Shown piece after piece: positions 1 through 58,834 of a stretch of 58,834 nucleotides of DNA (the stretch's first letter is position 1; each line of letters starts with the position of its first letter). The notes under the pieces are model-generated. The model saw nothing but the letters and a program-made list of their open reading frames with translations. It was not told the DNA's origin and searched no databases. This stretch comes from Desulforegulaceae bacterium. GTDB taxonomy: Bacteria > Desulfobacterota > Desulfobacteria > Desulfobacterales > JACKCP01. The stretch lies in NCBI GenBank assembly GCA_034006035.1, contig JAVETN010000014.1, forward strand, positions 1-58,834, given 5' to 3'. Both the position numbers and the translations under genes were made by a program.

Positions 1-49
1 CTTACTCGCTTAGCAGGCGAGCGCCTTCAGCCTACTCGGCCATCTCTCC
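1..49 (-). tRNA. tRNA-Ser (GCU), partial at window edge
   Basis: The reverse complement begins GGAGAGATGGCCGAGTAGGC, the typical 5' half of a class II serine tRNA. The anticodon loop CTGCTAA gives anticodon GCU (AGC/AGU codons). The variable arm, T arm and 3' end lie beyond the left window edge. It is followed on the same strand by a second tRNA-Ser, so the two probably form one transcription unit. Confidence 0.9.
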
Positions 50-58
50 AAATAAAAA

Positions 59-148
59 TGGCGGAGGAGGTAGGATTTGAACCCACGGAACGCTCTCACG
101 CTCAACGGTTTTCAAGACCGCCGCCTTCAGCCACTCGGCCACTCCTCC
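59..148 (-). tRNA. tRNA-Ser (UGA)
   Basis: The acceptor stem GGAGGAG/CTCCTCC, discriminator G and an encoded CCA are all visible on the minus strand. The anticodon loop CTTGAAA gives anticodon UGA. The long variable arm and the T-loop GGTTCAAATCC fit a class II serine tRNA of 90 nt. It lies 9 bases upstream of the tRNA-Ser(GCU) in the same orientation. Confidence 0.95.
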
Positions 149-974
149 GCTACAAGAAAACCTATTACCATTATATTTGAGGCAAGGTCAAATAAATTTT
201 TAAAAAAAGATTGTGATTAACTAGATTAAAGCTGCAAAAGATTGATATTGTTGATTTTTAAAATGATGGTTATTTTAATGTTTTTGTTATATTGGGAGTT
301 TAAAGTAAAAATGTTGGATTATTTTTAACAACCCTGCTGAAAAGTCCCCTTCTTGGATAAATGAAGGTGGGGAATGAACCAGTTATTTTATTGAGATCTT
401 ATTTAATTTATAGTAAATCATGGCAGCAAAAAAATTCAGTTTATAATAATTATGATAACAGAAAAGTTTATAAATATAGAACTTATCCAAAAGCCCATAG
501 TTTTTAAGTAAAGCTGATATTGTTTTTTTTTATTAAAATTTGAAAACAAAAACATGATCAGACGGTTAAAGCCAAAACAGGATAAAAGTTCAGAAAAGTT
601 TCCACCAAATGAAGCTTCAAGAAATTTAAGATTAAACCGATCTATAGCTGGATCAGGGTGGGTTAAGTTTGTTAAAATTCTTAGATTATAAATCTCTTGA
701 GTTAAATAAAACAGTTTTATAAGTTAAATCTTATTTCACCGTGTAAAAATGCTCTGTTTATGGTGAACTTGTTAAAAAATTTTTTACCTGTAAGCACTCA
801 TAATTATCAAAAAAATTTGGATTTACAGCTAATCGTGATTATAGTCGTTTATTGAATGTTTTATTCAGGAGAAGAGCATTCATTTCTTGAGATTATATTT
901 TGTTTTGTAATATAATAAAAAAGATAAGATTTTAAAACAACAACACTAGTAAGCAACCTTGAAGGAGGTTTTAG
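149..974. other. 826-bp gene-free stretch
   Basis: No open reading frame with a ribosome binding site or recognisable family is seen on either strand. The sequence is very AT-rich. The only structure noticed is an imperfect hairpin at about 342-372 (TCCCCTTC/GAAGGTGGGGA). The stretch should hold the promoter of the leftward tRNA-Ser genes and of the gene at 975, but no convincing -35/-10 pair stands out. Confidence 0.5.
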
Positions 975-1430
975 ATGAAGCAGAAGTATCTGCTGGAAAA
1001 ACAGGAGGACGCAAGTCTTGTAATCAGGGAATATGGCGAATTGGAAGAAGGTATCTTCTCCCTTTTATGCGAAGAGAAATTTGACTCTGAAGGTTTAATG
1101 AAAGTCCTGGAAGATGATGATGAGCTTTTGGACTTTTTAAGAACCGATAATATGTTCCCTCCTTTTTCATATATGACAAAGATTAGAGAGGCAGTTAGAG
1201 AAGTTTATTCTGAAGAAGCTGATAACCATGCTGAAATAATTTTTGATGATGTAGCCATTGCAAAAAAGGAGCGTGAAGAAGAGGCTTTTTTTGATGAAGA
1301 TGAGCTATTAGACGATATTCTTGACGGAGGAGATGATGCTCTTGAATCTGTTGATGAAGAACTGGGGAAAATAGGTACTTCAAAGACTATAAAGATTGAT
1401 GAGGAACCTGACTTGGATATTGGTGTTTAA
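975..1430 (+). CDS. Acidic hypothetical protein, 151 aa
   Basis: I do not recognise a family. The product is strongly acidic: residues 40-60 and 85-150 are rich in Glu and Asp, with only short hydrophobic patches. It has no signal peptide, membrane segment or cysteine-pair motif. A strong Shine-Dalgarno (GAAGGAGG) lies 6-7 bases before the ATG, and codon use resembles the neighbours, so it is very probably a real gene. It is followed by a GC-rich hairpin with a T-run, so it appears to be a single-gene unit separate from argS. The acidity could suit a cytosolic protein- or RNA-polymerase-binding factor, but nothing in the sequence proves that. Confidence 0.75.
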   Translation: MKQKYLLEKQEDASLVIREYGELEEGIFSLLCEEKFDSEGLMKVLEDDDELLDFLRTDNMFPPFSYMTKIREAVREVYSEEADNHAEIIFDDVAIAKKEREEEAFFDEDELLDDILDGGDDALESVDEELGKIGTSKTIKIDEEPDLDIGV

Positions 1431-1462
1431 TTTGTTTACAAATAAGGATTGTTATTTTTAAA

Positions 1463-1486
1463 GGGGGGGTAACCCCCATTTTTATT
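1463..1486 (+). terminator. Rho-independent terminator
   Basis: A G7-TAA-C5 hairpin is followed by ATTTTTATTT. It lies 32 bases after the stop of the 975 gene and upstream of argS. Confidence 0.65.
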
Positions 1487-1513
1487 TGGATGGTTTTTAA
1501 AGGGGAATAGTTT

Positions 1514-3175
1514 ATGAAATCTCTTATTCGGGATTCAGTATCAAGGGCATGGGATAAAGCCTGTCAGAAGGGTCTTTTTTCTCAAGCCCAGATTCCTGTT
1601 TTTGATGTGTCTGAGACAAAAAGCAAAGAACATGGCGATCTTGCATCGAATATAGCCATGGTTTCTGCAAAAGTTTTAAAGCAGTCACCTTTAAAAACAG
1701 CTGAAATTCTAAAAAACATTATTGAAGAAGATTATATTGAAAAAATAGAAATTGCAGGGCCGGGATTTATTAATTTTTTTATAAATAAATCTTTTTTTCC
1801 TCCAATGCTTGAAGAGGTTTTTTCCAAAGGAGATGATTTTGGTAAAAACAATTTTGGAAGCGGTAAAAAAGTGTTGGTTGAATTTGTAAGTGCAAATCCT
1901 ACAGGACCTCTTCACATAGGACACGGCAGAGGGGCTGCAGTAGGAGATGCAACAGCAGCTGTGTTAAAAAAATGTGGATATGAGGTAAAAAAAGAATACT
2001 ATATCAATGATTCAGGCCTTCAGATCAACACTCTTGGAAACTCAGTCTATTTAAGATATTTGGAGCTCATAGGAAAAAAAGTTGATTTCCCAGAAGATCA
2101 TTATCAAGGAGAATATATTTTAGGCCTTGCAAAAGAGATTGAAGCCAAGCATGGAAAAACTCTTTTAGAAAAAAATGAAAAAGAAGCTGTGCATTTTTGT
2201 GCAAGATACTCAGCAGACTCTATTTTAAAAGGAATAAAGGATGATTTAAAGTCTTTTAATGTTAATTTTGATAATTGGTACAGCGAGCAGTCTCTTTATG
2301 ATTCTGATAAGATTTTTCCTACTATAGAGTTTTTTGAAAATAAAGATCTCATTTATGAAAAAGACGGAGCTAAATGGTTTAGAACCCAGGATTTTGGTGA
2401 TGAAAAAGACAGGGTAGTGGTTCGTTCCAATGGGGAAACAACTTATTTTGCCTCTGATATTGCTTATCATATGGATAAGTTTGAAAGAGGATTTGATGAG
2501 CTTGTGGATGTTTGGGGTGCAGATCATCATGGCTATATCAATAGAATCAAAGCTTCTATTGAGGCATCAGGTCGTAAAAGCAATGACTTTCATGTTATTT
2601 TGGTTCAGCTTGTTACTTTGCTTAGAAGTGGGAAGCTTGTCCAGATGTCAACAAGAGCAGGAGAATTTGATACTTTAAGAGATGTGGTTGATGAAGTAGG
2701 AGTTGATGCTGCAAGATTTTTCTTTTTAATGAGAAGTTATGATTCAGGACTTGATTTTGATCTGGATCTTGCAAAGAAAAAATCCAGCGAAAACCCAGTT
2801 TATTATGTTCAATATGTACATGCAAGAATATCAAGTATAATTGAAAAAGCCCAAAAAGAGTTTTCAATTTTAAGTTCAGATATAATGGATGCTGATTTGC
2901 TTCTTCTTGATAATGATGAAGAAATTGAACTTATAAAGACTCTTATGAAATATAAAGATGCGGTTTTAAATGCCGGCAGGGAAAAACAGCCCCATAGGGT
3001 GACATTTTATCTTATGGATCTTGCTGGATGTTTTCACTCATATTACAACAAACACAAGGTGTTGATAGAAGATAAGGCTCTTTCGTGTTCTAGGCTTTAT
3101 CTTGTAAGTGCGGTCAGGGAAGTGGTTAGAAACGGACTTAGCCTTCTTGGAGTGAGTGCACCGGAAAAAATGTAG
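1514..3175 (+). CDS. argS: Arginine--tRNA ligase
   Basis: This class I synthetase charges tRNA-Arg with arginine in the cytosol. Visible marks are the N-terminal additional domain (about residues 1-90), the signature NPTGPLHIGHGRGAAVGDA with the HIGH motif near residue 133, and VQMSTRAGEF as the KMSKS-equivalent loop near residue 375. The C-terminal anticodon-binding region contains YVQYVHARI. The length of 553 residues is normal for bacterial ArgS. The ATG has a GGGG-rich ribosome binding site 7-8 bases upstream. The SPOR protein follows 50 bases downstream on the same strand and may be co-transcribed. Confidence 0.97.
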   Translation: MKSLIRDSVSRAWDKACQKGLFSQAQIPVFDVSETKSKEHGDLASNIAMVSAKVLKQSPLKTAEILKNIIEEDYIEKIEIAGPGFINFFINKSFFPPMLEEVFSKGDDFGKNNFGSGKKVLVEFVSANPTGPLHIGHGRGAAVGDATAAVLKKCGYEVKKEYYINDSGLQINTLGNSVYLRYLELIGKKVDFPEDHYQGEYILGLAKEIEAKHGKTLLEKNEKEAVHFCARYSADSILKGIKDDLKSFNVNFDNWYSEQSLYDSDKIFPTIEFFENKDLIYEKDGAKWFRTQDFGDEKDRVVVRSNGETTYFASDIAYHMDKFERGFDELVDVWGADHHGYINRIKASIEASGRKSNDFHVILVQLVTLLRSGKLVQMSTRAGEFDTLRDVVDEVGVDAARFFFLMRSYDSGLDFDLDLAKKKSSENPVYYVQYVHARISSIIEKAQKEFSILSSDIMDADLLLLDNDEEIELIKTLMKYKDAVLNAGREKQPHRVTFYLMDLAGCFHSYYNKHKVLIEDKALSCSRLYLVSAVREVVRNGLSLLGVSAPEKM

Positions 3176-3225
3176 GTATTAAAGTTGAAAATCAGGTGAG
3201 GCCTTAACTTTTTAAGTTTAATCGA

Positions 3226-3933
3226 ATGGCAATGGCAAATATTAGGAGCAAAAAGAAAACAAAGGGGAATTCCCCTTCAAAAAAAAATAAAGTAAAAATT
3301 TTTCCTCCTTCCAGATTAGTGGAGATTGTTTTTTACTCTTTTGCCATGTTTGTTTTAGGAGTATTTACAGGCAGGGGGACAGTTTCCATAAACTTTGATT
3401 TTGGTGAAGATTCTGGTGATTTGACTCATTTTGAGGCCCCTGCAGAACTTAAACCTGTAAGGTTAAAGGTTGATTTTTACAGGGAGCTTGACTCTGAAAA
3501 AGAAGTTCAGGTAAATAAGGCAATTATTCAAGGAGAGGAAAAGCTTCCTTTGAAAACTCCTTTATACAAAGGAGAAAAAAAACAAGGGGAAGTTGTTTTT
3601 GAGCTCTCTGCAGAAGAAACTGTTCCGGAAACACAAAAAGAAACTGCAAAAGTTTTACCAATTGAGGAAAAAAAAGTTGAATTAGTTTTGGATAAGGCTG
3701 GTTTCACTGTACAGATTGCTGCAATGAAAAACAAAGAAGACGCAGAATTGCTTGCCGATAAAATATCAAAAAAGGGATTCCCTGCTTATAGTGTTTCAGG
3801 AAAGTCAGAAGATAATGTTTTATGGCATAGGGTCAGGGTGGGAAAATACGAGAAACGGCAATCAGCAGAAAATATTCAAATCAAGCTTCTTGAAAAACTT
3901 AAGATTAACGGTATTGTTCTTAAAATAAACTAA
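3226..3933 (+). CDS. SPOR-domain membrane protein, 235 aa
   Basis: A basic, Lys-rich N-terminus (residues 1-25) precedes one predicted membrane segment (about 30-48, IVFYSFAMFVLGVFTG). A long, charged periplasmic linker follows. The C-terminal SPOR fold (about residues 160-235) starts at FTVQIAAMKNKEDAELL and contains WHRVRVGKY. SPOR domains bind denuded septal peptidoglycan, so this bitopic protein probably acts at the division site like FtsN or DedD. The start could be 3226 or the in-frame ATG at 3232, and no clear ribosome binding site decides between them. It sits between argS and gatC, and the stop is only 15 bases before gatC. Confidence 0.85.
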   Translation: MAMANIRSKKKTKGNSPSKKNKVKIFPPSRLVEIVFYSFAMFVLGVFTGRGTVSINFDFGEDSGDLTHFEAPAELKPVRLKVDFYRELDSEKEVQVNKAIIQGEEKLPLKTPLYKGEKKQGEVVFELSAEETVPETQKETAKVLPIEEKKVELVLDKAGFTVQIAAMKNKEDAELLADKISKKGFPAYSVSGKSEDNVLWHRVRVGKYEKRQSAENIQIKLLEKLKINGIVLKIN

Positions 3934-3948
3934 TAGGAGAAATTGAAA

Positions 3949-4239
3949 ATGGCTATTTCACAGGATGAAGTTTTATATGTTGCCCATCTTGCAAGGCTTG
4001 AAATTTTGCCGGAAGAAATGGAAGGGCTGGCTTCACAAATAGATGATATTTTGTCATATTTTGAGATTTTAAAAAAAGCAGATACAAAAGATATTGAACC
4101 AACAATCCAGCCTTTGTCACTTGTAAATAGATTTAGAGAAGATATTGTCGGAGAAACTCTTGGAAGTGAAAAAGCTGTAAAAAATTGTTCTGAGCATTAC
4201 GATGAAATGTTTGTGGTGCCAAAAATAATAAAAGGTTGA
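3949..4239 (+). CDS. gatC: Aspartyl/glutamyl-tRNA amidotransferase subunit C
   Basis: GatC stabilises GatA and GatB in the complex that converts mischarged Glu-tRNA-Gln and Asp-tRNA-Asn to the amidated forms. The 96-residue protein shows the usual pattern: VLYVAHLARLEILPEE near the N-terminus, a central DILSYFEIL helix and a C-terminal segment around ENFVVPKII-type residues (here DEMFVVPKII). The ATG at 3949 is chosen over the upstream TTG at 3943 because AGGAG sits 9 bases before it. gatA follows after 140 bases. No gatB is present in this window, so it must lie elsewhere. Confidence 0.93.
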   Translation: MAISQDEVLYVAHLARLEILPEEMEGLASQIDDILSYFEILKKADTKDIEPTIQPLSLVNRFREDIVGETLGSEKAVKNCSEHYDEMFVVPKIIKG

Positions 4240-4379
4240 GCAGCTTCCATAATGCTTTAACTGGGTTGAGAGCTTTATTTCAATTCAATCAGGATTGAAA
4301 ATTTCCCTTTTAGATAGAATAATTGAGTGTTTAAGGTTTTAAAATTAAAATTGAATAAATTTGGAGATAAAAATAGAAA

Positions 4380-5837
4380 ATGGAACCCTATGAATTTTCT
4401 GTAGCCGAAGCAAGACAAAAGCTTGATAAAAAAGAGATTTCATCCCTTGAACTTACCAAATCAGTCTTTGAAAGAATAAATAAAGTAGAGCCAAAACTAG
4501 ATGCTTATATCACTATATGTGAAGAATCTGCTTTAAATGAGGCAAAATTGGCCGATAAAATGATTTTTAAAGGCAAGAGTTCTCCTTTGCTTGGAATTCC
4601 TGTGTCATTAAAGGATCTTATTTGCACAAAAGGAGTGAAAACAACCTGTGCCTCAAAAATGCTGGAAAATTTTGTTCCTCCATATGATGCAACTATTGTT
4701 GAAGCCCTTAAAAAAGGTGGAGCTGTAATCACAGGGAAAGTAAATATGGATGAATTTGCCATGGGCTCTACAACTGAAACCTCAGCATTTAAAATCACTA
4801 AAAATCCCTGGGATAGTTCAAGAATTCCCGGAGGTTCTAGCGGAGGTTCAGCAGTTTCTGTTGCATCAGAAATGAGTCTTGTATCTTTTGGGTCAGATAC
4901 CGGAGGTTCCATCAGGCAGCCTGCAGCCAATTGCGGAGTTACAGGTTTGAAGCCCACATACGGGAGGGTTTCAAGGTATGGAGTAGTTGCTTTTGCCTCT
5001 TCCCTTGATCAGGTGGGAACTATTACAAAATCGGTTGAGGATGCCGCAATGGCAATGAATTCAATTAGTTTTTTTGACCCAAAGGATTCCACCAGTTTTC
5101 CTTTGGATCCTCCTGATTACACTTCATTTCTTGAAAAAGGGATGAAAGGGATGAAAATTGGAGTGATAAAAGAATATATGGATACTCAAGGAATGGATTC
5201 TGAAATTTTAGAATCAATAGAAAATTCCATTGATGTATTTAAAAGCTTTGGAGCTGAAATTGTTGAAGTTTCTCTTCCAAACACAAAATATTCAATTCCG
5301 GCTTATAATATTATTTCTTCTTCAGAAGCAAGTTCAAATCTTACAAGATTTGATGGAATAAGATATGGAACAAGGGCAGAAGCTTTAGATCTCCTTGAAA
5401 TGTATAAGGAAACAAGAACAAAAGGCTTTGGGGCTGAAGTTAAAAGAAGGATAATTATAGGTACTTACGCCCTTTCAGCAGGATATTATGATGAATATTA
5501 TGCCCAGGCTCAAAAGATAAGAACCCTTATTACCAGTGATTTTAAACAAGTTTTTGAAAAGGCAGATATTCTCCTTTCACCTGTTACTCCTGAACCTCCT
5601 TTTAAAATTGGCGAAAGAATTGATGATCCTTTGCAGATTTATTTGTTTGATATTTTTACAATTTCAGCAAACCTTGGAGGAATCCCGGCAATGTCAATCC
5701 CCTGCGGATTTACATCAAAAAATCTTCCCATGGGATTGCAGCTGATGGCACCTTCTTTTGAAGAAGGACGGATTTTAAAAGCAGGATTTAATTTTCAAAA
5801 CGAAACAGATTTTCATAAAAAAAAACCGGAGCTTTGA
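4380..5837 (+). CDS. gatA: Aspartyl/glutamyl-tRNA amidotransferase subunit A
   Basis: This amidase-signature enzyme hydrolyses glutamine and passes ammonia to GatB. The catalytic Lys (IPVSLKDLICTKG, near residue 80), the glycine/serine-rich block GGSSGGSAVSVAS and the cis-Ser/Ser pair in FGSDTGGSIRQPA (near residue 180) are all present. The length of 485 residues is normal. GGAG lies 14 bases before the ATG with AT-rich sequence between. The stop codon is 2 bases before the start of the small ORF at 5840, which leads directly into mutL, so gatC-gatA-ORF-mutL are probably one transcript. Confidence 0.96.
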   Translation: MEPYEFSVAEARQKLDKKEISSLELTKSVFERINKVEPKLDAYITICEESALNEAKLADKMIFKGKSSPLLGIPVSLKDLICTKGVKTTCASKMLENFVPPYDATIVEALKKGGAVITGKVNMDEFAMGSTTETSAFKITKNPWDSSRIPGGSSGGSAVSVASEMSLVSFGSDTGGSIRQPAANCGVTGLKPTYGRVSRYGVVAFASSLDQVGTITKSVEDAAMAMNSISFFDPKDSTSFPLDPPDYTSFLEKGMKGMKIGVIKEYMDTQGMDSEILESIENSIDVFKSFGAEIVEVSLPNTKYSIPAYNIISSSEASSNLTRFDGIRYGTRAEALDLLEMYKETRTKGFGAEVKRRIIIGTYALSAGYYDEYYAQAQKIRTLITSDFKQVFEKADILLSPVTPEPPFKIGERIDDPLQIYLFDIFTISANLGGIPAMSIPCGFTSKNLPMGLQLMAPSFEEGRILKAGFNFQNETDFHKKKPEL

Positions 5838-5839
5838 TT

Positions 5840-6022
5840 ATGGATCTTCCCATACCTAAAAATGATGCAATAAAAAAAGCAGTCAAATGGATTTGTTCGG
5901 AAATGAAAGCGGATAAGGAGCTTAAAAGAAAAGATCTTGTTCAAAAGGCTTGTATGAAATTTGATTTATCTCCGACTGAATCTGAATATTTAATGAAGGC
6001 TTCAAAAATTAAAAATGTCTAA
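5840..6022 (+). CDS. Small hypothetical protein between gatA and mutL, 60 aa
   Basis: The family is not recognised. The 60-residue product is basic and predicted helical (AIKKAVKWICSEMK, RKDLVQKACMKFDL, PTESEYLMKASKI), with the look of a small three-helix domain. GGAG 8 bases before the ATG at 5840 supports that start over the TTG at 5834 inside the gatA stop region. It starts 2 bases after the gatA stop and its end overlaps the mutL start by 8 bases. Translational coupling to both neighbours is therefore likely. The tight packing is the main evidence that it is real. Confidence 0.7.
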   Translation: MDLPIPKNDAIKKAVKWICSEMKADKELKRKDLVQKACMKFDLSPTESEYLMKASKIKNV

Positions 6023-7835
6023 AATAAGAATTCTTCCAGAAAATCTTTCAAACCAGATAGCAGCCGGAGAAGTTGTAGAGCGGCCCGCCTCTGTTGTAAA
6101 AGAGCTTGTTGAAAATTCAATTGATGCTGGCTCTGGAAGAATTGTAATTGAAGTAGAAGAGGGCGGGAAAAAATCAATCAGGGTGTTTGATGACGGAGAA
6201 GGAATGACCCGTGATGATGCACTTTTATCCATGGAAAGATATGCTACCAGTAAAATAAGGGAGGCCAAGGATCTTTTTTCCATAAACACCCTTGGTTTTC
6301 GGGGAGAAGCTGTGCCAAGCATAGCATCAGTTTCTCATTTTTCACTTTTTACTAAATCAAGACTTGAAAATTCAGGTACAAAAATAGAAATTAAGGGAGG
6401 AACTTTAGTTGATGTTAAGGAAACAGGAGTTCCTGATGGCACTGAAATAAGAGTTTCCCATCTTTTTTTCAATACTCCTGCAAGAAGAAAGTTCATGAAA
6501 TCAAAAATAACTGAAATGGGTCATATTTCAGAGGTGGTTGCCTGTCTTGCCCTTTCATCTCCTGGAGTTTATTTCAGACTGGTTCACAATAAAAGAGTTG
6601 TAAAAGAATGGCCAGGGGGTAAATTTTCAGACAGGGCCTTAGAAGTCTTGGGTTCTGATTTTAAAAACAGTCTTCATGAAGTTTCCAATGAGTATATGGG
6701 AGTTAAGGTAAAAGGCTTTGCTGGTTCTCCTGACATCACCAGAAGCTCTTCAGGCAAAATTTATATTTTTGTAAACAACAGATATGTATCAGACAGAGCA
6801 ATTTCCTATGCTGTTTATCAGGGCTATGAAGGAAGGCTTATGAAAGGCCGCTATCCTGGCTGTGTCCTTTTTATCAACCTTCCCTTTGACAAGGTTGATG
6901 TAAATGTTCACCCTTCAAAGAGTCAGGTTAAATTTGCAGAGCCTGGAATTGTATTGGCAAGTGTTAAAAAAGGGATTGCCGATTCCATTGGAAAAGAGGA
7001 TAAAATCAAATGGAAATCAAATCCTGTCCTATTAAAATCAAGTGCTTTTTATGGAAAGACCCCTGAGCCCGGCTTAAGATATGTTAAGGAAAAAAATTCA
7101 GCCAGCCAGACCAGATTTACTCCTTTTACCAACCCTGAGGTTATTGAAAAAAAAGATGAAAATATTTTATCTCAAAACAATGACCCTGGTTTTGAAAAAA
7201 AACATGATTCCTTTTTTTCATCAAAATCAGAAGAAAGTTTAAGAGATTTTTTTTATTCAGATCTTTCAATTGTTTCTCAAATAAAAAACACTTATATAGT
7301 TTGTGAATCTAAAGATGGAATGATTCTTGTAGATCAGCATGCAGCCCATGAAAGAGTAAGATATGAGTCTCTTTTAAAATCATATGAGCAAAATATGGGA
7401 AGATCCCAGCAACTTCTTCTTCCCCAGGTAATTGAAGCTGGAGTCCTAGAGTCGCCAAAGCTTCTTTTAATGCTTAAAGAATTTAAAAAGTTCGGTCTTG
7501 AAATCTCCCATTACGGGGGAAACAGCTTTGCAGTACAATCTGTTCCTTTAATTCTTGGAAACATTGACTTCAGACCTCTTATTCTTGATATTGCTTCAAT
7601 GTTTAAAGATCTTGCTCCAACCTATGAAATAAAAAAAATTATTTCTGATTCCATAGCTTTAATTGCATGCCATGGGTCAATAAGAGGAAATCAAAAACTT
7701 GATTTAAGGGAAATTCAGGCTTTATTTAAAGAACTTGATAAATGTGAGAATTCTTCAAGGTGCCCCCATGGAAGGCCAATCTGGATTATGTTTGACTGGA
7801 ATTTTATTGAAAAGTCATTTAAAAGAAAAGTTTAA
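6015..7835 (+). CDS. mutL: DNA mismatch repair protein MutL (endonuclease type)
   Basis: MutL couples mismatch recognition by MutS to strand incision and removal. The N-terminal GHKL ATPase motifs are clear: ELVENSIDAG (near 30-40), DDGEGM (near 60) and GFRGEA (near 95). The C-terminal domain carries the metal-binding endonuclease motif DQHAAHERVRYE (near 440), ACHGSIRGNQKL and CPHGRP (near 582). It should therefore nick DNA itself, as in organisms lacking MutH. The length of 606 residues is normal. The start overlaps the small upstream ORF by 8 bases. About 210 bases separate its end from the tRNA-Val gene. Confidence 0.97.
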   Translation: MSKIRILPENLSNQIAAGEVVERPASVVKELVENSIDAGSGRIVIEVEEGGKKSIRVFDDGEGMTRDDALLSMERYATSKIREAKDLFSINTLGFRGEAVPSIASVSHFSLFTKSRLENSGTKIEIKGGTLVDVKETGVPDGTEIRVSHLFFNTPARRKFMKSKITEMGHISEVVACLALSSPGVYFRLVHNKRVVKEWPGGKFSDRALEVLGSDFKNSLHEVSNEYMGVKVKGFAGSPDITRSSSGKIYIFVNNRYVSDRAISYAVYQGYEGRLMKGRYPGCVLFINLPFDKVDVNVHPSKSQVKFAEPGIVLASVKKGIADSIGKEDKIKWKSNPVLLKSSAFYGKTPEPGLRYVKEKNSASQTRFTPFTNPEVIEKKDENILSQNNDPGFEKKHDSFFSSKSEESLRDFFYSDLSIVSQIKNTYIVCESKDGMILVDQHAAHERVRYESLLKSYEQNMGRSQQLLLPQVIEAGVLESPKLLLMLKEFKKFGLEISHYGGNSFAVQSVPLILGNIDFRPLILDIASMFKDLAPTYEIKKIISDSIALIACHGSIRGNQKLDLREIQALFKELDKCENSSRCPHGRPIWIMFDWNFIEKSFKRKV

Positions 7836-8000
7836 AATATTTGAAAGTAAGATTTTTTTTATCAGACAAAGGATTTTATAAGTCTCCATCTTAAGGGGTT
7901 TTTGCGGTAAATATCATTTGATATAAGCTCTTTTTTTAAAAAAAAGGTTGGTTTTAATTTAAGGTGAAAAAAATAAACTTGGAAAATAAAAACATTATCC

Positions 8001-8029
8001 TTGACTTTTAATTTGAATAATCATAAAAG
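8001..8029 (+). promoter_or_regulatory. Candidate sigma-70 promoter of the tRNA-Val/tRNA-Asp unit
   Basis: TTGACT at 8001-8006 and TAAAAG at 8024-8029 are separated by 17 bases and end 18 bases before the tRNA-Val. The -35 matches consensus well and the -10 only partly. Confidence 0.4.
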
Positions 8030-8047
8030 ATATCCGTTGATTTGAAT

Positions 8048-8123
8048 GGGCGAATAGCTCAGTTGGGAGAGCATCGGCCTTACAAGCCGAGGGTCACAGG
8101 TTCAAGCCCTGTTTCGCCCACCA
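8048..8123 (+). tRNA. tRNA-Val (UAC)
   Basis: The acceptor stem GGGCGAA/TTCGCCC, D-loop AGCTCAGTTGGGAGAGC, anticodon loop CTTACAA (anticodon UAC), T-loop GGTTCAAGCCC and encoded CCA are all present in 76 nt. It is followed after 20 bases by tRNA-Asp. Confidence 0.97.
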
Positions 8124-8143
8124 TAAAATCATCCTTTAGTAGC

Positions 8144-8220
<77 letters not shown>

Positions 8221-8232
8221 AATAAGCCTTTA

Positions 8233-8274
8233 AAAAACCTTCAAGGAAATCTCCTTGGAGGTTTTTCTTTTTTT
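8233..8274 (+). terminator. Rho-independent terminator after tRNA-Asp
   Basis: A 15-bp stem AAAAACCTTCAAGGA / TCCTTGGAGGTTTTT (one G-U pair) with a 4-base loop is followed by a T-rich tract. Confidence 0.9.
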
Positions 8275-8374
8275 ATATTCATATTTTCATTATTAATTTT
8301 TTCTAAAGGTGGTATAGTTTTTTTTATTCACTGCAATAAATAATTATCCCAACTGTTCGCTGAAAGGAGGGGAA

Positions 8375-8887
8375 ATGTTTAAGCCTGTAAAAAAAATCTT
8401 ATATGCCACTGACATGTCTGAGGCTGCAAGGGAAGCAATGAAGTATGCAATGAGTATTTCCTGCCAGTATGACGCTCATATGACAACAATCCATGTGGTT
8501 CCCAATGTTTTTGAAGAGCTTTCACTCAGTACCGGTGTTGAGATGGAGCTTTATTTTGGGTTTGATAAGTGGAAAGAAATGGAAACAGAAAGATTTGAGA
8601 ATGCTAAAAATTCAGTAAAAGAAAGGGTTGAAGAGACATCAAAAGAAATGGCTCCTTATATAAAAAACGGATCCAATGCCACTTTTACAGATATTCTTAT
8701 AAAAATAGGCCATCCTGTTACTGAAATACTCAAGACAGCAAAAGAAGATGATTTTGATGTGATCGTGATGGCAACCCATGGTCATGGACGGCTTGAGGAG
8801 CTTCTTGTGGGTAGTGTTTCAAGGGGAGTTCTCCGTAAGTCCAAGATCCCTGTTTTTCTTGTACCTTTGAACAAAAAGAAAAAATAA
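8375..8887 (+). CDS. Universal stress protein, UspA family
   Basis: This is a single Usp domain of 170 residues. It starts with KKILYATDMSEAAREAMKYAM, the usual first strand and helix, and ends with VIVMATHGHGRLEELLVGSVSRGVLRK-type sequence, the nucleotide-binding loop region (about residues 130-155). The G-x2-G-x9-G-S pattern is nearly complete, so ATP binding is plausible. Such proteins are cytosolic and accumulate under stress or growth arrest. The ATG has a strong GAAAGGAGG ribosome binding site. It stands alone between two terminators. Confidence 0.93.
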   Translation: MFKPVKKILYATDMSEAAREAMKYAMSISCQYDAHMTTIHVVPNVFEELSLSTGVEMELYFGFDKWKEMETERFENAKNSVKERVEETSKEMAPYIKNGSNATFTDILIKIGHPVTEILKTAKEDDFDVIVMATHGHGRLEELLVGSVSRGVLRKSKIPVFLVPLNKKKK

Positions 8888-9196
8888 GCGGTTGGAAAAA
8901 TGAATTTACTGAATTTTACTTCAAAATTAAACTTAAAGTGTGGGGTTTGATGGTTTTTAAACTATATAACTTTAATCCAACAATGACAAAACTTAAAGAT
9001 TAAACAATTTAATTCAGATATAAAAAGTCTCCTGCCGTAAAATTTAAAGGGGACTTTTTCTTTTCATGCTTTGGTTGTAAAAGTAAAAAATTAAATTTGC
9101 TTATTTGGTTTTTATTCTTGAAACAGCAGATATTTCTTGTATTGTAAAAAAACTTGACAAGGAAGAGCTTAGAATTTAAAAAAATTAGGTGTTAAA
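8888..9196. other. 309-bp intergenic region
   Basis: It contains the terminator at 9022-9065 and otherwise AT-rich sequence without an ORF. The promoter of the 9197 gene should lie between about 9070 and 9180, but I cannot pick a clear one. Confidence 0.5.
9022..9065 (+). terminator. Rho-independent terminator
   Basis: A 12-bp stem AAAAAGTCTCCT / AGGGGACTTTTT with one wobble pair is followed by CTTTTC. It is 134 bases beyond the uspA-like stop. Confidence 0.75.
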
Positions 9197-9817
9197 ATGA
9201 GTTATAATCCCAAATGCTCAAAATGTCCTTTTGAGAAAAAAGAAAGACTTTGCCGCGGAGGTGAAAAATTTCCAAAGAATTGTCCAACAAAGGAGTTTGA
9301 ATCAAGCAGGGAAGAGATTAAAAATCAATATTTTAATTCTGAAATAGAAAAAATTTACAAAATCTCATCAGACATTAAGGGTCCTAAAAAATCAAGAATT
9401 GAAGAAACCCTTTATATTGCTGAAAAAATGGAGTTTAATAAAGTTGGTATAGCATTTTGTTCAGGTTTAAAAAAAGAGGCTGAAATCATTGAAAGGCTTT
9501 TTGAATCAAGAGGAATTAAGGTTAATTCAGTTATATGCTCTTGTGGAAATCTTAAAAAATCTGAATTTGACTTAGGGGATAAAAAAAATTTAAATAAAAC
9601 TTTTTGCAATCCCTATCTTCAGGCTCTTGCACTGAATGAGGCTAAAACAGAATGGAATATTGTGGTGGGTCTTTGTGTTGGACATGATTCAATTTTTATG
9701 AAATACAGTGATTCAATGTGCACTGTTTTGGCGGCTAAGGACAAGGTTACAGCACATAATCCTCTTGGTCCTATTTATACCTTGGATACTTATTATAATT
9801 TTTTAAAAAATAATTAG
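9197..9817 (+). CDS. DUF1847-type cysteine-rich protein, 206 aa
   Basis: The sequence fits the DUF1847 family of putative metal-binding proteins found mostly in anaerobes. An N-terminal cysteine cluster CSKCPF...LCRGG...NCP (residues 8-35) could bind a metal. It is followed by a conserved region with GIAFCSGLKKEA, ICSCGN, FCNPYLQALALNEAKTEWNIV and GLCVGHDSIFMKYS. No signal peptide is seen. The function of the family is unknown to me. Twelve bases separate it from the outer-membrane protein at 9829, so the two may be co-transcribed, although a functional link is not obvious. Confidence 0.8.
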   Translation: MSYNPKCSKCPFEKKERLCRGGEKFPKNCPTKEFESSREEIKNQYFNSEIEKIYKISSDIKGPKKSRIEETLYIAEKMEFNKVGIAFCSGLKKEAEIIERLFESRGIKVNSVICSCGNLKKSEFDLGDKKNLNKTFCNPYLQALALNEAKTEWNIVVGLCVGHDSIFMKYSDSMCTVLAAKDKVTAHNPLGPIYTLDTYYNFLKNN

Positions 9818-9828
9818 GGAGATAAAAA

Positions 9829-10431
9829 ATGAAAAAGTTTTGTTTTATTGTTTTTTTTTCGTGTATGTTCGGATTTTTTTCCAATGCCCAGGCAGCCAAT
9901 ATCGAAGCAGCTCTTTATGCCAATAACTCAACCATAGATGGTCGCCTTGCTTACTTGAACAAAATTGACTATGGTTACATGGTGGCAGGTTTTGAAGGGA
10001 CGTATAAATCAGATTATTTCAATCTTTTCAGCGTTGATTTGGGAGTTAAAAGCGATGATTTTATCCCTGGAGTAAGATATAAACTTGGATTCAAAGCTGT
10101 TTATCTTGATGCTGAAAAAAATTCGGATTTTTCAAGTGAGCTTGCTTCCTTGTGTTTTCTTTTAGGTATTGACTCTGATCTTCCTGAAAAAATTAATCCC
10201 CTTGGAATTCCCATTTCTTTGGGCGGTGAGTTTTCTTTTTCACCCAAACCTCTTACCTGGAATGACGGAGAATATTTTTTAGACGGCAGGGTTAATTTGA
10301 ATTTTCATATAATGGGCAATGCGGCGATTATAGCTGAGTATAGGTATTTAAAAGCTAGTTTTGACGATCGCGGCCATGATTGGAACAAAGAAAATCATAA
10401 CTTTCTTTTTGGTTATAGAATAAGATTTTAA
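9829..10431 (+). CDS. Predicted outer-membrane beta-barrel protein, 200 aa
   Basis: It has a clear Sec signal peptide (MKKFCFIVFFSCMFGFFSNAQA, cleavage after AQA). A mature region of alternating polar and aromatic strands follows, with several turns of the NNS, DYGYM and NSDF kind. It ends in GYRIRF, an aromatic C-terminal residue typical of barrel proteins recognised by the Bam machine. The precise family is not recognised. A size of about 180 mature residues suggests an 8-stranded barrel. GGGAGAT precedes the ATG. It lies 12 bases after the DUF1847 gene and 15 bases before the thioesterase, so 9197-12008 may be one operon. Confidence 0.75.
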   Translation: MKKFCFIVFFSCMFGFFSNAQAANIEAALYANNSTIDGRLAYLNKIDYGYMVAGFEGTYKSDYFNLFSVDLGVKSDDFIPGVRYKLGFKAVYLDAEKNSDFSSELASLCFLLGIDSDLPEKINPLGIPISLGGEFSFSPKPLTWNDGEYFLDGRVNLNFHIMGNAAIIAEYRYLKASFDDRGHDWNKENHNFLFGYRIRF

Positions 10432-10446
10432 ATAAACGGTGAATAA

Positions 10447-10935
10447 ATGGAGAAATGGCGTAAACTTTATAATTCTGATAAAAAGTGTTTTGCATGTGGT
10501 GAAGAAAATCCCTGTGGTATTTACTTGGAATTTGAGACCAATGGGAAAATTATGAAGGGGGAAACTGTGATATCTCCCCACCATAGAGGATGGGCTAGTT
10601 TAGTTCATGGGGGAGTAATTTCAACAATTCTTGATGAAACCATGTCCTGGGCGGCAATTTATTTTTTTAAAAAATTTATTTTAACCCAGTCAATGGAAAT
10701 AGAGTTTTTAAAACCTGTTTATATAGAAAAAAAAGTTAAATCATCAGGGTGGATCCATGAGCAGATAAGTGAAAAAAAAGCAATTATGTCAAGTGAGATT
10801 TACAACGAAGATAACGAGGTTTGTGCAAGAGCAACAGGAAAGTTTGTTCTTTTTGAACCTGAAAAATTTAAAAAGCTCAATATAGTTCCTAATTCTCTTT
10901 TAGAAGAAATAGAAGGGATGTTTAATTTAGAATGA
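10447..10935 (+). CDS. PaaI-like hotdog thioesterase, 162 aa
   Basis: It begins with a CFACGEENPCGIYLEF-type segment (residues 15-30) and continues with GWASLVHGGVISTILDETMSWAAIYF, the hotdog helix with the HGG and D/E residues used by PaaI/YbgC-type acyl-CoA thioesterases. A following beta region (QSMEIEFLKPVYIEKKV) completes the fold. It is likely cytosolic and hydrolyses an acyl- or aryl-CoA of unknown chain type. Its stop codon overlaps the ATG of the patatin-like gene (ATGA), suggesting translational coupling and a joint role in lipid turnover. Confidence 0.85.
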   Translation: MEKWRKLYNSDKKCFACGEENPCGIYLEFETNGKIMKGETVISPHHRGWASLVHGGVISTILDETMSWAAIYFFKKFILTQSMEIEFLKPVYIEKKVKSSGWIHEQISEKKAIMSSEIYNEDNEVCARATGKFVLFEPEKFKKLNIVPNSLLEEIEGMFNLE

Positions 10936-12008
10936 AAAAAAATCTTTTATTTCTGGCAGGAGAAAATGCCTATTCACAAATCATGGAAAAAGGTCTTTCT
11001 CCTGAGGACATAAAGGTTTGTGTTTCTGCTTCAGGTGCTGCAAAATGGCTTTCCATTTATGGACTTGATAAAATAGTTTTTGGAGATTGGTTAAAAGAAA
11101 AAAAAGAGCCTGTACACTTTTTTGGAACCTCAATTGGAGCCTGGAAATTTGCAGCAGCCTGTCAAAAAGATTGTAAGCAGGCTTTTGATCTCCTGGCAGA
11201 TTTGTATATAAATCAAAGGTATGGCAAAAAAGTCACAACTGATGAAATTTCTAAAACTGCAGAAGATATTATTGATTCAACCATTGACAAGGTTAAAATA
11301 GATGAAATTTTAAATCATCCTGTTTTTAGAATTTCATTTTCAGCTGTCAGGTGCCTTGGTAACACTGCAGAAAAAGATCTGATTTCCCAGTCTAAAGCCC
11401 TTTTAAAAGCAGGGTTATTTAATATTTTTAAAAGAGAAAACCTAGGTAAATATTTTGAAAGGACATTCTTTTTTGATAAAAGAACAAAGCCTCCTTTTTT
11501 GTCTATCAAAGGTTTTCCTATGAACAGGGTTTTTCTTTCAGAGAAAAACTTTAAAAAAGCTCTTCTTGCTTCGGGCTCAATCCCAGTGTTGATGAACGGA
11601 ATTGAAAATATTGAAGGTGCTCCAAAAGGAGTTTACAGAGACGGAGGTATTATAGATTATCATCCTGTTTTTGATTTTACAGGAAGGGATGATGAGGGAA
11701 AAATTGTTTTATACAATCATTTCTATGATAAAATAATTCCTGGATGGTTTGATAAAAAACTTTTTTGGAGAAGGCCAAGTAAAGATGATTTAAAAAATGT
11801 TCTTCTTTTGGCTCCTTCAAAGGAATTTGTTTTGGATCTTCCTTTTAAAAGAATTCCTGACAGAAAAGATTTTAAAAGGTTTGAAGGAAAAGATGAAGAA
11901 AGAATCAGTTTTTGGAAAAAAGCAAAGGAAAAAAGCCTTGTTCTTGGCCAGGAATTTATTGATGCTGTTGAGGGCAATGGAATAAAAAAACTGGTTCAAA
12001 GAATTTAA
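10932..12008 (+). CDS. Patatin-like phospholipase family protein, 358 aa
   Basis: The nucleophile elbow FFGTSIGAWKF (GTSIGA, a G-x-S-x-G serine near residue 66) and the catalytic-dyad segment YRDGGIIDYHP (Asp near residue 238) mark a patatin-type lipid acyl hydrolase. No signal peptide or membrane segment is seen, so it probably acts in the cytosol or on the inner membrane surface. An oxyanion G-G-x-R motif ahead of the elbow is not obvious, which leaves activity uncertain. It overlaps the thioesterase gene by 4 bases. At its 3' end the TAA shares bases with the stop of the convergent mscS-like gene. Confidence 0.8.
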   Translation: MKKNLLFLAGENAYSQIMEKGLSPEDIKVCVSASGAAKWLSIYGLDKIVFGDWLKEKKEPVHFFGTSIGAWKFAAACQKDCKQAFDLLADLYINQRYGKKVTTDEISKTAEDIIDSTIDKVKIDEILNHPVFRISFSAVRCLGNTAEKDLISQSKALLKAGLFNIFKRENLGKYFERTFFFDKRTKPPFLSIKGFPMNRVFLSEKNFKKALLASGSIPVLMNGIENIEGAPKGVYRDGGIIDYHPVFDFTGRDDEGKIVLYNHFYDKIIPGWFDKKLFWRRPSKDDLKNVLLLAPSKEFVLDLPFKRIPDRKDFKRFEGKDEERISFWKKAKEKSLVLGQEFIDAVEGNGIKKLVQRI

Positions 12009-12853
12009 GACAAATTTTGTTCATTTTTTAAAGCTGTTTGTTTTGATAAGTATTTTCTAAGTACCTCACCTTCTATTCTTCCCCTTCTTTTTGAAGGGAC
12101 TGGCAGTCTGAGCTGAAGAGTTATTTTGTCATATTCTGGAATCTGGATGTTTATTCTGGGCTCTATTCCAGGTTGAACAAGAGCATGTCTTTTTGAAACA
12201 TAGGTCATTTGTTCTACAGCAGAATCAATATATGGATTACACACTTCCCTTGCTGATTCCAAAAGGTCTTTTTCTGCGGTTCTCCAGTCGTCATCTATTT
12301 TAAGGTTTACCGTTATTATGTGAAAAACATATTCTCCTCCCATCATTGTTTCGTTTTTGACTGGAGATGAAAGAAAAATTGCATTTGGAATAAAAACTGA
12401 GGAGCCGGTATACTGGTGGGTTTTTAAGCCTGAACCAACCTCCATAAGAGTTACCCCAGTGATATTTTGATCAAGAACGTCACCTCTTATTGTATTTACT
12501 TCAATTCTGTCTCCAATGGAAAAAGCTTTGGTTCCTGATCTATAAAGATAGCCCATTATGTTGAGGATAAACTCTTTTGTTGCTACAACAAAAGCTGCTG
12601 CAAAAAGAACCAGGGTAGCCCCTAACGCTTGAAGCTGGTCAATCCAGATAATTATGATAGCAAAAAGCCAAATAAAAAATGAGATATTTTTTGAAGTTAC
12701 CACCCATTTTCTTTTGGCCTGAATGTCAATTTCACTTGGCATTATTAGTTTATTTTTGGCAAATTTCTTTAAAACAAACACTATAATAGTTATTATAATT
12801 GTTTGAATAAATTTAAGATAAAAAGGATTGTTAAATATAGTTTCGTAGTTCAT
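12005..12853 (-). CDS. MscS-family mechanosensitive channel protein, 282 aa
   Basis: Three hydrophobic segments (about residues 10-30, 45-70 and 75-105, the last being LGATLVLFAAAFVVATKEFILNI) resemble the pore-lining TM3 of MscS. The cytoplasmic beta domain begins at FSIGDRIEVNTIRGDVLDQNITGVTLMEV. The length matches small-conductance channels that release solutes on hypo-osmotic shock. The ATG at 12853 is preferred to the TTG at 12859 because of AGAAAG 7 bases upstream. It follows marC after 44 bases on the same strand. Its stop overlaps the convergent patatin-like gene by 4 bases with no terminator between them. Confidence 0.9.
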   Translation of the reverse strand: MNYETIFNNPFYLKFIQTIIITIIVFVLKKFAKNKLIMPSEIDIQAKRKWVVTSKNISFFIWLFAIIIIWIDQLQALGATLVLFAAAFVVATKEFILNIMGYLYRSGTKAFSIGDRIEVNTIRGDVLDQNITGVTLMEVGSGLKTHQYTGSSVFIPNAIFLSSPVKNETMMGGEYVFHIITVNLKIDDDWRTAEKDLLESAREVCNPYIDSAVEQMTYVSKRHALVQPGIEPRINIQIPEYDKITLQLRLPVPSKRRGRIEGEVLRKYLSKQTALKNEQNLS

Positions 12854-12897
12854 ATTCAAACTTTCTTAATAAAAATAGTTCAATTTTTTTATAAAAA

Positions 12898-13536
12898 TCA
12901 GCCAAGAATAGGAAAAAGTAATTTAATACCATTTGCTATGAATTCAATTCCTATTGAAGCCATTAAAAGTCCCATAATTCTTGTAACAATGTTTATTCCT
13001 GTTTGACCAAGCTTTGATGCAATTGAAGGAGCAACCCTTAAAACAATCCATGCAAAAACGGCAATGCTTATAATTAAACAAAGTAAAATAGTGTAGTGAA
13101 TAATTGACTCATGTTTTTGAGCATATAGAATAACTGTGCTTATTGCTCCGGGTCCCGCCATCACAGGAATTCCAAGGGGAACTACTGAAATGTTTTCCCT
13201 TGTATGTGATTCAAGAAATTCAGCTTCTTCCTTGGTTTGTTTTGAGGGGCTCATTTTTGCCTGGAGCATGCTGAATGCCATGAGAAGAATTAAAACTCCT
13301 CCTGCAACTCGAAAGGATGCCATGGAAATTCCAAAAATTTTTAATATTATATCACCGGAAACAAGAGAAATAAGTAGAACTAAAAATACAGTGAAAGCTG
13401 TAGTTTTTACTGCTTTTTTTTTGTTTTTTAAAGATTGTCCGCTGTAGGCACCTAAAAAAATAGGAACAGCTCCAACTGGATTTACAATTGCAACCAGAGC
13501 TATAAAAAATTTAAAGTAAGATTCAATCGATTCCAT
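12898..13536 (-). CDS. MarC family integral membrane protein, 212 aa
   Basis: The MarC/UPF0056 pattern is plain: FKFFIALVAIVNPVGAVPIFL at the N-terminus, a central FRVAGGVLILLMAFSML helix, VVPLGIPVMAGPGAISTVIL and a final TRIMGLLMASIGIEFIANG. Six membrane helices are expected. The transport role of this family is unsettled. The start is set at 13536 because GGAGG lies 6 bases upstream, and 25 further in-frame codons up to 13611 lack the family pattern. It is upstream of the mscS-like gene and probably in the same operon. Confidence 0.9.
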   Translation of the reverse strand: MESIESYFKFFIALVAIVNPVGAVPIFLGAYSGQSLKNKKKAVKTTAFTVFLVLLISLVSGDIILKIFGISMASFRVAGGVLILLMAFSMLQAKMSPSKQTKEEAEFLESHTRENISVVPLGIPVMAGPGAISTVILYAQKHESIIHYTILLCLIISIAVFAWIVLRVAPSIASKLGQTGINIVTRIMGLLMASIGIEFIANGIKLLFPILG

Positions 13537-13787
13537 GGGAATCCTCCATTTAATAACTGCTTGTTCTGAATTAAAAACAATTTGATTTAATTGATTTTTT
13601 ATATACATCATTTAATTTATCAAGTCATTTAATTTAATAATTGCTGTACTTAGATTGTCTTTTGGCTTTGTTTTTTTGTAAATTGTAAAAATTTAGATTG
13701 ACTTAAATTAGATTTTTCTTGAATTATTTTTGCTCTGATATTATTGGAGTAATAAGTTAAACTTAATACTTTATGAAAGGTTTAAAT

Positions 13788-14177
13788 ATGATTTCAAACA
13801 CAGTCGATTCATGGCATTCACTGGTAAAATCAAAAGATCCAAAAGAGCTTGATAAGATTCTTTCAGATGAAGTTGTTTTTTATTCACCTGTTGTTCATAC
13901 TCCTCAGGAAGGAAAAGATATTACAAAGCTTTATCTTACAGCTGCTCTTTATGTTTTTGTAAATGAAACGTTTCGCTATGTAAGGGAAGTTGTTTCGGGA
14001 AACAATGCAGTTTTTGAGTTTGAAACTAAAATCGATGGAATAACTATTAACGGAGTTGATATGATTTCATGGAATGAAAAGGGTGAAATAGTATCATTTA
14101 AGGTAATGATAAGACCTTTAAAAGCTATCAACCTTATCCATAAAATGATGGGTGAAATGCTTGAACAGGTAAAATGA
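13788..14177 (+). CDS. SnoaL/NTF2-like protein, 129 aa
   Basis: A small cone-shaped NTF2-like fold is indicated by an N-terminal helix (WHSLVKSKDPKELDKIL), DEVVFYSPVVHTPQEGKD and a run of beta strands (AVFEFETKIDGITINGVDMISWNEKGEIVSFKVMIRPL). Members include isomerases, hydrolases and ligand-binding proteins, so the reaction cannot be named. The ATG at 13788 has GAAAGG 7 bases upstream. The in-frame ATG at 13773 has no ribosome binding site. It is divergent from marC and lies 90 bases before the HD-domain gene. Confidence 0.75.
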   Translation: MISNTVDSWHSLVKSKDPKELDKILSDEVVFYSPVVHTPQEGKDITKLYLTAALYVFVNETFRYVREVVSGNNAVFEFETKIDGITINGVDMISWNEKGEIVSFKVMIRPLKAINLIHKMMGEMLEQVK

Positions 14178-14267
14178 TTCTGGTTTTTTGCTTTATTCTT
14201 CAATCCAAATGGGATTTAGAATTTTTTTATGGGCAGGATAAATTTTTTAAATTAAAAATTGGAACTT

Positions 14268-14807
14268 ATGTGGTCTCAGGACAAATATTTAAAAGCTTTA
14301 AATTTTGCTTCAAAATGGCATTTGGGTCAAAAAATACCTGGATCAGAGCTCCCATATATTATTCATCCAGTTGCTGTTGCAATGGAGATAATCAAAGCTA
14401 TTCCCTTTGAACATAAAATTAGTGAAGGTGATTTTTGCGTGGAATCAGCACTTCTTCATGATGTTTTAGAGGATACAGAAGCAACTTATAGTTTGGTTTT
14501 AAAAGAGTTTGGCAAAAAAACAGCTGATGGAGTTCTTGCTTTAACTAAAAATAAAGATTTTTCAAATAAGAAAGAGGCAATGAAAGACAGCCTTGAAAGA
14601 ATAAAAAACCAGCCCTTTGAAATTTGGCTTGTAAAAATTGCAGATAGGATTTCAAATCTTTACAAGCCTCCTTCATTTTGGACAAAGATAAAAATAAAAA
14701 ATTATTTTGAAGAATCTTTGCTTATTTTAGAAGAGCTTGGAAAAGAAAGCTGCTTTCTTTCAAAAAGACTAAAGAAAAAAATTGAAACCTACAAAGGCTG
14801 GATATAA
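14268..14807 (+). CDS. Solitary HD-domain protein, (p)ppGpp hydrolase-like, 179 aa
   Basis: The protein matches the hydrolase half of RelA/SpoT and the stand-alone MESH1-type enzymes. It has GQKIPGSELPYIIHPVAVA near the N-terminus, ALLHDVLEDT (HD plus the ED pair that positions the attacking water) near residue 65 and WLVKIADRISNL near residue 130. No synthetase, TGS or ACT domain is present. The likely reaction is removal of the 3'-pyrophosphate of (p)ppGpp or a similar nucleotide in the cytosol. The ATG at 14268 is preferred over the TTG at 14259, though the ribosome binding site is weak for both. Confidence 0.8.
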   Translation: MWSQDKYLKALNFASKWHLGQKIPGSELPYIIHPVAVAMEIIKAIPFEHKISEGDFCVESALLHDVLEDTEATYSLVLKEFGKKTADGVLALTKNKDFSNKKEAMKDSLERIKNQPFEIWLVKIADRISNLYKPPSFWTKIKIKNYFEESLLILEELGKESCFLSKRLKKKIETYKGWI

Positions 14808-14833
14808 TTTAAGCTAAGTTTCAAATTTTTGGC

Positions 14834-14920
14834 CTGGGTAGTTAAGTTTTGATATCATATGTTATTTACCCAGACTGAAGTTTGTAAAATCAGTGCAAAA
14901 CAAGTGGTAATCAAAACTTA
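14834..14920. repeat. Interleaved inverted repeats between convergent genes
   Basis: CTGGGTA (14834-14840) pairs with TACCCAG (14867-14873), and an 11-base arm TAAGTTTTGAT (14843-14853) pairs with ATCAAAACTTA (14910-14920). The latter overlaps the hslO stop codon. The two pairings cross, so only one can form at a time. This is probably the transcription end region for both convergent genes. Confidence 0.4.
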
Positions 14921-15838
14921 TCTAGCCTCATTGTATGCCTGTTGAATAATGTTTTTATCATATAAAAAATTATTACTGCAGTAATGGCAAACAACTTCAA
15001 GGGGGAAATTGTTATCATTAAGAATTTCCTTTAAGGTTTGTTTTCCAAGTCCTTTTATATATGCAAGCATCCGCTCTTTTTCACAGGAACAAGAAAAAGC
15101 AACTCTTTTATTATCAAGAATTTTTGGATTAAATTCTTTAAAACTGCCGTAAATTATATCTTCAGGAGAGTATCCTTTTGAAAATTCTTCTCCAATTGAA
15201 GGAAGACTTAAAAATGAATTTTCAAGTTTTTCCAGGGTGATATCATCAGTTCCGGGCATTTTCTGGATTAAAATTCCTCCTGCACCTGTTACTTCTCCAT
15301 CAGGTGAAAATGTTACGCTCAGATTGCATGCACTTGGAATTTGTTCTGAAGTAAGATAATAATTTGCAATTTCCTGGGCTATTTCTCCGTATTCAAGCAT
15401 CACTTTTCCAGAATAGGGAGATTTTGAGTTTTCCTTAAAATAGGTAATTGTCATAAATCCTGCATTAAAATATGGTGAAGTTCTAAAATCCTTTGGTGCT
15501 TCTTTTATGGGTATGGGGTTTTGGAACAAATACCCTCTTACATCTCCAAAGGAGTTGGCCTCGCATACCAAACCTTTTACAGGCCCTGAACATTGAATGT
15601 GAAACTTAAGTCTGTTGTTTCCTTTAAGAGTGGTGGCCATGAGCTCTGTGCCTGAGCATGCATGACCAAGAATAAGGGTTTCTATAATTCCAAGAGAATG
15701 TCTTTCTTTCAAGTCTTTAACAAGTCGTGTGGAGTGAATCACAGCACCCCTGAAATTTCCTTCATCCATTACAAAAGAATAAACTCTGTCCTTTGTATTC
15801 TCAATCAGTCTTTTTTTTAATTTTTCGGTTTCCTGCAT
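14918..15838 (-). CDS. hslO: Hsp33 redox-regulated chaperonin
   Basis: Hsp33 is a cytosolic holdase that is switched on by oxidation of a zinc centre. The C-terminal zinc site is intact, with CSC near residue 245 (AFSCSCEKERML) and CHYC near residue 280 (VVCHYCSNNFLYD). The N-terminal domain has the family features DRVYSFVMDEGNFRGAVIHSTRLV, ILGHACSGTELMATTLKGNNRL and GAGGILIQKMPG. The length of 306 residues is normal. It is a single gene whose ATG is preceded by AGGA. The presence of Hsp33 and a flavodiiron protein in the window fits an anaerobe facing occasional oxygen. Confidence 0.96.
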   Translation of the reverse strand: MQETEKLKKRLIENTKDRVYSFVMDEGNFRGAVIHSTRLVKDLKERHSLGIIETLILGHACSGTELMATTLKGNNRLKFHIQCSGPVKGLVCEANSFGDVRGYLFQNPIPIKEAPKDFRTSPYFNAGFMTITYFKENSKSPYSGKVMLEYGEIAQEIANYYLTSEQIPSACNLSVTFSPDGEVTGAGGILIQKMPGTDDITLEKLENSFLSLPSIGEEFSKGYSPEDIIYGSFKEFNPKILDNKRVAFSCSCEKERMLAYIKGLGKQTLKEILNDNNFPLEVVCHYCSNNFLYDKNIIQQAYNEAR

Positions 15839-15949
15839 GGTTGTCCTGTACTTAACAAGTTGAAATATTAATTTATAAGTGTAATCAAGATAAAAAGTAA
15901 TTACAATCTGAGTTTAGTCAATCTTGATTACAAAAAGATTAAGTCTAGA

Positions 15950-16207
15950 TTATTTACAATTTAAAATATCTTTTATTGTGGAATGAAGTTTTGAAGTGAA
16001 ATTATCAGGGGCTTTTACCCTGGGCATTTTGGTGCAGAGTTCCTTGGTTTTTTTAAGTGTCATAAAGCACGCTTTACACTCATTGCATGTTTCCAGGTGT
16101 TCTTCTACTTCTTTTTTTTGGTTTTTATCAAGTTCACCGTCAAGATACCGGGAATAAACTTCAAACATTTGAATGCAGTGATTTGAGTATTGTTGATTAT
16201 CAGTCAT
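15950..16207 (-). CDS. Zinc-finger anti-sigma factor, 85 aa
   Basis: This small cytosolic protein has the HCCC zinc-finger pattern of anti-sigma factors (HLETCNECKACF, residues 40-52) and no membrane segment. Its start overlaps the end of the ECF sigma gene by 8 bases, the usual arrangement of a sigma with its cognate anti-sigma. The short C-terminal tail (TKMPRVKAPDNFTSKLHSTI) is typical of the zf-HC2 group. It presumably binds the sigma factor at 16200-16808 and releases it upon a signal. Because there is no transmembrane helix, the signal may be cytosolic, for example thiol oxidation. Confidence 0.9.
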   Translation of the reverse strand: MTDNQQYSNHCIQMFEVYSRYLDGELDKNQKKEVEEHLETCNECKACFMTLKKTKELCTKMPRVKAPDNFTSKLHSTIKDILNCK

Positions 16208-16808
16208 TGAAGTACCTTTTTAAGCCTTCCCTTACAAAAATCCTTGCCCTGTGAAGCCTTACCTTTACGTTTGATTCGCTCAAATCAAGCATTTCAGAAA
16301 CCTCTTTTGTTGAAAACCCTTCCATATCTCTTAAAACAAGAACAATTCTGTAATTTGGAGGAAGATTATCTATTTCCTTTTTTATTTCAAGGGAGATTTC
16401 TTTGTTCATAAGAGCTTCTGCAGGCTGATTTACCCAAGCTGGAATCTGGGAAGAAACTTCCTTTTCATTATGACCAGAAAGAATGTCATCCATTGAAAGT
16501 TCTTTTTCCGGGCTTTTATTTTTCCTTTTAATTTTCATGCAGACTGAAGCTGCAATTTTATAAGCCCAGTTTTTGAACTTTGATTCCATTCTAAAGTCTT
16601 TTAAATATCTGAAAATATTTATAAATGTTTCTTGGACAAGATCTTCTGCGTCTGAAACATCTTTGCACATTCTAAGGCCGAAATTGTAAATTCTTGTTTC
16701 ATATCTTGAAAGAAGAGTTTCATACAAATCTGTTTGGCCGTTTTTAATTTTTAAAATAAGTTCAGAATCTTCATCTTTTACTATTGGTTTTTTTCCCTGG
16801 TTTTTCAT
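16200..16808 (-). CDS. ECF (RpoE-like) sigma factor, 202 aa
   Basis: Region 2 is seen in YETRIYNFGLRMCKDVSDAEDLVQETF (about residues 35-75) and in FKNWAYKIAASVCM. Region 4 is seen in LPPNYRIVLVLRDMEGFSTKEVSEMLDLSESNVKVRLHRAR (about 150-195), with a helix-turn-helix. The two are joined by a variable linker containing GHNEKEVSSQ. The length is typical of ECF sigmas. The anti-sigma gene overlaps its 3' end. A 29-residue membrane peptide is encoded 37 bases upstream on the same strand, so all three may form one operon. Confidence 0.93.
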   Translation of the reverse strand: MKNQGKKPIVKDEDSELILKIKNGQTDLYETLLSRYETRIYNFGLRMCKDVSDAEDLVQETFINIFRYLKDFRMESKFKNWAYKIAASVCMKIKRKNKSPEKELSMDDILSGHNEKEVSSQIPAWVNQPAEALMNKEISLEIKKEIDNLPPNYRIVLVLRDMEGFSTKEVSEMLDLSESNVKVRLHRARIFVREGLKRYFND

Positions 16809-16845
16809 TTATCTCTTTTCTTGTCACCTGACAAGCATCACTCAT

Positions 16846-16935
16846 TCATGTAGGCACCCCCATTTTTGGGAGTATAACTTTTTGCAACAGAATCCAAACT
16901 GCTATAAAAACAAATAACCCGAATAATTCAACCAT
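16846..16935 (-). CDS. Single-span membrane peptide, 29 aa, upstream of the ECF sigma gene
   Basis: A 29-codon frame runs from an ATG at 16935 to a TGA at 16846. The peptide starts MVELFGLFVFIAVWILLQKV and ends ILPKMGVPT. It is one hydrophobic helix followed by a short basic/proline tail. AGGA lies 7 bases before the ATG and the codons resemble those of the neighbours. It is followed after 37 bases by the sigma gene on the same strand. It was too short for normal ORF calling. A single helix of this kind could act as a membrane signal peptide, a leader or a regulator, and the role is unknown. Confidence 0.55.
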   Translation of the reverse strand: MVELFGLFVFIAVWILLQKVILPKMGVPT

Positions 16936-17040
16936 TTTTTTTCCTTTTGTATATTTTTGTTATCCAAACTTCTGGAAAGTTGTGAAAATAAAACTGTTTT
17001 CTAAGGTGAAATAAAAATATATTTTCGTTCAATTATAAGT

Positions 17041-17068
17041 TATGAGATCAAAAATCAAAAAGGGTTAC
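17041..17068 (-). promoter_or_regulatory. Possible ECF-type promoter of the sigma operon
   Basis: On the minus strand GTAACC (17068-17063) and TCATA (17045-17041) are 17 bases apart. This resembles the AAC-containing -35 and TCnnA -10 of RpoE-type promoters. It lies about 105 bases upstream of the 29-aa peptide gene. The match is short and could be chance. Confidence 0.22.
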
Positions 17069-17162
17069 ACTTGGACATTAAATATTTTTTTAAATAATAG
17101 AATTTATTAAAAGCTCAAATGTCTTTATAAAGTCTGGAACTGCACAAAGTTTCAAATTTAGG

Positions 17163-18533
17163 TTAGATTAAATTCATGAGCTTTTTAAACCATTCTGGAA
17201 AAGGAGGGTATCTTAAGGGAATATCAAATTTTGTAGTTGAATGAACAACTGATTTATAGTGGGAAAAAGTTTTAAATCCCCATTGTCCGTGATATTCTCC
17301 CATTCCGCTTGTACCAACGCCTCCAAATGGAAGATGGGGTGATGACAAATGTATAAGAGCATCATTTACACAGGCTCCTCCAGAAGATGTTTTTGCAAGA
17401 ACTTCATCTGAGTCTTTTTTATTTTCTGTGAAAACATAAAGAGCCAGGGGCTTTGGTCTTTTTGTTATAAAATTAATTGCCTCATCTCTTGAATTAACAG
17501 AAACAATTGGAAGGATTGGACCAAAAATTTCTTCCTGCATTACTAAACTGTCTTCTGAAACATCGTCAAGAACACAGGGAGCAAAATATTTTTTTGCATG
17601 GTTTTTATCAAAATTTGTAACAATTTTCTGGTTTTCCAGAAGTTTTTCCAGTCTTTCAAAATGCCTGTGGTTTATTATCCGTCCGTAAAATTTGCTTTCT
17701 AAAGGATTTTCACCGTAAAATTGAATTATGCTTTTTTTAAGATGGTGAAGAAATTCTGACTTAACAGATTTATCAACAAGGACATAATCTGGTGCAACAC
17801 AGGTTTGGCCTGCATTTGTAAATTTGGCCCAGGCAATTCTTTTTGCTGAGGTTTTTAAATTTGAATTTTTTAAAACAATGGCAGGAGATTTACCCCCAAG
17901 TTCAAGTGTTACAGGAGTAAGGTTTTTTGAAGCAGCTTTCATTACAATTTTTCCTACTATTTCACCACCTGTAAAAAAAATATGGTCAAAGGGATGATTT
18001 AAAAGCTCTGTAGTTTCATCAATTCCTCCTTCAACAACAGCAATTTCTTCTTTTTCAAAAGTTTTTCCTATCATCTCTGAAATAACAGAAGATGTTGCAG
18101 GAGCAAGTTCAGAAGGTTTTATAATAACAGTATTTCCAGCTGCAATTGCAGCAATTGCAGGCATGATTGAAAGATTGAAAGGGTAGTTCCATGGGGCTAT
18201 AATTAGAACCTTACCAAGGGGCTCTGGTATAATCCGGCTTCTTGAACCAAGTAATGTTATTGGTGTAGGAACTCTTTTTGGTTTTGACCATTTTGATAAG
18301 TTTTTTATTGTAAATCCAATTTCTTTTCTTACTTCTCTTATTTCTGTCATCAAAGCTTCTTCAGGTGATTTTCCAAGGTCTTGGTTTAGGGCAGAACTGA
18401 TTATTTTATTGTAATTTTCAACGGCTTTTAATAGTTTTTTAAGCCTTTCTTTTCTTGATTTTATATCAAGAGTATGACCTTTTTTAAAAAAATCATTTTG
18501 TTTTTCGGTAATATGGTTGATTGAGTTTGACAT
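17163..18533 (-). CDS. NAD(P)-dependent aldehyde dehydrogenase, class 3-like, 456 aa
   Basis: The enzyme oxidises an aldehyde to the carboxylate. It has the catalytic Glu in VTLELGGKSPAIVL (near residue 207) and the catalytic Cys in FTNAGQTCVAPDYVLV (near residue 241). It also has the cofactor region VLIIAPWNYPFNLSIMPAIAA and FTGGEIVGK. The length near 450 and the absence of an extended N-terminus point to the fatty/coniferyl aldehyde (class 3) group. A C-terminal hydrophobic tail is not evident, so it is probably soluble. AGGAG precedes the ATG. A TetR gene lies divergently 81 bases away, with a palindrome between, and is the likely regulator. Confidence 0.93.
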   Translation of the reverse strand: MSNSINHITEKQNDFFKKGHTLDIKSRKERLKKLLKAVENYNKIISSALNQDLGKSPEEALMTEIREVRKEIGFTIKNLSKWSKPKRVPTPITLLGSRSRIIPEPLGKVLIIAPWNYPFNLSIMPAIAAIAAGNTVIIKPSELAPATSSVISEMIGKTFEKEEIAVVEGGIDETTELLNHPFDHIFFTGGEIVGKIVMKAASKNLTPVTLELGGKSPAIVLKNSNLKTSAKRIAWAKFTNAGQTCVAPDYVLVDKSVKSEFLHHLKKSIIQFYGENPLESKFYGRIINHRHFERLEKLLENQKIVTNFDKNHAKKYFAPCVLDDVSEDSLVMQEEIFGPILPIVSVNSRDEAINFITKRPKPLALYVFTENKKDSDEVLAKTSSGGACVNDALIHLSSPHLPFGGVGTSGMGEYHGQWGFKTFSHYKSVVHSTTKFDIPLRYPPFPEWFKKLMNLI

Positions 18534-18574
18534 GGTTTCTCCTGGTGGTTATTAATGAATGAGAGTTATTTGTT

Positions 18575-18593
18575 AATTGACCTTGGGTCATTT
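18575..18593. promoter_or_regulatory. Palindromic operator between ALDH and tetR genes
   Basis: AATTGACCTTGGGTCATTT is a 19-base near-perfect palindrome (8-base arms, one mismatch, TTG centre) placed in the 81-base divergent intergenic region. The position and symmetry fit a TetR dimer site controlling both genes. Confidence 0.55.
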
Positions 18594-18614
18594 GTCAAGA
18601 AATTTGAGGGTTAA

Positions 18615-19271
18615 ATGAAGGGTAAAATAAAAAAACGTGCAATCAGTGATAAGGCAAAAGCACAAAGAAAACAGGCTATTATCAACAGTGCAAAAAATAT
18701 TTATATAATAGAAAAAAATCTTTCTATTCCTGTTTCCCAAATTGCAAAAGAGGCAGGGCTTGCAAAAGGAACAATCTATCTTTATTTCAAAACAAGGGAG
18801 GCAATGGATCTTGAAATTTTAAGGCAATGCATAGGAGCTTGTTTTGATAAACTTGACTCAGTTTTAAATAAAGAGGCTTCTTTGCCTGAGTTGATGGATG
18901 TGATGTCTGGTTTTGCGTCTGATTTTCTTTTGGTAAGGCTTGGCAGCAGATATAATCTTTTAATGGAAAAGTGCGGAGATTATGATTTTGTTGTTGAGTT
19001 TAAGGAATATCTGAATAAAAGAATTGAAAAAACAGCTTTTGATCTAAAAGGATTGTTCCCTTTTATTGAAACAAGGGAAGCCATTGAATTATTTATAGGA
19101 AGTTTTTCCTTGATGATTGGTCTTTGTCAGATGGCAGAACCTGCTTTTATTGCAAAAGATGTTCTAGAATCAAGAGGTCTTGTAAACCTTCAGTTTGATT
19201 TTGAAAAGGTGTTTCCAAAACTGCTTGGTAATTTATGGTCAACTGCCTTTTTGGGTAAAACCACTATCTAA
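18615..19271 (+). CDS. TetR/AcrR family transcriptional regulator, 218 aa
   Basis: The N-terminal DNA-binding domain (about residues 15-65) contains the helix-turn-helix IPVSQIAKEAGLAKGTIYLYFKTREAM. The first 15 residues are very basic. The C-terminal 150 residues are helical ligand-binding sequence (LPELMDVMSGFASDFLLVRLG, FIGSFSLMIGLCQMAEPAF) without a recognised ligand. It is divergent from the aldehyde dehydrogenase with a shared palindrome. The likely role is aldehyde- or fatty-acid-responsive repression of that gene and itself. Confidence 0.93.
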   Translation: MKGKIKKRAISDKAKAQRKQAIINSAKNIYIIEKNLSIPVSQIAKEAGLAKGTIYLYFKTREAMDLEILRQCIGACFDKLDSVLNKEASLPELMDVMSGFASDFLLVRLGSRYNLLMEKCGDYDFVVEFKEYLNKRIEKTAFDLKGLFPFIETREAIELFIGSFSLMIGLCQMAEPAFIAKDVLESRGLVNLQFDFEKVFPKLLGNLWSTAFLGKTTI

Positions 19272-19540
19272 AGATTAAAGGTTTTGTTGAAAATTAAGTT
19301 TACTGGTAATTTAAAATCAGACTAAATATTAGATTTATTTAAGATTTGCAAGCCCATATAAATCATGTAAAATCAATTCAAAAAGAAAAAAATATTGGTA
19401 AACTTGAGATGGGTTAAGGCTTATCCCTGATTTTTATTCAACCCAGGCTTTTATGGGTTGTTTTCTGAATTATATTTTAATGACAAAGGAAAAATTTCAA
19501 GGCAGGAGCTTTAATTTCAACAAAAAGAAAGGTAAGTGAA

Positions 19541-20713
19541 ATGAAAAAAATTACAGAATCTGTTTATTGGCTGGGTGTTATTGATTGGGATAGAAGGCTT
19601 TTTGATTCTCTTATCCCTTTGCCCGACGGAACAACTTATAATTCATTTCTTATAAAAGGAAGTGAGAAAACTGCATTACTTGATGCTGTTGATCCTGAGT
19701 TTTCCGAGTCTTTTATGAACTCTCTTTCAGAAGTGCCCAAAATTGATTATATTGTTTCACACCATTCAGAACAAGATCATTCAGGGACCATTCCCCATGT
19801 TCTTTCAAAATTTCCCAATGCAAAAGTTGTGGTTACAGCTAAAGCAAAAAGTTTTCTCATGGATTTGTTAGATATTTCAGAAGATTCTTTTATTGTGGTA
19901 GATGATGGTGAAACCCTTTCCCTTGGAGATAAAACCCTTAAATTTATCCACACTCCCTGGGTTCACTGGCCTGAAACAATGGTATCTTATCTTGTTGAAG
20001 ATAAAATACTTTTTAGCTGCGATTTTTTTGGATCCCATATTGCCAGCAGTAGTATTTATGTTGAAGATAAGGGCAGGGTCCATGAGGCGGCAAAACGTTA
20101 TTTCGCAGAAATTATGATGCCTTTCAGGGCCATGATTGCCAAAAATCTTGATAAACTTTCAGATTACGAAATCAAAATGATAGCACCAAGTCATGGTCAG
20201 ATTTATAAAGAGCCTCAGTGGATTTTAGATTTATATAGAAAATGGGTTTCGGGCACTCCCAAAAATCTTGTTGTAATCCCTTATATATCAATGCACGGCA
20301 GTACAAAAATAATGGTTGATCATTTTGCAAATGCTTTGTTAAAAAAAGGCGTAGAAGTTGAACTTTTTAATCTTTCAGTAACTGATATTGGAAAACTTGC
20401 CATTTCTCTTATTGATTCAGGTACTATAGTTATTGGAACTCCCACTGTTCTTGCAGGACCCCACCCGGTGGTTGCATCTGCTGCTTTTCTTGCAAATGCT
20501 TTAAGGCCTAAACCTGGATACTTGTCAATTATAGGTTCATATGGCTGGGGAGGTAAAACTGTTGAAACCCTTGCTGGTATGGTTTCAAATATAAAAGCAG
20601 AGATTTTGGAACCCGTGTTGTGCAAAGGACTGCCAAGAAAAGATACTTTGGCTGCTTTAGATAACCTGGCAGAACTTATTGCAAAAAAACACAATGACAG
20701 CGGTTTTAAATAG
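19541..20713 (+). CDS. Flavodiiron protein (A-type flavoprotein / rubredoxin:oxygen oxidoreductase)
   Basis: The N-terminal metallo-beta-lactamase-like domain has the diiron ligands H-x-E-x-D-H in SHHSEQDHSGTIP (His75, Glu77, Asp79, His80). Further ligands lie in HTPWVHWPETM, SCDFFGSH and APSHGQIY. The C-terminal flavodoxin domain starts near residue 245 with IPYISMHGSTKIMV, an FMN phosphate-binding loop, and ends with IGSYGWGGK. The 390-residue two-domain layout is the class A form, which reduces O2 to water or NO to N2O with electrons from rubredoxin. No rubredoxin gene is adjacent. It is a single gene followed by a strong terminator. Confidence 0.95.
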   Translation: MKKITESVYWLGVIDWDRRLFDSLIPLPDGTTYNSFLIKGSEKTALLDAVDPEFSESFMNSLSEVPKIDYIVSHHSEQDHSGTIPHVLSKFPNAKVVVTAKAKSFLMDLLDISEDSFIVVDDGETLSLGDKTLKFIHTPWVHWPETMVSYLVEDKILFSCDFFGSHIASSSIYVEDKGRVHEAAKRYFAEIMMPFRAMIAKNLDKLSDYEIKMIAPSHGQIYKEPQWILDLYRKWVSGTPKNLVVIPYISMHGSTKIMVDHFANALLKKGVEVELFNLSVTDIGKLAISLIDSGTIVIGTPTVLAGPHPVVASAAFLANALRPKPGYLSIIGSYGWGGKTVETLAGMVSNIKAEILEPVLCKGLPRKDTLAALDNLAELIAKKHNDSGFK

Positions 20714-20724
20714 TAAAATTAATT

Positions 20725-20748
20725 AAGGCGGATATTTCCGCCTTTTAT
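20725..20748 (+). terminator. Rho-independent terminator
   Basis: A perfect 8-bp stem AAGGCGGA / TCCGCCTT with loop TATT is followed by TTATATTTTT. It is 12 bases after the flavodiiron protein stop. Confidence 0.9.
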
Positions 20749-20864
20749 ATTTTTCCTGAATAGAGAGTTTCATACTTTAAGATTACTATAAATTTAAGTT
20801 TTTATATTGAAAAAACATGAACTCTTGAAGACTTTTCAGTTTTATTACATCTACTTGCTTTAAA

Positions 20865-20899
20865 TTGGATCAGGGATAGATGATTATAGCCTGATCCAA
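20865..20899. repeat. Perfect 10-bp inverted repeat
   Basis: TTGGATCAGG (20865-20874) and CCTGATCCAA (20890-20899) flank a 15-base AT-rich spacer in the gap between the flavodiiron gene and the convergent DUF2937 gene. It could be a bidirectional terminator without a strong T-run, or a binding site. Confidence 0.5.
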
Positions 20900-20979
20900 A
20901 TTTAATGTTATTTTAGACAAACTTGGAAATCAATCAATTCGGGTTTTCTAAGTTTTTAATTTAAAATCAGTTTAAATCA

Positions 20980-21483
20980 TTAATAAAAATTTCGTTTTAC
21001 AAATTTAAAAAATATCAAAAAAATAATTTCAGGAAGGCCGGCAAGAATAGTTCCAGATAATAGTCCTGCAATTATGGAGGTCTTATCTAATCTAAGACTA
21101 TATGAATAAGCTTTTAAAACTTCTTTTTTTATATCTTTAACAGGCTTTATAAAAACATGGACAAATGCATTGAAAAAGTTTTTATTGAAATCTGAAAATG
21201 CTTTATTAAGTAAAAGATTTCTTTGATAAATTAAGTCAATACTTTTTCCGCCTTCAGTAAAAACAGGGTCTTTATTGATTTTATAATGGGTTATAAGGGA
21301 ATCAAGGTTTCCATTAAAATATTTGTCTGCATCTTTTTGAAAATGTCCAAGGCTTTTTTCTGATTCATTTAAATGGGCAAGGAGACTATTGTGGTAAGCA
21401 TTCATAAAACCTGGAATCTGGACTCCTACTAAAATTCCTCCAAGAAAAAGTATCAGTCTTAAGTACTGGGCAATAGTTTTCAT
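20980..21483 (-). CDS. DUF2937-like membrane protein, 167 aa
   Basis: The N-terminus LRLILFLGGILVGVQIPGFMNAY, followed by ESEKSLGHFQKDADKYFNGNLDSLITHY and NKDPVF, fits the DUF2937 family as I remember it. There is one membrane helix near residues 8-25. A second spans about 138-160 (IIAGLLSGTILAGLPEIIFLIFF). Between them lies a roughly 110-residue extracytoplasmic helical region. The function is unknown. It is a single gene on the minus strand, divergent from the cobD-like gene, with AAGGG ahead of the ATG. Confidence 0.75.
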   Translation of the reverse strand: MKTIAQYLRLILFLGGILVGVQIPGFMNAYHNSLLAHLNESEKSLGHFQKDADKYFNGNLDSLITHYKINKDPVFTEGGKSIDLIYQRNLLLNKAFSDFNKNFFNAFVHVFIKPVKDIKKEVLKAYSYSLRLDKTSIIAGLLSGTILAGLPEIIFLIFFKFVKRNFY

Positions 21484-21617
21484 TTTAAACCCTTAATTAA
21501 AGATATTTTATCTTTTAAATATTATATAAACACTTTGATTGTTGCAATTGTAAAAAAGAAAAAATTAATTTAAAATTGTTTTTAAGGTTAAATCCTTTAA
21601 GTACAAAGGGGTAGAAA

Positions 21618-22700
21618 ATGAGTGTTCTTGTCCATGGTGGAAATTTAAAGGAACTTTCAGCTTTAATAGGGGTAGATGTTTCACAGCTAAAAGATTTCAG
21701 TTCCAATATAAATCCTCTTGGTCCTCCCAAAGGTCTTCTTCAATTTTTAAATGAAAATATAAAAGAGCTGGTTCTTTTGCCAGAATACGATTCTGGTTCA
21801 GTAAAATCATTTATTTCAAATTTAATTAATACTGATAAAAAAAGAATTGTTCCTGGAAGTGGAACAACAGAATTTATCCATAGACTTCCTGAAACTTTAA
21901 AACCTGAAAAAGTTCTTATTGTAGGGCCTACTTATTCAGACTACGAAAAAGCCTGCAAAATAAGAAAAATAGATTCAGATTATGTTTTTTTGGATAAGAA
22001 AAATGATTTTCAAACTAATATTTCTATCCTTGAAAAGAAAGTTAAAAACTATTCAATGGTTTTTATTTGTAATCCAAACAATCCAACCGGAACTTTAACA
22101 GATAAAAACTTGATCATTGATTTGATACAAAGAAATAAAAGCACTTATTTTATAATAGATGAAACCTATCTTCCTTTTGAAAAGGATTTTTTAAAAAGGA
22201 CTTTGGCAGTTGAAGACATGGAAAACCTCTATGTCCTTTTGTCTTTTTCCAAAATCTTTACTCTTCCGGGATTAAGGCTTGGGTTTATGATACTTCCTTC
22301 CTCGGCAGATCCAAAAATTTATGATCTTCCTTGGAAAGTAAATGCTGTTGCTTCAGGAGTTTGTTCTTATCTAAACGAAAATATGGAGCTTACAAAAACA
22401 TTCCTCCAAAAAACTTCTTTATTTATTGAAAAAGAAAAAGAGTTTTTTTTAAAAGATTTATCTTTAAATAAAGCCCTTGAATTTGTTAATTCCAATAATA
22501 TTTATACCCTTGGAAGGCTCAAAAGCGTAAAAAACAACTCCAGGACTGTTTTTGAATCACTTCTTGAAAAAAAAATTGTGATAAGAGACTGCTCAAATAT
22601 AAAAGGACTGGGTGAAAAATATATAAGGTTTTCATTTAAAACCCATGAAGATAATGTTTTTTTAAAAGACAATCTTTTAAATTATTTTGAGGCTGAATAA
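21618..22700 (+). CDS. PLP aminotransferase-fold enzyme, CobD-like (threonine-phosphate decarboxylase)
   Basis: The opening VHGGNLKELSALIG...DFSSNINPLGPPKG is the hallmark of CobD rather than of HisC. CobD decarboxylates L-threonine phosphate to aminopropanol phosphate for the cobamide nucleotide loop. PLP-fold motifs are present: VPGSGTTEFI, CNPNNPTGTLT, IIDETYLPF and SFSKIFTLPGLRLGF, with the Schiff-base lysine. The length of 360 residues is normal. AAGGGG precedes the ATG. Its TAA shares a base with the ATG of the aldolase gene. No other cobalamin genes are in the window, so HisC-like activity is a fallback possibility. Confidence 0.82.
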   Translation: MSVLVHGGNLKELSALIGVDVSQLKDFSSNINPLGPPKGLLQFLNENIKELVLLPEYDSGSVKSFISNLINTDKKRIVPGSGTTEFIHRLPETLKPEKVLIVGPTYSDYEKACKIRKIDSDYVFLDKKNDFQTNISILEKKVKNYSMVFICNPNNPTGTLTDKNLIIDLIQRNKSTYFIIDETYLPFEKDFLKRTLAVEDMENLYVLLSFSKIFTLPGLRLGFMILPSSADPKIYDLPWKVNAVASGVCSYLNENMELTKTFLQKTSLFIEKEKEFFLKDLSLNKALEFVNSNNIYTLGRLKSVKNNSRTVFESLLEKKIVIRDCSNIKGLGEKYIRFSFKTHEDNVFLKDNLLNYFEAE

Positions 22701-23335
22701 TGAATAAAAAAGAAATTGGAAATGAAATTATAAAATATTGTCTTAAAATGAAAAAAGACGGACTGACCTTTGGAACCGGCGGCAATATAAGTGTTTTTTT
22801 GGATAATAAAATTTATATAACTCCAAGCGGAATTGAATATGAAGAGCTTTTGGCTGAAGATATTTCAGAGCTTGATGAAAATGGTAATTTTCTTGGAAAA
22901 GGGAAACCGCCTTCTTCTGAAAAAGACTTTCATTCAAAAATTTATAAAACAAGATCAGATGTAAAAAGTATTGTCCACACCCACAGTGTTTATGCCTCTG
23001 CTCTTGGTTGTCTTAAAAAAGAACTTCCCCCAATTCATTATCTGGTTGCCTCAGCCGGAAAAAAAGTTCCTGTTGCTGATTATGCGGGGTTTGGAACCAA
23101 AGAGCTTGGTGATAACATTTGTTCTCTTATTTTGGATACCAATGCGGTTTTCATGGCAAATCATGGTCTTGTTGCTGTTGGGAAAAATCTTTACCAGGCT
23201 TATTCAACAGCACTTCATATTGAATTTGCTTCAAAAGTTTATTTGATTTCTCTTTCCTATGGTAAACCTTTTGAACTTGATGAAGTTCAAATTGAAGATG
23301 CTGTTGATAAAATAGCCAATTATCTTGGAAGATAA
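22700..23335 (+). CDS. Class II aldolase/adducin family protein, 211 aa
   Basis: The fold is indicated by FGTGGNISVFLDNKIYITPSGIEYEEL at the N-terminus, PSSEKDFHSKIYKTRSDVKSIVHTHSVYASALG with the metal-binding His pair, and VFMANHGLVAVGKNLYQAY with a third His. These enzymes bind Zn and cleave or dehydrate sugar phosphates, for example L-fuculose-1-phosphate aldolase or methylthioribulose-phosphate dehydratase. The substrate cannot be read from sequence. The start overlaps the cobD-like stop by one base, so the two products are made together and may share a phosphorylated C3/C4 metabolite. Confidence 0.85.
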   Translation: MNKKEIGNEIIKYCLKMKKDGLTFGTGGNISVFLDNKIYITPSGIEYEELLAEDISELDENGNFLGKGKPPSSEKDFHSKIYKTRSDVKSIVHTHSVYASALGCLKKELPPIHYLVASAGKKVPVADYAGFGTKELGDNICSLILDTNAVFMANHGLVAVGKNLYQAYSTALHIEFASKVYLISLSYGKPFELDEVQIEDAVDKIANYLGR

Positions 23336-23350
23336 TTTGGTTTGTATATT

Positions 23351-23397
23351 TACAATTTTACTGGAACCACAGTTTTTAGCTCCAGTTTTTAATTGTA
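23351..23397. terminator. Imperfect bidirectional hairpin between convergent genes
   Basis: TACAATT-TT-ACTGGA pairs with TCCAGT-TTTT-AATTGTA around a 15-base loop. It lies between the aldolase (plus) and the small ORF (minus), which converge here. Bidirectional termination is likely. Confidence 0.5.
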
Positions 23398-23455
23398 ATA
23401 ATCTGAATTGATTCTGTTTTTTGTGCTTAGAGAAAGGGAGAGCTCGATTTAGGTT

Positions 23456-23653
23456 TTATTTATCAGGTGGGAAAATAAAGTCTGTAAGCTTGTCAAAAAG
23501 AGATTCAGGCCATACTTCTTTGTGAAGAAAGGCAGTTATTTCTTCATCAGTTAGTTTTTCTCTAATTGGTTTTGGAAGTGCTTGAAGCGCTTCTTTTCTT
23601 TCGTGCATTTCCTGGGATTTGTTTTTTGATTTTCCGTTTTTTTTATCTGACAT
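23456..23653 (-). CDS. Small charged hypothetical protein, 65 aa
   Basis: The family is not recognised. The product begins with a very basic 20-residue stretch (SDKKNGKSKNKSQEMHERK) and continues with an amphipathic region (LPKPIREKLTDEEITAFLHK) ending in FIFPPDK. It has no signal peptide or membrane helix. It begins one base after the lipoprotein stop codon, which suggests coupling of the two. Codon use is like that of the neighbours. Confidence 0.6.
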   Translation of the reverse strand: MSDKKNGKSKNKSQEMHERKEALQALPKPIREKLTDEEITAFLHKEVWPESLFDKLTDFIFPPDK

Positions 23654-23654
23654 T

Positions 23655-24002
23655 TCAGTTCCTGTATTTGATTGATTTTAACTCAACATCTTTTACCGAA
23701 TTGTCAAATACCATATTTCCTGTATTTTTTAAAACACTGTTTATTCTGGCTTCTGAAAGTTGATGTTTTTTGTATGAATTAAACATTAAATTAAGGGCGT
23801 GGATAAATTTATCCTTTTTTTCAAGGACTTTTTCAACGTCAGTTTGGTTGTTAAAATATAAATAAAATGAAATATCAATTAGTTCACCGCTGGCAAGAAT
23901 TGAATGGTATCTCATCTCAGTTTTTTTTCCTTTGGTGCATCCTGAAATTAAAGCAAGAATTAAAATACCAATTAAAAAATTTACAATAACTAATTTTTTC
24001 AT
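23655..24002 (-). CDS. Predicted small lipoprotein, 115 aa
   Basis: A signal peptide with a lipobox (FLIGILILALISGC, Cys at residue 22) directs it to the cell envelope. The mature part contains a DISFYLYFNNQTDVEKVLEKKDKFIHALNLMF region. That segment faintly recalls the periplasmic domain of FliL-like proteins, but the similarity is weak and no flagellar genes are nearby. It probably forms a two-gene unit with the 65-aa ORF downstream. Confidence 0.65.
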   Translation of the reverse strand: MKKLVIVNFLIGILILALISGCTKGKKTEMRYHSILASGELIDISFYLYFNNQTDVEKVLEKKDKFIHALNLMFNSYKKHQLSEARINSVLKNTGNMVFDNSVKDVELKSIKYRN

Positions 24003-24115
24003 TTTAGTTTCTTTGTTAAAAGTTGGGGTAATTAATAAAGGTTAAAGTTTAAGATGAGCAGTGTCAACAGGTTAATTGGAATGGAGTTAAATTTCTAGAA
24101 AGTAAAAGATTTTAA

Positions 24116-24141
24116 GTGAGGTTTCTTTAATGAAACCTCAC
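24116..24141 (-). terminator. Rho-independent terminator of the FAD/Fe-S gene
   Basis: A perfect 10-bp stem GTGAGGTTTC / GAAACCTCAC with a 6-base loop lies 12 bases beyond the stop at 24153. On the minus strand it is followed by TTAAAATCTTTT. T-rich sequence also follows on the plus strand. Confidence 0.85.
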
Positions 24142-24152
24142 CATAAGTTTTT

Positions 24153-27100
24153 TTAAAAATTAACTGTTTCTGCAGATTTACACATTTGCTTCAAAGACTC
24201 TTTCCAGTCTTTTCCTCCAATTTCTTCTGCAATTGCTTCAGCAAGGTGAACAGGCTCAAATCCATTGTCTTTATTTCTGGATAAACCCTGAATACAGGAA
24301 GGGCAATTTGTATAAACTCTAGGCTCTTTGTTTTCAGAAAAATTGCTTTTAAGATACAAAAGGTCATGTTTCTTTTTTATAAGCATTGAGTTTGTAATAT
24401 CAGGCCTTGAAATTGACATTGTGCCTGCTTCTGAACAGCATGAATCTGTCATCATGGTTTTGCCATCACTTATTTTATTTAAGGCTCCAAGGGCGTTGTC
24501 CTCAGCGGAATCATGGCAGGGTTTATGATAAATACCCCTGGGAAGATTAATATCTTTTAGTCCATTATCCAGGGCATAAAGGCTTACATCTTTGATTTTT
24601 GTATCAAATATTTTTTCAACCTCAGTTTTTTTCAAAGTTTCCATACAGGTTCCGCAACTTACAACACAGGAATCAATATTAAGATATTTGAGCATTTCAT
24701 TTATCTGGTTGAAAACAATGGTATTTCTTAATTTAATATCACTGAAATCAAGGGTTTTTGCATTAATCTTAATAGGGAATCCACAGCAAAGATAAGGCGG
24801 TGGAAGAATTACCCTTTTTCCTGATTTCAAAAGAATATATAAAGAAGCCATTGAAATTGTGCCAAAAAGTCTTTCAGAGCCGCATCCCGGGAAATAAAAA
24901 ACGCTGGAATCAGTTTTTACAGGAGGATTTACAATCACAGCCTGGTTGTCAGAGCAGGACGGCAGATAATCTCTGATTGTTTCCTTTGAAGGGCCGGTTG
25001 CAGATGATTGAAGCATTAAATATGTTTTTCTGCTTTTTATAAATTCATTGTTAAGCGGGTCAATTTCAAAGTTTTTAATTTTGACAGGCAGTTTACCTTC
25101 AATATAATCCAGCCCTTTTTTTGCAAAATTTTGAACTTTTACCCCTGGTTTTAAAACAAGGTTTTTAAAAATTTTGTTCAAAGGCTGATTACTTGATTTT
25201 AAATATTTCAAAACAGCCCTGGTTCCAATTGGAGTATGTTTGTATTTTAAAGATGAAAGGATTTCTCTTTCAAGTATTGTAACTTCGCCTGTGTCAATAT
25301 CTACAGGGCAGGGAGGCTGACATTTATGACAAATTGTACAATAATCAGCTATTTCTTCAAGATAACTTAAAACATTGAATTTAGAGCCTGTGTGGGTTCT
25401 TTGGGCATCGTATAAGATAGCTTCAATTATTGCCGCAATTGCAAGGTTTTTATTCCTGGGATGATAAAACATATTTTTGTAAGGATAAAAAACACAGCAT
25501 ACAGGTTTGCATTTACAGCACCTGACACAAGTTGAAATTTTTTCAGCAAGGGTTTTAAGCGAACCATATTGTAAAATTGAAGCTTCAAGCCCAAGGAGAT
25601 TAAATGAAGGGGTAAAAACTTTTTTGTCTATAGATTGATCAGAAAGTTTTTTTGGATTCATTATGCCTTTTGGGTCTATTTTCTTTCTGTATTCATCCAG
25701 CCTTTTAATTTCTTCCTTATCCATATGCTTGATTTTTGTAATTCCAATTCCATGCTCACCGCTGACAACACCGCCAAGAGAAACAGTTTTTTCCATTATA
25801 TCATCGGCAGTTTTATGGGCTCTTGCCATCATTTCAACATCATTTGAAAATACAGGGATATTTACATGATTGTTTCCATCCCCTGCGTGCATATGGGTTG
25901 CAATTGTAATTTGTTTGTCTCTTGTTTCTTTTTTAACTTTTTCAATGGAATCTCTTATTTCACTGTCCCCGGTAAAAAGTTTAAAAAGTTTTTCCATAAA
26001 TTCTGAAAGAAATTTTTCATTTTCAAGGTCTTTGTTTGATGCTTTGTCAATGTTTTCAATTGTTTTACCGGCAATTTTTTCAAGCTCAGGAAACTTTGAA
26101 TCCATCCATTCCCTGTTTTCAAGCTTTGTCTGAAGGCTTTTTATATAACCTGAAAGAGTGGTTACCACCTGCTTTTGGCTGTGCCTGTTTTCATTTCTAT
26201 TGTATTCATCAACATATCTTGCAAAATCAGCAAGTGAACTTATGGGAAGAACCACATCTTCATTGAGTTTAAAAGCATTTGTTCTAGCTGCAATAGCTCC
26301 GAATTTTTTTCTGTCGGCCCAGAATCTATCAGCTTCTTTTTCATCTGCTGCAAAAAAGATTTCTGTGTTTTTATAGTTTTTGAGCAGCTCGTAAAATTTT
26401 TGTTTTCCAGCTTCAAGTTCTTTGGGAGTATTCCCAACAAGATCTATTAAAAGAACTGCCTTTGGAATTTCAGTTTTTGGGGCTTTAACCTTGTAATTAA
26501 TGGCTTTTATATATTCGTCATCAAAGTGTTCTAAAGCCATTAAGGTTTCTTTTGTTCTGTCCTCAAAAGATTTTGAAAGCTCTGAAATTACAAGACTTGC
26601 TTCATCCATGCTTTCACCGAAAAATTCAAGACAGCAGGTTGATTTGAATTTATAGTCTTCATAAAGAATAAAAGAAGCAGAAGTTATTATTCCGTCGCAT
26701 CCTTCTTTTTGAAGGCCTGGAACTCCGCTAAGAGTTTTGTTTGTAACATCTTTCCAAAGTCCTGGCTTTCTTATTTCACTTCCAAGAAGTTTAATTTCTT
26801 CTGACTTGTTTGTTGAAAGATTGGTAACTTTAAAAGTTACTATGTCCTCATGGATTATTTTTCTCATCCTATGGTCTGTTCTTTCCACAAAAAGAAAATA
26901 ACCTCCTGGCATAGCAACCTTAAAGTCCAATACATTGTCTATACAGGTCCCCCATAGAACAGCTTTTTTACCGCCTGCGTTTTCACTTATATTTCCGCCA
27001 AGAGTACAGGCCCAGGAGCTTGTGGGATCAGTTGCAAAAACAAGGTCATGTTCCTGGGCATACTTCATGGCCTGGTCTGTGATAACTCCAGCGTCTGCTT

Positions 27101-27824
27101 TTAAAACAGACATTTGTTTTTTTTCGCCGTTATCGCCTTCAAATTCTCTTTGTTCTATCCCGTTTATTCTTGCAAGCTTTTCAGTGTTAATCATTATACA
27201 GGTTTCATTGAGAGGAACTGCGCCTCCTGTAAGACCTGTGCCTGCTCCTCTTGGGATTACATGCATTCCAAGTTCTTCAACTGCTTTTAAAAGTTTTGGT
27301 ACCTGATCTTCGTGATAGGGGCGGACAACAGCCCAGGGAAGACACATTCTCCAGTCCGTTGCATCTGTGGCATGACTGTTTAAAGTGAAAGGGTCAAAAT
27401 ATACATTTTCTTTTTTGACAATTTCACCAAGAACTTTTAAAGCTTTTTTTCTTTTTTTATTAACTTGGTTTATTTCTTGTTTAAGATCTTCAAGAACTTT
27501 TCTGCATTTTTTTACAACAGGAAAAACATCATCATTTAAAGCTGCAGCCTCAATTAATGAAAGTTCATCTCCGCTTTTTTTAAAATATTCTTTTCTTCTT
27601 TTTGAAGAGTCAATCAGCTCCTGAAAAACAAAGGGATTTCTTTTAAGAATGAACATATCTCCGATAAATCTCATAAGAAGCCTGGCTGATTTTCCTGTAA
27701 CTCTTTGGGCTCTTAACCCTTCAAGGATCTGCCAGGTATCTTCTCCAAGGATTCTTGATACAATTTGTTCATCATCTGCTGAAGTATAATTATAAGGTAT
27801 TTCTCTATATCCTGTGCTTGTCAT
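24153..27824 (-). CDS. Giant FAD-linked oxidase fused to Fe-S and CCG domains, 1223 aa
   Basis: This is a GlcD/D-lactate-dehydrogenase-like enzyme with its electron-transfer subunit fused. An N-terminal domain that I take for DUF3683 (about residues 1-130) precedes a PCMH-type FAD domain (VIPRGAGTGLTGGAV near 200; DPTSSWACTLGGNISENAGG). A C-terminal FAD-oxidase part with HMHAGDGNNHVNIP and SGEHGIGITK follows. Then come two Fe-S cysteine clusters (CVRCCKCKPVCC near 795; CTICHKCQPPCP near 860) and CCG-type motifs (FPGCGSERLFG, LCCGFP, CGTCMETL, HKPCHDS, SCCSEAG, CPSCIQG). The likely role is oxidation of a 2-hydroxy acid into the quinone pool. The start at 27824 is chosen for its GAGG site. The upstream 13 codons lack one. 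Confidence 0.88.
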   Translation of the reverse strand: MTSTGYREIPYNYTSADDEQIVSRILGEDTWQILEGLRAQRVTGKSARLLMRFIGDMFILKRNPFVFQELIDSSKRRKEYFKKSGDELSLIEAAALNDDVFPVVKKCRKVLEDLKQEINQVNKKRKKALKVLGEIVKKENVYFDPFTLNSHATDATDWRMCLPWAVVRPYHEDQVPKLLKAVEELGMHVIPRGAGTGLTGGAVPLNETCIMINTEKLARINGIEQREFEGDNGEKKQMSVLKADAGVITDQAMKYAQEHDLVFATDPTSSWACTLGGNISENAGGKKAVLWGTCIDNVLDFKVAMPGGYFLFVERTDHRMRKIIHEDIVTFKVTNLSTNKSEEIKLLGSEIRKPGLWKDVTNKTLSGVPGLQKEGCDGIITSASFILYEDYKFKSTCCLEFFGESMDEASLVISELSKSFEDRTKETLMALEHFDDEYIKAINYKVKAPKTEIPKAVLLIDLVGNTPKELEAGKQKFYELLKNYKNTEIFFAADEKEADRFWADRKKFGAIAARTNAFKLNEDVVLPISSLADFARYVDEYNRNENRHSQKQVVTTLSGYIKSLQTKLENREWMDSKFPELEKIAGKTIENIDKASNKDLENEKFLSEFMEKLFKLFTGDSEIRDSIEKVKKETRDKQITIATHMHAGDGNNHVNIPVFSNDVEMMARAHKTADDIMEKTVSLGGVVSGEHGIGITKIKHMDKEEIKRLDEYRKKIDPKGIMNPKKLSDQSIDKKVFTPSFNLLGLEASILQYGSLKTLAEKISTCVRCCKCKPVCCVFYPYKNMFYHPRNKNLAIAAIIEAILYDAQRTHTGSKFNVLSYLEEIADYCTICHKCQPPCPVDIDTGEVTILEREILSSLKYKHTPIGTRAVLKYLKSSNQPLNKIFKNLVLKPGVKVQNFAKKGLDYIEGKLPVKIKNFEIDPLNNEFIKSRKTYLMLQSSATGPSKETIRDYLPSCSDNQAVIVNPPVKTDSSVFYFPGCGSERLFGTISMASLYILLKSGKRVILPPPYLCCGFPIKINAKTLDFSDIKLRNTIVFNQINEMLKYLNIDSCVVSCGTCMETLKKTEVEKIFDTKIKDVSLYALDNGLKDINLPRGIYHKPCHDSAEDNALGALNKISDGKTMMTDSCCSEAGTMSISRPDITNSMLIKKKHDLLYLKSNFSENKEPRVYTNCPSCIQGLSRNKDNGFEPVHLAEAIAEEIGGKDWKESLKQMCKSAETVNF

Positions 27825-27996
27825 TTTAGCCTCACACCAATAAAATAATTTTGTTAAAAACAACTAAAGTATCATATAATAAGAGTGGGTTAAATCTTTT
27901 AAAGGCAAAATAAAAAATTTATCTGAATTGAGCAGCTTTTAAGGGCTGTTTTTTAAGCTTAAACCCAGATTGAATAAAAAGAGCTGAGCTTAAACA

Positions 27997-29583
27997 TCAA
28001 TCATGTTCTCTTGTTTTAAGAAATTTAACCTTTGGCCATTTTTCTTTTATAAATCCAAGCTGCCATTCTGAAGTTGTAAGAAATGTTTTATATCCTTCGG
28101 AATCTAAGGCCAAATTGCTTTGATTTTTTCTTTCAAATTCTTTGGCTTCTTTTTCATTTTCAAATTCAACCCAGCGGGCCACTGAATAATTAACATGCTC
28201 ATAAACAGCATCAACATTGTATTCGGCTTTAAGCCTTCCTATTGTTACATCAAACTGAAGTTCTCCAACAGCTCCAAGAATTATATCATTTCCAATTAAT
28301 GGTTTGAAAAACTGAATTGCACCTTCTTCTGAAAGTTGGATAAGCCCTTTATTAAGCTGTTTTGCTTTTAGGGGATTTTTTAAGACAACTCTTTTAAAAA
28401 GTTCAGGTGCAAAGTTTGGAATTCCTTTAAACTTAAGGGGTTCTTTAAGGGAGAAAGTATCACCAATTTTTATTGTTCCATGGTTGTGGATACCAATGAT
28501 ATCACCGGGCCAGGCTTCTTCAACATGGCTTCTTTCTCTTGCCATGAAAGTTATTGCATTGGCCAGGGTTATTTCTTTTCCGATTCTATGGTGAATAACC
28601 TTCATTCCTTTGGTAAATTTTCCTGAACATACCCTCATAAAAGCAATTCTATCCCTGTGCTGGGGATCCATATTTGCCTGAATTTTAAAAGCAAAACTTG
28701 TAAAATCCTCTTCATTGGGTTTTACAAATCTTGTATAGGTTTCCCTTGGATAAGGAGGAGGGGCATATTTGGTAAGAGCGTCAAGAATTTCTTGAACTCC
28801 GAAGTTGTTTAAGGCTGATCCAAAAAACACAGGGGTCTGGGTTCCTTTTAAAAAAAGTTCAAGATCAAAAGGATCAGCAGCTCCTTCTATAAGTTCAACA
28901 TCATCCCTTAACCTGTCAGCCTGAGAGCCTAGAATCTCATCAAGTTTTTTGTCTGAAATTGAGTCAAATCCAATCACATCTTCAGGGCGTTTATCCTGTC
29001 CTGCACGGAAAAGAAGGATTGATTTGTCCACAAGATTGTATACTCCTTTAAATTCTTTTCCCATCCCGATTGGCCAGGAAAGGGGAGTGCATTCTATCTG
29101 GAGTTTATCTTCAATTTCAGAAAGAAGATCTAAAGGCTCAAGTCCAACCCGGTCAAGCTTGTTTATAAATGTGATTATGGGAGTGTTTCTCATTCTGCAC
29201 ACTTCCATTAGTTTCTCAGTCTGGGGTTCAACACCGCTGCCGCTGTCAATTATCATAAGTGCGGAGTCAACTGCTGTTAAAACCCTGTATGTATCTTCTG
29301 AAAAATCTTTATGACCAGGGGTGTCAAGAAGGTTTATTTCATAATCATTGTAATTAAATTTCATTACAGAAGTGGTTACAGAAATTCCTCTTTGCTGTTC
29401 AACTGCCATCCAGTCGCTTGTTGCATGTCTTTCTGATTTTCTTGCCTTGATTGCCCCTGCCTGTTCAATGGCACCTCCAAATAAAAGGAGTTTTTCAGTA
29501 AGTGTAGTTTTACCAGCATCAGGATGACTTATTATTCCAAAAGTTCTTCTTTTTTTTATTTCTTCTTCTATTTTTTTACCCAT
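27997..29583 (-). CDS. prfC: Peptide chain release factor 3
   Basis: RF3 is the translational GTPase that removes RF1/RF2 after termination. G-domain motifs are all present: [15 protein letters not shown] (G1), [10 protein letters not shown] (G2), [16 protein letters not shown] (G3) and FINKLDR (G4). Later parts show [18 protein letters not shown] and the RF3-specific C-terminal region [21 protein letters not shown]. The length of 528 residues matches E. coli RF3. It lies 30 bases downstream of the helicase gene on the same strand, probably in one operon. Confidence 0.97.
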
Positions 29584-29613
29584 ACTAAACTTATTCTTTC
29601 AAAAATTGTTGTT

Positions 29614-31740
29614 TTAATCTGTTATAACAGGTTCCCTTAAAATCAGTTCAATAGCTTCTGCTGCTCCAGCAGCTTCTTCAGGAAATACCTTTGTAAGATT
29701 TTTTATATGTCTTAAATTGTCAGCTGTCCTAAGAAACAGTCTTACAAGATCACCTTCAGCAATTTCACTTAATCTGCTCACATCCTCCCAGGGAACTCCC
29801 ATTGCCCAGTGATATGTCAACACAGCAGGAGTAAGATAGAGTTTGGGAACGTTAAATCCATTATCCTGAAGATCTGTAAAAAAAGATTCCATCTCTTTTT
29901 TTATTTTTATATATTCTTTTCTCAAGGATTTTGGAATGCTTCTATGGAAAAGAAAGTCGTCTTTATATTCCCTGTCTGTTACAAAGCATGAAATAATTGA
30001 AGCAAGCAGAACAGGGGATTTTGGGAAAAGCTCTTTTCTAAAACCTTCTGCAACTATAAGAGGATAATCTATTCTAAGCTGGGAAGCCCATTCACCATCA
30101 GAGGTAAGGCTTTCGTTTTCATTCACATATCCTGTCTTTTTTAAAAATTCCATTCTTTTTCTAAAATCTTTTTTTAATTCAACAGATTCTTTTATCTGAT
30201 ATGAAGCAAGGGATCTTTCAATTAAGATCTCAATCTGGTGAGGGGAATGGGATAAAAGAAGGTTTAATACCATTGAAAAATTTATTTTAAGTTTGCTCAA
30301 CACAGGTCCAGGACTTTGAAAGAAAAGTTTTCCAAGAAGCTTAAAGTCCATAAATTTGCCGGGAAGTGAAATCACAAATCCAATATTGTCCATTCCTCTT
30401 CTTCCCGCACGGCCTGTCATTTGGTGAAGTTCTGTGGGGGTAAGGGGAAGAAACTCAACTCCATTGAATTTGTCTGAGTTTGAAAGCACCACACTTCTTG
30501 CTGGGAAATTTACCCCTGCGGCCACAGTAGAAGTTGCAAAAACAGCATTTAAAAGTCCTTCTGTCATAAGTTCTTCAACTGTTTCCTTCCACGGGGGAAG
30601 ATGACCACTGTGATGTGCAGCAACTCCGGAGTTTATAACATGCTTAATTTGTGGGTGATTTTTTATATGGGGATGTTTTTCCACCATATAATCAAGTTTT
30701 TCTATTATTTTTTCTCTTTGTTCTTTTGTAGTTGTAAGACGGTTTCTTCCGCAGATCTCAACTGAGTTGTCACAATCCGCCCTTGATTTAAGGAAAAATA
30801 TTGAGGGAAGAAGATTGTATTTGTCAAAAATCTTTATGAGATCCCCCATGGGAGGCAGTCTTCCTGGCAAAGATAAAAGCGGTCTTTGGGGATTTGAAAT
30901 ATATTTTCTCACCTTTTTATAAATTCTTGTTACAGGAGGCCTTCCTTTCTCTTTCAAAGTTTCAAAAAAAGGAAAAAGTGTTCCTGAAGGATGAATAAAA
31001 AGAGGGTAGAGTTCAACAGGCCTTTTTTGGGCTTTAATGACCTTACATTCCCTTTTTCTTATGGATTCCATCCATCCTGCAATTTGGTCTGTATTTTCAA
31101 TTGTAGCTGATAAAAGCAAAACAGGAGTTCTTACAGGAAGATAAATTAAAACCTCTTCCCAAACAACACCCCTGTCTTCATCTCCAAGATAATGGGCCTC
31201 GTCCATTATTACATAGTCTGTATCAATGTCCCGGCCTTCATGCATTGCATCGTAAAGGTGGTTTCTAAGTATTTCTGTAGTACCTATTATAATTGGAGCA
31301 TCAGGAAGTTCTTTTCTATCCCCGGTTAAAATTCCAACATTTTCTTCCCCGAATTTTTGAGAAAAAACTTTATACAAAGTGTTTGTAAGGGCTTTTAAAG
31401 GAGATGCATACCAGGATTTTCCCCCGGACTTGAAAATTTTTTCCATGGCAACTTCAGCAATCCAGGTTTTTCCGGCACCTGTTGGTGCTGTAACAATACA
31501 GTCTTCAATTGGAACAAGATCTATTGCTTCCTGCTGAAACCTGTCTGCCTTAAATTCTGTTGGCCCAGGAACCCCTATTCTTTTGAAAACCTCTTTTAAT
31601 TTTTTGTCTGAACCCGGCTTGAGTTTTGAAGGACCTGAAGTGCTTTTCTTTGAAAACCTTTTGTTTTTGCCAAATTTTATATTATCGTTTCTTTTGTTTT
31701 TATTATAAACCTTTTTATTTCCAAATTTTTTGCTATCCAT
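29614..31740 (-). CDS. Ski2-like DEAD/DEAH-box helicase, 708 aa
   Basis: After a Lys/Asn-rich basic tail (residues 1-45) come a Q-motif-like FQQEAIDLV and Walker A TAPTGAGKTWIAEV (near 80). These are followed by DEAHYLGDEDRG (motif II), LLLSATIENTDQIAGW (III), AHHSGHLPPWKETVEEL, FATSTVAAGVNFPA (V) and QMTGRAGRRG (VI). The spacing and sequence resemble Ski2/Mtr4-type RNA helicases more than RecQ or RhlB. A helical C-terminal part follows. Its substrate (RNA or DNA) is not known. It shares a short divergent promoter region with the U32 gene, and prfC follows it. Confidence 0.9.
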   Translation of the reverse strand: MDSKKFGNKKVYNKNKRNDNIKFGKNKRFSKKSTSGPSKLKPGSDKKLKEVFKRIGVPGPTEFKADRFQQEAIDLVPIEDCIVTAPTGAGKTWIAEVAMEKIFKSGGKSWYASPLKALTNTLYKVFSQKFGEENVGILTGDRKELPDAPIIIGTTEILRNHLYDAMHEGRDIDTDYVIMDEAHYLGDEDRGVVWEEVLIYLPVRTPVLLLSATIENTDQIAGWMESIRKRECKVIKAQKRPVELYPLFIHPSGTLFPFFETLKEKGRPPVTRIYKKVRKYISNPQRPLLSLPGRLPPMGDLIKIFDKYNLLPSIFFLKSRADCDNSVEICGRNRLTTTKEQREKIIEKLDYMVEKHPHIKNHPQIKHVINSGVAAHHSGHLPPWKETVEELMTEGLLNAVFATSTVAAGVNFPARSVVLSNSDKFNGVEFLPLTPTELHQMTGRAGRRGMDNIGFVISLPGKFMDFKLLGKLFFQSPGPVLSKLKINFSMVLNLLLSHSPHQIEILIERSLASYQIKESVELKKDFRKRMEFLKKTGYVNENESLTSDGEWASQLRIDYPLIVAEGFRKELFPKSPVLLASIISCFVTDREYKDDFLFHRSIPKSLRKEYIKIKKEMESFFTDLQDNGFNVPKLYLTPAVLTYHWAMGVPWEDVSRLSEIAEGDLVRLFLRTADNLRHIKNLTKVFPEEAAGAAEAIELILREPVITD

Positions 31741-31814
31741 AAAGACTCTCTTTAATTAGTATTTAAAGTTTGGATATAACACTTAATCAATATTTACCGC
31801 AAGTGAGGAAACAA

Positions 31815-33809
31815 ATGATTAGAAGAAAACAGGAACACAAACCGGAGATTTTAGCTCCAGCCGGAAACATGGAGTCATTTTTTGCAGCCATTGCTGCAGG
31901 AGCTGACGCAATCTATTGTTCCTTAAAAAATTTTTCAGCAAGAATGGAAGCAGATAATTTTTCCATAGAAGAGCTTTCAAAACTTTCCCAACTTGCCAGA
32001 AAAAAAGATGTAAAGCTTTATCTTGCAATAAATTCAGTCCTAAAAGACTCTGAAATTCCCAAGGTTGGAAGAATGCTTGTCAGGGTAAAACGCTATGTAA
32101 AGCCAGATGCCTTAATAATCAATGATCCTGCAATTATAGCAATTGCAAATGAAGTTGGAATAAGAAGTGAGCTCCATCTTTCAACTCTTTCGGCCTTGTC
32201 TTTGCCTTCAGGCTTAAAAATTGCACAAAAAAATAAAATTTCAAGGGTGGTTTTGCCCAGGGAATTTTCAATAGATCAGATAAAACTCATGGCAGACAAA
32301 AAATCTGGGGTGGATCTTGAAGTCTTTATCCATGGTTCCCTTTGTTACGCAATTTCGGGAAGATGCTATTGGAGCAGTTTCATGGGAGGAAGAAGCGGGT
32401 TAAGGGGAAGATGTGTTCAGCCCTGCAGAAGGCTTTACTCCCAAGGCTCAGATAAAAACAGTTTTTTTTCATGTATGGATCTTGGAATTGATGTCCTTGT
32501 AAAGGTTTTGCAGGAAGTGCCTGCTGTAAAAACCTGGAAAATTGAGGGAAGGAAAAAAACTCCCCATTATGTTTATTACACTGTTTGGGGATATAAAAGT
32601 TTAAGGGATCAGCCAATGACTGCAAAAGAAAAAAAAGATGCAGTCAAAATTTTTGATGAAGCCCTTGGAAGACCAATGACTCATTATAATTTTTTGCCCC
32701 AGAGGCCCTATAATCCTGCCGGTGAAAAAAGTGAAACAGGTTCTGGTAAATTTTTGGGACGAATTTCAAGAGATTCCAATAGTTTTTTTCTTAATCCAAG
32801 AGAACCTCTTTTAAGGGGAGATAAAGTCAGGGTTGGTTATGAAGGAGATGCTTTTCATAGCGTTATTTACATTCCCCTTTCCCTTCCAAAGGGAGGAAAG
32901 TTTGTATTCAGGGCAAGTGATTTTAAAAAAATCCCCCCTTCAAAAACTCCTGTTTTTTTAATTGATAGAAAAGAAGAGGAATTAATAAAAGCTATAAATT
33001 CCTTAAAAGCTGAATATGATGAAATTGAAGTAAGCAAAACTTCTCCGGTTTCTTTTTCAATGCCTGGAAAACCTGTAAAAAAAGATAAAAGAAAAATTTA
33101 TCCCAAAGAAACCTTTGTTAAAAGATGTTCAAAAAAGGGAAATCTTTCCATTCCAGGAGGTTTTTGGATAGATGAGCAGTTTATTGAAAATCTGCCATTA
33201 AACAAAAAGCCGTTTTCTCCTGGACAATGGTTTTGGATTCCCCCTTTTATCTGGCCTGAAAAAGAACAGATCTATATTGATGCAATAGATTTAATCATAG
33301 AAAAAGGCGGAAGAAATTTTGTTGCAAATGGTTTGTGGCAGGCAGGGCTTTTTAAAAAGATCAGGGATTTAAATGTCTGGGGAGGACCGTTTTCCAACCT
33401 GACAAATACCCTTGCAGCCGAAGTTATGTTGAAAAACGGGTTTAAAGGAGCAATTGTAAGTCCTGAGCTTAGCAAAGAGGAATTCCTTTCCATGCCTTTA
33501 AATTCAAACCTTCCTTTGGGTATAATAACCAAGGGTTATTTTCCTTATGCAATCTCTGCTGTAAAGGCTGATGAACTCAAGGTTGAAGATCTTTTTTTCA
33601 GCCCTAAAAAAGAGGGAGGATTTGCAAGAAAATATGATTCTCTTTATTGGATTTATCCTTCCTGGGAAATAGATCTTACAGAATTTAAAACTCAGCTTAA
33701 AAAGGCTGGATATTCCTTGTTTGTAGAAATAAAGGAAGATGTTCCAAAAGAGGTATTGTCTGAAAGAAGGAAAAGTTCAAAGCTTAATTGGGACTTAAAT
33801 CTTTTATGA
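31815..33809 (+). CDS. Peptidase U32 family protein (probable RNA-modification type), 664 aa
   Basis: The N-terminal half is the U32 barrel: KPEILAPAGNMESFFAAIAAGADAIYCSL, ELHLSTLSALSLPSGL and the signature FIHGSLCYAISGRCYWSSFMGG with RGRCVQPCRRLY (about residues 170-205). The conserved cysteines are those now linked to Fe-S-dependent RNA hydroxylation in relatives such as RlhA and TrhP rather than to proteolysis. A C-terminal region of about 250 residues follows, of the longer RlhA-like type. The ATG at 31815 has GAGG 8 bases upstream. The ATG at 31770 has none. Confidence 0.88.
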   Translation: MIRRKQEHKPEILAPAGNMESFFAAIAAGADAIYCSLKNFSARMEADNFSIEELSKLSQLARKKDVKLYLAINSVLKDSEIPKVGRMLVRVKRYVKPDALIINDPAIIAIANEVGIRSELHLSTLSALSLPSGLKIAQKNKISRVVLPREFSIDQIKLMADKKSGVDLEVFIHGSLCYAISGRCYWSSFMGGRSGLRGRCVQPCRRLYSQGSDKNSFFSCMDLGIDVLVKVLQEVPAVKTWKIEGRKKTPHYVYYTVWGYKSLRDQPMTAKEKKDAVKIFDEALGRPMTHYNFLPQRPYNPAGEKSETGSGKFLGRISRDSNSFFLNPREPLLRGDKVRVGYEGDAFHSVIYIPLSLPKGGKFVFRASDFKKIPPSKTPVFLIDRKEEELIKAINSLKAEYDEIEVSKTSPVSFSMPGKPVKKDKRKIYPKETFVKRCSKKGNLSIPGGFWIDEQFIENLPLNKKPFSPGQWFWIPPFIWPEKEQIYIDAIDLIIEKGGRNFVANGLWQAGLFKKIRDLNVWGGPFSNLTNTLAAEVMLKNGFKGAIVSPELSKEEFLSMPLNSNLPLGIITKGYFPYAISAVKADELKVEDLFFSPKKEGGFARKYDSLYWIYPSWEIDLTEFKTQLKKAGYSLFVEIKEDVPKEVLSERRKSSKLNWDLNLL

Positions 33810-33916
33810 TGACAAATAGATTAAAATTTGTTTGATTATTCTAGCTGGGTTTAAAAGTCGTAAAAGAAATCCTGCCTAAAAACATAAATTTTGTAAATTT
33901 AAATAATGGAGGGAAG

Positions 33917-35617
33917 ATGTCCAAAAAGATAGTTATTGTAGGAGCAGTTGCTCTGGGACCAAAAGTAGCCTGCAGGGTGAAAAGAACCGATCCAACTGCA
34001 GAGGTTATACTAATTGACAGGGAAAAATACATTTCTTACGGAGGATGCGGAATTCCATATTATGTATCAGGAGATGTAAGTGATTCTTCTGATCTTATGA
34101 AAACAAGCTTTCATATGGTAAGGGATGATTACTTTTTTACAAATTGTAAAGATGTCAAGGTAATGACAGGAACAGAAGTTGTTGAAATTGACAGAAAAAG
34201 TAAAAAAGTAAAAATTGTATCAAAAGGAAAAGAAGACTGGCTTGATTATGATAAGCTTGTTCTTGGAACAGGTTGCCGGGTAAGAGATATTGGAATTAAA
34301 GGCCTTGATCTTAAAAATGTCTATGGAGTGGGAAAACTTCAGGACGCCATTGATATAAAATCAGCCATCACAGCTGGTGAAGTTTCAAAAGCAGTTGTTG
34401 TGGGAGCAGGTTTTATAGGTCTTGAAATGGCAGAAGCTCTTGCTGATATGTGGGGAATTGAAACAAGCGTGATTGAAATTGCCGACCAGGTCATGCCCGG
34501 GTTTGTGGGAAAAGAAATGGCAAAGATTGCCATGACTGAAATGGAAGAAAATGAAGTAAAGTTTTATCTTGGTGAAAAAGTTACAGCCCTTGAAGGTGAT
34601 GGAAGTGTAAAAAAAGTTGTTACAGATAAAAGAGAGATTGAAACAGATCTTGTGATAATGGCTCCTGGAGTTGTTCCAAACTCTGAACTTGCCAAAAAAG
34701 CAGGTCTTGCAACAGGCCCTTTTGATGCAATTTTGGTAAATGACAGGCTTGAAACTTCAGATCCTGATATTTATTCAGGGGGTGATTGTGTTGCAATTAA
34801 AAATCTTGTTTCAGGTCAATGGGGATATTTCCCTCTGGGTTCAATGGCAAACAGGCAGGGAAGAGTTATAGGTTCAAATATAACAGGCTCAAACAGCCAA
34901 TTTAAGGGCGGGGTTGGAAGTTTTGTTGTAAAAATTTTTGACGGCTGTCTTTGCGGTGCTGGCCTTAATCTTGACAACGCCTTAAAAGCAGGATTTGACG
35001 CAGTAAGTGTTCAGATCTGCCAGCTTGACAGAGCTCATTTTTATCCAGAAAAAGATCTTATCTATCTTGAACTTGTGGTTGAAAGAGGTACAAGAAGAGT
35101 TCTTGGTATTCAGGGTTATGGAGCCAATGGTGATGCCACTGTTGGAAGGATCAATGCTGTTGCAGTAATCCTTGATAAGGGTGCCACCATAGATGATGTA
35201 AGTAATCTTGAAATAGCCTATTCTCCGCCTTTTGCTTCTGCCATGGACATTATCAACGCCCTTGGAAACGTGGCAGACAATCTTTTAAATGAGCAGTTCA
35301 GGCCCATAGGAAGTAAAGAGTTTGAAAAATATTGGGAAAAAATCAAATCAGGTGAAGTTGCCTTGATTGACTGTCGTGCAGAAAAAGATGCAAGACCCTA
35401 TGTTGAAAAATATCCGGCTTTCTGGAAAAGCATTCCCCAGGATGAATTGAAAAAAAGAATAGAAGAAGTGCCCAAAGATAAAGAAATTGTTCTTGTATGT
35501 AATACAGGGGTAAGATCTTATGAAGCCCAGATTAATTTAAATGAGCTTGGTTATGAGAAAAATGTAAGTGTTCAGGGCGGAGTTGCTTTTCTTAAGAAAT
35601 ACGGATTTGATTTGTAA
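33917..35617 (+). CDS. CoA-disulfide reductase-like FAD enzyme fused to rhodanese, 566 aa
   Basis: The N-terminal pyridine nucleotide-disulfide oxidoreductase part has IVIVGAVALGPKVACRV (FAD site) and SYGGCGIPYYVSG with the single redox Cys near residue 43, as in CoADR and NADH oxidase-like enzymes. The NAD site AVVVGAGFIGLEMAEAL lies near 156. A C-terminal rhodanese domain (about 465-566) carries the active loop CNTGVRS. Related fusions reduce CoA-disulfide, CoA-persulfide or polysulfide with NAD(P)H, which would suit a sulfur-metabolising anaerobe. The first glycine motif reads GAVALG rather than GxGxxG. GGAGGG precedes the ATG. Confidence 0.9.
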   Translation: MSKKIVIVGAVALGPKVACRVKRTDPTAEVILIDREKYISYGGCGIPYYVSGDVSDSSDLMKTSFHMVRDDYFFTNCKDVKVMTGTEVVEIDRKSKKVKIVSKGKEDWLDYDKLVLGTGCRVRDIGIKGLDLKNVYGVGKLQDAIDIKSAITAGEVSKAVVVGAGFIGLEMAEALADMWGIETSVIEIADQVMPGFVGKEMAKIAMTEMEENEVKFYLGEKVTALEGDGSVKKVVTDKREIETDLVIMAPGVVPNSELAKKAGLATGPFDAILVNDRLETSDPDIYSGGDCVAIKNLVSGQWGYFPLGSMANRQGRVIGSNITGSNSQFKGGVGSFVVKIFDGCLCGAGLNLDNALKAGFDAVSVQICQLDRAHFYPEKDLIYLELVVERGTRRVLGIQGYGANGDATVGRINAVAVILDKGATIDDVSNLEIAYSPPFASAMDIINALGNVADNLLNEQFRPIGSKEFEKYWEKIKSGEVALIDCRAEKDARPYVEKYPAFWKSIPQDELKKRIEEVPKDKEIVLVCNTGVRSYEAQINLNELGYEKNVSVQGGVAFLKKYGFDL

Positions 35618-35625
35618 TTTTATCA

Positions 35626-35646
35626 GGGGGTAAGTTTTTTACCCCC
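35626..35646. terminator. Bidirectional terminator overlapping the PilZ gene end
   Basis: GGGGGTAA / TTACCCCC with a 5-base loop lies 8 bases after the CoADR stop. The right arm covers the last codons and stop of the convergent PilZ gene. Confidence 0.75.
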
Positions 35647-35971
35647 ATTCATCATTTTGGGCTGCTGCCTCAATTTTTTCCACCAGGGATTCAATTTTTG
35701 AAATCAAATCAATATCTTTTTTATGAAATCTTACGGCAATTCCCTGGGAAGTGTTTCTTATAACTATTCCTGAAATTGTTAGCTGATTTTGAGAGGGGAA
35801 GGGAAGGGTAAGGCTTATTTCATTTCCAACCGGTACAGAATTGTCTGTTTTTATGAAAACTCCGCTTGGGTTTATATCAACAATATACTCCCTGTAAATC
35901 CTATTTCTATCAATATAATCAATGGGGATAAAATAGGGTTTTCTTGGATAAGATCTTTTTTCTTCTGCCAT
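35639..35971 (-). CDS. PilZ domain protein, 110 aa
   Basis: PilZ domains bind cyclic di-GMP. The protein opens with EKRSYPRKPYFIPIDYI, where RxxxR-like arginines precede the first strand. It then has VDINPSGVFIKTDNSVPVGNEISLTLPF, which fits the D/NxSxxG second motif. It is a single PilZ domain without partners, so it probably works by binding another protein. It lies alone on the minus strand and is convergent with the CoADR gene. The diguanylate cyclase at 52540-53373 shows that the organism makes the ligand. Confidence 0.85.
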   Translation of the reverse strand: MAEEKRSYPRKPYFIPIDYIDRNRIYREYIVDINPSGVFIKTDNSVPVGNEISLTLPFPSQNQLTISGIVIRNTSQGIAVRFHKKDIDLISKIESLVEKIEAAAQNDEWG

Positions 35972-36345
35972 TTTTCCACCTGACTGGTTTTTAAATTAAA
36001 TAATTTTTTTATTTTAATCTCTCCTTTAAATAAAATCCATAGGATTATCAGTCTATTTAATCGGGATAAAGCCTTGGATTTATCGGATAAAAACTTAGAA
36101 GGCTAAATTGAGAATCTTTTATTCTATAAAAGTTTATTTTCTAAGACCGATTGTTTTTTATTCAATTTACCCAAAGATTTAATTTTGGAGTTTAATTTAG
36201 ATCTTGAATAGGAATATTTATTGGTTTATAACGGCTGTTAATTAATGATTGGACTAGATTAGTTGGATATTTGATTCTTTTTTAATTTTTTGCAAAGACG
36301 TGAAATCTTTGATTCAAGCAGATAAATTTCAGGAGTACAATTAAG
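35972..36345. other. 374-bp intergenic region
   Basis: This is AT-rich sequence between the divergent PilZ and DjlA-like genes. No ORF, RNA family or strong repeat is recognised. Promoters for both genes must lie here but none is clear enough to name. Confidence 0.5.
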
Positions 36346-37116
36346 ATGGGTTGGATTGGAAAGCTTATTGGGGGAACAATAGGTCTTGGTTTGGGCGGTC
36401 CTTTGGGAGCTATTTTAGGTGCTGCCCTGGGTCATAAATTCGACAAATCTGAACAAAGATATCTGGAAGGCGGAAGCCAAACACAAGGTTTTTACCAGTC
36501 AGGCGGCCGTCAACAAAAGGAAATGACCTTTTTTGTTGCTGCTTTTTCAATGCTTGCAAAAATTGCCAGGGCAGATGGTCAAATAACAGAAAATGAAATT
36601 CAAGCTGTTAAAGATTTTATGGTAAAGGATTTAAGGTTAGATCCTGTAAGCCAGCAGGCAGCAATCAATATATTTAGAGCAGCACGCAATTCCCAGGAAT
36701 CTTTTGAGTCTTTTGCAAAACAATTTTATCAATCCTTTAAAGATCAAGAGCAAATCCTTGAACTTATGATTGATGTTCTTTTCAGGGTTGCCTCAAGTGA
36801 TGGATCTGTGGTTTCTGAAGAGGAAAGACTTATAGAAACTACCTCAAAAATGTTTGGTTTTTCAGATTCCAAGTTCAGTTCTATAAGATCAAGATATACA
36901 ACAACTGCTTCAACTCATTATTATTCGGTTTTAAACTCTTCATCTTCAGACGACAATTCACAAATTAAAAAACAATATAGAAAACTTGTAAGTGAGTATC
37001 ATCCTGATAAAATAATAGCCAAAGGTCTTCCCGATGAGTTTGTTGAGCTGGCCCATGAAAAATTTCGAGAAATTCAAGAGGCTTATGAGGCGATCTCAAA
37101 AGAAAGAAATTTTTGA
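36346..37116 (+). CDS. DjlA-like co-chaperone with TerB and J domains, 256 aa
   Basis: The N-terminal 30 residues form a Gly-rich hydrophobic segment (LIGGTIGLGLGGPLGAILGAALG), a probable membrane anchor. A TerB-like helical domain (about residues 58-165) contains FSMLAKIARADGQITENEIQAV and VASSDGSVVSEEERLI. The C-terminal J domain (about 188-250) has YHPDK with the HPD tripeptide that stimulates DnaK. The order membrane-TerB-J is that of DjlA. AGGAG precedes the ATG. The polysaccharide gene begins 65 bases downstream, but a functional link is not evident. Confidence 0.88.
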   Translation: MGWIGKLIGGTIGLGLGGPLGAILGAALGHKFDKSEQRYLEGGSQTQGFYQSGGRQQKEMTFFVAAFSMLAKIARADGQITENEIQAVKDFMVKDLRLDPVSQQAAINIFRAARNSQESFESFAKQFYQSFKDQEQILELMIDVLFRVASSDGSVVSEEERLIETTSKMFGFSDSKFSSIRSRYTTTASTHYYSVLNSSSSDDNSQIKKQYRKLVSEYHPDKIIAKGLPDEFVELAHEKFREIQEAYEAISKERNF

Positions 37117-37181
37117 TTTAGATTTTTCTTGAGTTTGAATAGCTAGATATCAGGTCGGATTGCTAAACTAGGAATTTTAAA

Positions 37182-39080
37182 ATGTTAAAGTCTTATCGAA
37201 ATTATTTAATAGTTTTATTTACAGATTTAATCCTTTTTGGCCTGTCTCTTTATTCAGCTTTTAAAATTCGCTATGATTACGGACTTAGTGAAAATGTGGT
37301 TGAATCCTTTTTATGGATGCTTCCTGTTTCGATTTTAATAAAGGCTGTTGTTTTTTATTTTTTTGATCTTTACAAAGGAATGTGGAGATACACAAGCACA
37401 AGAGATCTTATAAATATTTTAAAAGCCTCAACTGTTTCATCCCTTGTTTTTATTGCTCTTGTTTTATTTAAAACAAAGTTTGAAGGGATTTCAAGGTCTG
37501 TTTTTTTCATAGACTGGTGTCTTACTATTATTTTAATTTCTGGTTCAAGGGCTTCAGTCAGGTTTTTCTTGGGTTATCTTGGTGAATACAAAACCGGCAC
37601 TGGATTTTTAAAGCAGTTTTTCGAGTTAAAAAATCAAAGAAAAAAATTTAAAAATACAATTATAATAGGTGCAGGTGATTGTGGAGAGAAAATATATAGA
37701 GAAATAAGAGATAACACCAGCCTTGATTACAAGGTTATAGGTTTTCTTGACGACAGTCCTAAAAAGAAAGGTAAAAAAATCCACGGGCTTCCAGTTCTTG
37801 GAGCCAGTGATAAAATAAAAAAATATGTTGATACTGCAGGAGTTGAAGAAATAATAATCACCATTCCCACTGCTACAGCCGCCCAGATTAGAAGAATAGT
37901 AGATCTTTGCAAAAAAACAACTGCCCGGTATAAAATAGTTCCAGGTCTTGGAGAGCTTATAACAGGCAATGTTTCCTTAAAATCCATAAGAGATGTTGAA
38001 TATCGAGACCTTCTTGGACGAAAACCTGTAAAGCTGGATAATGAAAGTATTGGAGATTATCTAGGCGGTAAAATCATCCTTGTTACAGGAGCTGGAGGGT
38101 CAATAGGAAGCGGGTTGTGTGCTCAGATTTTAAAGTATAAACCAAAAGAACTTATTTTGTTTGAAAGAGCTGAAAGCCCTTTATATGAAATTGATCTTGA
38201 ACTTAAAAATTTGTTTCCAGGTATAAAAATTATTCCTTTTCTTGGAGATATCCAGGAAAAAGACGATTTGTACAAAGTTTTTTCACTTAGAAAACCAGAA
38301 ATAGTTTTTCATGCCGCAGCCTATAAACATGTTCCCATGCTTGAAAGTTATCCATGGAAAGCAGTTAGTAATAATATTTCTGGTACAATGAAGCTGGTGG
38401 ACATGGCAAGTGAATTTAATTGTGAAAAATTTGTTTTTGTTTCAACAGACAAGGCAGTGAATCCAGCCAATGTAATGGGTGCTTCCAAAAGAATCTGCGA
38501 AATTATTGTTCAAAATAAAAATAGAAATTCAAATTCAACCACCAGTTTTATCACTGTAAGATTTGGAAATGTAATCGGTAGTGTGGGCAGTGTGATTCCC
38601 CTTTTTAAAAAGCAGATAGGTTATGGAGGACCTGTTACCATAACTCATCCTGATATAATTAGATATTTCATGCTTATTCCAGAAGCTTGCCAGCTTATTC
38701 TTCAGGCAGGAGCCATGGGTTCAGGTGGAGAAATTTTTGTTCTTGATATGGGAGAACCTGTTAAAATTGATGAAATGGCAAGAGACCTTATCCGCTTTTC
38801 TGGATTTGAACCTGATGTAGATATAAAAATTGAGTATGTTGGTCTAAGGCCCGGTGAAAAACTTTATGAAGAGCTTTTAACTGAAGGCGAAAATGTAATG
38901 CCCACTGACCATGGAGAAATTATGGTATTAAAAAGCCGTGAATGTGAGTTTTCGGATATAAAAATAAAAATTGATGAGTTAAAGCAATTTGCCCATGCCC
39001 AAAAAAGCGAAGAAATTAGAAGGGTTCTTAAAAACATAGTGCCTGAGTATTTGCCGGCTTGTTTTGAGCATAAAAATTAA
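37182..39080 (+). CDS. Membrane-bound nucleotide-sugar 4,6-dehydratase, CapD/WbpM/PglF-like
   Basis: Four N-terminal membrane helices (about residues 8-125) precede a first Rossmann-like domain (NTIIIGAGDCGEKIYREI). A second NAD-binding SDR domain follows (IILVTGAGGSIGSGLCAQIL near 295). The catalytic region reads VSTDKAVNPANVMGASKRICE, with Met in place of the SDR Tyr, as in the WbpM/PglF/FlaA1 branch. AAAYKHVPMLE is also typical. The probable reaction is UDP-GlcNAc to the UDP-4-keto-6-deoxy sugar for polysaccharide or glycan synthesis. The 632 residues match full-length members. It is the first gene of the export cluster and lies 36 bases from the SLBB gene. Confidence 0.93.
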   Translation: MLKSYRNYLIVLFTDLILFGLSLYSAFKIRYDYGLSENVVESFLWMLPVSILIKAVVFYFFDLYKGMWRYTSTRDLINILKASTVSSLVFIALVLFKTKFEGISRSVFFIDWCLTIILISGSRASVRFFLGYLGEYKTGTGFLKQFFELKNQRKKFKNTIIIGAGDCGEKIYREIRDNTSLDYKVIGFLDDSPKKKGKKIHGLPVLGASDKIKKYVDTAGVEEIIITIPTATAAQIRRIVDLCKKTTARYKIVPGLGELITGNVSLKSIRDVEYRDLLGRKPVKLDNESIGDYLGGKIILVTGAGGSIGSGLCAQILKYKPKELILFERAESPLYEIDLELKNLFPGIKIIPFLGDIQEKDDLYKVFSLRKPEIVFHAAAYKHVPMLESYPWKAVSNNISGTMKLVDMASEFNCEKFVFVSTDKAVNPANVMGASKRICEIIVQNKNRNSNSTTSFITVRFGNVIGSVGSVIPLFKKQIGYGGPVTITHPDIIRYFMLIPEACQLILQAGAMGSGGEIFVLDMGEPVKIDEMARDLIRFSGFEPDVDIKIEYVGLRPGEKLYEELLTEGENVMPTDHGEIMVLKSRECEFSDIKIKIDELKQFAHAQKSEEIRRVLKNIVPEYLPACFEHKN

Positions 39081-39116
39081 AAAAATTAGTTTTGTTATAA
39101 GAATTTGGAGAAGTTT

Positions 39117-42100
39117 ATGAAAAGGTTTTTAAAGAAATTTTTTGTATTTATGATTTTGCTTTGGCCTTCTTATTTGTATTCCGCAGAAATTACTCCGGAA
39201 CAGATTGACAAGTTCGAAAATTTAACTGAATTGGAGCAGGAATATCTTAAAAGCCAATATCAGGCTAAAAAATCTTCTGGCCAAACTCCAGATAGCTTTG
39301 TTGAGCACCAGAGTGTAAAACCAAGGGCTGTTGAAACAACAATGGGTAAACCCGGTTCTGTTTATAAAGATACAGATATCTGGCAGCCTGGGTGGCAAGG
39401 GGTTAATTTAAAAAAATACGGCTATGATATTTTTTCCGGAAGTCCAACTACTTTTGCACCTGTAACTGAAATACCTGTACCAAGAGAATATATAATCGGG
39501 CCCGGAGATCAGGTGATTATTCAGATTTATGGAGGAGATAATATAAGTTATTCTCTTTTTATAAACAGAGAAGGAGTTTTAAATCTTCCTAATTTCGGTC
39601 CTGTAGTGGCCTCTGGAATGAGTTTTGACGAATTTAAATCTTTTATTACAAATAAAATAAAAAAAGAATCTGTGGGCAGTGAAGTGAGTGTAACTTTGGG
39701 AAAACTTCGTTCCATGAGAATTTTTGTACTAGGGGAGGTATTTAAGTCAGGAAGTTATACTTTAAGCTCTCTTTCCACACTTACCAATGCACTTCTTGTT
39801 TCAGGCGGGGTAAAAGATATTGGTTCCCTAAGAAATATCAAGCTCAAAAGAAACGGGGAAATTATCCAGACTTTTGACCTTTACGATCTTCTTCTTAAAG
39901 GAGACACAAAAAAAGATACCCGTCTTTTACCCGGTGATACAATTTTTATACCTGTTGTAGGCAGCCAGGTAGGAGTCAGAGGAGGAGTTAAAAGACCTGG
40001 GATTTATGAGCTTAAAGATGAAACAACCCTTGGTGAAATCATCAATATGGCAGGTGGGTTATGGAGAGCTAATGATCTTGAACTTATAAAAGTTTATACA
40101 ACAGATTCAGAAAACAAAAGGGTTTGTAAGGTTGTAAAGCTTGATAATTCTAATTGGGGAAATACAAAAATAAAGAAAAATGATTATATTTATATCCCAT
40201 ATTTTCAAAAAGAAACTCAAAAAATAATTACTCTTTCAGGTAATGTGTTTGCAGAAGGCACTTATGAATTTAAAAAAGGAATGAATCTTAGAACAATTAT
40301 TCCAAATCATGAAAAAGTTAAAAGAAACACAGATCTTGAATATGGAATTATTTTAAGGGAAAAATCAAGATTTGAACAATTTGAGGTTATTTCCTTTTCT
40401 CCTGAAAAAATAATTAACAAAACCCAAAATGTTTATTTAAAACCCTTTGATAGAATTTATATTCTTCCCAAAGATAATTCAAGACTAACTTATACCAATG
40501 CCATAGTCAGGCTTTTGAAATCCAGAATTTCCGACAGTGATGGAGTTGTTCCTACTGCAGCCATTAAGGGCAATGTTTTTTATCCAGGTCAATACCCTCT
40601 TTCACAGGGCGATACTGTAAATGACTATATAGAAAAGGCCTGTGGTCTTAAACCGTTTACAGAATTTGATTATTATGTTGTTTCAAGAATAAATAAAGAT
40701 TCAGGCCAATTATTTGTTTTTAACAATAGTCTTGAAAAAGACAAAGATTTTCAACTTGAACCCGGGGACTCAATTTATATTTTTTCTACGCGGGTAAACA
40801 GAGCAAATTTTTTAAAGCCTGTTGTAGGTCAAATATTATACGGAATGGAAGGTGGCGAATTTGAAGTTCCTGAAATTTTAAAGGTTTCTGATGATTCAGA
40901 AGTTTCTGTTTCAGGAACCGAAGTTTTTGAGCAGCCTGAGCAGGCAGAAAAGAGACTATCCGAGTCTGCTCAGGAAAGCATAGTAGAAACACCGCCATCA
41001 GTTCCTGGTGAAACTGCAGCTGAAATTGCCTCAAGTCCTGGAACTTTTTTAGGTGAAGATTCTCTAGGAGAGATTGTAAGCGGTAAAGGCTTTGAAAATT
41101 CAGAGTTTCCCTTTGTTACTCAAATTTCAGGAAACATAGCATATCCTGGGATTTATCCCTTAGCTTCTGAAGATACTCTGGGAAAACTGGTAGCTTATTC
41201 AGGAGGGCTTAAAATAGCCACTGATTTTAAGTACATTGTTCTGGTAAGAACATATAAAGACAATGGGAAAATAGAAGTTTTTAAGCTTGATTTAAATAAT
41301 AATCTTAATTTTCCCATCAAACCCCTTGATGAGCTTTATGTGTTTTCAAAAAACACAAACAGGCCGGCAGTGTTAAGTCGTGTAGTGAGCAAGCTTAAAA
41401 GTCAGGCTGATAACGAAGAAGCTTCTAGTGTTGTAAATATTGGAGGGAAAGTAAGATTTCCAGGAGAATATCCTCTTACCTTAGGACTTACAATCAAAGA
41501 TTTAATTGAATTTGCAGGGGGATTTGTTGAAGGTTCCTATGAAAAATATTGTGAAATTTCAAGGTCAGTAATTGATGATTTTGAAGAGTTTCGTATAAAA
41601 AGGCATAAAATAAATTTATCTGCCAAAGGTCTTAATGGTGTAGATGCTTTTTATCTTCAGCCAAGGGATCGGATTTTTATTAAAACTGTTCCATATTGGC
41701 GTGAGATTCCTTCTGTTTTAATTACAGGAGAAGTAAAGTTTCCCGGAGTATATTTCATAGAAAAAGGCGACACTATTTCAACTCTTGTTGAAATTGCCGG
41801 AGGACTTACAAACGACGCTTTTATTGACGGTAGTGTCTATATGAGAGAAGAACTGAAACAATTGGAAAAGCAAAGGTATGATGCCTATGTAGATCAGCTT
41901 TCAGCCCAGCTCTCCAGCAAAAAGCTTCAGGGTGCAGCAGTAGAAACCAGTCAACAGGAAGACGCTGCTCTTTTATCTTTGATTCAGAGAATTAAAAACG
42001 CAACACCAAGCGGAAGACTTGTAATTGACCTTGGGTCTGTTCTTTCAAAAAAGCAAAATGATATAAGGCTTAAAGATAAAGATCATCTTCATATCCCAAT

Positions 42101-42449
42101 GTATAAAGATGAGGTTACAGTAATGGGAGAAGTGTATACTCCTGTTTCCCATCTTTATCAAAGCGGGATGAAAGTTTTTGATTTTATAGATTCTTCAGGA
42201 GGGGTTACAGCAAGTGCTTCTGTTAAAAGAATTTATACAATCAGGGCAAACGGAAGGGTTGTTCCTTATAAATCAGGAAGTAAAGGTCTTTTTTCTTCAA
42301 AAAACAAGGATATTTATCCTGGAGATACAATTGTGGTACCCTATGATGTTACAGCTATGAGCGGTCTTGTTTTCTGGGGAGAAGTCACAAAAATTCTTTA
42401 CAACCTGGCCACTACTACAGCTGCTCTTAAAACTGTTGGTGTATATTAA
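39117..42449 (+). CDS. Polysaccharide export protein with many SLBB repeats, 1110 aa
   Basis: A signal peptide (residues 1-23, FVFMILLWPSYLYSA) leads to a Poly_export domain (YIIGPGDQVIIQIYGGD near 130). At least eight SLBB-like units follow, with cores such as GEVFKSGSYTL, GGVKRPGIYEL, GNVFAEGTYEF, GNVFYPGQYPL, GNIAYPGIYPL, GGKVRFPGEYPL, GEVKFPGVYFI and GEVYTPVSHLY. An acidic Ser/Glu/Pro linker sits near residues 590-640. The C-terminal stretch SGLVFWGEVTKILYNLATTTAALK may be the outer-membrane helix. The ATG at 39117 has GGAG 7 bases upstream. Usual Wza proteins are about 380 residues, so this is nearly three times longer. It probably forms the periplasmic and outer-membrane export channel together with the Wzz-like protein. 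Confidence 0.92.
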   Translation: MKRFLKKFFVFMILLWPSYLYSAEITPEQIDKFENLTELEQEYLKSQYQAKKSSGQTPDSFVEHQSVKPRAVETTMGKPGSVYKDTDIWQPGWQGVNLKKYGYDIFSGSPTTFAPVTEIPVPREYIIGPGDQVIIQIYGGDNISYSLFINREGVLNLPNFGPVVASGMSFDEFKSFITNKIKKESVGSEVSVTLGKLRSMRIFVLGEVFKSGSYTLSSLSTLTNALLVSGGVKDIGSLRNIKLKRNGEIIQTFDLYDLLLKGDTKKDTRLLPGDTIFIPVVGSQVGVRGGVKRPGIYELKDETTLGEIINMAGGLWRANDLELIKVYTTDSENKRVCKVVKLDNSNWGNTKIKKNDYIYIPYFQKETQKIITLSGNVFAEGTYEFKKGMNLRTIIPNHEKVKRNTDLEYGIILREKSRFEQFEVISFSPEKIINKTQNVYLKPFDRIYILPKDNSRLTYTNAIVRLLKSRISDSDGVVPTAAIKGNVFYPGQYPLSQGDTVNDYIEKACGLKPFTEFDYYVVSRINKDSGQLFVFNNSLEKDKDFQLEPGDSIYIFSTRVNRANFLKPVVGQILYGMEGGEFEVPEILKVSDDSEVSVSGTEVFEQPEQAEKRLSESAQESIVETPPSVPGETAAEIASSPGTFLGEDSLGEIVSGKGFENSEFPFVTQISGNIAYPGIYPLASEDTLGKLVAYSGGLKIATDFKYIVLVRTYKDNGKIEVFKLDLNNNLNFPIKPLDELYVFSKNTNRPAVLSRVVSKLKSQADNEEASSVVNIGGKVRFPGEYPLTLGLTIKDLIEFAGGFVEGSYEKYCEISRSVIDDFEEFRIKRHKINLSAKGLNGVDAFYLQPRDRIFIKTVPYWREIPSVLITGEVKFPGVYFIEKGDTISTLVEIAGGLTNDAFIDGSVYMREELKQLEKQRYDAYVDQLSAQLSSKKLQGAAVETSQQEDAALLSLIQRIKNATPSGRLVIDLGSVLSKKQNDIRLKDKDHLHIPMYKDEVTVMGEVYTPVSHLYQSGMKVFDFIDSSGGVTASASVKRIYTIRANGRVVPYKSGSKGLFSSKNKDIYPGDTIVVPYDVTAMSGLVFWGEVTKILYNLATTTAALKTVGVY

Positions 42450-42474
42450 TAATATAAATTAGGTGTGAATTTAA

Positions 42475-43386
42475 ATGAATCAGACTGGCTTACCTGAAAT
42501 TTATGATAAAGAATATTGTGATGAAGATGAAATAGATATTCTTGAGCTGATTAAAATACTCTGGGATAAAAAATGGATAATCATTGCCTCGGGTTTAATC
42601 TTTTCTGCCATTGCCATAGGCTATGCTCTTCTTTCCGATAGATATTATCTTGCTGAAACAACTTTGATAGTAGGAGATGAGGGTGGCAATAAAGGTTCAA
42701 GCCTTGGAAGACTAGGAGGTTTTGCAGCCATAGCAGGAGTTGATTTGTCAGACAGCAACCCAGACAAGAATTATTATATTGCAGTTTTAAAATCTAGAAT
42801 TTTTCTTAAAGAATTTATTGAGGAAAATAAATTAATGTCGATTTTTTATCAAGATATCTGGGATGATGAAAAACAAACCTGGATTCTTAAAAAAGATGAA
42901 GATCCCCCCTCAATTTATAAAGCATGTAAGTTTTTCAATGAAAGTATAATGACTGTGTCTGAAAATAAAGACAATTCTTTAATTTCACTTAAAGTTTCCT
43001 GGAAGGATCCCGAACTTGCATCAATTTGGGCAAACCAATTGGTTTTATTTGTAAATAATTATATAAGAGAGAGGAAAATAAACGAATATGACACAAAAGT
43101 TAAATACCTTGAAAAACAAATAGAGCAAACAAGTGTTGTCAATATGCAGAAAATCTTTTATAAACTGATAGAACAGCAAATCCAGAATCAATCTATGGCC
43201 CAGGTAAAAAAAGACTTTGCTTTTCAAGTCGTAGACCCGGCTGTTACACCTGAATTACCCCATAAGCCAAATAGAAAGTTAATAGTTTTGCTTGGAGGTT
43301 TTTCAGGAGGTTTCTTTGGAATCTTTCTGGTATTTGCTTTAAATTTTGTATCACAAGCTAAAGAAAGGTTTAAGGAAGAGTCTTAA
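42475..43386 (+). CDS. Wzz/chain-length determinant family protein, 303 aa
   Basis: The N-terminal cytoplasmic part EDEIDILELIKILWDKKWIIIASGLIFSAIAIGYAL gives the first membrane helix (about residues 35-55). A periplasmic coiled region (about 60-255) includes YYIAVLKSRIFLKEFI. It is followed by DPAVTPELPHKPNRKLIVLLGGFSGGFFGIFLVFAL, a proline-rich motif and second helix. This is the co-polymerase (PCP) architecture without a C-terminal kinase domain. It regulates polymer length and contacts the exporter. It follows the SLBB gene by 25 bases and forms one operon with it. Confidence 0.92.
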   Translation: MNQTGLPEIYDKEYCDEDEIDILELIKILWDKKWIIIASGLIFSAIAIGYALLSDRYYLAETTLIVGDEGGNKGSSLGRLGGFAAIAGVDLSDSNPDKNYYIAVLKSRIFLKEFIEENKLMSIFYQDIWDDEKQTWILKKDEDPPSIYKACKFFNESIMTVSENKDNSLISLKVSWKDPELASIWANQLVLFVNNYIRERKINEYDTKVKYLEKQIEQTSVVNMQKIFYKLIEQQIQNQSMAQVKKDFAFQVVDPAVTPELPHKPNRKLIVLLGGFSGGFFGIFLVFALNFVSQAKERFKEES

Positions 43387-43423
43387 ACTGGTTTTATTTT
43401 AATAATACTTAAGGAGAAGTAAT

Positions 43424-44965
43424 ATGAAGAAATTATTTAAAAGTTTGAGTTTGATCTTTGCTTTAATGGGCATGATCTTTATTGCTGGTTGTGGTGATGG
43501 GGATGATTTTGAGCTTATAGGAAAAAAGATAACTGGGGCTGCTCAGGATGGATATCTTGTTGATTCAACTGTTTTTATTGATCTAAATGAAAACAATAAA
43601 CCAGATCCTGGAGAACCAAGTGCTATTACAAATATGGATGGTAAATTTGATCTTAACTTAAGTGATTCAGACTTAGAGTTTCCTTTAGTTGTTATCGGCG
43701 GTAAAGACAAAGGCTCTTGGGATACAGGAGCAAATGATTATGCAGAGTTTCGCGGTGTTTTTCAGGCACCTGCGCCTGAAGTTGGAAAAAAAGCAATTAT
43801 AAGCCCTGTAACAACCATGATTTATCAGTATAAAAAAGATACCGGCAAATCAACAAAAGAGGCAAATGATTTTATAGCAGAAAGACTTGGTGTGAAGGGT
43901 ATGGATCTTCTTGCAACTGACGTAGTTGCTGATAGAAGTGAAGATGCCCAGAAAATTTACAAGTTTAATGTTATTTTGGCAAGTGCAATTAAGGTTGCGG
44001 CAGATGTTTCTGAGATTGATTTTGCAGATGCTACTCAAAAAATAGCTTTAGAAATGGCAGGATATGATTTGAGTAATTTGAGTAATCTTAACACAGCTAT
44101 TGAAAATTCAATGGAAAAAGCATTTGAAGGTAAAAATGTTACTGAAGCTAGTAAAGCTAAAGAGCTTGTAAAGAATATTTCTACAGGAATTTATAAAAAA
44201 AGTGATGATGATCTATATGATGAAATTGCTCTTGTAACAAGTTATCTTGAAGCCGTATCTGATGATATTAAGGACGGAATTGTAACAGTACCTCCAGTAG
44301 GAAAGACTGTTGCCGATATAGCAAAGGATGAATTAAAGAAGGCCGTGAAAGGCAACGCTGATGCAGCAGGTACAAAACTTTCTACTCCGATTAAAGGTTT
44401 TTATCTTAAGGGTAATCAATTTAACGGTGAAAATGTATCTAAATCAGGGAACTGTGGGGATATAACTCGTTCTAGTGGTGTTCTTCCTAAAGTTAAATTT
44501 GAACTTGTAAACTCAGGAGCAGGTATAGAACAAAAAGCTGAAGTTATAGTTAAAATTGAATCAGGTGAAGACAAAAGATATTTTAGCTTAACTATCCCTG
44601 TAAGCCTGAAGTCGGAAAGTTCAACAGTGGATTTGAAAGTTGCAAAAGGTGCAAAAGTTCAAGTAGTTAAGGGAGATTCAGAAGGTAACTTAGTGGAGTC
44701 AGAGCTTGTAAATGAAAAAGAAGATTCTTTAACAGCTAGTGGTGAAGTTCTAATAGATCTTGAAGAATGGTATGACAGATTTAATGAAAAACTATCAACT
44801 GACGAAAAAATAGCTGTAGATCTTGATAAACTAACAGTTTCGGGCAAAGTTAAAGTGATTTTTTCATTAAAAACTACACCAGAAATTGTTTTTGGTTATG
44901 CTAATGAAGATGGAAATATTACAAACAAGTTTACATCTGTTTATGGTAATATTGTATTTAATTAA
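43424..44965 (+). CDS. Predicted lipoprotein with repeat-like beta domain, 513 aa
   Basis: The signal peptide ends in a lipobox (GMIFIAGC, Cys near residue 23). It is followed by GAAQDGYLVDSTVFIDLNENNKPDPGEPSAITNMDGKFDL, which resembles the calcium-binding SdrD-B/carboxypeptidase-regulatory-like beta fold of surface proteins. The rest has a helical middle (about 130-300) and a beta-rich end (about 330-513). The family is not recognised. Asp after Cys (CGDG) at +2 could mark retention in the inner membrane by the E. coli rule, which may not hold here. It lies 37 bases after the wzz-like gene and is closed by a terminator. Confidence 0.75.
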   Translation: MKKLFKSLSLIFALMGMIFIAGCGDGDDFELIGKKITGAAQDGYLVDSTVFIDLNENNKPDPGEPSAITNMDGKFDLNLSDSDLEFPLVVIGGKDKGSWDTGANDYAEFRGVFQAPAPEVGKKAIISPVTTMIYQYKKDTGKSTKEANDFIAERLGVKGMDLLATDVVADRSEDAQKIYKFNVILASAIKVAADVSEIDFADATQKIALEMAGYDLSNLSNLNTAIENSMEKAFEGKNVTEASKAKELVKNISTGIYKKSDDDLYDEIALVTSYLEAVSDDIKDGIVTVPPVGKTVADIAKDELKKAVKGNADAAGTKLSTPIKGFYLKGNQFNGENVSKSGNCGDITRSSGVLPKVKFELVNSGAGIEQKAEVIVKIESGEDKRYFSLTIPVSLKSESSTVDLKVAKGAKVQVVKGDSEGNLVESELVNEKEDSLTASGEVLIDLEEWYDRFNEKLSTDEKIAVDLDKLTVSGKVKVIFSLKTTPEIVFGYANEDGNITNKFTSVYGNIVFN

Positions 44966-44988
44966 CCAATAAAAAGTTACTAATTATT

Positions 44989-45024
44989 AAAGTCTGTCCA
45001 TTTAATTAAGGGCAGACTTTTTTT
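44989..45024 (+). terminator. Rho-independent terminator
   Basis: An 11-bp stem AAAGTCTGTCC / GGGCAGACTTT with one wobble pair and loop ATTTAATTAA is followed by TTTTTAT. It ends the polysaccharide operon before the barrel gene. Confidence 0.9.
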
Positions 45025-45043
45025 ATAACTTCAGGCAGAGTCT

Positions 45044-46156
45044 ATGAAAAAATTAATTTTATCTTTTATCTTTTTATTTGTTTTTATAAATAATTCTTTT
45101 GCTTTTTTTGATAGAACAGGGAGGTTAACTGACAATTCTTTTTGGTTTAAAGAATTAAATTCTATAAATTTAGAATTCCAATATCTTGATAAAAACTTTG
45201 ACCCTTTTGATGTAATTAAAAATGAAAGCAAAACCATTAATTTAGATTCAATTTCTGCCCCCGGAGATATGGTCGGCGGTAAATTAAAGTTCTTTTATAA
45301 TTTTTCACCTTTGATAAGTGCAGAACTTACAGCAGGACAAGCTGACTATGATTATGGACTAGATTCTATCAAAGTTGATCAATTAGGGATTGAATTAAAT
45401 TTAAAAAAACAAATCAATCGTTTTGTTTTTGTTTTCTCAGCAGGCTATGAATATATGAATGCTGATGATATTAAATATTCAAATTTAGACAACTTAAACT
45501 TTATGGCTAAAAGAATTTTTCCAGGTCAAAAGATTGAGGTAGTTTTCAGTGAAGAAAATGGCTATGGTTTTAAAAAAGATAAGATAGCTGTATTTAGTAA
45601 AGATGCTAAAAATTTAGACAAGCCCTATATCTCAATTAAAGATATGGATTCTTCCTCTTTTTATTCAGGAGCTTCAATTCATTATAATTATAATAAAATT
45701 TATTCAGGTTTTTTTGGGGAAATTGGAAAAACCAAGGTAAATGCCGCCATTGATACAAATTTGGATGATTATTCAAAAAGCCTTGAAAAATATATGACAG
45801 AAAACCAAAAAAAAGCATTAAACTCTTTTCCAATTAATCTTGACAGAGATGATGAAACCTATTTTTCTGCAGGTACTTACCTTCAATTCCCTTTAATTTT
45901 TGATTTAAAGCTAAACCTTGTATACACTTTTATTCGTTTTAACAGAGACAGTGATTTAGATTATGAACCTGACAACCATGCTTTAAATGTTTCACTTATT
46001 TATCCTTTAACAGAAAAAATCTCCCTAAACTTTGGCGGTCAATATTTATACAGACAGTTAAACGGAGTAGTTCCATTTTTATACAACAAATACACCCAGA
46101 CAACTTTTGATCATAAATATGGATATTTACACGCAGGCCTGACCTACTCTTTTTAA
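45044..46156 (+). CDS. Predicted outer-membrane beta-barrel protein, 370 aa
   Basis: A signal peptide (LILSFIFLFVFINNSFA) precedes a mature chain with many alternating strands. Examples are SINLEFQYLDKNFD, FNFSPLISAELTAGQADYDYGL, FVFVFSAGYEYM, DLKLNLVYTFIRF and ISLNFGGQYLYR. It ends in HAGLTYSF, whose terminal Phe is typical of Bam substrates. The family is not recognised. It follows the polysaccharide operon but has its own transcription unit between two terminators. A role in surface-polymer export or adhesion is possible only by position. Confidence 0.75.
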   Translation: MKKLILSFIFLFVFINNSFAFFDRTGRLTDNSFWFKELNSINLEFQYLDKNFDPFDVIKNESKTINLDSISAPGDMVGGKLKFFYNFSPLISAELTAGQADYDYGLDSIKVDQLGIELNLKKQINRFVFVFSAGYEYMNADDIKYSNLDNLNFMAKRIFPGQKIEVVFSEENGYGFKKDKIAVFSKDAKNLDKPYISIKDMDSSSFYSGASIHYNYNKIYSGFFGEIGKTKVNAAIDTNLDDYSKSLEKYMTENQKKALNSFPINLDRDDETYFSAGTYLQFPLIFDLKLNLVYTFIRFNRDSDLDYEPDNHALNVSLIYPLTEKISLNFGGQYLYRQLNGVVPFLYNKYTQTTFDHKYGYLHAGLTYSF

Positions 46157-46157
46157 A

Positions 46158-46190
46158 TTAAGGGCAGATTTATGCCCTTAAATTTTTATT
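46158..46190. terminator. Bidirectional terminator
   Basis: A perfect 9-bp stem TTAAGGGCA / TGCCCTTAA with loop GATTTA has A- and T-runs on both sides. It serves the barrel gene (plus) and the AGPS-like gene (minus), whose stops flank it. Confidence 0.88.
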
Positions 46191-47874
46191 CAATCCCAAG
46201 AATACCCCTGGAGTTCATTATTTTATTTTCATCAAAATAATTTTTAACAGCTTTTAAAAAATCATTTTCATTTTTTCCAATATGATTTTTTAAATAAGGA
46301 CCCATCATTTTCCCAATTCCATGATGATGGGATAGTGATCCTCCGCTTAAATCAATTTTTTCAATAATTTTTCTTTGAAAATTAATATACTCATCTTTTG
46401 AATTAAATTTACCCATGAAAATAAAATATAAATTTGTTCCCTGGGGATAAAAATGGGAACAATGGGTCATACAAATGGTTTGGTTTCTTTTTTTGATAAA
46501 ACTTCGTACATTTTTATGCACCTTATGAAGATTTGACCATTTAACGCTTGTTTCCAAAGTATCAATATAAATTCCAAAATCGTTTAAATCTTCTCTTAAA
46601 TAAGGATCTTTATATCTTCCCTCTTCCCATTTTGAAACAGGATATCCAGTCAAATAAGTTCCCTTAAATTTTTTGGATATTTTTTTAATGTTTTTAAATA
46701 CAGATTTGGAAAAAGGTTTTAATCCTTCAGTATGGCCAAGCATAAGACATCTTTTCATGGGTAAATAGCCTTTGAGCTTCATAAATCCATCAAAAGGAGT
46801 TCCTTCAATTCCATAAAGCTTAAGGCCTATATCTGTTTCTTCTTCATCAGAAATTCTTAATACAGCAGGAAGTCCTCCTTCAGACTGAATAATTTCCCTT
46901 GAAGCATTTACAGCGTCTTTCCATGAAGGAAACACAAATGAAAACTTTTTTCTATTTTCAGGCATAAATCTGAATACTTTTAGTTTAAGCTCAACTAAAA
47001 TTCCAAAAATCCCCTCACTTCCCAAAAATATTTGACCTAAATCTGGGCCGGTTGCGGTTGCAGGAAAATCCAAAGTTTTAATTTTTCCTTTGGGAGTAAT
47101 GTATTCTTGAGAAATTACAAGGTCTTTGGCATCTCCATAATAAGTGGAAGCCTGACCTGAACCAAGGGTTAACACCCATCCTCCGGCTGTGGAATATTCA
47201 AAGGACTGGGGAAAATGTCCGCAGGTATATTTTCTTTTGGCATTTAAAATTTTTGGGGCCTGATTTAAAATTCTTTCAAGATCAGGGCCCATAATTCCTG
47301 GCTCAACTGTAATTGTTTGATCAATTTCATTAAACTCAATCACTTTGTTCATATAAGTTGAAAAAACAAGGGTTACTCCGCCTTCAGGGCATTGGTGGCC
47401 TAAAGTTACTGAAGATCCCCCGGAATATACATGGACAGGGATTTTGTTTTTATTGCAGATATTTACAATTTGAGAAATTTCATTTTTGTTTCTTGGATGA
47501 ATAATAATCTCTGTTAAATTTTCAATTGATTTTTGTCTTAAATTTATTGATTCTTCCAGGGTTTTTCCATTGGAATATTTTACCCTTGAATAAAGATCAG
47601 ATTCAATATTTTCATTGCCTGAAATTTCAATAAATTTTTCAATTATTTCACTTAAAATTTTTGTTTCAGATTCACCTTTAACTTCATCATTTCCCAAATC
47701 TGATAAAGGCTTTATAAAATCATTGTCAGTTAGGTCAAAAGTCTTTTTAATTAAGGAGTAAAGTCTTTTATTGGGATGTTTAAATTCATTGGGATCTCCC
47801 CACTTAAAAATTGATCTAAAACTATTTTTGGCAGGAGCTGTTTTCACCCATTCTGGCTCAAAGTTTTTTTTCAT
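46186..47874 (-). CDS. FAD-binding oxidase resembling alkyl-dihydroxyacetonephosphate synthase, 562 aa
   Basis: The PCMH-type FAD domain carries VYSGGSSVTLGH, TVEPGIMGPDLERIL, SFEYSTAGGWVLTLGSGQASTYYGDAKDLV and TATGPDLGQIFLGSEG. These align well, from memory, with the same blocks of eukaryotic AGPS. The C-terminal GGSLSHHHGIGK has the triple-His active-site motif of AGPS, not the EHGIG of GlcD/lactate dehydrogenases. AGPS swaps the acyl chain of acyl-DHAP for a fatty alcohol to make the ether bond. It is the last gene of a FadR-GlpD-FGGY kinase operon and begins 9 bases after the kinase. A different FAD oxidase role remains possible. Confidence 0.82.
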   Translation of the reverse strand: MKKNFEPEWVKTAPAKNSFRSIFKWGDPNEFKHPNKRLYSLIKKTFDLTDNDFIKPLSDLGNDEVKGESETKILSEIIEKFIEISGNENIESDLYSRVKYSNGKTLEESINLRQKSIENLTEIIIHPRNKNEISQIVNICNKNKIPVHVYSGGSSVTLGHQCPEGGVTLVFSTYMNKVIEFNEIDQTITVEPGIMGPDLERILNQAPKILNAKRKYTCGHFPQSFEYSTAGGWVLTLGSGQASTYYGDAKDLVISQEYITPKGKIKTLDFPATATGPDLGQIFLGSEGIFGILVELKLKVFRFMPENRKKFSFVFPSWKDAVNASREIIQSEGGLPAVLRISDEEETDIGLKLYGIEGTPFDGFMKLKGYLPMKRCLMLGHTEGLKPFSKSVFKNIKKISKKFKGTYLTGYPVSKWEEGRYKDPYLREDLNDFGIYIDTLETSVKWSNLHKVHKNVRSFIKKRNQTICMTHCSHFYPQGTNLYFIFMGKFNSKDEYINFQRKIIEKIDLSGGSLSHHHGIGKMMGPYLKNHIGKNENDFLKAVKNYFDENKIMNSRGILGIE

Positions 47875-47883
47875 TTTCTTCCC

Positions 47884-49440
47884 TTATTTATAAATTTCAG
47901 GATAACCTGTGATTTTTCTAATTTCTTTATAAACAGGCTCTAAAGCATGATAAATTTTTGAATAAACATTTTTGTAAATTTTTTTATATAATAAAGCATT
48001 GGATTTATCAGGATAAAACTTATCCCCATATTCAACCATATTTTCTCCGGCTTCTTTAATGTCTTTATAAAAACCAAGTCCTGCTGCTGTTATTATTGCA
48101 GCCCCAAGCCCTGAAGTTTCGGAAGTTTTTCCTCTGATTATTGGTCTGTTGAAAATATCAGCTGAAATCTGGCAGATATTGTCACTTTGGGAGGCTCCTC
48201 CTGAAACAGCAAGTTTTTTTACTTTTATTTTTGATTTTTTTTCAATTTTTAAAAGCCCGTCATAAAGAGCAAATGACAATCCTTCAATTACTGCTCTGTA
48301 AACATGGGCTCTTGTATGAACATCTCCAAAACCTATGATGGCGCCTTTAGCATCAAGATGATTTAATCCAGGACTCCAAAAAGGCTGAAGAATAAGCCCC
48401 ATGGCTCCTGGAGGAGTTTTGTCAAGAAGTTTGTTTAAAAGCACTTCAGGTAAAATCCCTGTTTTTTGGGATTCGTTTATTTCAGGATGGGCAAACTCGT
48501 TTTTATACCAGGTTATCATCCAATATCCCCTGAAGATTTCCACTTCAGGATTATAATGTCCTGGATAAGGGGCAGGATAGGCAGGCATGAATTTTATTGG
48601 CTCAAAATATTTTTTGCTGGTTGTTTGAACAGTGGCAGTGGTTCCAAAGCTTAAAGAAGCAATTTCAGGAGAATATACTCCCATTCCAATGGTTTCACAG
48701 CCTTTATCAGAACCGCAGGCTATTATAGGGATTCCTTTTTTAAGTCCGGTTTCTTTAGCAGCTTTTAAACTGAGCTTTCCTATTAAATCTCCGGGTTCTA
48801 CCAGTTCTGGAAGTTTTGATTTTTCAATGGGAAATAAAAGAGACTGGATTTCGCCATTTAAAGCCCAGTTCATTTTTTTATAATTAAAGGGTAAATGACC
48901 AATTTGAGAAGCTTTTGAGTCTTTAAATTCACCTGTTAATTTAAAATTTAAAAAACCTGACACTTGAAGGTATTTAAATGTTTTATCCCAGATTTGTGCT
49001 TCATTTTGCTTTATCCAATTGGATTTTCCCTCGGTTTGAACTTTATAAATTGTTTCAAGCATTCCAAGGGCTTTTGCTCCTGCTTTTACAAAAGAATTCG
49101 GCTTAAAAACAGGGGCTGCTTTTCTTTGGTCAAGCCAGGTGATTGCATCTCTTAAATGGTTGCCGTTTTTATCACAGCAAATCATTGTATTTCTTTGGGC
49201 AGTTATTCCTATTCCTTTAATTTTATCTATCAATTCAGGATTTCTTTGTTTAAGTTTTTTTATTCCATTTATTGTGCTTCCCCAGAAAATATCAGGATTT
49301 TGTTCAGCCCATCCAGGGTTTTTACTGAAATATGGAAGATATTCAGTTCTTTCTCCGGCAAGAAGATTGCCCTTTAAATCAAATATATGCACTCTTAAAC
49401 TTTGAGTACCGCAGTCTATGGATAAAACAAGAGATTCCAT
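47884..49440 (-). CDS. FGGY-family carbohydrate/polyol kinase, 518 aa
   Basis: The two actin-like ATPase domains are visible in LVLSIDCGTQSLRVHIFDLKG at the N-terminus, GITAQRNTMICCDKNGN, IIACGSDKGCETIGMG, SLSFGTTATVQTT and LAVSGGASQSDNICQISADIFNRP, the FGGY C-terminal signature region. The family phosphorylates glycerol, xylulose and related substrates. The next gene being a GlpD-like dehydrogenase suggests glycerol or a glycerol derivative as substrate. It starts 11 bases downstream of the dehydrogenase and is followed after 9 bases by the AGPS-like gene. The length of 518 residues is typical. Confidence 0.9.
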   Translation of the reverse strand: MESLVLSIDCGTQSLRVHIFDLKGNLLAGERTEYLPYFSKNPGWAEQNPDIFWGSTINGIKKLKQRNPELIDKIKGIGITAQRNTMICCDKNGNHLRDAITWLDQRKAAPVFKPNSFVKAGAKALGMLETIYKVQTEGKSNWIKQNEAQIWDKTFKYLQVSGFLNFKLTGEFKDSKASQIGHLPFNYKKMNWALNGEIQSLLFPIEKSKLPELVEPGDLIGKLSLKAAKETGLKKGIPIIACGSDKGCETIGMGVYSPEIASLSFGTTATVQTTSKKYFEPIKFMPAYPAPYPGHYNPEVEIFRGYWMITWYKNEFAHPEINESQKTGILPEVLLNKLLDKTPPGAMGLILQPFWSPGLNHLDAKGAIIGFGDVHTRAHVYRAVIEGLSFALYDGLLKIEKKSKIKVKKLAVSGGASQSDNICQISADIFNRPIIRGKTSETSGLGAAIITAAGLGFYKDIKEAGENMVEYGDKFYPDKSNALLYKKIYKNVYSKIYHALEPVYKEIRKITGYPEIYK

Positions 49441-49451
49441 TTATTTTCCTG

Positions 49452-50963
49452 TTAAATTATTTTTGGTGAAAAATATTTTTTATAAATTGAAATATATCTT
49501 TTAATTTCAAAATCCCATTTATCATTATCCCAGCCAAGATTTTCAAAGCTTATTTTTTTTATTTCATCCATATAATCAAGCCCGGCATTTTTTAAAACAA
49601 GTCCAAGTCTTGTTCTTCTGATCAGCAAATCATCAAGGTGTTTTATTGTTTCATCTTTTGAAGCACAATAAACTTCAGCTAAACTTATGGGAGTATTTTC
49701 TATGTTTTTAAAAAGTGAATTTATTTTACAATATTTTAAATCAGCATTAAAAGAATATCTTCCAATCAGTCTTAATTCTTCATCAGAAGAATAGGATTTT
49801 AAAGTTTTAAAGACAGGATCTTTTTTATTTTTTAATTTTATCTTTTTAAAATGTCTATCAAGATGTTTGATTGTATCCCAGGCAAGTTTTCTAAAAGTTG
49901 TAAGTTTTCCACCTGTTACAGAAATAATTTTATTGTTTTCCCAGACAAGATGTTCCCTTGATTCTTTTGAAGGAGGTTTGTTGGTGTTTTTAGAACTTAT
50001 TACAGGCCTTATTCCTGAAAAAGAAGAAATTATATCTTTATCTAGGATTTTATTTTTACCAAGAATATGATTTGCCCCCTCAATAAGATAGGCTGCCTCT
50101 TTTTTATTTATTTTAAGGTCTTTAAATGAATTTGCATCAATATCAGTTGTCCCAAGAATTAAAACTCCTTCAAAGGGAATGAAAAACACAGGTCTTTTAT
50201 CTTTGGGATGAGTAAATGAAAGTGCAAAATCAAGATTTAATTTGTTTTTTATTGTAAGGTGACTTCCTTTTAAAGGTCTTATAAAGCTGTTTTTTTCAGG
50301 AAGTGAAGATAAGTTTGAAGCATAAACTCCAGAAGCATTTATTATTATTTTTGTTTTTAATTTTTTTATTTTCCCAGATTCTGTTTTTCCATGAACAATT
50401 TTACTCCCTTTTATATCTTCAATTTTTACAACTTCACAATAATTTTCAAAATAAGTGTTTTTAGATCTTAAACCCTCATTTATAAGCCTTGCTACAAGAG
50501 CAGAATCATCAACTGCTGCATCAACAAAAGAAAATCCCCCATTTAAATTTTCAAGGTTTAAGTTTGAAAATTTGGTTAAAAGATTTTTTTTGTCAATATA
50601 TTTATGACGCAATTTCAAAGCCATTAAATCATAAATACAAAGCCCGGCTTTCATTGATAGTTTTCCAGGGGACTGGCCTTTATACAAAGGCATTATAAAT
50701 TCAATTGGAGAAACAAGGCCTTTTGCTTCATTTAAAAGCCTTTCTCTATGGACAACAGATTCATGGGTCAAATGAAGATTGCCATCTTTAAGGTATCTCA
50801 ATCCTCCATGAACAAGTTTTGAAGATTTGCTTGAAGTGCCTGACCCAAAATCGCCCTTGTCAATTATAAGAATTTTAAGTCCGGAGCAGGAAATCTCATT
50901 GAAAATACCAGCCCCTGTAATTCCTCCGCCAATTATGATTATGTCAAAACTTTGATCTTCCAT
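49452..50963 (-). CDS. FAD-dependent glycerol-3-phosphate dehydrogenase-like protein, 503 aa
   Basis: The FAD site is FDIIIIGGGITGAGIFNEIS. It is followed by SGTSSKSSKLVHGGLRYLKDGN, the glycine/serine-rich segment with HGGLRYL that is diagnostic of GlpD. IIIINASGVYAS-type and IPFEGVLILGTTDIDAN segments and GIRPVIS also belong to this family. GlpD oxidises glycerol-3-phosphate to DHAP at the membrane and passes electrons to quinone. The length of 503 is like E. coli GlpD. The ATG at 50963 is preferred (GGGAG 8 bases upstream). It lies 4 bases after the fadR-like stop, so the genes are coupled. Confidence 0.9.
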   Translation of the reverse strand: MEDQSFDIIIIGGGITGAGIFNEISCSGLKILIIDKGDFGSGTSSKSSKLVHGGLRYLKDGNLHLTHESVVHRERLLNEAKGLVSPIEFIMPLYKGQSPGKLSMKAGLCIYDLMALKLRHKYIDKKNLLTKFSNLNLENLNGGFSFVDAAVDDSALVARLINEGLRSKNTYFENYCEVVKIEDIKGSKIVHGKTESGKIKKLKTKIIINASGVYASNLSSLPEKNSFIRPLKGSHLTIKNKLNLDFALSFTHPKDKRPVFFIPFEGVLILGTTDIDANSFKDLKINKKEAAYLIEGANHILGKNKILDKDIISSFSGIRPVISSKNTNKPPSKESREHLVWENNKIISVTGGKLTTFRKLAWDTIKHLDRHFKKIKLKNKKDPVFKTLKSYSSDEELRLIGRYSFNADLKYCKINSLFKNIENTPISLAEVYCASKDETIKHLDDLLIRRTRLGLVLKNAGLDYMDEIKKISFENLGWDNDKWDFEIKRYISIYKKYFSPKII

Positions 50964-50967
50964 TAAT

Positions 50968-51651
50968 TTAACTCCCATTGAGTTTTTTCCAGATAGATAT
51001 TGATTCTTTCATTGATTCAGATATCAAAAATTCAGGGTTTTTATTTTGGGCCAAAATAGATTTAAGTTCATTGTAAAAGGTTGTTGATGAAGTTTTTGCT
51101 TTTTTCAGTTTAAAATATTTTTCACCAAAATATAAAAATAAAGGTTTGAAATCATTGAAAAGAAGCTTGTAAACCCTGTTTTCAGAGAATTCCACAATTT
51201 TTTCCTGAAGCTGCCAATCATAAAGGGTAAACTCTTTTGGGGATGAATTTTCTTGGGGAATTTTAAGGTTCATTAGCTGATTAAAAGAATCAAGGTTTTT
51301 ATTAAAAGCGGTTTTGGCACAAATGGGAAGAATTCCAGCCCTGACTTCAAGCAGATCAATAATTAATGGAAAAGGGAAAAGATCTTTATTTTCATTGAGT
51401 CCTGTTAAAATTCCAAGGCCTCCCACATCCCAGAAGTTGTTTACTGTGGATGATTTCCCGTGCTTTATGGAAATCCAACCTTCTTTTTCCACGAGTTTAA
51501 GCACTTCTCTTAAGGTTGCTCTTGTAACTCCAAGATGTTTGGAAAGTTTTCTTTCCGAAGGAAGATTTGTTCCGGGTTCCCATTCACCTTTAATTATTTT
51601 TCTTATTATTTTACTTCTTGCATGGGCACCGGGTTTGACAGGTTTGTTCAT
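50968..51651 (-). CDS. FadR-type GntR-family regulator, 227 aa
   Basis: The N-terminal winged helix-turn-helix (about residues 8-70) reads PSERKLSKHLGVTRATLREVLKLVEKEGW, with KHGK in the wing. This is followed by NNFWDVGGLGILTGL. These are the residues that distinguish true acyl-CoA-binding FadR from other GntR proteins, including the arginines and the wing histidine used for operator contact. A helical C-terminal domain of FadR length follows (DLLEVRAGILPICAKTAF). The start at 51651 is chosen because GGGAG lies 6 bases upstream. The 10 extra codons to 51681 would run into the operator. It heads the operon and probably represses itself until acyl-CoA binds. Confidence 0.88.
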   Translation of the reverse strand: MNKPVKPGAHARSKIIRKIIKGEWEPGTNLPSERKLSKHLGVTRATLREVLKLVEKEGWISIKHGKSSTVNNFWDVGGLGILTGLNENKDLFPFPLIIDLLEVRAGILPICAKTAFNKNLDSFNQLMNLKIPQENSSPKEFTLYDWQLQEKIVEFSENRVYKLLFNDFKPLFLYFGEKYFKLKKAKTSSTTFYNELKSILAQNKNPEFLISESMKESISIWKKLNGS

Positions 51652-51679
51652 TTTTTTCTCCCAAAGATTGATTTCTGGC

Positions 51680-51696
51680 AAGAGGTCATACCAGTT
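51680..51696 (-). promoter_or_regulatory. FadR operator overlapping the operon promoter
   Basis: The minus strand reads AACTGGTATGACCTCTT. The E. coli FadR consensus (from memory, AACTGGTCnGACCAGTT) agrees at 13 of the 16 specified positions, and the core CTGGTAyGACC equals that of fadB-type sites. It starts 29 bases upstream of the FadR ATG. It contains TATGAC, a -10-like hexamer 17 bases from TTGTTT, so binding would block transcription of its own operon. Confidence 0.75.
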
Positions 51697-51853
51697 GAGG
51701 GGTAAAAAAACAATTGTTAATTTAGGTTTAATTTAATTTTTTTAATAAGGAGTATTTTTTAAAAAAATTAGAAAATAAGTTTTTCGCTACAAGATTTGGT
51801 TGGGGTGTTGGTGAATTAATAGTAAGTTAGAGGTTTGTTTTAGCCTGGTTTGA

Positions 51854-52531
51854 TTAATCAATTCCATATTCCAAGAGAAGAGCATCAATATTTTCTTGTG
51901 ATATTTTTTCCTGGACTTCTTTTTTTATAACTTTGCAGTCAAGTTCAGGATTTGCTTTCTTGCTTTTAAGCATAAGATTGTGTGAAATATAGAGTTTGTT
52001 TATTATTTCTTCTATATTTTTTATAAAATCTATAACTTTTTTCATCTCTTGGCCGATAATGTCTTGAAAGCTTAATTCTGTTAATATTCTTACCATATTT
52101 TCGTTCATTTGATTAAGAATTGGCTTTGGGGCATCGGGGTTTTTAAGGTAGTTGTTGTTTTCAGCTTCTGAAATCAATTCCATTTGATTTTCAACAATAT
52201 CCATTACTGTAAAAGTGGCATCTTCAGTTTTGGAGTAAATTTCAGAAAGTTTGTCTGCTGCACAATGAAAAATATCACCTGGCGATTCATTGTTTGGGTT
52301 ATTATAGTGGATTCCGGTTGATTTTTTCAGCTTATTGATTTCTGTCATTAGCTGATTAAGGCCGTCTTGGGCTTCATTTGTCATTGACTGGTAGAATTCT
52401 CCGTCAGATAAAGCTTTTCCAAGGGCAGCTGTAACTTCTTTTTTTATTGAAGCTTCAAGGGTTTCTTTTATTGTCCTGCTCACCTGTTTGTTAAGCTTGC
52501 TGGCTAATTTAGTCAGAATTTCTTCTTCCAT
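51854..52531 (-). CDS. CheZ-like protein phosphatase, 225 aa
   Basis: A long helical protein carries LSFQDIIGQEMKKVIDFI (about residues 150-168). This matches the CheZ active-site helix in which Asp and Gln (FQDxxGQ) promote dephosphorylation of CheY-P. The extreme C-terminus ENIDALLLEYGID resembles the CheZ peptide that docks on CheY. The N-terminal half is a predicted coiled coil. CheZ is usually found in a few proteobacterial groups. No che or fla gene is in the window. It lies 8 bases downstream of a diguanylate cyclase gene in the same operon. Confidence 0.8.
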   Translation of the reverse strand: MEEEILTKLASKLNKQVSRTIKETLEASIKKEVTAALGKALSDGEFYQSMTNEAQDGLNQLMTEINKLKKSTGIHYNNPNNESPGDIFHCAADKLSEIYSKTEDATFTVMDIVENQMELISEAENNNYLKNPDAPKPILNQMNENMVRILTELSFQDIIGQEMKKVIDFIKNIEEIINKLYISHNLMLKSKKANPELDCKVIKKEVQEKISQENIDALLLEYGID

Positions 52532-52539
52532 ATTTAATT

Positions 52540-53373
52540 TTAGTCCAAAAGTTTTTGAAGGTTAAAAAAAGAATATCCGCTATTGTTTGTTTTTGATTTA
52601 TACATAGCTGAGTCAGCTTTTTTCAAAAGTTCATTTATATTTTTCCCGTCATCAGGAAAAATTGAAATCCCTATACTGGCAGAAATCCTTACTTCCCGGT
52701 CGCCGATATCTATTGGTTTTTCTATGAGTTTTAAAATTCTTTTTGCACCAAGAGAGGCGTGGATAGGCTCTTTTAGCTCAGAAAGAGCCAGGATAAACTC
52801 ATCTCCCCCAAACCTTGCAATTAAATCTGTTTTTCTCAGGCTGTTTTCCATTCTTTTTGAGATGACTTTTAGTACAATATCTCCAGCCTCATGACCATAA
52901 GTGTCATTTACTGGTTTAAAGTCGTCAAGGTCAAGAAAAAGAACAGCCATTTTTTGATTCTGCCTTTCGCACCCATATATCAGCTGAGTTGCCCTGTCAA
53001 AGAAAACCTCTCTTGTGTGAAGTCCGGTTAAAAGATCTTTTTTTTGATATTTTGAATCAAATTTGGCCGGAATAAAAACAAGATAAATTTCGCGTTTTTT
53101 TTCGTTGTATTCAGAATTTACAAACCTTTTTTGTCCAAACAACCGGCATTCTTCTGTTTTGGCCTTTCTTTTTTTGATAAGTTCAAAAAAAAGATTTTGG
53201 TCGTCCAAAGATTCAATTGTCATTATTTCGTCAATTTTTTTATTTTGCAATTCATCTTTTACAGATGATTCAGCCATAACTTTGTTGTAATATATTATTT
53301 CCCTTTCAAGGTTGATTACACAGATCTCAAGGGGAATTATATTAAGAAATAAGTCTAATTGAGGAACTTCCAT
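52540..53373 (-). CDS. Diguanylate cyclase (GGDEF) with N-terminal PAS-like region, 277 aa
   Basis: The GGDEF domain (about residues 115-277) begins KKDLLTGLHTREVFF. It contains VLFLDLDDFKPVNDTYGHEAGD and the intact active-site loop ARFGGDEFILAL, followed by RISASIGISIFP. It should therefore make cyclic di-GMP. An RxxD inhibitory site 5 residues before GGDEF is not evident (the sequence there is RKTDLIARF). The N-terminal 110 residues (LNIIPLEICVINLEREIIYYNKVMAE) look like a PAS sensor. It is the first gene of a two-gene operon with the CheZ-like protein. No membrane segment is present. Confidence 0.93.
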   Translation of the reverse strand: MEVPQLDLFLNIIPLEICVINLEREIIYYNKVMAESSVKDELQNKKIDEIMTIESLDDQNLFFELIKKRKAKTEECRLFGQKRFVNSEYNEKKREIYLVFIPAKFDSKYQKKDLLTGLHTREVFFDRATQLIYGCERQNQKMAVLFLDLDDFKPVNDTYGHEAGDIVLKVISKRMENSLRKTDLIARFGGDEFILALSELKEPIHASLGAKRILKLIEKPIDIGDREVRISASIGISIFPDDGKNINELLKKADSAMYKSKTNNSGYSFFNLQKLLD

Positions 53374-53688
53374 TTTTTGCTCACATAGTTTGAAGTTTAC
53401 AAAATCTTTTTGTTAGTTATCTATAATGATTCTTATATCAGATTTAATTTAGAATTTAAAAGTTTTGTTTATGTTTACCCTGTTTTTTTAGTTTTGGTTG
53501 AATAATCTAAACATGGGTCTTTAATTTTATAAAAACTTGAAAGTTTAGATAAAGTTGTTGTAATTTTTCTAAAATTTGAAAAGCTGGAGCAGATATTAAA
53601 AAAACAATTAGACTGATCTGGTTTTTTATTCTATTTAGTGAAAAATTCTAGCTTAAGCTAAGGGTAAGAAAAGGAGAATAAATATTTT
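53374..53688. other. 315-bp intergenic region
   Basis: This is the divergent region between the diguanylate cyclase and the uridylyltransferase genes. It is AT-rich, and no ORF, RNA or repeat is recognised. Confidence 0.5.
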
Positions 53689-54447
53689 ATGGGCAAAAAA
53701 GATTGGTGTGTTATTATCCTTGCCGGAGGAAAAGGCAAGAGAATGGAGTCTGATTTACCTAAGGTGCTTCACGAAGTTGATGGGAAATCCATGGTTTTAA
53801 GGGTTTGTGAAGCAGCTTCAGGTTTAAGTGATAATATTGTTGTTGTTGTTGGCCATGAGGCAGAAGATGTTAAATCTGCTATTTTAAAATCAAAAAAAGT
53901 AAAATTTGCCTTCCAGGAAAATCAAAACGGTACAGGAGATGCTGTAAAATCAGCCATAAAACATTTGGACTTATCTGCTGAAAATATAATGGTTCTTTGC
54001 GGAGACACTCCTCTTATAAGGTCTGAAACTTTAATTGATTTTGCATCAACACATTCAAAGGGCGGTTTTGATGTTTCTGTTCTTGGGATGGAGCTTGAAA
54101 ATCCTACGGGTTATGGAAGGCTTATTAAAGATGAAAATGGAAATATAGTGAAAATAGTTGAGCAAGCTGATGCTGATGATTTGGAAAAGGCTGTTAAACT
54201 TGTTAATTCTGGTATTTATTGTTTTGACAAAGACTTTTTAACAAATGGCCTTTTAAAAATTAATTGCAGTAATGCCCAGGAGGAATATTACCTGACAGAT
54301 CTTGTGAGTATTTCATATTTAAAAAACAATAATAAAGTCGGCTGTCATATTTTAAACAATCCTTTGGAAGCTGTTGGTGTAAACAGTAAAAAAGAGCTGG
54401 AATTGGCAAGGGTCTTGTTTAAGGAGTCTTATCAAGAGCTTAATTAG
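53689..54447 (+). CDS. GlmU-type uridylyltransferase, N-terminal domain only, 252 aa
   Basis: The nucleotidyltransferase signature IILAGGKGKRMESDLPKVLHEVDGKSM, then NGTGDAVKSAI, LCGDTPLIRSETL, NPTGYGRLIKDENGNIVKIVEQADA and EEYYLTDLVSI, follow E. coli GlmU closely through the uridylyltransferase half. They indicate UDP-GlcNAc synthesis from GlcNAc-1-P. The protein stops where GlmU would enter its left-handed beta-helix. The acetyltransferase is therefore missing, and the next 150 bases do not encode it. AAGGAG precedes the ATG. A separate acetyltransferase may exist elsewhere. Confidence 0.88.
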   Translation: MGKKDWCVIILAGGKGKRMESDLPKVLHEVDGKSMVLRVCEAASGLSDNIVVVVGHEAEDVKSAILKSKKVKFAFQENQNGTGDAVKSAIKHLDLSAENIMVLCGDTPLIRSETLIDFASTHSKGGFDVSVLGMELENPTGYGRLIKDENGNIVKIVEQADADDLEKAVKLVNSGIYCFDKDFLTNGLLKINCSNAQEEYYLTDLVSISYLKNNNKVGCHILNNPLEAVGVNSKKELELARVLFKESYQELN

Positions 54448-54597
54448 CCTTGGTTTAATTGGAATCTTTTGGGGGATCAGGTTGTGGATTTAGGGTTGAA
54501 GTTTTGCCTTTTAACAAGTTTATCTTCCCCAACTAAATAACTTGACTTTGAAAAGATAAAAATATTATAGTTGCCGCTAAAGCAAGTGAGGTGTGAT

Positions 54598-54843
54598 TTG
54601 GAAAACGAGGAAATTTTTAGCCAGTTTGACAGGTTGGAAGAAAAAGTAGAAACTCTTATTAATAAATGTATTGAACAGGATAGAGAAAATTCAGATTTAA
54701 AGACAAAAATTTCAGAGCTTGAAGAAAAGCTTGAGCTTAAAGAAGTCGCTGAAGTTGAAAAGGCTGAGGAAAGTGAAAAATTAAAGCTTAAAATTGATAA
54801 TATTCTCGAAAAAATATCCGAATACAATGATGAAAGAAATTAA
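54598..54843 (+). CDS. ZapB-like coiled-coil protein, 81 aa, TTG start
   Basis: The product is one continuous coiled coil rich in Glu, Leu and Lys (FDRLEEKVETLINKCIEQ, KISELEEKLELKEVAEV). Its position directly upstream of zapA suggests a ZapB-like factor that links ZapA and the Z ring. The TTG at 54598 is chosen because GAGG lies 6 bases upstream. The ATG at 54571 has no ribosome binding site. It is 15 bases before zapA. Confidence 0.65.
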   Translation: MENEEIFSQFDRLEEKVETLINKCIEQDRENSDLKTKISELEEKLELKEVAEVEKAEESEKLKLKIDNILEKISEYNDERN

Positions 54844-54858
54844 AAGAGATAATATAAT

Positions 54859-55140
54859 TTGAGTGAAATAATAAACATAGACGTTTTTGGGGAAAAGTTC
54901 AGCTTTAAATCGAAATTAGATGATGAGTCAAACAAAGATGTTTTGGATTTTTTTCTTAAAGAACTCGATGAAGTGCAAGCAAAGCTTAGTGAAAGCTCAG
55001 CTTCCGTTCCCAAACTGGTTAAGCTGCTGATTGCAGTAATGAATATAGCAAACAATTATTTTGAAGTTGAAGAAAAGCTTCGTTCAATTGAAAAAAATTT
55101 AGAAGCTGATATAGAAAAAATTTTAGTAAAATTGAATTAA
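54859..55140 (+). CDS. zapA: Cell division protein ZapA, TTG start
   Basis: The 93-residue protein has the ZapA layout. An N-terminal globular part (INIDVFGEKFSFKSKLDDES) is followed by a long helix (FFLKELDEVQAKLSES) and LLIAVMNIANNYFEVEEKLRSIEKNLE, which forms the tetrameric coiled coil. ZapA bundles FtsZ filaments in the cytosol at mid-cell. The start is TTG with GAGAT upstream. The zapB-like gene precedes it, and a 6S RNA begins 8 bases after its stop, an arrangement familiar from gamma-proteobacteria (zapA-ssrS). Confidence 0.85.
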   Translation: MSEIINIDVFGEKFSFKSKLDDESNKDVLDFFLKELDEVQAKLSESSASVPKLVKLLIAVMNIANNYFEVEEKLRSIEKNLEADIEKILVKLN

Positions 55141-55148
55141 TGAAAATT

Positions 55149-55327
55149 AACCCTGCTGTGTACGTGTATAATGATTATAAAACCTGACCCAACACTTACA
55201 GACAAGGTTGTCTTCACTGATCCTGGTGTGCAAGTTCCCACTTTCAGGGAAAAGCCTAAAGGGGTTATCAAGACGGCCGCCCTGATCCACTTGGATCAGC
55301 GTTTGATCATAACGGCATAGCGGGGTT
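55149..55327 (+). ncRNA. ssrS: 6S RNA
   Basis: A 12-bp closing stem AACCCTGCTGTG (55149) / CATAGCGGGGTT (ending 55327) encloses about 155 bases of mostly paired sequence. A loop GTTCCC-ACTTTCA-GGGAAA lies near the middle. The 3' strand of the central bubble has the hairpin CTGATCC/GGATCAG next to GACGGCCGCC. The overall rod with a central bubble, the size near 180 nt, the T-run after the end and the position after zapA together fit 6S RNA, the promoter mimic that sequesters sigma-70 RNA polymerase. No covariance search was possible. Confidence 0.8.
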
Positions 55328-55636
55328 TTTAAATATAGTTTGCCTAGTTCTCTTCCTAAATATCCATTCTCACAAAATCATTTCTTGTTTTTTTAATCTG
55401 TTGGTTGTAAATCGAATTTCATTTGAAATTATATCTGAATCAAAAGTTTTTTATAATTTTAAGTGTATTTTAGGGGTTGATGGGATGTTTTTATAAAAGA
55501 ACTTGTATTGGTGATTTTAGTTTTGAGCTTTAAAATCTAAATGTTGTTTTGTTCTTTTTCGGGATCTACCAAGTTTTTTTAATTCAACCTCTAATTTTGA
55601 CATCTAATATATTTATATTGTGGGAGAGAATACAAG
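55328..55636. other. 309-bp region between 6S RNA and rny
   Basis: A short T-run directly after the 6S closing stem may serve as its end. The remaining sequence is AT-rich without an ORF. The rny promoter is expected here but is not distinct. Confidence 0.45.
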
Positions 55637-57199
55637 ATGGGTGAAAATTTTATTATATTGGTTCTCTTTGCTTTTGCTGCAGGGTTTGGAGTAGCTTGGT
55701 GGATTAAAAACAGCATTATAGAAAACAGTCTTAATGCAGCAAAGCAGGAAGCTCAGAGGATAGTAGCCGAAGCAAGGCAAAAAGCCGAAAATCTCCAAAA
55801 AGAAGCTCAAATTGAAGCTAAAGACAGGCTTTTTAAGATGAAGTCTGAGTTTGATGTAGAAACTCAGGAGATGCGTTCTGAATTAAGGGTTCAGGAAAAA
55901 AGGCTGATTCAGAAAGAAGAAAACCTTGAAAACAAAGAAAGGCTTATTGATGAAAAGGACAGCGGTCTTTCTGTTTTATCAAAAGAACTTGAAAAAAGAG
56001 AAAAAGCTACTTTAGAAGAAGAATTAAGGCTGGCTGGTCTTGTTGCTGAGCAGCAGTCCCAGTTGGAAAAAATTTCTGGGCTTACCAAGGAAGAGGCTAA
56101 GGCAATTCTTTTAAGAGAAATGGAAGAAGATGCAAGATACGAAGGCTCAAAACTTGTTAAAAGAATTACTTCAGAAGCCCAGGAGCAGGCGGACAAAGAA
56201 GCTAGAAAAATTATTGCAACTGCAATTCAAAGATATTCAGGGGATTATGTTGCTGAAAGAACAGTTTCTGTTGTCGAACTTCCAAATGATGATATGAAAG
56301 GAAGAATCATTGGCCGTGAGGGAAGAAATATCAGGGCCCTTGAAGCTGCAACTGGAATTGATCTTATAATTGACGATACTCCTGAAGCTGTTATTCTTTC
56401 AGGGTTTAATCCCGTGAGAAGAGAAGTTGCAAGAATTGCTCTTACAAAGCTTATTGCAGACGGAAGAATTCATCCTGCAAGAATAGAAGAGATTGTTCTT
56501 TCAGTTGAAGAAGAAGTCAATAAGACAATTAAGGAAGCCGGAGAGCAGGCCGCTTTTGACTTGGGAGTTCATGGAATTGATCCTGAGCTTATCATGGTTA
56601 TTGGTCGTTTGAAATTTAGAACAAGCTATGCTCAGAATATGCTTCAGCATTCCATTGAAGTTGGATTTTTGTGTGGAATTATGGCTGCCGAGCTTGGTCT
56701 TGATATTAAGCTTGCCAGAAGAATGGGTCTTTTACATGATATTGGAAAGGCCATTGATCATGAGGTTGAAGGTCCCCATGCTCTTATTGGAGCGAAAATT
56801 GCTGCTAAAAATGGTGAGTCAGAAGCTGTGGTTCAGGCCATAGCAGCCCATCATGAGGATGTTCCTCCGGAAACAGTTTACGACCTTCTTGTTCAGTCTG
56901 CAGACTCTTTGTCAGGGGCAAGGCCTGGAGCTAGAAAAGAGCTTCTTGAAAATTATGTGAAAAGACTTGAAGACCTTGAGCATATTGCCTGCGGTTTTGG
57001 CGGGGTTTCTGGTGCTTATGCAATTCAGGCCGGGCGTGAGCTTCGGGTAATTGTTGAAAGTTCCAAAATATCTGATGATGAGGCTGTGGTGCTTAGCCAT
57101 GATATTGCCAGGTCGGTTGAAGAGCAGCTTACTTTTCCTGGGCAGATCAAGGTTACTGTTATTCGTGAGGTTCGGGCTGTGGGGTATGCTAATAAATAA
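55637..57199 (+). CDS. rny: Ribonuclease Y
   Basis: RNase Y is a membrane-anchored endoribonuclease that starts mRNA decay. An N-terminal helix (residues 3-22, [19 protein letters not shown]) precedes a long coiled coil (about 30-195, rich in Lys, Glu and Ala). A KH domain follows ([24 protein letters not shown]). The HD domain has [30 protein letters not shown] and AIAAHHEDV. It ends [17 protein letters not shown], as in the family. The 520-residue length is standard. GGGAGAG precedes the ATG. It lies downstream of zapA and the 6S RNA. Confidence 0.97.
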
Positions 57200-57299
57200 C
57201 TTGCTTCTTCAGTGAAAATCAGGCAGTTAATTTGATTCGGTGCTGGTAATCTGGGGATCCAAGAGAGTTTGGAAACTTGAGATAAATGCCTGGAAGCCG

Positions 57300-57311
57300 G
57301 CCCGAAAGGGC
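57300..57311 (+). repeat. GNRA-tetraloop hairpin upstream of tyrS
   Basis: GCCC-GAAA-GGGC forms a very stable small hairpin 48 bases before the tyrS start. AGTTTGGAAACT, another small palindrome, lies about 30 bases further upstream. No T-box or other riboswitch signature is seen. Confidence 0.35.
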
Positions 57312-57359
57312 AATTGTAAATAAAACAAATAAAAAATATAAACAGCGGAGATTAGAGAA

Positions 57360-58640
57360 ATGCATGTAATAGATGAGTTTAAAAAAAGAGGTTTTGTTGA
57401 TACTTTCACAAATGAGGAAGGTCTTTATCAATATCTTTCATCTCCGCAGTCATGTTATATAGGTTTTGATCCAACAGCTTCAAGTCTTCATGTGGGGAGT
57501 CTTGTTCCCATAATGTCTCTTGCACATATGCAAAGAGCTGGACACAGACCCATTGCCCTTGTGGGCGGAGGTACTGGAATGATAGGTGACCCCAGTGGAA
57601 AAACAGAGATGAGAAATATGCTCACTGTTGAAGCCGTTGAATTTAATAAAAACGGAATAAAAAATCAATTATCCAAGTTCATAGATTTTGGTGATGATAA
57701 GGCCAAAATGGTGGATAATGCCGACTGGCTTCTTGATTTAAAATATATAGATTTCCTTAGAGATGTTGGGCGGTTTTTTAGTATTAACCGGATGATAAAA
57801 ATGGAAAGTTATAAATCAAGATTTGAATCTGAGACCGGATTAAGCTTTATTGAATTTAACTATACAATAATGCAGGCTTATGATTTTAAGGTGCTTTCAG
57901 AGGTTGAAGAATGCTTTCTTCAGATGGGTGGAAGCGACCAATGGGGAAATATTATAGCTGGGGTTGATCTTGTTCGCAGAACCCGTCAAAAAGAAGCTTT
58001 TGGCCTTACTTTTCCTCTTATTACAAACAGCAGCGGTACCAAAATGGGAAAAACTGAAAAAGGTACTGTCTGGCTTGATGCTGAAAAAACCTCTCCTTAT
58101 GATTATTATCAGTTTTGGATTAATACTGAAGATAATGATGTTTCAAAGTTTTTGTCTCTTTTTACCTTTCTTCCTGTTGAAGAAATTGAAGAGGTGTCAA
58201 AACTTGAAGGAAGTGATTTGAACTCAGCAAAGTCAATCCTTGCTTTTGAAGCTACCAAGCTTGCCCATGGAGAAGACAATGCTGTTAAGGCTTACGAGGC
58301 TTCAACGGCATTGTTTGGAGCAAGGGAAATTCCAGAAAACCTTCTTCCTTCAAGCAAAGTTTTTAGAAAATCTGTGGCTGCCAAAGGCGAATCCGTACCT
58401 TCTTCTGTATTTGAAAAAGCAAGGTTTGGAAAAGGTTTCGGGGTTCTTGATCTTTTTAAGGAAGCTGGTCTTTGCAAGAGTACAAGCGAAGCAAGAAGGC
58501 TTGTTCAGCAGGGTGGTTGTTATATAAATGAAAACAGGGTTGAAAGTTCTGATTACTTTGTTACTGAAGCTGATTTTGAAGCAGATGAACTGGTGTTAAG
58601 AGCTGGAAAAAAACGTTACCATAAAATTATTTTAAAATAA
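57360..58640 (+). CDS. tyrS: Tyrosine--tRNA ligase
   Basis: This class I synthetase charges tRNA-Tyr. The sequence YIGFDPTASSLHVGSLVPIM contains the HIGH-like HVGS. GHRPIALVGGGTGMIGDPSGK follows. The KMSKS loop reads TKMGKTEKGTVWLD (KMGKT). YTIMQAYDFKVL and QMGGSDQWGNI contact the amino acid and ATP. The C-terminal S4 RNA-binding domain (about residues 350-426) includes SEARRLVQQGGCYINENRV. The length of 426 is that of the TyrRS-1 type. GGAG precedes the ATG. The rRNA promoter begins 13 bases after its stop. Confidence 0.97.
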   Translation: MHVIDEFKKRGFVDTFTNEEGLYQYLSSPQSCYIGFDPTASSLHVGSLVPIMSLAHMQRAGHRPIALVGGGTGMIGDPSGKTEMRNMLTVEAVEFNKNGIKNQLSKFIDFGDDKAKMVDNADWLLDLKYIDFLRDVGRFFSINRMIKMESYKSRFESETGLSFIEFNYTIMQAYDFKVLSEVEECFLQMGGSDQWGNIIAGVDLVRRTRQKEAFGLTFPLITNSSGTKMGKTEKGTVWLDAEKTSPYDYYQFWINTEDNDVSKFLSLFTFLPVEEIEEVSKLEGSDLNSAKSILAFEATKLAHGEDNAVKAYEASTALFGAREIPENLLPSSKVFRKSVAAKGESVPSSVFEKARFGKGFGVLDLFKEAGLCKSTSEARRLVQQGGCYINENRVESSDYFVTEADFEADELVLRAGKKRYHKIILK

Positions 58641-58653
58641 TTTAAAAAAGTGT

Positions 58654-58682
58654 TTGACATAAGTTTTTTAATTTTGTAAGTT
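58654..58682 (+). promoter_or_regulatory. rRNA operon promoter
   Basis: A perfect -35 TTGACA (58654-58659) is separated by 17 bases from TAAGTT (58677-58682), a weak -10. It lies about 80 bases upstream of the 16S start and immediately after tyrS. Confidence 0.6.
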
Positions 58683-58690
58683 AGCTCTTG

Positions 58691-58730
58691 TCCCTTACGG
58701 GAATATCAAAACAAATCGATCTTTGAAAAC
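58691..58730 (+). promoter_or_regulatory. nut-like antitermination leader of the rRNA operon
   Basis: A small hairpin TCCC-TTAC-GGGA (58691-58702) is followed by GATCTTTGAAAAC (58718-58730). They resemble the boxB/boxA pair found ahead of 16S rRNA genes. The exact boxA could instead be TAGCTCTTG at 58682-58690. Confidence 0.45.
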
Positions 58731-58761
58731 TAAACAGCAGACAGGTCCTTGAAATAAATTT

Positions 58762-58834
58762 TTTACGGAGAGTTTGATCCTGGCTCAGAATGAACGCTGG
58801 CGGCATGCCTAACACATGCAAGTCGAACGAGAAA
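58762..58834 (+). rRNA. rrs: 16S ribosomal RNA, 5' end (partial)
   Basis: AGAGTTTGATCCTGGCTCAG (58769-58788), the universal 27F region, is followed by AATGAACGCTGGCGGCATGC and AACACATGCAAGTCGAACGA. Aligning to E. coli position 8 puts the 5' end near 58762. The gene runs off the right edge after about 73 bases. It should be followed by 23S and 5S genes outside the window. Confidence 0.98.

Follow-up and report, generated by a model that had tools for sequence, protein, structure and literature searches.

Ether lipids resist ester hydrolysis, and the gene cassette described here bears on their consumption in anoxic settings. Alkylglycerol monooxygenase (AGMO), which requires O2, has been described as the sole known enzyme for the breakdown of alkylglycerol ethers (PMC7911779). 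Catalysis by AGPS (alkyl-DHAP synthase, ADPS), the ether-forming enzyme of the eukaryotic plasmalogen pathway, passes through a flavin-DHAP adduct, and an arginine, a tyrosine and another arginine matter for catalysis in the Dictyostelium enzyme (PMC3509576). In bacteria, MXAN_1676 from Myxococcus xanthus shares 42% identity with human AGPS (PMC9131029), and the homologs of Ger and PlsA, the glycerol ester reductases, are not distinguishable from each other by sequence (PMC11868695).

In a stretch of 58,834 nucleotides from a Desulforegulaceae bacterium (the whole of which is referred to as the window), an AGPS-like gene is part of a cassette of four ORFs, all on the minus strand (Table 1). 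The gaps between the genes for the GlpD-like protein and the FGGY kinase and between those for the kinase and the AGPS-like protein are 11 and 9 bases, respectively, and the 3' end of fadR is overlapped by the GlpD-like ORF by 11 bases. The domain assignments (FAD_binding_4, FAD-oxidase_C, FGGY_N/C, DAO with DAO_C, GntR and FadR_C) all exceed the Pfam cut-offs, and the four tightly packed genes and their families are as given in the preliminary description of this DNA. The listed start of fadR, TTG at 51681, is probably wrong, the better candidate being the ATG at 51651, which is preceded by the ribosome-binding sequence GGGAG. A scan of the region upstream of the cassette found no promoter or terminator. 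On the plus strand, positions 39105-43386 encode a 1114-aa protein that resembles a polysaccharide exporter and, as read from the sequence, has many SLBB-like repeat units, followed by a Wzz-like protein; this pair lies directly upstream of genes at 43424-46156 that point towards the cassette.

Table 1. Features of the cassette, with positions in the window
Feature	Position	Strand	Remarks
FadR-type operator AACTGGTATGACCTCTT	51680..51696	(-)	45 bp upstream of fadR ATG
FadR-family GntR regulator	50968..51651	(-)	GntR + FadR_C
GlpD-like FAD glycerol-3-phosphate-type dehydrogenase	49452..50978	(-)	508 aa; DAO + DAO_C
FGGY kinase, distinct subfamily	47884..49440	(-)	518 aa; FGGY_N/C
AGPS-family flavoenzyme	46186..47874	(-)	562 aa; FAD_binding_4 + FAD-oxidase_C

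Sequence searches with the AGPS-like protein identified the AGPS of Dictyostelium (1.5e-62) and guinea pig (1.2e-53) as its best relatives of solved structure, with glycolate oxidase detected only at 2.4e-17. In a Foldseek search with the predicted structure (pLDDT 88), the top 37 rows are all AGPS chains, with D-lactate dehydrogenase below them, and in a tree, the finer placement in which is limited by long branches, the protein groups with (eukaryotic) AGPS, apart from the GlcD homolog of the same genome. The protein contains the motif SLSHHHGIGK and the equivalents of guinea-pig R419, R515, Y578 and the HHH motif at 615-617; these are R340, R427, Y483 and H516-518, which practically all of the 96 close relatives keep. 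Sequence, predicted fold and catalytic residues show this flavoenzyme to be a true member of the AGPS family, the characteristic activity of which is the exchange of acyl for alkyl on DHAP, and the earlier assignment, together with the comparison of AGPS and GlcD families suggested with it, came out in favor of AGPS. An identity as GlcD or another 2-hydroxyacid oxidase was rejected because the NCBIfam GlcD model, the cut-off of which is 568, gave a score of 125 bits, and because of the separation in the tree and the differences of the same-genome GlcD homolog at most of the AGPS catalytic positions. The window encodes another PF02913 protein that is not AGPS-like, namely a 1236-aa D-2-hydroxyacid dehydrogenase-like fusion (24153-27863, minus strand) with DUF3683, FAD_binding_4, FAD-oxidase_C, 4Fe-4S and CCG domains.

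The kinase had been described as a glycerol-type FGGY kinase, of which the family assignment stands and the reading as a plain glycerol kinase does not. The glycerol contacts of GlpK are R84, E85, Y136, D246 and Q247; a residue comparison showed that the GlpK-like R83, W102 and D245 are invariant in the FGGY kinase and that the equivalents of E85, Y136, Q247 and F271 are altered. Plain glycerol kinase was rejected for the loss of several of these contacts, for a score of 161 bits against the NCBIfam GlpK model, the cut-off of which is 590, and for the presence of a canonical GlpK encoded elsewhere in the host genome, separately from the cassette, so that the cassette kinase is not needed for glycerol. 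The AlphaFold model (pLDDT 92.5) matches glycerol and xylulose kinases equally, with Z of 35-38, and the fold does not separate the two. The altered contacts are consistent with a glycerol substituted at the other end, and we propose that the protein is an alkylglycerol kinase.

For the GlpD-like protein, the best NCBIfam model is GlpD itself, with 255 bits, below the cut-off of 360, and the structure with PDB code 3da1 is matched at 1.9e-49. Compared with 3da1, the motifs HGGLRYL, KGxHL, GxRP and GGKLTxxRKxA are retained; HGGLRY, KGxH, GxRP and GGKLT are the G3P-binding motifs of GlpD. We propose that this enzyme catalyzes the conversion of alkyl-G3P to alkyl-DHAP. No further GlpD or GlpA homolog was found in the host genome, and the enzyme therefore probably serves plain G3P too.

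The FadR-like protein scores above the cut-offs for both of its domains (60 bits for GntR and 90 bits for FadR_C) and does not reach the curated NCBIfam FadR models (165 vs 189). Between the fadR ATG and the preceding gene lies AACTGGTATGACCTCTT, which has 0 mismatches to AACTGGTNNGACNNNTT and thereby agrees at every position with the operator consensus of E. coli FadR. In relatives from Desulfobacterota and Chloroflexota, the operator is conserved 35-72 bp upstream of fadR, with 13/13 positions matching in the window and in six other loci (L033, L088, L091, L100, L130 and L131) and 12/13 in two more (L030 and L078), compared with ~8.2 of 13 in shuffled controls. The control by FadR that had been claimed for the cassette is borne out by this operator. 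In the whole genome, it is the sole site with fewer than 2 mismatches to AACTGGTNNGACCNNTT, and the cassette FadR is the one FadR_C protein encoded. A global FadR regulon was rejected because the other genomic sites have at least 2 mismatches and are fewer than those of a reversed-pattern control. The regulator appears to be a local autorepressor of the cassette operon and not a fatty-acid regulator with global reach. Acyl-CoA is the effector in the FadR family, and by analogy, we infer that it may be the effector here as well.

We surveyed the neighborhoods, ~5 kb around the AGPS gene, of 80 named AGPS relatives from many phyla. An FGGY kinase is encoded in 48 of these neighborhoods, a GlpD- or GlpA-type dehydrogenase in 60, both in 40, and neither in 12, some of which are cut by contig ends. 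The gene order varies and includes divergent arrangements, indicating that the co-localization is not simply an inherited order. Among 57 relatives from the same taxonomic order, 26 encode the kinase, including all 16 that have a close AGPS homolog (hypergeometric 9e-8); this co-occurrence and the recurrence of the gene set in several phyla are not due to chance. The carriers include sulfate reducers, syntrophs, clostridia, spirochaetes and Chloroflexota, with Caloramator quimbayensis, Fusibacter bizertensis and Oceanirhabdus seepicola among the cultured ones, and the set is kept in many anaerobes in shuffled orders, which bears out the co-conservation expected in the preliminary description. 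In genomes with the kinase and without AGPS, no substitute flavoenzyme adjoins the kinase gene, the neighbors of which are unrelated housekeeping genes. No fatty-acyl reductase or DHAP acyltransferase was found in the cassette or among the recurrent neighbors, and no transporter in the cassette or recurrently near it in close relatives.

GlpD also accompanies a second AGPS subfamily, with ~30% identity, which in one genome is joined by FadR and FGGY as well. The partners of AGPS are themselves exchanged for functional equivalents in some lineages. A BFD-domain flavoprotein of the GlpO-II/GlpA-like kind, together with a Pyr_redox protein and DUF1667, takes the place of GlpD in Clostridia; and in Streptomyces and Tsukamurella, AGPS is adjacent to GlpD, a TetR regulator and, in place of FGGY, a lipid kinase of the YegS/Rv2252 type, a swap that points to a lipid substrate. 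We read these swaps as selection for three reactions, namely phosphorylation, oxidation at C2 and AGPS chemistry. In one locus (L132:3568-12549), the genes that flank the AGPS homolog (54%) are not those of its usual partners and encode two methyltransferases of the MTTB family, a transporter of the MFS type and an FGGY kinase that is divergent (25%). In six Syntrophaceae-like genomes (L058, L064, L066, L068, L069 and L072), a DUF362 gene is located directly downstream of the AGPS gene and, where a kinase is present, between the two.

The conversion of alkylglycerol to alkyl-DHAP, the product of AGPS, requires exactly a kinase and a G3P-type dehydrogenase. The gene content, the operator and the active sites are observed, and the direction and the substrate are what we infer: self-contained, oxygen-independent catabolism of glycerol ether lipids is, in our estimate, slightly favored. 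Under this model, the FGGY kinase would act on a 1-O-alkyl(or alkenyl)glycerol liberated from membrane lipids and phosphorylate its free sn-3 hydroxyl, and the GlpD-like flavoprotein would oxidize the sn-2 hydroxyl of the resulting 1-O-alkyl-glycerol-3-phosphate to give 1-O-alkyl-DHAP, passing the electrons to the quinone pool. The AGPS-like enzyme would then run AGPS chemistry in reverse, from alkyl-DHAP to DHAP and a fatty alcohol: Tyr483 would deprotonate C1, the flavin N5 would capture C1 with departure of the fatty alcohol, and the flavin-DHAP iminium would be resolved by water (or a carboxylate) to yield DHAP (or acyl-DHAP). The flavin-DHAP adduct of AGPS implies that each half-reaction is chemically reversible in principle. 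DHAP would enter glycolysis, and the fatty alcohol would be oxidized to acyl-CoA and then β-oxidized; the host genome encodes nine acyl-CoA dehydrogenases. FadR would repress its own operon at the single site until long-chain acyl-CoA arising from the pathway released it. Several observations count against catabolism: the literature searches yielded no report of AGPS turning over in reverse with water, the cassette has no dedicated alcohol dehydrogenase, lipase or transporter, distant AGPS-like enzymes are paired with sugar kinases and sugar transporters (see below), neither partner is found in the 12 neighborhoods mentioned above, and the position of guinea-pig Asp303 is occupied by Gln in the bacterial enzymes (96/96 close relatives, 7/8 sequences of the second group, and most other bacterial homologs examined).

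The same enzymes could be arranged for ether-lipid biosynthesis, with the kinase and GlpD supplying DHAP from glycerol and the AGPS-like enzyme making alkyl-DHAP in the eukaryotic direction. The conserved AGPS fold and catalytic residues fit this arrangement, as do the slight contribution of MXAN_1676 to the ether lipids of Myxococcus (PMC9131029), the alkyl ethers made by sulfate reducers (PMC11150832) and the interpretation of bacterial Agps hits in environmental surveys (PMC11868695). However, synthesis by AGPS depends on a supply of fatty alcohol and acyl-DHAP, and the fatty-acyl reductase and DHAP acyltransferase that would be expected are missing from the cassette and its recurrent neighbors, and DHAP is already a glycolytic intermediate, which makes a kinase and a G3P-type dehydrogenase superfluous. 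Moreover, anaerobes make ether lipids by Ger/PlsA, and the host genome encodes two Ger/PlsA-like DUF2229 proteins of ~1400 aa (G000:C13:49935-50594 and G000:C4:197585-198208), which suggests that the host is capable of producing alkyl or alkenyl ether lipids without AGPS. Taken together, the absence of the reductase and the acyltransferase, the presence of the kinase and the dehydrogenase, and the Ger/PlsA-like genes elsewhere favor ether breaking, and we consider biosynthesis unlikely. The kinase, glycerol-phosphate dehydrogenase and AGPS route outlined in the preliminary description is thus supported by gene set, families and co-conservation, and its choice between forming and breaking the alkyl-DHAP ether, initially left open, shifts towards breaking.

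Alternatively, the compound catabolized might be soluble (a polyol, a sugar ether or a derivative of glycerol), and the AGPS-like enzyme would then act on a small keto-phosphate. The best curated model for the kinase is xylulokinase, with a score below the cut-off, and genes for distant AGPS-like enzymes adjoin those for xylulokinase-like kinases and ABC transporters of sugars in Alphaproteobacteria, or those for a glycerol dehydrogenase and the GlpP antiterminator in Enterococcus. However, the equivalent of guinea-pig R515, which is kept in the window protein, in eukaryotic AGPS and in the lipid-kinase-linked actinobacterial proteins, is absent in the sugar-linked and Enterococcus enzymes examined, suggesting that the distant enzymes use a different substrate. 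A recurrent transporter is lacking in the cassette and in the neighborhoods of close relatives, control is by FadR and not LacI, and the partner swapped in by Actinobacteria is a lipid kinase; a soluble substrate for the cassette is accordingly improbable, and possible for the wider AGPS-like family. Two loci on alphaproteobacterial plasmids (L186:6891-16922 and L187:6474-16046) combine an AGPS-like enzyme that has no R515 equivalent with LacI regulators, ABC transporters and kinases resembling xylulokinase, and may represent a related pathway that handles a soluble substrate. Ordinary use of glycerol or lysolipids, in which the AGPS-like protein would hydrolyze acyl-DHAP or be a generic oxidase of 2-hydroxyacids, has in its favor that the cassette GlpD is the sole homolog in the genome; yet a separate canonical GlpK exists, the AGPS-specific residues, most of which differ in GlcD, are conserved, and esters require no such route, so that we regard this explanation as very unlikely.

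The cassette is real and conserved, and is probably an anaerobic route of ether-lipid degradation. The broader proposition, that oxygen-independent ether-lipid degradation is widespread and that an AGPS-family flavoenzyme cleaves the alkyl-DHAP ether bond, is in our judgment evenly poised. The cassette is in any case a directly testable candidate for the recycling of glycerol ether lipids without oxygen. If the prediction is true, Agps homologs of the cassette type in anaerobes mark consumers, not producers, of ether lipids, which changes the reading of surveys that count Agps homologs as ether-lipid or plasmalogen producers (PMC11868695).

In the open-access literature searched, no description of this gene set was found, which agrees with the initial statement that no described system of this exact composition was known; the enzymes are of known families, in a possibly new combination. 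The glp regulon (GlpK-GlpD) likewise has a kinase followed by an FAD dehydrogenase, but the FGGY kinase of the cassette lacks several of the GlpK glycerol contacts, and the cassette has an additional AGPS gene and FadR control. The actinobacterial GlpD-TetR-AGPS-YegS cluster shares the three reaction types, with a kinase, a G3P-type dehydrogenase and AGPS, and differs in having a DAGK/YegS lipid kinase and TetR where the cassette has FGGY and FadR; Rv2249c-Rv2252 of Mycobacterium is another cluster of this type, and the function of these actinobacterial clusters is not known to have been established. Eukaryotic AGPS shares with the cassette enzyme its fold and FAD domain as well as the HHH motif and the catalytic Arg/Tyr/Arg, whereas the identity is ~30%, the cassette enzyme has Gln in place of Asp303, and the eukaryotic partners are GNPAT, FAR1 and alkyl-DHAP reductase instead of a kinase and GlpD. 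The Myxococcus operon MXAN_1676-1674 also includes a bacterial AGPS homolog but, unlike the cassette, encodes domains that serve synthesis, namely FAR and a GNPAT-like acyltransferase (PMC9131029). AGMO would resemble the proposed pathway in cleaving alkylglycerol ethers, but it depends on O2 and tetrahydrobiopterin and has no relationship to the cassette enzymes. Ger/PlsA likewise belongs to the anaerobic metabolism of ether lipids and occurs in bacteria of the same kind, but produces ethers from esters and, in the host genome, is represented at loci separate from the cassette.
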